NCBI GenBank assembly: GCA_016872875.1
Contig: VGYW01000156.1
Span: forward strand, 1-17,582
Direction: 5' to 3'
Length of the DNA: 17,582 nucleotides
Origin: Planctomycetota bacterium
Lineage (GTDB): Bacteria; Planctomycetota; PUPC01; DSUN01
The notes under the pieces are model-generated. The model was not told the origin of the DNA. It was given only the letters and a program-made list of their open reading frames with translations, and made no database searches. A program made the position numbers and the translations under genes. Position 1 is the stretch's first letter; each line of letters opens with the position of its first letter. Shown piece after piece: positions 1-17,582 of the stretch.

Positions 1-2
1 CC

Positions 3-1031
3 CAGGACCGCGAGATAGCCGTCCGCCTGCGCCAGTGGCGCAAGCCCGTCCTCCTCGCCGTGAACAAGGTGGAGACCCCCGCCGACGAGGCGGGCGTGGG
101 CGAGTTCTCCGCCCTGAGCCTCGGCCTGCCCATCCCGGTCTCCGCCGCCCACTCGCGCGGCATGGTGGGGCTCCTCGACGCGCTCGTGGGCGCGCTGCCG
201 CCGGGCCTGGCGGGCGCCGAGCCAGACGTCGTCATGCGCCTCGCCATCGTCGGGCGCCGGAACGTCGGAAAGTCCACCCTCGTCAACGCCATCGCGGGGG
301 AGGAGCGCATGATCGTCAGCGAAAGCCCGGGCACCACCCGCGACGCCGTGGACGTCCGCTTCACGAAGGACGGCAAGACCTTCGTCGTCATTGACACCGC
401 CGGCGTCCACAAGGAGAAGCACCTCAAGTCCTCCATAGATTTCTACAGCCTCGTCCGCGCCCGCCAATCCATCGCACGGGCCGACATGGTGCTCCTCCTC
501 CTCGACGCCCAGGCGGACATCGTGGACGTGGACAAGCGTCTCGCCGCCGAGATCGCCGCCCACCTCAAGCCCTGCGTCATCGTCGTCAACAAGTGGGACA
601 TTGCGAAGGGTAAGATCACCACGGGCCAGTACGCCGAGTACCTCGAAAAGGTGTTCCCAGTCCTCAGCTATGCGCCGATCACGTTCACCACCGCGCGGAC
701 CGGTCGGCGTGTGTGGCCGACGATAGAGCTTGCCCAGCAGCTCTTCAAGCAGGCCCGGCATCGCGCCCCCACCGCGGCGGTCACGCGCGCCCTCCAGGCG
801 GTCGCGCGAGCACGCAGCCCCGAGCCGAGGCGCGGCCGCCGCGCCAAGTTCTTCTACGCCACGCAGGTGGACGTTGCCCCCCCGACCATCGTGGCGTTCG
901 CCAACGACCCCAGCCTCGTCAGCCAGCCCTACCGCCGCTACCTGGCCAACGCCCTTCGCCAGCGCCTGCCCTTTTCCGAGGTGCCCATCCGCCTCGAGCT
1001 CCGCGCCCGCAAGCGAGGCGCGGCCGACTGA
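3..1031 (+). CDS. der: Ribosome biogenesis GTPase Der (EngA), 5'-truncated by window edge
   Basis: Der is a double GTPase that binds the 50S subunit and is needed for its maturation. The reading frame is open from the left edge, so the start lies outside. What remains is the end of G domain 1 (NKVE G4 motif at 63-74, then SAAHSRG), all of G domain 2 and the C-terminal KH-like domain. In G domain 2 I see the P-loop GRRNVGKST (about 252-278), the G2 region SPGTTRD, DTAG (393-404) and NKWD (588-599). The KH-like domain shows FFYATQVDVAPPTIVAFAND and YRRYLANALR, followed by PIRLELRARKR, as in other Der proteins. The G5 position reads TTARTG instead of the usual SALTG, a mild deviation. GTG at 60 is an internal codon, not the start. 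The gene ends just before a separate promoter, so the downstream permease is probably not in its operon. Confidence 0.95.
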   Translation, partial: QDREIAVRLRQWRKPVLLAVNKVETPADEAGVGEFSALSLGLPIPVSAAHSRGMVGLLDALVGALPPGLAGAEPDVVMRLAIVGRRNVGKSTLVNAIAGEERMIVSESPGTTRDAVDVRFTKDGKTFVVIDTAGVHKEKHLKSSIDFYSLVRARQSIARADMVLLLLDAQADIVDVDKRLAAEIAAHLKPCVIVVNKWDIAKGKITTGQYAEYLEKVFPVLSYAPITFTTARTGRRVWPTIELAQQLFKQARHRAPTAAVTRALQAVARARSPEPRRGRRAKFFYATQVDVAPPTIVAFANDPSLVSQPYRRYLANALRQRLPFSEVPIRLELRARKRGAAD

Positions 1032-1042
1032 CGCATGCCCAC

Positions 1043-1070
1043 TTGACTTTGCGCCCCGCCTGCGTATCAT
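1043..1070 (+). promoter_or_regulatory. sigma70-like promoter of the permease gene
   Basis: TTGACT (1043-1048), a 16-bp spacer and TATCAT (1065-1070) lie 61 bp before the permease start, in the gap after der. The same two hexamers recur at 4247-4275 ahead of another transcription unit. Confidence 0.65.
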
Positions 1071-1131
1071 GCAGCTTCTTGTTTTGGTGAGTGGACGCTT
1101 TGGACTCCACACCAGCCCCCGGAAGGACAGC

Positions 1132-2583
1132 ATGAGCACGGAAGGCTCGGGTGCGAAGGCGGCGGACCAGGGCGGAGGCGTGTCGGCACAGATCGGCCTC
1201 TGGGACGGCGTGAGCATCATCGTGGGCATCGTGGTGGGCACGTCGATCTTCAAGATGCCGCCCTCGATCTTCTCAAATGTCTCCGGTCCTTGGGTGGGCC
1301 TGGGGGCGTGGCTGCTGGGCGGCGCGCTGTGCGTCGTGGGGGCGCTGTGCTACGCGGAGCTGGCGACGACGTATCCGCACGCTGGCGGGGACTATGCGTG
1401 GCTGAAGCGGGCCTACGGCTCGTCGTCCGCGTTCCTCTTCGCCTGGGCTCAGCTCGTCGCCGTGCTCACCGGCAGCATTGGGGTGATGGCCTATGCGTTC
1501 GCCGACTACGCGACGAAGCTGACCGGCGGCTCCCCCTCCCAGGCCGTGGGGTTCGCCATTGCTGCCGTCGTCAGCCTTTCCGTCGTCAATCTCCTGGGGG
1601 TGGTCATCGGCAAGGGGGCGCAGAATGTCCTCACGCTGGCCAAGGTGCTGGGGCTGCTCGGCATCGTGGTGGCCGGCTTCTTCTGGGGGCAGGGTGGGGC
1701 GTTCACGGTCGAGAAGCCGATGGGCGGCCCGGGCTTCGGCCTGGCGATGATCTTCATCCTGTACGCCTATGGGGGCTGGAACGACGCGGCGTTCGTGGCC
1801 GCCGAGGTGCGCGACCACCATCGCAACATCCCGCGCGTGCTGCTCCTGGGCACGGCGGGGGTGATGGGCATCTACCTGCTGGTGAACCTGGCGTACCTGG
1901 TGGGCCTGGGATTCGAGGGGTTGCGCAAAGCCGGACAGGCGCCGGCGGCCGACGTGTTGGCGCGAATGCTGGGCAAGGGCGGGGCCAACGCGATGTGCAT
2001 CCTCGTCATGCTCTCGGCCCTGGGCGCAGTCAACGGCCTCATCCTCACCGGCTCGCGGGTGTTCGCGGCCCTGGGGGCGGACCACCGGGTCTTCGCCATG
2101 CTCGGCCGCTGGCACCCAACGCGCGGCACCCCCGTCTGGTCCCTCGTCCTCCAGGGCCTCGTGGCCATCGTCATGATTCTTGCCGTAGGCACCGTGGCCG
2201 GACGCACCGCGTTCGACTCCGCCCTGTCGAGCATGGGGCTGGGTGTGGTGCCGTGGGAGGATTACTATGGCGGCTTCGAAACCCTCGTGGCCGGCACGGC
2301 GCCTGTCTTCTGGCTCTTCTTCCTGGCGGTCGGGCTCGCGCTCTTCGCCTTGCGGGAGAAGGACCACGGGATCGGGCGGCCCTTCACGGTGCCCTGCTAC
2401 CCGCTCTTCCCGTTCGTGTTCTGCCTGACGTGCGTCTACATGCTGCACTCGAGCCTGACGTATGCGGGCTGGCTGTCGCTCTTCGGCCTGGTGCCGCTCG
2501 CGCTCGGTGTGCCCCTGTACTTTGCCAGCCGCCGGCTGTGGCCGGGGCAGGCCGCCTCGGGCGAAGCCGCTCCTCGGCAGTAG
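1132..2583 (+). CDS. APC-superfamily amino acid permease (LAT-like)
   Basis: This is a 483-residue inner-membrane transporter with about 12 hydrophobic segments, the normal size for the amino acid-polyamine-organocation family. Segment 1 carries the family's broken-helix substrate signature as VGTSIF (residues 35-40). The motif YAYGGWNDAAFVAAEVRD at 211-228, followed by RNIPR, is typical of LAT/cationic amino-acid members of the family. The start is ATG 1132, preceded by GGAAGG at 1121-1126; the longer open frame upstream is antisense-like read-through of der and the leader. Substrate cannot be named from sequence; amino acid uptake or exchange by proton-coupled or antiport mechanism is a family-level inference. 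The methyltransferase-like gene follows after 56 bp with no terminator seen between, so the two may be cotranscribed. Confidence 0.9.
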   Translation: MSTEGSGAKAADQGGGVSAQIGLWDGVSIIVGIVVGTSIFKMPPSIFSNVSGPWVGLGAWLLGGALCVVGALCYAELATTYPHAGGDYAWLKRAYGSSSAFLFAWAQLVAVLTGSIGVMAYAFADYATKLTGGSPSQAVGFAIAAVVSLSVVNLLGVVIGKGAQNVLTLAKVLGLLGIVVAGFFWGQGGAFTVEKPMGGPGFGLAMIFILYAYGGWNDAAFVAAEVRDHHRNIPRVLLLGTAGVMGIYLLVNLAYLVGLGFEGLRKAGQAPAADVLARMLGKGGANAMCILVMLSALGAVNGLILTGSRVFAALGADHRVFAMLGRWHPTRGTPVWSLVLQGLVAIVMILAVGTVAGRTAFDSALSSMGLGVVPWEDYYGGFETLVAGTAPVFWLFFLAVGLALFALREKDHGIGRPFTVPCYPLFPFVFCLTCVYMLHSSLTYAGWLSLFGLVPLALGVPLYFASRRLWPGQAASGEAAPRQ

Positions 2584-2639
2584 CCGAACGGGCCGCTGCC
2601 CGGGGCTGGCACCATGGTGAGACGAAAGGAGTTGAGAGC

Positions 2640-3230
2640 ATGAGACGATGGCGTTGGTTTGGCGTCGCGATGGCGCTGGCCATTGCGGCTGCGCTCTGCC
2701 CCACGGGCTGGGCCGGCGAGGACGAGGAGAAGAAGCCCGAGCGGAGGCCCGACGTCCACTTCGTCCCCACCCCGCACGAGGTCGTGGAGGTCATGCTGCG
2801 GCTGGCCGAAGTGAAGAAGGACGACATCACGTACGACCTGGGCTGCGGCGACGGCCGCATCGTCATCGCCGCCGCAAAGAAGGCCGGCTGCAAGGCCACG
2901 GGCTACGACATTGACCCCGCCCGCGTCAAGGAATCGCTCGAAAACGTCAAGAAGGAGAAGGTCGAAGACCTCGTCACCATCGAGGAGAAGGACATCTTCA
3001 CCCTCGACCTCACCAAGGCGAGCGTCATCACCCTCTACCTGCTGCCGAGCCTCAACGTGAAGCTCATCCCGCAGCTCGAGAAGATGAAGCCCGGCTGCCG
3101 CATCGTCTCCCACGCCTTCGACATGCGCGGCTGCAAGCCCGACGTCGTGGCCACCGTGGCCTGCAAGGACGGCAACGAGCGCAAGGTCTACCTCTGGACC
3201 ACCCCGCTGAATAAGGAAAAGGAGGATTAG
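2640..3230 (+). CDS. Exported class I SAM-methyltransferase-fold protein, copy 1
   Basis: This 196-residue protein has an N-terminal signal peptide: RRWRW, a hydrophobic core to about residue 20, then GWAGE with likely cleavage near residue 25. A compact Rossmann methyltransferase domain follows. Motif I is YDLGCGDGRIVIAAA (65-79) and the acidic SAM-binding loop is GYDIDP (88-93). PTPHEVVEVMLRLA (44-57) is the conserved lead-in seen in a family of small predicted methyltransferases. Export of a SAM-dependent enzyme is odd because SAM is cytosolic; the role may be binding rather than catalysis, or the hydrophobic segment may act as an anchor. The start is ATG 2640 with AAAGGAG at 2625-2631, 8 nt upstream. 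It is followed by a near-identical paralogue, and the ribosome-binding leader AAAGGAGTTGAnAGC is shared by both, so the duplicated unit included the leader. Substrate unknown. Confidence 0.85.
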   Translation: MRRWRWFGVAMALAIAAALCPTGWAGEDEEKKPERRPDVHFVPTPHEVVEVMLRLAEVKKDDITYDLGCGDGRIVIAAAKKAGCKATGYDIDPARVKESLENVKKEKVEDLVTIEEKDIFTLDLTKASVITLYLLPSLNVKLIPQLEKMKPGCRIVSHAFDMRGCKPDVVATVACKDGNERKVYLWTTPLNKEKED

Positions 3231-3244
3231 CGTCTTCGATCGCG

Positions 3245-3271
3245 ACACATGCGCGCTTCGCGCGCATGTGT
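3245..3271 (+). terminator. Perfect 12-bp GC-rich stem-loop after methyltransferase copy 1
   Basis: ACACATGCGCGC, loop TTC, then its exact reverse complement. It begins 14 nt after the stop codon of copy 1, where a terminator would be expected, but it is followed by GGGGG and not a T-run. Intrinsic termination is therefore doubtful; an mRNA 3'-end stabiliser is an alternative. The inner GCGCGCTTCGCGCGC is shared with copy B of the repeat at 15193-15207. Confidence 0.5.
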
Positions 3272-3482
3272 GGGGGATGAATGGATGAATGGATGGATGG
3301 ATGGGTGGATGGATGAGGAAGAGCTGGATGAATGGATGATTGGATGGGTGGATGGATGTCAGAACGACCGACTCTTGCATTCATCCACTCATCCATACAT
3401 CCATTCATCCCGTCTGCGAATCGTCCATCCCTCCACCCATCCAACCATCCTCTTTGGTTGTGGCCACTGGCCGCCTTGGGAT
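3245..3482 (+). repeat. GGATGG/CATCC hairpin element, copy A
   Basis: This intergenic element between the two methyltransferase copies is modular. First comes a perfect 12-bp palindrome with a TTC loop at 3245-3271. A TGGA/ATGG-repeat arm follows (about 3275-3358), then GTCAGA at 3358-3363, then a complementary CATCC-repeat arm (about 3378-3450). A tail with GGCCA..GGCCGC.TTGG.A ends it (3462-3482). TTGGATGGGTGGA (3340-3352) pairs exactly with its reverse complement at 3432-3444. The core, loop and tail recur in the same order at 15193-15317, so this is a dispersed repeat and not a lone microsatellite. It lies 15 bp after a stop codon. Whether it acts as a terminator, RNA stabiliser or miniature mobile element is unknown. 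Confidence 0.85.
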
Positions 3483-3570
3483 TTGTAATCTGGGATTTCC
3501 CAAACCCCGCGCCACGTGCAGAGCGCGGGCCAGGCAATGGCCCTGCCGGGCCAGGAAAGGAGTTGACAGC

Positions 3571-4158
3571 GTGGTAAAGCGGCGTCTGAGTTGGATCTGG
3601 GTCGCGGCGGTGGCCGCCGCCCTGCTCGTCACCGCCGGCTGGGCCGGCGAGGAGGCCAAGGAGGAGCGCAAGCCCGACGTCATCTACGTCCCCACCCCCC
3701 ACGAGGTGGTGGAGGTCATGCTGCGGCTGGCCGACGTGAAGAAGGACGACATCACGTATGACCTGGGCTGCGGCGACGGCCGCATCGTCATCGCCGCCGC
3801 AAAAAAGGCCGGCTGCAAAGCCTGGGGCTACGACATTGACCCCGCCCGCGTCAAGGAGTCCCTCGAAAACGTCAAGAAGGAAAAGGTCGAGGGCCTCGTG
3901 GCCATCGAGCAGAAGGACATCTTCACCCTCGACCTCGCCAAGGCCAGCGTCATCACCCTCTACCTTCTGCCCAGCCTCAACGTCAAGCTCATCCCCCAGC
4001 TCGACAAGATGAAGCCCGGCTGCCGAATCGTCTCCCACGACTTCGACATGAAGGGCGTCAAGCCCGACGTCCTCGCCACCGTCAACAGCAAGGACGGCAC
4101 CGAGCACAAGGTCTACCTCTGGACCACCCCCCTCAGGAAGGAAAAGACCGAGGAGTAG
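3571..4158 (+). CDS. Exported class I SAM-methyltransferase-fold protein, copy 2
   Basis: This is the tandem paralogue of the gene at 2640. It has 195 residues: a signal peptide (KRR, hydrophobic core, GWAGE near residue 26) followed by the same methyltransferase domain with motif I YDLGCGDGRIVIAAA and GYDIDP. By hand count about 18 of some 157 aligned residues of the mature part differ, mostly conservatively, with most change in the signal peptide and near the C-terminus. The start is GTG 3571: AAAGGAG at 3556-3562 has the same 8-nt spacing as in copy 1. The open frame extends upstream through the GGATGG repeat, but that is not coding. A strong intrinsic terminator follows, closing the unit. 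Residue T87 in copy 1 is W next to the SAM loop here, which could alter the pocket. Function is inferred from fold only. Confidence 0.85.
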   Translation: MVKRRLSWIWVAAVAAALLVTAGWAGEEAKEERKPDVIYVPTPHEVVEVMLRLADVKKDDITYDLGCGDGRIVIAAAKKAGCKAWGYDIDPARVKESLENVKKEKVEGLVAIEQKDIFTLDLAKASVITLYLLPSLNVKLIPQLDKMKPGCRIVSHDFDMKGVKPDVLATVNSKDGTEHKVYLWTTPLRKEKTEE

Positions 4159-4189
4159 CCGCCGCGCGGCTGACCCCTTGTGTTCCCCC

Positions 4190-4233
4190 CGGAGCGGGCT
4201 TGCCGGCACTCGGCGGCCCGCTCCGCTTGTTTT
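4190..4233 (+). terminator. Intrinsic terminator after the methyltransferase pair
   Basis: CGGAGCGGGC (4190-4199) pairs with GCCCGCTCCG (4216-4225); inside the loop GCCG and CGGC can form a second short stem. The hairpin is followed by a T-rich run, TTGTTTT, at 4227-4233. It lies 31 bp after the stop of copy 2 and 14 bp before the next promoter. Confidence 0.8.
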
Positions 4234-4246
4234 GGCTTCCCTGCGC

Positions 4247-4275
4247 TTGACTCCGCCGCCGACGCGGGCTATCAT
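4247..4275 (+). promoter_or_regulatory. sigma70-like promoter of the DUF5678-like / protease / oxidoreductase unit
   Basis: TTGACT (4247-4252), 17-bp spacer, TATCAT (4270-4275), placed between an intrinsic terminator and the ATG at 4312. Both hexamers are identical to the permease promoter at 1043-1070. Confidence 0.75.
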
Positions 4276-4311
4276 TCAGGGGGTGGGGCGGGGCGCCTCG
4301 GAGGACCACGC

Positions 4312-4635
4312 ATGGCTGCTCCCAAGACACTGTCCCGCGACCCAAAGGCCGTGGCCCGGCGACAAATGAGGAAACTGGACCTGGAGCTAAGGGCCTTCGA
4401 GCGGCTGAGGCCGGAGCTGCTCAAGACCCACCCTGGCCTGTTCGTGGCGATCCACCACGGCGCCGTGCTCGCCGCCGACGCGGACGACTTCCGCCTCGCC
4501 GCTCAGGTGGAGGACCTGGCACGCCGTGAAGGACCTATCGCCATCTGTAGAGTATGCGAACACGAGAGAGTTGAGGAGGGGGACGAGCCCTTCGTCCACT
4601 TCGACTCTGTCTACCCGGAGGAGGTGGCTGAGTGA
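4312..4635 (+). CDS. Small DUF5678-like protein upstream of a retropepsin-like protease
   Basis: This is a 107-residue soluble protein. The centre (residues 35-80) reads HPGLFVAIHHGAVLAADADDF, then AAQVEDLARREGP and IAICRV. That layout (aromatic-valine-alanine, a short turn, a helix with A.. E, then a closing strand) resembles the small DUF5678 domain. Such proteins are often encoded next to aspartyl-protease genes, as here; both the family assignment and that pairing are from memory and not verified. The start is ATG 4312 with GGAGG at 4300-4304 and the promoter 37 bp upstream; the longer upstream frame runs into the terminator. The stop overlaps the next start as GTGA, implying translational coupling. 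It could be a substrate, inhibitor or regulator of the protease; no catalytic motif is visible. Confidence 0.75.
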   Translation: MAAPKTLSRDPKAVARRQMRKLDLELRAFERLRPELLKTHPGLFVAIHHGAVLAADADDFRLAAQVEDLARREGPIAICRVCEHERVEEGDEPFVHFDSVYPEEVAE

Positions 4636-5126
4636 GGTTCGCCTGCCAGCGTACATTATTGACCAGCTTTCCCGATTTCCCTTACTTTGACTTCATGCCC
4701 ATGCTCGGCGAAGTGCGGCTCCTGACAGTGAGCGGCCGCTTCGCCCGAACAGCCGGGCGGGAAAGACTCTGGCGCGCCCTGTGGGACACAGGCGGGGCCA
4801 TAAGCGTGGTCCCACACGCCTTTATCGAGGAGGTCGGCTGCCAACCAAGTGGCAAGACCAGAACTCTTCGCGCCTTCGACCGTAACTCCGGGCACTTCCC
4901 TTGGTACCACGTTCTCATCGGCATACCGGGCCTAGCCCTGTTCAGAGCCCGTGTCATCGCGCCTGAAGACGAAGACCCGCGTAGGCCGCGCCGACATATC
5001 ACGCTCGGGCGCGACATCATCTCGCGCCTCACACTTCGCTGCGACTCGACGCTGCCGTGGGACATCGAGGCGGTCCCCGACGCGGATTCCAATTGGACCT
5101 GGGAGTACGAAAGGAGGCCAGCATGA
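4632..5126 (+). CDS. Retropepsin-like (clan AA) aspartic protease
   Basis: A 164-residue protein with one copy of the aspartic-protease signature. ALWDTGGAISVVP (50-62) holds the D52-T53-G54 catalytic triplet preceded by a hydrophobic strand, and HITLGRDIISRLTLRCD (122-138) matches the second retropepsin signature, where a hydrophobic-G-R-D segment forms the psi loop. One D-T-G per chain implies a homodimer, as in retroviral proteases; no retroelement genes are nearby, so this is a cellular member. No signal peptide is evident. The start GTG 4632 overlaps the upstream stop and has GGAGG at 4619-4623; ATG 4695 or 4701 are later alternatives that would still keep the whole protease core. Its stop overlaps the next start as ATGA. 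Substrate unknown; the upstream small protein is a candidate partner. Confidence 0.75.
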   Translation: MRFACQRTLLTSFPDFPYFDFMPMLGEVRLLTVSGRFARTAGRERLWRALWDTGGAISVVPHAFIEEVGCQPSGKTRTLRAFDRNSGHFPWYHVLIGIPGLALFRARVIAPEDEDPRRPRRHITLGRDIISRLTLRCDSTLPWDIEAVPDADSNWTWEYERRPA

Positions 5127-6442
5127 CGTTGGCAAAGGGAGCAAGGCTCGAAGGCTCTTCTCGGCGGCACTTCCTGAGGACTTCGGCAGTGGCGGCCTCG
5201 GGCGCGGCGCTGGCTAACTTCGGCGCACCCACCGGCGCCTACGCCCGGGGCGACGACACGATCAAGATCGGCATGATCGGCGCGGGGGGGCGCTGCACCG
5301 GGGCCGCGATGGACGCCATGACCGTGGACCCAGGCGTCAAACTCGTCGCCGTCTGCGACATGTTCATGGACCGCGCCCGCAACGCGCGCAACCACCTCAA
5401 GAAGCAGAAGCCAGAGCAGGTGGACGCCCCCGACGAGCGCGTCTTCGACGGCTTCGACGGCTACAAGGAGGTCATCAAGCACGTTGACGCCGTCTGCATC
5501 GCCAACGCCGCCAAGTTCCATCCCCTCCACACGAAGGCGGCCATCGAGGCGGGCAAACACGTCTTCGTCGAAAAGCCCCACGGCATTGACCCCTACGGCA
5601 TCAAGATGCTCGAGGACGCCCTCAAGCTCGCCGCAACCAAGAAGCTCTGCGTCGTCTCCGGCCTCCAAAGCCGCTTCGACCTCGGCTTCCAGGAGACCAT
5701 GAAGCGCATCCACGACGGCGCCATCGGCGACATCGTGGCCATCGAGGAGAACTTCCTCCGCGCACCCTACGGCGTCTACCGCCGCCAGAAGGGCCACACC
5801 GAGCTCCAGTACCAGGTGAGCAACCAGTACCACTTCACCTGGCTCAGCGGCGACGACGTGCCGCAGAGCCTCGTCCACAACATTGACCGCTCCCTCTGGG
5901 CAATGAAGGAGGAGCCGCCCGCCACCTGTCACGGCCTCGGCGGGCGCTCTTCAATGACCCACGAGGACTACGGCAACGTCTTCGACCACCACAGCGTCGT
6001 TTACGTCTATCCTAACGGCGTCCGCATCTACGCCTTCTGCCGCACCACCACAGGCTGCTACGACGAGACCTCCAGCTACATCTTCGGCACCAAGGGCCGC
6101 TGCAACCTCTTCCAGTGCGCCATCGAGGGCGAGAACAAGTGGCGCTACTCCGGCCCCCGCCCCCCTGCCACCCACGAGGAGCACCGCGCCCTCTTCGCCG
6201 CCATACGCAAGGGCGAGCCAATCTCCAGCGGCTACCACATGGCCCGAAGCACCCTCGTCACCATCATGGGCCAAATGAGCTGCTACACAGGCAAAGCCGT
6301 CACCTGGGACGAAGTGACCAAGAGCGACTTCGCCTACCCCCCCAAGCCCGAGGACTGCAAGAACGACATGGAGCCCCCCACCAAGCCCGGCCCCACCGGC
6401 TCCTACCCCGTTTACATCCCGGGACAGACCAAGCTGTTGTGA
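5123..6442 (+). CDS. Gfo/Idh/MocA-family oxidoreductase with Tat signal
   Basis: A 439-residue predicted NAD(P)-dependent dehydrogenase or related sugar-processing enzyme. Residues 12-42 form a twin-arginine signal (SSRRHFLRTSAVAASGAAL, then a small-residue region), so export in folded form is expected. The Rossmann start is KIGMIGAGGRC (48-58). The family signature EKP is at 150-152 within HVFVEKPHGIDPYG, and the C-terminal domain carries SLVHNIDR. This architecture is very common in planctomycetes, where it is linked to carbohydrate metabolism; the sugar here cannot be identified. The start is ATG 5123, with AAGGAGG at 5111-5117, and overlaps the protease stop as ATGA. That coupling to a protease gene is unusual and may only reflect compact gene packing. 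No terminator is seen before the TIR gene. Confidence 0.9.
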   Translation: MTLAKGARLEGSSRRHFLRTSAVAASGAALANFGAPTGAYARGDDTIKIGMIGAGGRCTGAAMDAMTVDPGVKLVAVCDMFMDRARNARNHLKKQKPEQVDAPDERVFDGFDGYKEVIKHVDAVCIANAAKFHPLHTKAAIEAGKHVFVEKPHGIDPYGIKMLEDALKLAATKKLCVVSGLQSRFDLGFQETMKRIHDGAIGDIVAIEENFLRAPYGVYRRQKGHTELQYQVSNQYHFTWLSGDDVPQSLVHNIDRSLWAMKEEPPATCHGLGGRSSMTHEDYGNVFDHHSVVYVYPNGVRIYAFCRTTTGCYDETSSYIFGTKGRCNLFQCAIEGENKWRYSGPRPPATHEEHRALFAAIRKGEPISSGYHMARSTLVTIMGQMSCYTGKAVTWDEVTKSDFAYPPKPEDCKNDMEPPTKPGPTGSYPVYIPGQTKLL

Positions 6443-6524
6443 GGAGCGGAGAGAAGCGTCTCACGCAGAGGCGCGGAGGGGACAGGGGCCGCAGTGAAGG
6501 ACCAGCCATGGAAGGGCTGGGAGC

Positions 6525-7805
6525 GTGAGGCGGGAGTTTCGTTATCGAGGGAGTGTTCCTGTGTCAGAGCTTTGGCGGAAGAGCCTTGAACTGCTCCAGA
6601 GGCAGTTCGAGGGTAACAGCCTCAGATACCCAGGGTTGTACTGCATGCTGGTCGAGACATCGGAGAGGAGCCGCGATAGGCTGGAAGGACCACCGCCCGC
6701 TCTCTGGCGAGGCGATAGCCCTGAGATCGCCTTTAGCACCATGGGGATCACAGGCCCTGACGTACGGCCATTGACGCCAGAAGAGGTGGAGCAGGCCAAC
6801 AGGGGCCAGCCCGGGGAAGACTTCCTCTATGCGGCATCTGACGGAAAGGAACGGGAACTGTTGGGCGTGCGTGTGCCGGCCGTGATCCGGACGTCACACT
6901 TCTGGGGGGATTCGGAGGCTCGTCGGCACTTCAAGTCGCTAAGCGCTGGCGCCTGGCAGACTATGCTCGCGGCGCCACCACATGTGCGAGCACTGCTTCC
7001 GGGCGAGTTGATCGAGCCAGAGCTATTCAGGTGGAGGCGAACTCCATCTGGTGGACTATTTGGCATTCCTTCGCCGGGGCCTCCGCCACCTCCCGATTGC
7101 TGGCTCAGGGCTGTGTACCACCTAGCTTGGCAGGAGCCAGCGGGGGTGCCTTTGCGAGCTCCTCGCTGCATATGGCAAGGCAATGGTTCCCTACCATTTG
7201 ATCCAGTGCAACTGAAGGCGATCCACGAGAGCATGGGGATCGAGGTCCCCGTGGCCCCCGATTACTTCTACAGCATTCTCGGCGAGAACGACAATCCGCA
7301 GGACATATCCCTATCGTCGGCCTTCGCGCTCATGCTTCTGTTGGACGCGGAACGAGCTGGTTCACGCGGTGCCCCACGTGAGTTTGACGTCTTCATCGCC
7401 TACAATAGCGAGGACAAGCAACAAGTCATGGAGGTGGTCAGCCAACTGAAACGCCGGAAGGTCAGACCCTGGATTGACGAGGAGCAGGTGCCCCCCGGCA
7501 CGGCTTTCCAAGATTCGATCCAACAGGCTATCACAAAGGTCAGGTCAGCCGCGGTGTTCCTGGGGCCTAAGGGGCCAGGCAAGTGGCAGACGGCCGAAGT
7601 GCGAACTCTCATGACCCAGTGCACTCAACGTGGAATGAGCCTGATCCCGGTGCTACTGCCAGGCGCGAGCAGCCCCCCGGAACAATGGCTATTCCTGAAG
7701 GAGTTGAACTGGGTCCGGTTCATGAAATCGCTCGATGAGACGAGCGCGCTGGATAGGTTGGAGTGGGGCATCACGGGCGAGAAGCGCTACGTGGAAGGGG
7801 ATTGA
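6525..7805 (+). CDS. TIR-domain protein with uncharacterised N-terminal domain
   Basis: A 426-residue soluble protein with a C-terminal TIR domain at about 286-415. It shows the first strand FDVFIAYNSEDK (287-298), the helix and turn WIDEEQVPPGTAF (316-328), and SAAVFLGPKGPGKWQTAEVR (341-360). E358 sits at the position of the catalytic glutamate of NAD-hydrolysing TIRs. Bacterial TIR proteins are often anti-phage effectors that deplete NAD; that role here is inferred. Residues 1-280 are not recognised; a tryptophan- and proline-rich stretch lies at 140-195. The start is GTG 6525, the first possible start after an in-frame stop at 6495, with GAAGGG at 6511-6516 as a modest ribosome-binding site. 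G+C and codon third positions look lower than in neighbouring genes, which suggests recent acquisition. No promoter was seen, and no obvious Thoeris or SIR2 partner is adjacent. Confidence 0.85.
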   Translation: MRREFRYRGSVPVSELWRKSLELLQRQFEGNSLRYPGLYCMLVETSERSRDRLEGPPPALWRGDSPEIAFSTMGITGPDVRPLTPEEVEQANRGQPGEDFLYAASDGKERELLGVRVPAVIRTSHFWGDSEARRHFKSLSAGAWQTMLAAPPHVRALLPGELIEPELFRWRRTPSGGLFGIPSPGPPPPPDCWLRAVYHLAWQEPAGVPLRAPRCIWQGNGSLPFDPVQLKAIHESMGIEVPVAPDYFYSILGENDNPQDISLSSAFALMLLLDAERAGSRGAPREFDVFIAYNSEDKQQVMEVVSQLKRRKVRPWIDEEQVPPGTAFQDSIQQAITKVRSAAVFLGPKGPGKWQTAEVRTLMTQCTQRGMSLIPVLLPGASSPPEQWLFLKELNWVRFMKSLDETSALDRLEWGITGEKRYVEGD

Positions 7806-7849
7806 AAGCCCGGGGCGTCATGCCTTCGGCAGTCCATAGTCCCTCGCCC

Positions 7850-7990
7850 CTCCCACCCGCCATGCACGTTGCCAAGACCGATTGCCTAACCTCGTGCTCG
7901 CCTTCGATGAGGGCGTCAATCTTGTCGAGGGTGCGGGCGTGGACGTAGCGCTCGCTGCACTGCGGGCAGCGGAGGCCTAGGTCGCCACCG
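7850..7990 (-). pseudogene. Possible coding remnant with CPQC motif (low confidence)
   Basis: Downstream of the small minus-strand gene, in a different frame and overlapping its last codons, the minus strand reads LGLRCPQCSERYVHARTL followed by DKIDALIEGEHEVRQSVLATC. Codons there are strongly G/C-ending, as in real genes of this window, and the CxxC looks like a zinc-ribbon half. No start codon lies close upstream in frame. It could be a decayed gene, or the upstream small gene could have suffered a frameshift; chance cannot be excluded. Confidence 0.25.
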
Positions 7991-8183
7991 GCAGTTTCCT
8001 GGCGCGGCGGCGACGCACCCGCTGATGCGGCGGCTCCTGCTTGCGGGGAGTCGGCAGTCCTTCCTGATGCTCGGCTTCGCTCTTTCGCAGGAGATCCATG
8101 ATCCGGGCGGTATCGTAGCCGCATTTCCGTGCGATGCGCCTTCGGACGGCGTGGATTTCTTCGACGATCGGATCCTTCGACAT
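7977..8183 (-). CDS. Small conserved protein downstream of the antitoxin gene
   Basis: A 68-residue protein beginning MSKDPIVEEIHAVRRRIARK, followed by a tyrosine-aspartate turn (CGYDTARIMDLLRKSE). I recognise the pattern 'DPIVEEVxxxR...Y(D/N)xxxIxxDL' from many small hypothetical proteins in planctomycetes and cyanobacteria that often sit beside toxin-antitoxin genes; function is not known to me. The C-terminal third is very basic (RVRRRRARK), which could bind nucleic acid. In-frame starts are TTG 8198, ATG 8195 and ATG 8183; I chose 8183 because relatives begin just before DPIVEE, although no good Shine-Dalgarno supports any of them. It follows the antitoxin stop within 13-28 bp on the same strand, so the two are probably one operon. 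Confidence 0.65.
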   Translation of the reverse strand: MSKDPIVEEIHAVRRRIARKCGYDTARIMDLLRKSEAEHQEGLPTPRKQEPPHQRVRRRRARKLPVAT

Positions 8184-8210
8184 CTGTTGGGCCATCAAGC
8201 CATCCCGCCA

Positions 8211-8432
8211 TCATGCTGTGAGGATGCGTTCGCGGACCTCTTCCCACGGCGCGCCGGCGGCGCGGTCGCGGTGGTAGGCGTCCAGGCGGCGGTCGAGTTG
8301 CTCGCGCTGCTCGTCGGTAAGCGCTACGGCCTCGGGCGCGGCCGCAATGCTGTCCCAGATGTCCTCAACCAGTTGGATGCGCTCGGCCACGCTCAGGCTA
8401 AGCACGTCGGCGAGGGAAACGGGTGCTGCCAT
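8211..8432 (-). CDS. RelB-like addiction module antitoxin (Unstab_antitox family), orphan
   Basis: A 73-residue protein, the typical length of the putative addiction-module component family. It shows the N-terminal LSVAERIQLVEDIWDSIAA (13-31) and the C-terminal LTDEQREQLDRRLDAY (38-53) followed by W-E-E-V. In the family this protein neutralises a RelE/ParE-type toxin and represses its own promoter. No toxin-like frame was found on either side; the next gene downstream is the 68-residue protein, so this is an orphan or part of an unusual pair. The start is ATG 8432-8430 (minus), with GAGGAGG (plus 8444-8450 complement) 11 nt upstream and its own promoter at 8461-8489. Longer minus-strand extensions of the frame run through the divergent VOC remnant and are not needed. 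Confidence 0.8.
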   Translation of the reverse strand: MAAPVSLADVLSLSVAERIQLVEDIWDSIAAAPEAVALTDEQREQLDRRLDAYHRDRAAGAPWEEVRERILTA

Positions 8433-8460
8433 GTTCTTACTGGCCTCCTCTCTGCGCGTG

Positions 8461-8489
8461 ATGATACACCAGAGCGCCCAGGAATGCAA
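8461..8489 (-). promoter_or_regulatory. sigma70-like promoter of the antitoxin operon (minus strand)
   Basis: Read on the minus strand: TTGCAT (8489-8484), 17-bp spacer, TATCAT (8466-8461), ending 28 bp before the antitoxin ATG. It is back-to-back with the plus-strand promoter at 8495-8523. Confidence 0.65.
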
Positions 8490-8494
8490 GACTC

Positions 8495-8523
8495 TTGAAC
8501 CCGCGCGCGGGGTGGGGTAGAGT
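8495..8523 (+). promoter_or_regulatory. Putative promoter of the truncated VOC gene
   Basis: TTGAAC (8495-8500), 17-bp spacer, TAGAGT (8518-8523). It is weaker than the other promoters of the window, but the spacing is right and it is followed by a good Shine-Dalgarno and ATG. It diverges from the antitoxin promoter with 5 bp between the two -35 boxes. Confidence 0.45.
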
Positions 8524-8573
8524 GGATAAGCGGCGGCAAGGGAACCAGGCGCGGAGGGGAAAGGAGGACGGGA

Positions 8574-8753
8574 ATGCGCTTCAACGGCATCAACCACCTG
8601 GCAATGGCGACGGGGGACATGGATGCGACAATCCGCTTCTGGCGCGACCTGCTGGGGATGCGCCTGGTGGCGGGACTCGGCGAGCCAGGCTACCGCCACT
8701 ACTTCTTCGAGATCAGCCTACGATGGCGCCGGAACCGAGCTTTTCCACGGTAA
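8574..8753 (+). pseudogene. Truncated VOC (glyoxalase/dioxygenase) family gene
   Basis: ATG 8574 follows AAGGAGG (8561-8567) at ideal spacing. The first 48 residues match the start of a vicinal-oxygen-chelate fold protein: a strand with the metal-binding histidine in GINHLAMATGDMD, the helix ATIRFWRDLLGMRLV, then GYRHYFFEIS. After this point (about 8717) the frame becomes arginine-rich and stops at 8751. Intact single-module VOC proteins are about 120-130 residues long, so more than half, including the second half of the metal site, is missing. The promoter of the next gene begins only 57 bp after the break, which fits a deletion that fused unrelated DNA to the VOC 5' end. A real short peptide is possible but unlikely to be enzymatic. 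Confidence 0.8.
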
Positions 8754-8773
8754 GAAAGCGTAGGCCGGGGCGG

Positions 8774-8802
8774 TTGATCGCGCGCGCGAGCGGCGATATA
8801 CT
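8774..8802 (+). promoter_or_regulatory. sigma70-like promoter of the LolA-like/C45 gene
   Basis: TTGATC (8774-8779), 17-bp spacer, TATACT (8797-8802). It predicts a transcript start near 8809, which excludes the longer upstream starts of the next gene and supports TTG 8849. Confidence 0.7.
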
Positions 8803-8848
8803 GGCGCGAGGGGATGGTGCGTTGGGAGGCGTTCTCGGAGGCCATCAC

Positions 8849-10765
8849 TTGAGAGCACGCTTGCGAGTCCCTGCGGCGGCGGTTCTGGCTCTGGCGGCGT
8901 GGGCGGCGATGGCGGCCGAGCCCGCGCCACCGGCCGCGACGACCGACCTCGATCTGCTGGCGAAGGCACTGGAGAAGGCCGTTGCGGTCGTGCAGGGCAA
9001 GGTGCCCACTTACACGGCCAAACTGACGGGCCGCTACACGGATGGCAAGCTGGAACAGGCGGGCGAGGCGACTATCGCCCGCCTCGACGCCGACCAGTTC
9101 CGCCTGGACCTGAAGACCGAGCTGTTCACCTTCACGCTCCAGCGGACGAAGGAGGAGACGGCGCTGGCCGTGCCGTCGTTCAAGGTGGCCATCGTGGGGA
9201 GGGGGCCGCTGCCGGCGAACTCGGAGCTTCAGCCCGGCAGGCTCTTCGCGCGCGTGGCGGGAGCCTGGCCGGCCTCGCTCACCGTGCTCGGAGCGGTGCA
9301 GGTCGCAGAGCCGGGGGCCGTGGCCCTCATCGTGCAGACGCTGCTCGGGCTGGAGCGCGTGCCAGACAAGGCCACCGCTCTGTTCCGCGCGAAGCGCGAC
9401 CTCGGCGGTGGCACGCTCTCGATCGAGCTGGCGGACGACGGCAAGGCGATCCGCCAGATGGTCTGGCGCGGGAAAGAGGGCGGCGAGGTGGCGGTCGGGG
9501 TCGCCATCTCGGACGAGGCGGCGGTGCGGCCGGCGGAGCCAGCGCCGGACTTGGTGGTGGTGAATGTCGCGCGCGAGGAGCTCGAGCGCTCGCTCGGGCG
9601 CGGGCTGGCCCGCGCCGCGGAAATCCTCGCCGGCGACCAGGCGGCGGGACGGCTGAAGGACGAGGTGCGGGTGGCCGACCGGGGGCGGCTCATCGTCCAG
9701 AAGGGGAGCCGTGTGGCGCTCCTCCAGGGCTCGCCCCTCGAGGTCGGCTTCCAGCACGGCAAGCTCCTCGCGGCCGAGGCGCGGCGCGTCGCCGACTCCG
9801 TGCTCTACGTCGCTGGCATCTACTACACGGTGACGAAGCGGGAGTGGTTCCTCGACGTGCTCCGCGGGGCCTACAAGCGCCTCGAGCCGCACGTGCCGCA
9901 GGAGTACCTCGACGAGATGCAGGGCCTTGCGAACGGCTCGGAGCTCTCGCCCGAGGAGGTGCGGCTGGCGAGCATGTTCCCCGAGCTGTTCCATTGCTCG
10001 GGCTTCGCCCTCTTCGGCAAGGCCACCGCGGGCGGCAAGCTCCTCCACGGCCGCGTGCTCGACTATATGACCGAGCTCGGCTTCCAGCGCGAGGCCGTGG
10101 TCTTCGTGGTGAAGAAGAAGGACGCCATCCCCTTCGCCAACGTGGGCTACGCGGGCTTCATCGGCAGCGTGTCGGGCATGAACGCCGAAGGGGTCGCCTT
10201 CGGCGAGATGGGCGGAAGGGGCGAGGGCCAGTGGGACGGCACGCCGATGGCCATCCTGATGCGCATGGGCCTCGAGCGGGCGAAGACGCTCGACGACGCG
10301 GTCCGCATCTTCCGCGAGGCCAAGCGCACCTGCGAATACTACTACGTCATCTCCGACGGCAAGGGGCCGTCAGCCGTCGGCGTCGGCGCCACGCCCGAGA
10401 AGATCGAGTTCGTCAAGCCCGGCGAGGCCCATCCCCTCCTCCCCACGCCGCTTGAGGACGCCGTGCTCCTCTCAGCCGGCGACAGGTATCAGCGCCTCGT
10501 CGAGAGCGTCAAGGCGCGCTACGGCAAGATAGACGAGCAGGCCGCGATGGAGCTCATGAAGCGGCCCGTGGCCATGCGCTCGAACCTGCACAACGTCCTC
10601 TTCGTCCCCCAGGACCTCGTGTTCCACGTCGCGAACGCGCGGGGCCGCTCGCCCGCCTGCGACCAGCCCTACGTGCGCCACAGCCTGCGCGAGCTGCTCG
10701 ACGAGTTCTCCAAGCCCCTCCCCCAGCCCGGCAGGCGCGAGCGAAAGCGCGACGGGCTGTTCTGA
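8849..10765 (+). CDS. Exported LolA-like / C45 acyltransferase-peptidase fusion protein
   Basis: From TTG 8849 (GGAGG at 8837-8841, promoter just upstream) the product has 638 residues. Residues 1-23 form a signal peptide (RARLR, alanine/leucine core, AMAAEP). Residues about 28-230 look like a LolA/outer-membrane-lipoprotein-sorting-like beta domain: KAVAVVQGKVPTYTAKLTGR, then DGKLEQAGEATIARLDADQF. Residues about 275-620 match the C45 family of N-terminal-nucleophile hydrolases related to penicillin acyl-CoA acyltransferase: GFQHGKLLAAEA, EMQGLANGSEL, then HCSGFALFGKATAGGKLLHG with the likely nucleophile C383, and RVLDYM. Family enzymes self-cleave before the cysteine and hydrolyse or transfer acyl groups on amide bonds; whether that happens here in the periplasm or envelope is inferred. 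Relatives in this family are annotated simply as C45 hydrolases; the substrate is unknown. The neighbours do not suggest a pathway. Confidence 0.8.
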   Translation: MRARLRVPAAAVLALAAWAAMAAEPAPPAATTDLDLLAKALEKAVAVVQGKVPTYTAKLTGRYTDGKLEQAGEATIARLDADQFRLDLKTELFTFTLQRTKEETALAVPSFKVAIVGRGPLPANSELQPGRLFARVAGAWPASLTVLGAVQVAEPGAVALIVQTLLGLERVPDKATALFRAKRDLGGGTLSIELADDGKAIRQMVWRGKEGGEVAVGVAISDEAAVRPAEPAPDLVVVNVAREELERSLGRGLARAAEILAGDQAAGRLKDEVRVADRGRLIVQKGSRVALLQGSPLEVGFQHGKLLAAEARRVADSVLYVAGIYYTVTKREWFLDVLRGAYKRLEPHVPQEYLDEMQGLANGSELSPEEVRLASMFPELFHCSGFALFGKATAGGKLLHGRVLDYMTELGFQREAVVFVVKKKDAIPFANVGYAGFIGSVSGMNAEGVAFGEMGGRGEGQWDGTPMAILMRMGLERAKTLDDAVRIFREAKRTCEYYYVISDGKGPSAVGVGATPEKIEFVKPGEAHPLLPTPLEDAVLLSAGDRYQRLVESVKARYGKIDEQAAMELMKRPVAMRSNLHNVLFVPQDLVFHVANARGRSPACDQPYVRHSLRELLDEFSKPLPQPGRRERKRDGLF

Positions 10766-10782
10766 GGTGCTGCGCATAGGCA

Positions 10783-10811
10783 TTGACGACGGGTGCGCGA
10801 CACGTTATACT
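10783..10811 (+). promoter_or_regulatory. sigma70-like promoter of the restriction-modification module
   Basis: TTGACG (10783-10788), 17-bp spacer, TATACT (10806-10811), in the 60-bp gap before the methyltransferase. The predicted transcript start near 10818 would leave an 8-nt leader for GTG 10826 and about 38 nt for GTG 10856. Confidence 0.75.
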
Positions 10812-10825
10812 GCCAGTGAGGTCAG

Positions 10826-11815
10826 GTGTGCCGGGAACATCGGCGGGTCGCCATCGTGAAGCGCGCGTATCCAACGGTTGACGGGGCGCTGGAGTGCGTT
10901 GTTCGGGAGGTCGAGTGCGCCTCCGGCCCGCCGGTGCGCTACGAGGTCTACCTTGACGACGCGCTGCGATGGCTCGACCGCGCGGAACCAGACTCTATCC
11001 ACGCGGTTGTCACCGATCCGCCCTACGGGGTGCTGGAGTACACGCCCAAAGAGCTGGAGAAGATGAGGAATGGGCGCGGCGGCGTGTGGCGAATTCCACC
11101 GGCGTACGATGGTTGTCAACGCCGCCCCCTTCCGCGGTTCACGGTTCTCCAGGATGAGGACAAGCAGAAGATCCGCGCGCTCTTCCACGGGCTTGCTGAG
11201 CGGCTGATGCGAGTGCTCGTTCCCGGCGCGCACATCTTCGTCGCCACCAATCCGCTCCTGTCCTACCTTGTGTACGAGCCGCTTGTGGCCGCAGGATTTG
11301 AGAAGCGTGGCGAGGTCATCCGGGAAGTGATGACTTTGCGCGGAGGGGACCGCCCCAAGAATGCCCACAGGGAGTTCCCTGAGGTCACGGTGATGCCGAG
11401 GTCCTGCTGGGAGCCCTGGGGTCTTTTCCGCAAGCCTTGCGAGGGGCGGGTGCAGGATAACCTGCGGAAGTGGAAGACCGGCGGGCTGCGGCGCGTGTCC
11501 CCTGCCGAGCCCTTCAAGGACCTGATTCGCTCGTCGCCTGCGAGGGGACTAGAGCGCGAGGTCGCCCCTCACCCTTCGCTCAAGCCCCAACATTTCCTGC
11601 GGCACATCGTCAGGGCCGCGCTGCCCCTGGGCGAAGGGGTGATCCTGGACCCCTTCATGGGCTCGGGCTCGACCATCGCCGCCGCGATCGCCTGCGGATA
11701 CAGGAGCATTGGCATCGAACTGAACCCGGAGTACTTCGTGATGGCCTTGGAGTGCATCCCCAAGCTGGCGGCGCTTCAGCCCTCGGAGCCGAACGGCAAT
11801 GGCGCGAAAAGATGA
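10826..11815 (+). CDS. DNA adenine/cytosine-N4 methyltransferase (beta-class order)
   Basis: A 329-residue site-specific DNA methyltransferase. Motif IV, DPPYG (64-68), comes first; a long middle stretch (about 75-245) is the probable target-recognition region; HPSLKP (249-254) and the SAM-binding motif I DPFMGSGST (275-283) come last, followed by GIELNPEY (296-303). That order is the beta class, and DPPY is compatible with N6-adenine or N4-cytosine methylation. The start is uncertain: GTG 10826 is the longest, while GTG 10856 (giving MKRAYPTVDG) has a more normal leader relative to the promoter at 10783-10811. It overlaps the next gene by 17 bp, so the two are translationally coupled. The methylated base protects against the downstream nuclease if the pair is a type II system, as I infer; an orphan regulatory methylase is the alternative. 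Confidence 0.9.
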   Translation: MCREHRRVAIVKRAYPTVDGALECVVREVECASGPPVRYEVYLDDALRWLDRAEPDSIHAVVTDPPYGVLEYTPKELEKMRNGRGGVWRIPPAYDGCQRRPLPRFTVLQDEDKQKIRALFHGLAERLMRVLVPGAHIFVATNPLLSYLVYEPLVAAGFEKRGEVIREVMTLRGGDRPKNAHREFPEVTVMPRSCWEPWGLFRKPCEGRVQDNLRKWKTGGLRRVSPAEPFKDLIRSSPARGLEREVAPHPSLKPQHFLRHIVRAALPLGEGVILDPFMGSGSTIAAAIACGYRSIGIELNPEYFVMALECIPKLAALQPSEPNGNGAKR

Positions 11816-12413
11816 CTTCAACCGCACGGTGCCCCTGCCTCCGGGTCTCACCGTGACCGCCATCGAGAAGGCCATTGACTACGTGGAAAGGGAGCTTGCG
11901 GAGTCCGTTGAGATCTACCTCGAGCAGGCGAACGTCTTCAGCGCTCTGGTGGGCATCTTCGCCACGCGGGCGCTCGATGCCAACAGCGTGTATGAGAAGC
12001 ACCGGCACACGGACCTCGCCCAGACGCGGTTCCCCGACCTGAAGCGGCGCGGGAGCGGGAGCAGCCCTCCGCCGGAGCACTGCCTCGAGTGCAAGGCGAG
12101 CAAGAGGCCCTGGGCCGTCCAGTCCCACTACGACCACCCCGGCTGGTACATCATCTGGCGCTACCTGGTTGACCCGACGTGCTCCCTCGAGCCCGGCCGC
12201 CCCGTGGTCATCTGGCGGGTGGAGGTGGCCTTCTTCGAGAAGTCCGACTGGAAGTATGAGGGGAGCCGGGCGGGGACGACCGGCGGCGGCCGCACCCACA
12301 CCCACACGTTCGGCATCAGGAATCCTGCCTCGAAGCTGAAGGACAAGGCAGTGTACGCCAGGTCTGATGTAGACCTTTCGGGCAGCAAGGCCGTACCTCG
12401 GAACGGCGCGTGA
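11799..12413 (+). CDS. Putative type II restriction endonuclease, PD-ExK type
   Basis: A 204-residue protein that I do not recognise as a named family. A PD-(D/E)xK-like core is visible: TRFPDLKRRG with P79-D80, a 16-residue gap, then CLECKAS with E97-x-K99, preceded by a helix (residues 20-60). The tail is rich in Trp, Tyr and His (GWYIIWRYLVD, GGRTHTHTFG). Its size and its position 3' of and overlapping a DNA methyltransferase by 17 bp fit the cognate endonuclease of a type II system that cuts the methylase's site. The start is ATG 11799, with GGAG at 11785-11788. The recognition sequence cannot be read from this. The PD-ExK reading rests on one motif and context, so a non-nuclease accessory protein remains possible. 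A hairpin overlaps its stop codon. Confidence 0.6.
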   Translation: MARKDDFNRTVPLPPGLTVTAIEKAIDYVERELAESVEIYLEQANVFSALVGIFATRALDANSVYEKHRHTDLAQTRFPDLKRRGSGSSPPPEHCLECKASKRPWAVQSHYDHPGWYIIWRYLVDPTCSLEPGRPVVIWRVEVAFFEKSDWKYEGSRAGTTGGGRTHTHTFGIRNPASKLKDKAVYARSDVDLSGSKAVPRNGA

Positions 12414-12431
12414 GTGTTGCAGCCACTCACG
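12409..12431 (+). terminator. Stem-loop overlapping the nuclease stop codon
   Basis: CGTGAGTG (12409-12416), 7-nt loop, CACTCACG (12424-12431). It covers the TGA stop at 12411-12413. No T-run follows, so it may mark the 3' end of the restriction-modification transcript without being a classical terminator. Confidence 0.4.
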
Positions 12432-12513
12432 TGGGTCCATCGGGTCATAGTGGTGGGGCTTCGGGCCTGGCGCGGCGCGTGAGGAAGTGGGCCATCACCG
12501 CGGCAAAGTCCGG

Positions 12514-12542
12514 TTGCAAAGCTCAGTGGCGGCCAGTATAAT
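12514..12542 (+). promoter_or_regulatory. sigma70-like promoter of the STAND-TPR gene
   Basis: TTGCAA (12514-12519), 17-bp spacer, consensus TATAAT (12537-12542), 52 bp before the TTG start at 12595. It is the best -10 box in the window. Confidence 0.8.
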
Positions 12543-12594
12543 CGTGGCCCGCGTGGGTGCCCGCAGGCCAGAGGCGCGGAACCGGAGGTAGCCC

Positions 12595-15165
12595 TTGCCC
12601 GGATTCACGTTCGTAGGGCGCGAGGCCGAGCTCGCCGCGTTCCGGCAGGCGCTGGACCGGCCAGGGGGGGAGCTGTTCCTCGTGGCCGGCGCCGAGGGCA
12701 CCGGGAAGTCGCACCTGCTGCGCCAACTTCGCTACGAGGCGGAGCGCGCGGGGCGCCACGTGGTGCAGCACTGCTGCCTGGGCCACCTGCTCGACGCCGA
12801 CCTGCGCCAGTACGCGGTCATCGGCGCCCTGGCGGCGGCGCACGAGGCCGCGGTGCTCAGGCCCGGCGAGGCGGCCGAGGCCGGCATGTCCGTGCGCCTG
12901 GTGCCGAACCCCCGCGAGTTCTTCGGCCACCTGCTGGGCGAGGACCGCCGCCCCGTGGCCGAGAAGCTCCTGGGCCTCCTCGCCGTGGCCTCCGACCACC
13001 TGAGCGACGACGCCTGCCTCGTGCTCCTCCTCGACCTCGGGCGCGCCGAGGGGAAGGATGCCTTCCCCGTGGAGTTCCTCGCGCGCCGCCTGCCCGACCG
13101 CGTGAAGCTTGCCATCGCCGCGAACGAGCTGCCGGAGGGGGTGGAGGGCCTGGCGGGCGCCACGCTCGTGCGCGAGCTGCCGCCCCTGGGCGAGGGGGAG
13201 GCCAAGCGCCTCCTGGAGTTCCACCACCCGCGCGGCGCGCCAGTGGATGCCCTCGTGGCGCCGGCCATTGCGAAGTTCCGCGGGAACCCGCTTCTGACCG
13301 ATATGGCGGCGAAGCTGGTGGCGGGCTCGCCGAACCCCGTGGGCGCCCTGGCGGACCTGCCTGCGGCCGCCGCCGGCCTCTGCCAGCAGCTCCTGGCCCG
13401 CACGAGGGACGAGGCGCGCGCACTGGTCGAGTGCGTCGCGCGCGTGCCCTCGGGCCTCGGCACCGCGGCGCTGCGCGCCTTCCTCAACATGGCCGACACG
13501 GATGTCCAGCGCGTGCTGCTGTCGGACGAGGTCCGCAACGTGGTGGTGACTCGGCGCGCGGCGGGCGGCGCCGAGGCCGTGGTCTTCCACGAGACCTTCG
13601 CCGACCTGTTCCTGGGCGAACGCGGGCCGGAGGTCGCCGCCTTCCACAAGCGCGCGGCCGCGCACTTCCTGGCCACCGCGCAGAAGAACCCCCGCAACGT
13701 CGAGGCCCTCGGCGCACACTCGTACCACATCAGGCTCTCCGGCGACAAGGTGCAGTTCATGCAGGACTTCCCCAGGACCCTGAAGCCGAAGCAGAACCTG
13801 GGCCTCCTGCACCTCCTGGCCAGCGAGTACCGGCTCCTGCTCCTCTGGTCGCGCGGCGGCGACGCGCCGGTGAACCGCCCGATGTGCATGGCCCACCTCG
13901 CGCGCATCTACCAGCAGCTCGGGGAGTACCAGGAGGCCCTGCGGAACCACCGCGACGCCCTGGAGGTCTACCAGAAGCAGAGCGACAAGAACAGCACGGC
14001 GGCCCAGCTCGCCAGCATCGCCGGCGTGCTGTGCGACATGGGGCACCCCGACGAGGCCGTGAAGTCCCTCGAGCAGGCGATGGCCATCAACGAGGCGGCG
14101 GGGAACAAGGCGGCCCTCGCCTCCGACCTGGCGAGCCTCGGCGCTCTCCAGGAGCGGGTCGGCCGCCTCCACGACGCCCTCCGCTCCCACCAGCGCGCCC
14201 TCGAGCTCTTCCGCGGCCTCCGCAACGAGCTCGACGCCGCCAGCGAGCTCGCACGCATGGCCGGCCTCCACCGCAAGCTCGGCAACCCGCGCGACGCCGT
14301 CTCCCGATACCAGGAGGCCTGGCGCCTCAACAGCCGCAGCAACGCCACCCGCGCCGCCGTGGCCGACCTGCGCAACCTCGGCGCAGTCTTCCAGGAGCTC
14401 GCCGACATGGAGAAGGCCATCACCTGCCTCGAACAGGCCTTGGAGCTCGACCACAACCTCGGGGACCGCCACGCGGAGGCCGAGGACCTCCGCTCGCTGG
14501 GCGCCATGCACATCAAGCTCGGCGAGCCCGACGAGGCCGCCCGTTGCCTCCAGCAAGCGGTCGCACTCGCCCACTCGTTCGGCGACCCCGGCGGCGAGGC
14601 GCGCGGCACCATCGCCCTCGCACAGGCCCACGTTGCCGCCGGCCGGCACGCCGACGCGCGCCGGCTCCTCGAGCAGGCCGTGGCCCTCACCGCGCGCCTC
14701 CGCGACCCCGAGGCAGAGGCCAGGGCTCGCGCCGCCCTCGAGGGCCTCGGCCAGCCGCCCCCCTCCGCGCCTCTCCCCGAACCCCCCGCACCCCAGGAGG
14801 CCACCGTCCTGGAGCAACCGCCCGCCCGCGCGTTCGCCGACCCATCGCAGGCCGCTGCTGCTCAGGACCGCACCCGCCAACAACAGGAGCCCACACCCAT
14901 GGCGCTGCCCGACGAGATAAATCTGGACGACGACGCCGATGCCCCGGCCCCGCTCGGCCCGGAGCCGTCGGCACTGGAGGCTGCGCTCGTGGCGCCTGCG
15001 GAGGCGGCCGCTGCGGCACCCGCCCCGGACGTCGTGGCGGCGCTCCGCGCGGAACTCGCCCAGGCCAAGGCGCGCATCGCCGAGCTCGAGGCCGAGGTCC
15101 TGCGCCAGAAACAGGTCGCCGACGCTTTCAAGGAGATCGTCTCCAAGGCGATGCAGGCACGCTGA
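12595..15165 (+). CDS. STAND-like NTPase with TPR repeats and C-terminal coiled coil
   Basis: An 856-residue multidomain signalling-type protein. The N-terminus FVGREAELAAF (6-16) leads to Walker A GAEGTGKS (32-39), a Walker B-like strand CLVLLLDLG (141-149), and RGNPLL (229-234), which resembles the GNPL/GxP element that follows the NTPase core in STAND ATPases. A helical region (to about 420) is followed by about seven TPRs of near-exact 40-residue period (430-720), e.g. ARIYQQLGEYQEALRNHRDA. Next come a proline-rich linker and a predicted coiled coil, AELAQAKARIAELEAEVLRQ, at the end. STAND proteins act as nucleotide-gated switches on which TPRs sense a ligand; no effector domain (nuclease, TIR, protease) is visible, so the output is unclear. 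The start is TTG 12595: GGAGGT at 12584-12589 and a promoter at 12514-12542 support it. Confidence 0.85.
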   Translation: MPGFTFVGREAELAAFRQALDRPGGELFLVAGAEGTGKSHLLRQLRYEAERAGRHVVQHCCLGHLLDADLRQYAVIGALAAAHEAAVLRPGEAAEAGMSVRLVPNPREFFGHLLGEDRRPVAEKLLGLLAVASDHLSDDACLVLLLDLGRAEGKDAFPVEFLARRLPDRVKLAIAANELPEGVEGLAGATLVRELPPLGEGEAKRLLEFHHPRGAPVDALVAPAIAKFRGNPLLTDMAAKLVAGSPNPVGALADLPAAAAGLCQQLLARTRDEARALVECVARVPSGLGTAALRAFLNMADTDVQRVLLSDEVRNVVVTRRAAGGAEAVVFHETFADLFLGERGPEVAAFHKRAAAHFLATAQKNPRNVEALGAHSYHIRLSGDKVQFMQDFPRTLKPKQNLGLLHLLASEYRLLLLWSRGGDAPVNRPMCMAHLARIYQQLGEYQEALRNHRDALEVYQKQSDKNSTAAQLASIAGVLCDMGHPDEAVKSLEQAMAINEAAGNKAALASDLASLGALQERVGRLHDALRSHQRALELFRGLRNELDAASELARMAGLHRKLGNPRDAVSRYQEAWRLNSRSNATRAAVADLRNLGAVFQELADMEKAITCLEQALELDHNLGDRHAEAEDLRSLGAMHIKLGEPDEAARCLQQAVALAHSFGDPGGEARGTIALAQAHVAAGRHADARRLLEQAVALTARLRDPEAEARARAALEGLGQPPPSAPLPEPPAPQEATVLEQPPARAFADPSQAAAAQDRTRQQQEPTPMALPDEINLDDDADAPAPLGPEPSALEAALVAPAEAAAAAPAPDVVAALRAELAQAKARIAELEAEVLRQKQVADAFKEIVSKAMQAR

Positions 15166-15192
15166 ACGCTGGACCCTGCGTTTGTCACCCTT

Positions 15193-15317
15193 GCGCGCTT
15201 CGCGCGCCTGCAGGGGATGGATGGGTGCTTGGATGGGTGGATGGGTGTCAGACAGTCATCCATTCATCCACCCATCCAATCATCCCCTCTTGCTGCGGCC
15301 AACGGCCGCTTTGGAAC
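15193..15317 (+). repeat. GGATGG/CATCC hairpin element, copy B
   Basis: The second copy of the element at 3245-3482, shorter and in the same orientation, again between a stop codon and a downstream plus-strand gene. GCGCGCTTCGCGCGC lies at 15193-15207, a GGATGG arm at 15212-15247, GTCAGA at 15247-15252, a CATCC arm at 15257-15288, and the tail GGCCA..GGCCGC.TTGG.A at 15298-15317. TTGGATGGGTGGATG (15229-15243) pairs exactly with 15265-15279, and the same 15-mer occurs in copy A at 3340-3354. The last about 37 nt align to copy A without gaps, with about 27 matches by hand. Confidence 0.85.
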
Positions 15318-15336
15318 AGGCTCAGGAGAGTTATCC

Positions 15337-16146
15337 ATGTTCGGCTGGCTATTCGGCGGGAAGAAGAAGAAGAAACCCAGCGGCCCGGAGCCGGAGCGCG
15401 CGGCGCACGCGGCGCACGCGGCCAAGCAGGCCCCCGCGCCCGCGGCTCCGGCGGCGCCGGCCGCGCCGGCCCCCAAGCCCATCGCCGCCGCCGAGGCGGC
15501 GCGCGGCCGCACAGCCGACGACGTCTTGCGCGAGCTTGAGGGCCAGGTGGCCCCCGAGCCCGCCGAGGAGGCGGCTCCCGAGGCCCCCGTTGACCCCAAC
15601 CTCGGGCGGCACCTCCTGGCCGAAGGCCCCGTCACCCGCGAGTTCATCCAGCAACAGCTCACCGTGAGCGGCAAGGCCGACTCCTACCTGGGCCACATCC
15701 TCGCCCGCGTGCGCGCGCCCGCCGAGGCGAAGCTCTACAGGCTCCTCGCGGGCGGCTACGAGATGCCGCAGGTGGACCTCAAGCAGTGCAAGATACCAAT
15801 GGCGGTCGCTCGCTCCGTGCCCGCGGACACGCTGCGGAAGTATAAGATGCTGCCCATCGAGCAGATAGGCGACCTGTTGTGCGTGGCCTTCTCGGGCGAG
15901 CCGAACCCGAAGGCCGCCGAGGCCATTCGCAAGGCCACGGGCCTCCGCGTCAAGGCCCTTGGCTGCCCGCCGCACCACATCGAAATCCTCCTCCGCCGCC
16001 TCCTCCGCGAGGTCGCCGTCGCCCAGGTCGTCGCCGCCGTCCCCATCCCCGAGGCCGACTACGACGAGGCCCTCCGCGGCCCCGAGCCGCGCTGGGAGAG
16101 CATCCACGCCTCCCGTGGCCCGTTGCGCGCGGTGCGCCTCGCCTGA
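15337..16146 (+). CDS. Stand-alone MshEN (type II secretion GspE N-terminal) domain protein
   Basis: A 269-residue protein. It starts with a short hydrophobic/aromatic head MFGWLFGG followed by a lysine run (GKKKKKP), which could bind membrane. An alanine/proline linker (20-88) follows, then the bipartite GspE/PilB N-terminal domain: LGRHLLAEGPVTREFIQQQL (89-108) with LGHILARVRA, then PQVDL and VPADTLRKYKMLPIEQIGDLLCVAFS (161-186), and ATGLRVKALGCPPHHIEILL (200-219). In secretion and pilus ATPases this domain precedes the motor and in some binds c-di-GMP; here the ATPase is absent and I do not see a clear c-di-GMP signature. Free-standing versions occur in bacteria as regulators. The start is ATG 15337 with AGGAGAG at 15324-15330. 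It sits between the STAND-TPR and REC-HATPase genes, suggesting a common signalling task. Confidence 0.8.
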   Translation: MFGWLFGGKKKKKPSGPEPERAAHAAHAAKQAPAPAAPAAPAAPAPKPIAAAEAARGRTADDVLRELEGQVAPEPAEEAAPEAPVDPNLGRHLLAEGPVTREFIQQQLTVSGKADSYLGHILARVRAPAEAKLYRLLAGGYEMPQVDLKQCKIPMAVARSVPADTLRKYKMLPIEQIGDLLCVAFSGEPNPKAAEAIRKATGLRVKALGCPPHHIEILLRRLLREVAVAQVVAAVPIPEADYDEALRGPEPRWESIHASRGPLRAVRLA

Positions 16147-16150
16147 CAGA

Positions 16151-16203
16151 CCAGCCTGCCGCGGGCCGCCAACCCGCGGGAGGCCAGCAGACGGGAGGCT
16201 GGC
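16151..16203 (+). promoter_or_regulatory. Nested stem-loop in the leader of the REC-HATPase gene
   Basis: The outer arms CCAGCCT (16151-16157) and AGGCTGG (16197-16203) enclose the inner arms CCGCGGG and CCCGCGG with a 7-nt loop. The only Shine-Dalgarno-like run before the next start, GGGAGG (16193-16198), touches the outer arm, so the structure could limit translation. No T-run follows, so termination is less likely. Confidence 0.4.
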
Positions 16204-16212
16204 GGTTCAGCC

Positions 16213-17070
16213 ATGGGCGATGCAACCCCCGACGGCTCGGCCCCCCAGCGCGCCATCATCCTCGCCGTCCCCGAGGACGGCGTCTTCGCGCCCATCATAC
16301 AGTCGGGCTTCACCGGCGCCGGCTGGGGCGCCGTCCTCGTCCACCGCGCCGAGGCCCTCGCCGAGATCGCACAGGGGCCGGCCGTCGCTCTCGTCGTCCT
16401 CGACATGGCCCTCCCCGGCGCACAAGAGGTCCTCCACGCCCTCAAGCTCAATCCCGCCACGAACTGGATTCCCGTCGTAGCCGTCTTCCCCCGCTCCGTC
16501 GCACCCCTGCGGCCCACCCGACTGCGCGTGCAGGCGGACCTCGAGCTCGGCGAGCCGCTCGAAATCCACCAGCTCATCGCCGCCGCCGAGAGCAGGGCCG
16601 TCCGCTCCAGGGAAGCCCCCTCCACCCGCAAGGTCTGCTGCGTCCTCCCCAGCCGCCGGGCCGACCTCGAGCGCGCCGTCGAGATCGCCGCCGCCTTCCT
16701 CCGCCACAGCGGCCTCGACGAAGTCGCCCAGACCCACCTCCTCGCCGCCGTCCGCGAAGCCATCGGCAACGCCATGCAGCACGGCCACAGGAACGACCCC
16801 GAAAAACACGTCCACCTCGAACTCCGGCAGAACCCCGCCACCGTCACCGTCTCCATCCGCGACGAGGGGCCGGGCTTCGACGCCGAACACTTCATGCGCC
16901 TGGCACTCCTGCGCGACGCCGCCAAGGCCGCACGCGAGCGCCACCGCGCAGGCGGCCAGGGCGGACTCGGCATGCTCATGCTCATCCGATGCACCGACCG
17001 CATCCGCTACAGCAAGTCCGGAAACCTCGTCACCCTCACCAAGTTCATCCGCCACCGCCCCGCCTACTGA
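16213..17070 (+). CDS. Degenerate receiver domain fused to RsbW-type HATPase (anti-sigma-like kinase)
   Basis: A 285-residue two-domain regulator. Residues 13-127 resemble a response-regulator receiver: the possible phospho-acceptor D64 sits in ALVVLDMALPG, but the conserved KP near the C-terminus reads EP (LELGEPLEIHQL), so the catalytic lysine is missing. Residues 140-280 form a HATPase_c_2 domain of the RsbW/SpoIIAB class: N-box REAIGNAMQHG (E182, N186), G1 box DEGPGFD (217-223), G2 box GGLGMLM (250-256). RsbW-type proteins bind sigma factors or phosphorylate anti-sigma antagonists; that output is inferred, and no STAS or sigma gene is in view. The start is ATG 16213; GGGAGG at 16193-16198 is 14 nt away, rather far, so initiation may be weak or controlled by the stem-loop upstream. 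It ends the co-directional cluster. Confidence 0.85.
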   Translation: MGDATPDGSAPQRAIILAVPEDGVFAPIIQSGFTGAGWGAVLVHRAEALAEIAQGPAVALVVLDMALPGAQEVLHALKLNPATNWIPVVAVFPRSVAPLRPTRLRVQADLELGEPLEIHQLIAAAESRAVRSREAPSTRKVCCVLPSRRADLERAVEIAAAFLRHSGLDEVAQTHLLAAVREAIGNAMQHGHRNDPEKHVHLELRQNPATVTVSIRDEGPGFDAEHFMRLALLRDAAKAARERHRAGGQGGLGMLMLIRCTDRIRYSKSGNLVTLTKFIRHRPAY

Positions 17071-17184
17071 CCCCGTTGCGCCCTCTCCCGCCCCCCATTC
17101 CAGCGTGGGAACGAACGAAGTCTCGGGCGCAAGTCCTCCTGCCGAGGCCGCCTGGTTCAGCCATGGTGCTGAACCCGGTCGAAT

Positions 17185-17313
17185 ACGGGCATCCTGGCGT
17201 TCCGCACGCTTCCGGGGCGGTCCCGCCATACTGTGTCAAGCCCAACCTGGCCCACGATGGGTATTTTGGCGGTCCGGACGCATCCGGGGCCGTTTCTTCC
17301 CATAGTGTGTCAA
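17185..17313. repeat. Degenerate direct repeat, two units of about 56 bp
   Basis: The units 17185-17239 and 17257-17313 align over their first 37 bp with about 29 matches by hand. Both end in CCATAsTGTGTCAA (17226-17239 and 17300-17313), after a slightly different 6-8 bp stretch. An 17-bp non-matching spacer separates them. Confidence 0.65.
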
Positions 17314-17343
17314 CTGCGCCACTGATGTTTGACCCACTATGGG
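17299..17343. repeat. Imperfect 15-bp inverted repeat, possible insertion-sequence end
   Basis: CCCATAGTGTGTCAA (17299-17313) and TTGACCCACTATGGG (17329-17343) are complementary at 14 of 15 positions around a 15-nt loop. The TGTCAA...TTGACCCACT arrangement reminds me of the multiple internal repeats at ends of IS21-family elements, but no istA/istB frame follows in the window. An operator or structured RNA are alternatives. Confidence 0.45.
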
Positions 17344-17524
17344 CGGCCTGGCGTGCAATTCCGAACAAACAAGACAAGCCCGCGCGCCCGCCCGCCCGCC
17401 AGACCAAGACAGAATGTGGTGGAAGCCAATGTCCAAAGCCCAAAACCCATTGGGAACGTCCCAACTTCTTGAGCCTCCCCGGGCGACGCTCTCCGCGCCG
17501 CGGGAACGCAAAGGCAAACTCGCC

Positions 17525-17546
17525 TCTGGGGGACCAGTCCCCCAGA
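17525..17546. terminator. 9-bp GC-rich stem-loop near window end
   Basis: TCTGGGGGA (17525-17533), loop CCAG, TCCCCCAGA (17538-17546). It is stable but without a T-run on either strand. It could end a transcript entering from the right on the minus strand or be a common G/C palindrome. Confidence 0.35.
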
Positions 17547-17582
17547 CCCCCTGGGATTTATCGCATTCGGCCACCGGCACGT

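What the first reader, a model, noticed from the sequence alone, without database searches (positions are those of the whole stretch)
3245..3482. GGATGG/CATCC structured element, copy A, with conserved modules
This intergenic sequence has five ordered parts: a perfect GC palindrome, a G-rich tetranucleotide arm, a GTCAGA loop, a complementary C-rich arm and a GGCCA..GGCCGC tail. All recur in the same order 12 kb away. A plain microsatellite would not share the loop and both flanks. It would fold into a very long RNA or DNA hairpin directly after a stop codon. It may be an undescribed miniature mobile repeat or a structured 3'-UTR/terminator class.
Basis: partly seen in the sequence, partly recalled or inferred. 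Interest (0 to 1): 0.72.

Follow-up and report, generated by a model that had tools for sequence, protein, structure and literature searches.

The report
Mobile hairpin repeat at stop codons
A hairpin made of GGATG repeats, found just after a gene in an uncultured planctomycete, belongs to a dispersed family of mobile-looking hairpins whose larger relatives frame two kinds of small protein gene, which may link scattered bacterial repeats to the known inserts in ribosomal RNA genes.

Summary
Both copies (3245-3478; 15193-15314) hold a GC palindrome, GGATGNNT arms, a TGTCAGA tip, CATCC arms and a GGCC tail, and fold far better than shuffles. Arms and tip are the family. Order-level relative G545 holds 543 exact matches to three arm units, G559 24; of 292 other sampled Planctomycetota genomes one has any (2). 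Of 39 G545 hairpins 28 keep the tip, 2 the tail, 0 the palindrome. A 71-nt subfamily that includes copy B is 87-96% identical at six loci with unrelated flanks, and copy B's site is empty in G545: a dispersed, mobile-like repeat. Hairpins sit at the upstream stop codon. One G545 arm pair frames a four-helix-bundle gene (PF05635, the protein of 23S rRNA intervening sequences). Inverted arms, mostly of 7-8-nt tandem units that differ between loci, frame such genes in 40 of 48 Planctomycetota loci (controls 7 of 153) and 11 of 12 plasmid loci of three other phyla; GxxExxY genes in 15 of 22. I read the window element as the ORF-less form of this class. Movement by these proteins is inferred, not shown.

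The parts
3245..3271 (+). copy A: perfect GC palindrome (12-bp stem, TTC loop); a neighbour of the element, not found at relatives' copies
   Evidence: read; 0 of 39 G545 hairpins have the core palindrome within 60 nt
3275..3358 (+). copy A: left arm, GGATGNNT units in two blocks (3275-3315, 3326-3358)
   Evidence: tandem and inverted repeats
3357..3377 (+). copy A: tip, begins TGTCAGA
   Evidence: TGYCAG/CTGRCA tip in 28 of 39 G545 hairpins
3378..3450 (+). copy A: right arm, CATCC units in two blocks (3378-3410, 3426-3450)
   Evidence: inverted pairs I2, I3, I13, I14; fold
3451..3478 (+). copy A: tail with GGCCACTGGCCGC; separate repeated module
   Evidence: family D11; next to 2 of 39 G545 hairpins and also without a hairpin
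15193..15207 (+). copy B: GC palindrome core GCGCGCTTCGCGCGC
15215..15247 (+). copy B: left arm
15246..15256 (+). copy B: tip, begins TGTCAGA
15257..15285 (+). copy B: right arm; 15215-15285 belongs to a 71-nt subfamily shared with G545
15286..15314 (+). copy B: tail with GGCCAACGGCCGC

Best explanation
The element is an ORF-less ('solo') copy of a dispersed hairpin: two inverted arms of a short tandem repeat (unit GGATGNNT) around a TGYCAG tip, inserted at the 3' end of a gene beside its stop codon. It belongs to a wider class in which the architecture is kept (inverted arms of mostly 7-8-nt tandem units, at stop codons in gene strings) while the unit differs between loci and lineages. Larger members carry one small gene between the arms: a four-helix-bundle S23/IVP protein (PF05635/TIGR02436) or a GxxExxY protein (TIGR04256). 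I propose, as inference, that these proteins or an enzyme that they recruit move arm-bearing elements, and that solo hairpins spread in trans like MITEs. In mRNA the hairpin should act as an intercistronic double-stranded stem, probably an RNase III substrate as in 23S rRNA intervening sequences. Shown: copy number, copies in different flanks, the empty junction, stop-codon position, cargo framing, units shared between solo hairpins and IVP arms in one genome. Inferred: movement itself, the protein that drives it, RNA processing.
For: Copy number limited to one order; 71-nt subfamily 87-96% identical at six loci including window copy B, flanks 0.43-0.60 against a random mean of 0.49; junction of copy B 171 nt in the window and 25 nt in G545; hairpin a median 8 nt from the stop and 17 of 24 in residual gaps of 60 nt or less, which hold 3.6% of co-directional intergenic bases; GGATGNNT arms around a PF05635 gene; inverted arms at 40 of 48 PF05635 genes against 7 of 153 controls, tandem units in at least one arm of 36 of these 40 against 16 of 153 control alignments; 11 of 12 plasmid loci; 15 of 22 GxxExxY genes; 8 of 10 G545 IVP loci match the genome's solo families on at least one side, 4 on both.
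Against: No transposition, target duplication or nucleotide-alignable pre-insertion allele was seen. Only 1 of 13 G545 PF05635 hits has GGATGNNT arms on both sides. G559 has the hairpins but no PF05635 hit over the cut-off. 8 of 48 IVP and 7 of 22 GxxExxY loci miss the threshold. No sense-strand preference in G545 and no compensatory match between arms of one element.
Confidence: 0.6

Rival explanations
1. A host-owned structured 3'-UTR: a terminator, insulator or mRNA stabiliser kept by selection after stop codons, not a mobile element.
For: Hairpins lie at stop codons, 74 of 77 outside predicted genes; very stable folds; both window copies fold better as sense RNA (-108.0 against -95.2 and -57.8 against -46.8 kcal/mol).
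Against: No strand preference in 34 G545 hairpins; no T-run after the stem; in gene strings the next start follows at a median 24.5 nt, so full termination would silence it; copies are near identical with unrelated flanks; orthologous junction without hairpin.
Confidence: 0.15
2. A REP-type palindrome moved by a RAYT / Y1 tyrosine transposase.
For: G545 has 19 and G559 4 Y1_Tnp matches; REPs are intergenic palindromes tied to RAYTs (PMC3733652, passages).
Against: Of 11 G545/G559 Y1 loci read, none has a GGATGNNT hairpin; L395 has a lone short CATCC arm. Three G545 Y1 genes have other palindromes of their own. Arms are tandem octamers without a GTAG tag.
Confidence: 0.1
3. Local slippage and template switching that make quasi-palindromic microsatellites again and again.
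For: Unit number and NN letters vary; arms of one element agree less than arms of different elements; many unit families in one genome.
Against: Same unit at many loci of one order and hardly elsewhere; homology that stops at the hairpin edge; tie to two protein families; enrichment in tight rather than long gaps.
Confidence: 0.1

Closest known systems
23S rRNA intervening sequences (IVS) with an S23/IVP ORF (PMC4990558, abstract and passages)
   Same: One small PF05635-type ORF inside an inverted stem; the Coxiella IVS has a 28-bp stem and tandem GACAGAT heptamers before the ORF; mobility has been proposed there.
   Different: Here the sites are intergenic, at stop codons; most copies have no ORF; the window unit is an octamer, GGATGNNT.
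Dispersed heptamer repeats: GGGAATC in Xanthomonas and GGGGA(C/T)T in Nostoc (PMC4692102), TAACTGA in Beggiatoaceae (PMC4679880); abstracts and passages
   Same: Short tandem units in many intergenic copies, between aligned ORFs and near stop codons (Xanthomonas); 70 and 75 inverted pairs in two Xanthomonas genomes.
   Different: Those passages report no protein partner of the S23/IVP or GxxExxY kind; TAACTGA sets are direct and lie mostly before start codons.
REP/RAYT palindromes (PMC3733652, passages)
   Same: Short, high-copy intergenic palindromes without a gene of their own.
   Different: Arms are tandem octamers without GTAG tag; no Y1 transposase gene lies beside the hairpins read here.
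MITEs
   Same: Short ORF-less inverted-repeat elements with ORF-bearing relatives.
   Different: Target duplication not shown; arms are tandem repeats whose unit changes between lineages; cargo genes are not known transposases.

Membership tests
IVP/S23-framing inverted tandem-repeat elements (class proposed here) | inverted arms of short tandem units | tested here: met
IVP/S23-framing inverted tandem-repeat elements (class proposed here) | same unit frames a PF05635 gene in a relative | tested here: met
   L301 in G545, one of 13 hits
IVP/S23-framing inverted tandem-repeat elements (class proposed here) | an ORF between the arms | tested here: not met
   the tip of either window copy is about 20 nt or less; hence 'ORF-less form'
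23S rRNA intervening sequence | insertion in a 23S rRNA helix | tested here: not met
   lies between protein genes; Rfam found no rRNA in the window
23S rRNA intervening sequence | excision by RNase III | not testable with these tools
   needs RNA
REP (RAYT) | GTAG or like tag beside a short palindrome | tested here: not met
   arms are GGATGNNT units; no tag seen by reading
REP (RAYT) | linked Y1 transposase flanked by the same repeat | tested here: not met
   11 Y1 loci of G545/G559 read, none with the hairpin; not all 23 matches were read
MITE | high copy number, copies in unrelated flanks, no ORF | tested here: met
MITE | target-site duplication | tested here: inconclusive
   flanks were printed and read by eye, no formal test; no close pre-insertion allele at hand
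Intrinsic terminator | T-run directly after the stem | tested here: not met
   stems are followed by TCTTTGG (A) and CCTCTTGC (B), read; the terminator scan tool was not run

The most novel reading that the evidence does not exclude
Many phyla share one class of minimal mobile element defined by architecture and not by sequence: inverted arms of 7-10-nt tandem units that insert at stop codons, carrying an S23/IVP four-helix-bundle gene, a GxxExxY gene or nothing. rRNA intervening sequences and the dispersed heptamer repeats of Xanthomonas and Nostoc would be the special cases found first, and the window element a solo member. The element would remake its own arms, which would explain why the unit changes freely while the inverted tandem design stays.
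Probability: 0.45. Interest if true: 0.87.

Novelty: new variant of a known kind. Interest (0 to 1): 0.7.

Why it matters
The biological role of rRNA intervening sequences and of the S23 protein is described as unknown, and their origin as unclear, in PMC4990558 (passages). A shared frame of inverted tandem arms at stop codons gives S23/IVP and GxxExxY genes a testable setting and ties them to abundant unexplained intergenic repeats. It also means that part of the 'microsatellite' load of such genomes may be mobile DNA that feeds RNA hairpins into gene strings.

Tried and rejected
Plain microsatellite or chance: rejected by tip motif, order restriction and edge-limited homology. Five-module family: rejected, palindrome 0 of 39, tail 2 of 39. 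RNA-level selection by strand asymmetry: no effect in 34 G545 hairpins. Compensatory change between arms: opposite sign (within 1.68 against between 1.89 matches of 3, n = 34 elements; permutation p 0.99). Shared CAGR tip across unit families: 33 of 154 arm ends against 16 in outside windows, largest excess in AATCCGT (12 of 16 against 1); not pressed. RAYT partner: not found. Reverse transcriptase partner: 3 RVT_1 hits in G545, 0 in G559; not informative. Rfam: nothing at gathering score.

Flawed steps of my own: one search assumed that all loci were turned to the hit strand, which is false for minus-strand hits; rechecked. One search used other loci's flanks as control, which can share arms with the query; by that control 0 of 29 loci passed; not used. 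One search lost 28 of 51 loci (26 by the strand error, 2 by short flanks); one search replaces it and drops 3 of 51 (L438, L429, L433). The 51 are 21 of 30 loci (those over the family cut-off) plus all 30. One search took 25 of 30 loci and dropped 3 (L503, L504, L509). The IVP stop distances use the 40 significant loci and pick the stop nearest to the arm, which favours small values. The 77 hairpins come from 80 G545 loci, 20 of them fetched because they held pattern hits. The backward control pattern is not silent: G418 35+21, G567 12+0, G649 7+0, G625 0+1.

Paper searches (10 of 10) listed no paper whose title or abstract describes inverted tandem arms around S23/IVP or GxxExxY genes outside rRNA. 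The library is open-access PMC; listed papers other than the seven opened were seen as listings only, and of the seven only passages.

Full report
What is in the window. The window is 68% G+C and its closest named protein relatives are Planctomycetota. Copy A fills the space between two tandem methyltransferase genes; copy B lies between a TPR gene and an MshEN-domain gene. Both show, in order, a GC palindrome with the shared core GCGCGCTTCGCGCGC, GGATGNNT arms, a TGTCAGA tip, CATCC arms and a GGCC tail. Both fold far below shuffled sequence. Rfam gave no match.

Finding relatives. No genome is held for the window. A protein family with 33 listed relatives (the gene after copy B) was sought in 392 Planctomycetota genomes and rang in two: G545 (8.9 Mb, E 2e-124) and, weaker, G445. 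The order of G545 has two held genomes, G545 and G559, its class nine. The pattern of three GGATGNNT units, up to one mismatch, occurs 351+368 times in G545, 28+27 in G559, once in G531 and not in nine others; the backward control gave one hit in all. Without mismatches it rings in 3 of 294 sampled Planctomycetota genomes: G545 252+291, G559 12+12, G440 2+0. At three to four overlapping matches per hairpin this is of the order of 150-200 hairpins in G545 (my estimate).

A dispersed repeat. In 1.35 Mb of G545 (80 stretches) I read 39 GGATG hairpins outside predicted genes. Tip motif 28 of 39, tail 2 of 39, GC palindrome 0 of 39; none of 7 G559 hairpins has the tip. Six 71-nt elements (L299, L302, L311, L312, L366 and window copy B) are 87-96% identical; the 60-nt flanks of the 14 listed pairs stay at 0.43-0.60, against a random mean of 0.49 and 95th percentile of 0.54, which 9 of the 28 flank values pass slightly. 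The junction that holds copy B in the window (171 nt) is 25 nt long in G545; that the gene before it is the same TPR gene I judge by eye. Copies that share the element and little else, and an empty junction, are the marks of a moved sequence. Movement itself was not observed.

Position. Distances rest on a codon-usage gene finder of mine. Between co-directional genes the GGATGNNT hairpin starts a median 8 nt from the stop codon (20 of 24 within 25 nt) and ends a median 24.5 nt before the next start; the other families without TCGTCC give 9 and 27.5 nt, 20 of 28 within 25 nt. 17 of 24 lie in residual gaps of 60 nt or less, which hold 3.6% of co-directional intergenic bases. In 13 of the 39 the ORF ends inside the arm, 11 times 6 nt in, which is the TGA of the first GGATGA, and twice 14 nt in; a random phase would not favour one so strongly. 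The tilt to co-directional neighbours over all tandem-arm hairpins is modest: 62 of 72 with both neighbours known, against 711 of 913 background gaps.

More unit families in one genome. A de novo scan for inverted repeats with periodic arms found 77 solo hairpins in the 80 G545 stretches: GGATGNNT 30, TCGTCC 14, TGACGCG 9, AATCCGT 8, AAGGGACCC 4, five families of one or two, and 5 unclassed; 3 of 77 lie inside predicted genes. The TCGTCC family behaves differently (median residual gap 157 nt, 3 of 10 within 25 nt of a stop) and may be unrelated.

Cargo. In L301 (G545) GGATGNNT arms at 4033-4071 and 4556-4594 frame an ORF that matches PF05635 (E 1.4e-15) and TIGR02436, 'four helix bundle protein'. 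Of 13 PF05635 hits in G545 it is the only one with such arms on both sides; L449 has a lone G arm. Most others are framed by inverted arms of other units: 7 of 10 tested G545 loci pass p <= 0.01. Over all, with 200 dinucleotide shuffles per locus and p <= 0.01, inverted arms frame 13 of 18 PF05635 genes in G545 and its class and 27 of 30 of a phylum-wide set, against 7 of 153 G545 control genes of 300-600 nt (3 of 51 loci dropped). The phylum-wide set is the 30 best-scoring loci of 392 genomes, 183 of which have the gene at E <= 1e-10. Of the 40 significant loci, 36 have a clear tandem unit (24-nt stretch, 75% self-match at a shift of 6-10) in at least one arm and 31 in both, nearly always with period 7 or 8 (62 of 67 arms); the best inverted alignments of the 153 controls have it in 16 and 4. 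On plasmids of Cyanobacteria, Azospirillum and Gemmatirosa 11 of 12 such genes have significant arms, 10 of these 11 with tandem units (12 of 25 records taken, no control genes run there). GxxExxY genes: 15 of 22.

Same niche, shared arms. For the 40 significant Planctomycetota IVP loci, 30 have an upstream co-directional ORF in range and 21 have the left arm within 25 nt of its stop (nearest-stop choice favours small values). On annotated plasmids with arms and a co-directional upstream gene, the left arm starts 22, -1, -11, -9, 260, 26 and 0 nt from the gene end (L482-L488); the right arm of L485 ends at 1563, directly before the next gene at 1564. In G545, flanks of 8 of 10 IVP loci score above the 95th percentile of 120 random windows against the genome's solo families on at least one side, 4 on both. 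In G418 the unit that frames its IVP gene (L453) is the backward control pattern, which rang there 35+21 times: an unplanned replicate.

Results against my reading. Sense and antisense strands fold equally well in G545 (18 against 16 of 34, p 0.89), although both window copies favour sense. Arms of one element agree less than arms of different elements, which fits a penalty on perfect palindromes but not compensatory change. G559 has hairpins without a PF05635 hit above the cut-off; its 2.9 Mb assembly may be incomplete. 8 of 48 IVP and 7 of 22 GxxExxY loci miss the threshold. Controls came from one genome; of the 11 highest control scores three are Y1 transposase genes with palindromes of their own and one is a GxxExxY gene.

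How it most likely works. The hairpins look like ORF-less members of a class whose larger members carry S23/IVP or GxxExxY genes. Since position at stop codons and inverted arms are common to all, I infer that these features matter for insertion or tolerance, and that solo copies are moved in trans. In mRNA the stem should be double-stranded and a likely RNase III target, by analogy with rRNA intervening sequences, where RNase III excision was shown (PMC4990558, abstract and passages). That GxxExxY proteins are nuclease-like is recalled, not tested. The plain alternative for position is selection: in tight gene strings only the stretch between stop codon and ribosome-binding site tolerates an insert; this does not explain the preference for tight over wide gaps.

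What is known. Intervening sequences with S23 ORFs, a 28-bp inverted stem and GACAGAT heptamers (PMC4990558); GGGAATC heptamers with 70 and 75 inverted pairs in two Xanthomonas genomes, between aligned ORFs and near stop codons (PMC4692102, abstract and passages); TAACTGA heptamers (PMC4679880, abstract and passages). The joining of these with IVP and GxxExxY genes and with solo hairpins was not in any title, abstract or passage returned by my ten searches and seven opened papers. Hence: a new variant of a known kind, with a bolder unifying reading left open.

Noticed in passing
window 2640-4158: Two tandem methyltransferase genes, 90% identical over 300 nt, with copy A between them.
   Followed up: no
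window 6525-7805: ORF with a C-terminal TIR domain (PF13676, E 2.7e-19).
   Followed up: no
window 10826-11815: N6/N4 DNA methylase ORF (PF01555, E 2.9e-17).
   Followed up: no
window 15217-16146: An in-frame ATG inside copy B extends the MshEN ORF upstream, so automatic annotation may begin the gene inside the hairpin.
   Followed up: no
L368 near 13638 and L381 near 7450 (G545), minus strand: The tail module TTTGGTTGCGGCCANNGGCCGC recurs without a GGATG hairpin beside it, with a longer shared stretch before it: a separate repeat family.
   Followed up: partly
L343 5602-6071 (G545): GxxExxY gene framed by inverted CACGGATGGG repeats.
   Followed up: yes
L482, L485, L486 (cyanobacterial plasmids): Four-helix-bundle genes sit between cas genes (cas6 and cas4; cas10 and a Cmr3-family gene), framed by inverted arms.
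   Followed up: partly
L348 7033-7949, L373 9745-10722, L384 2825-3799 (G545): Y1-type transposase genes framed by long palindromes of their own that are not tandem arms.
   Followed up: no
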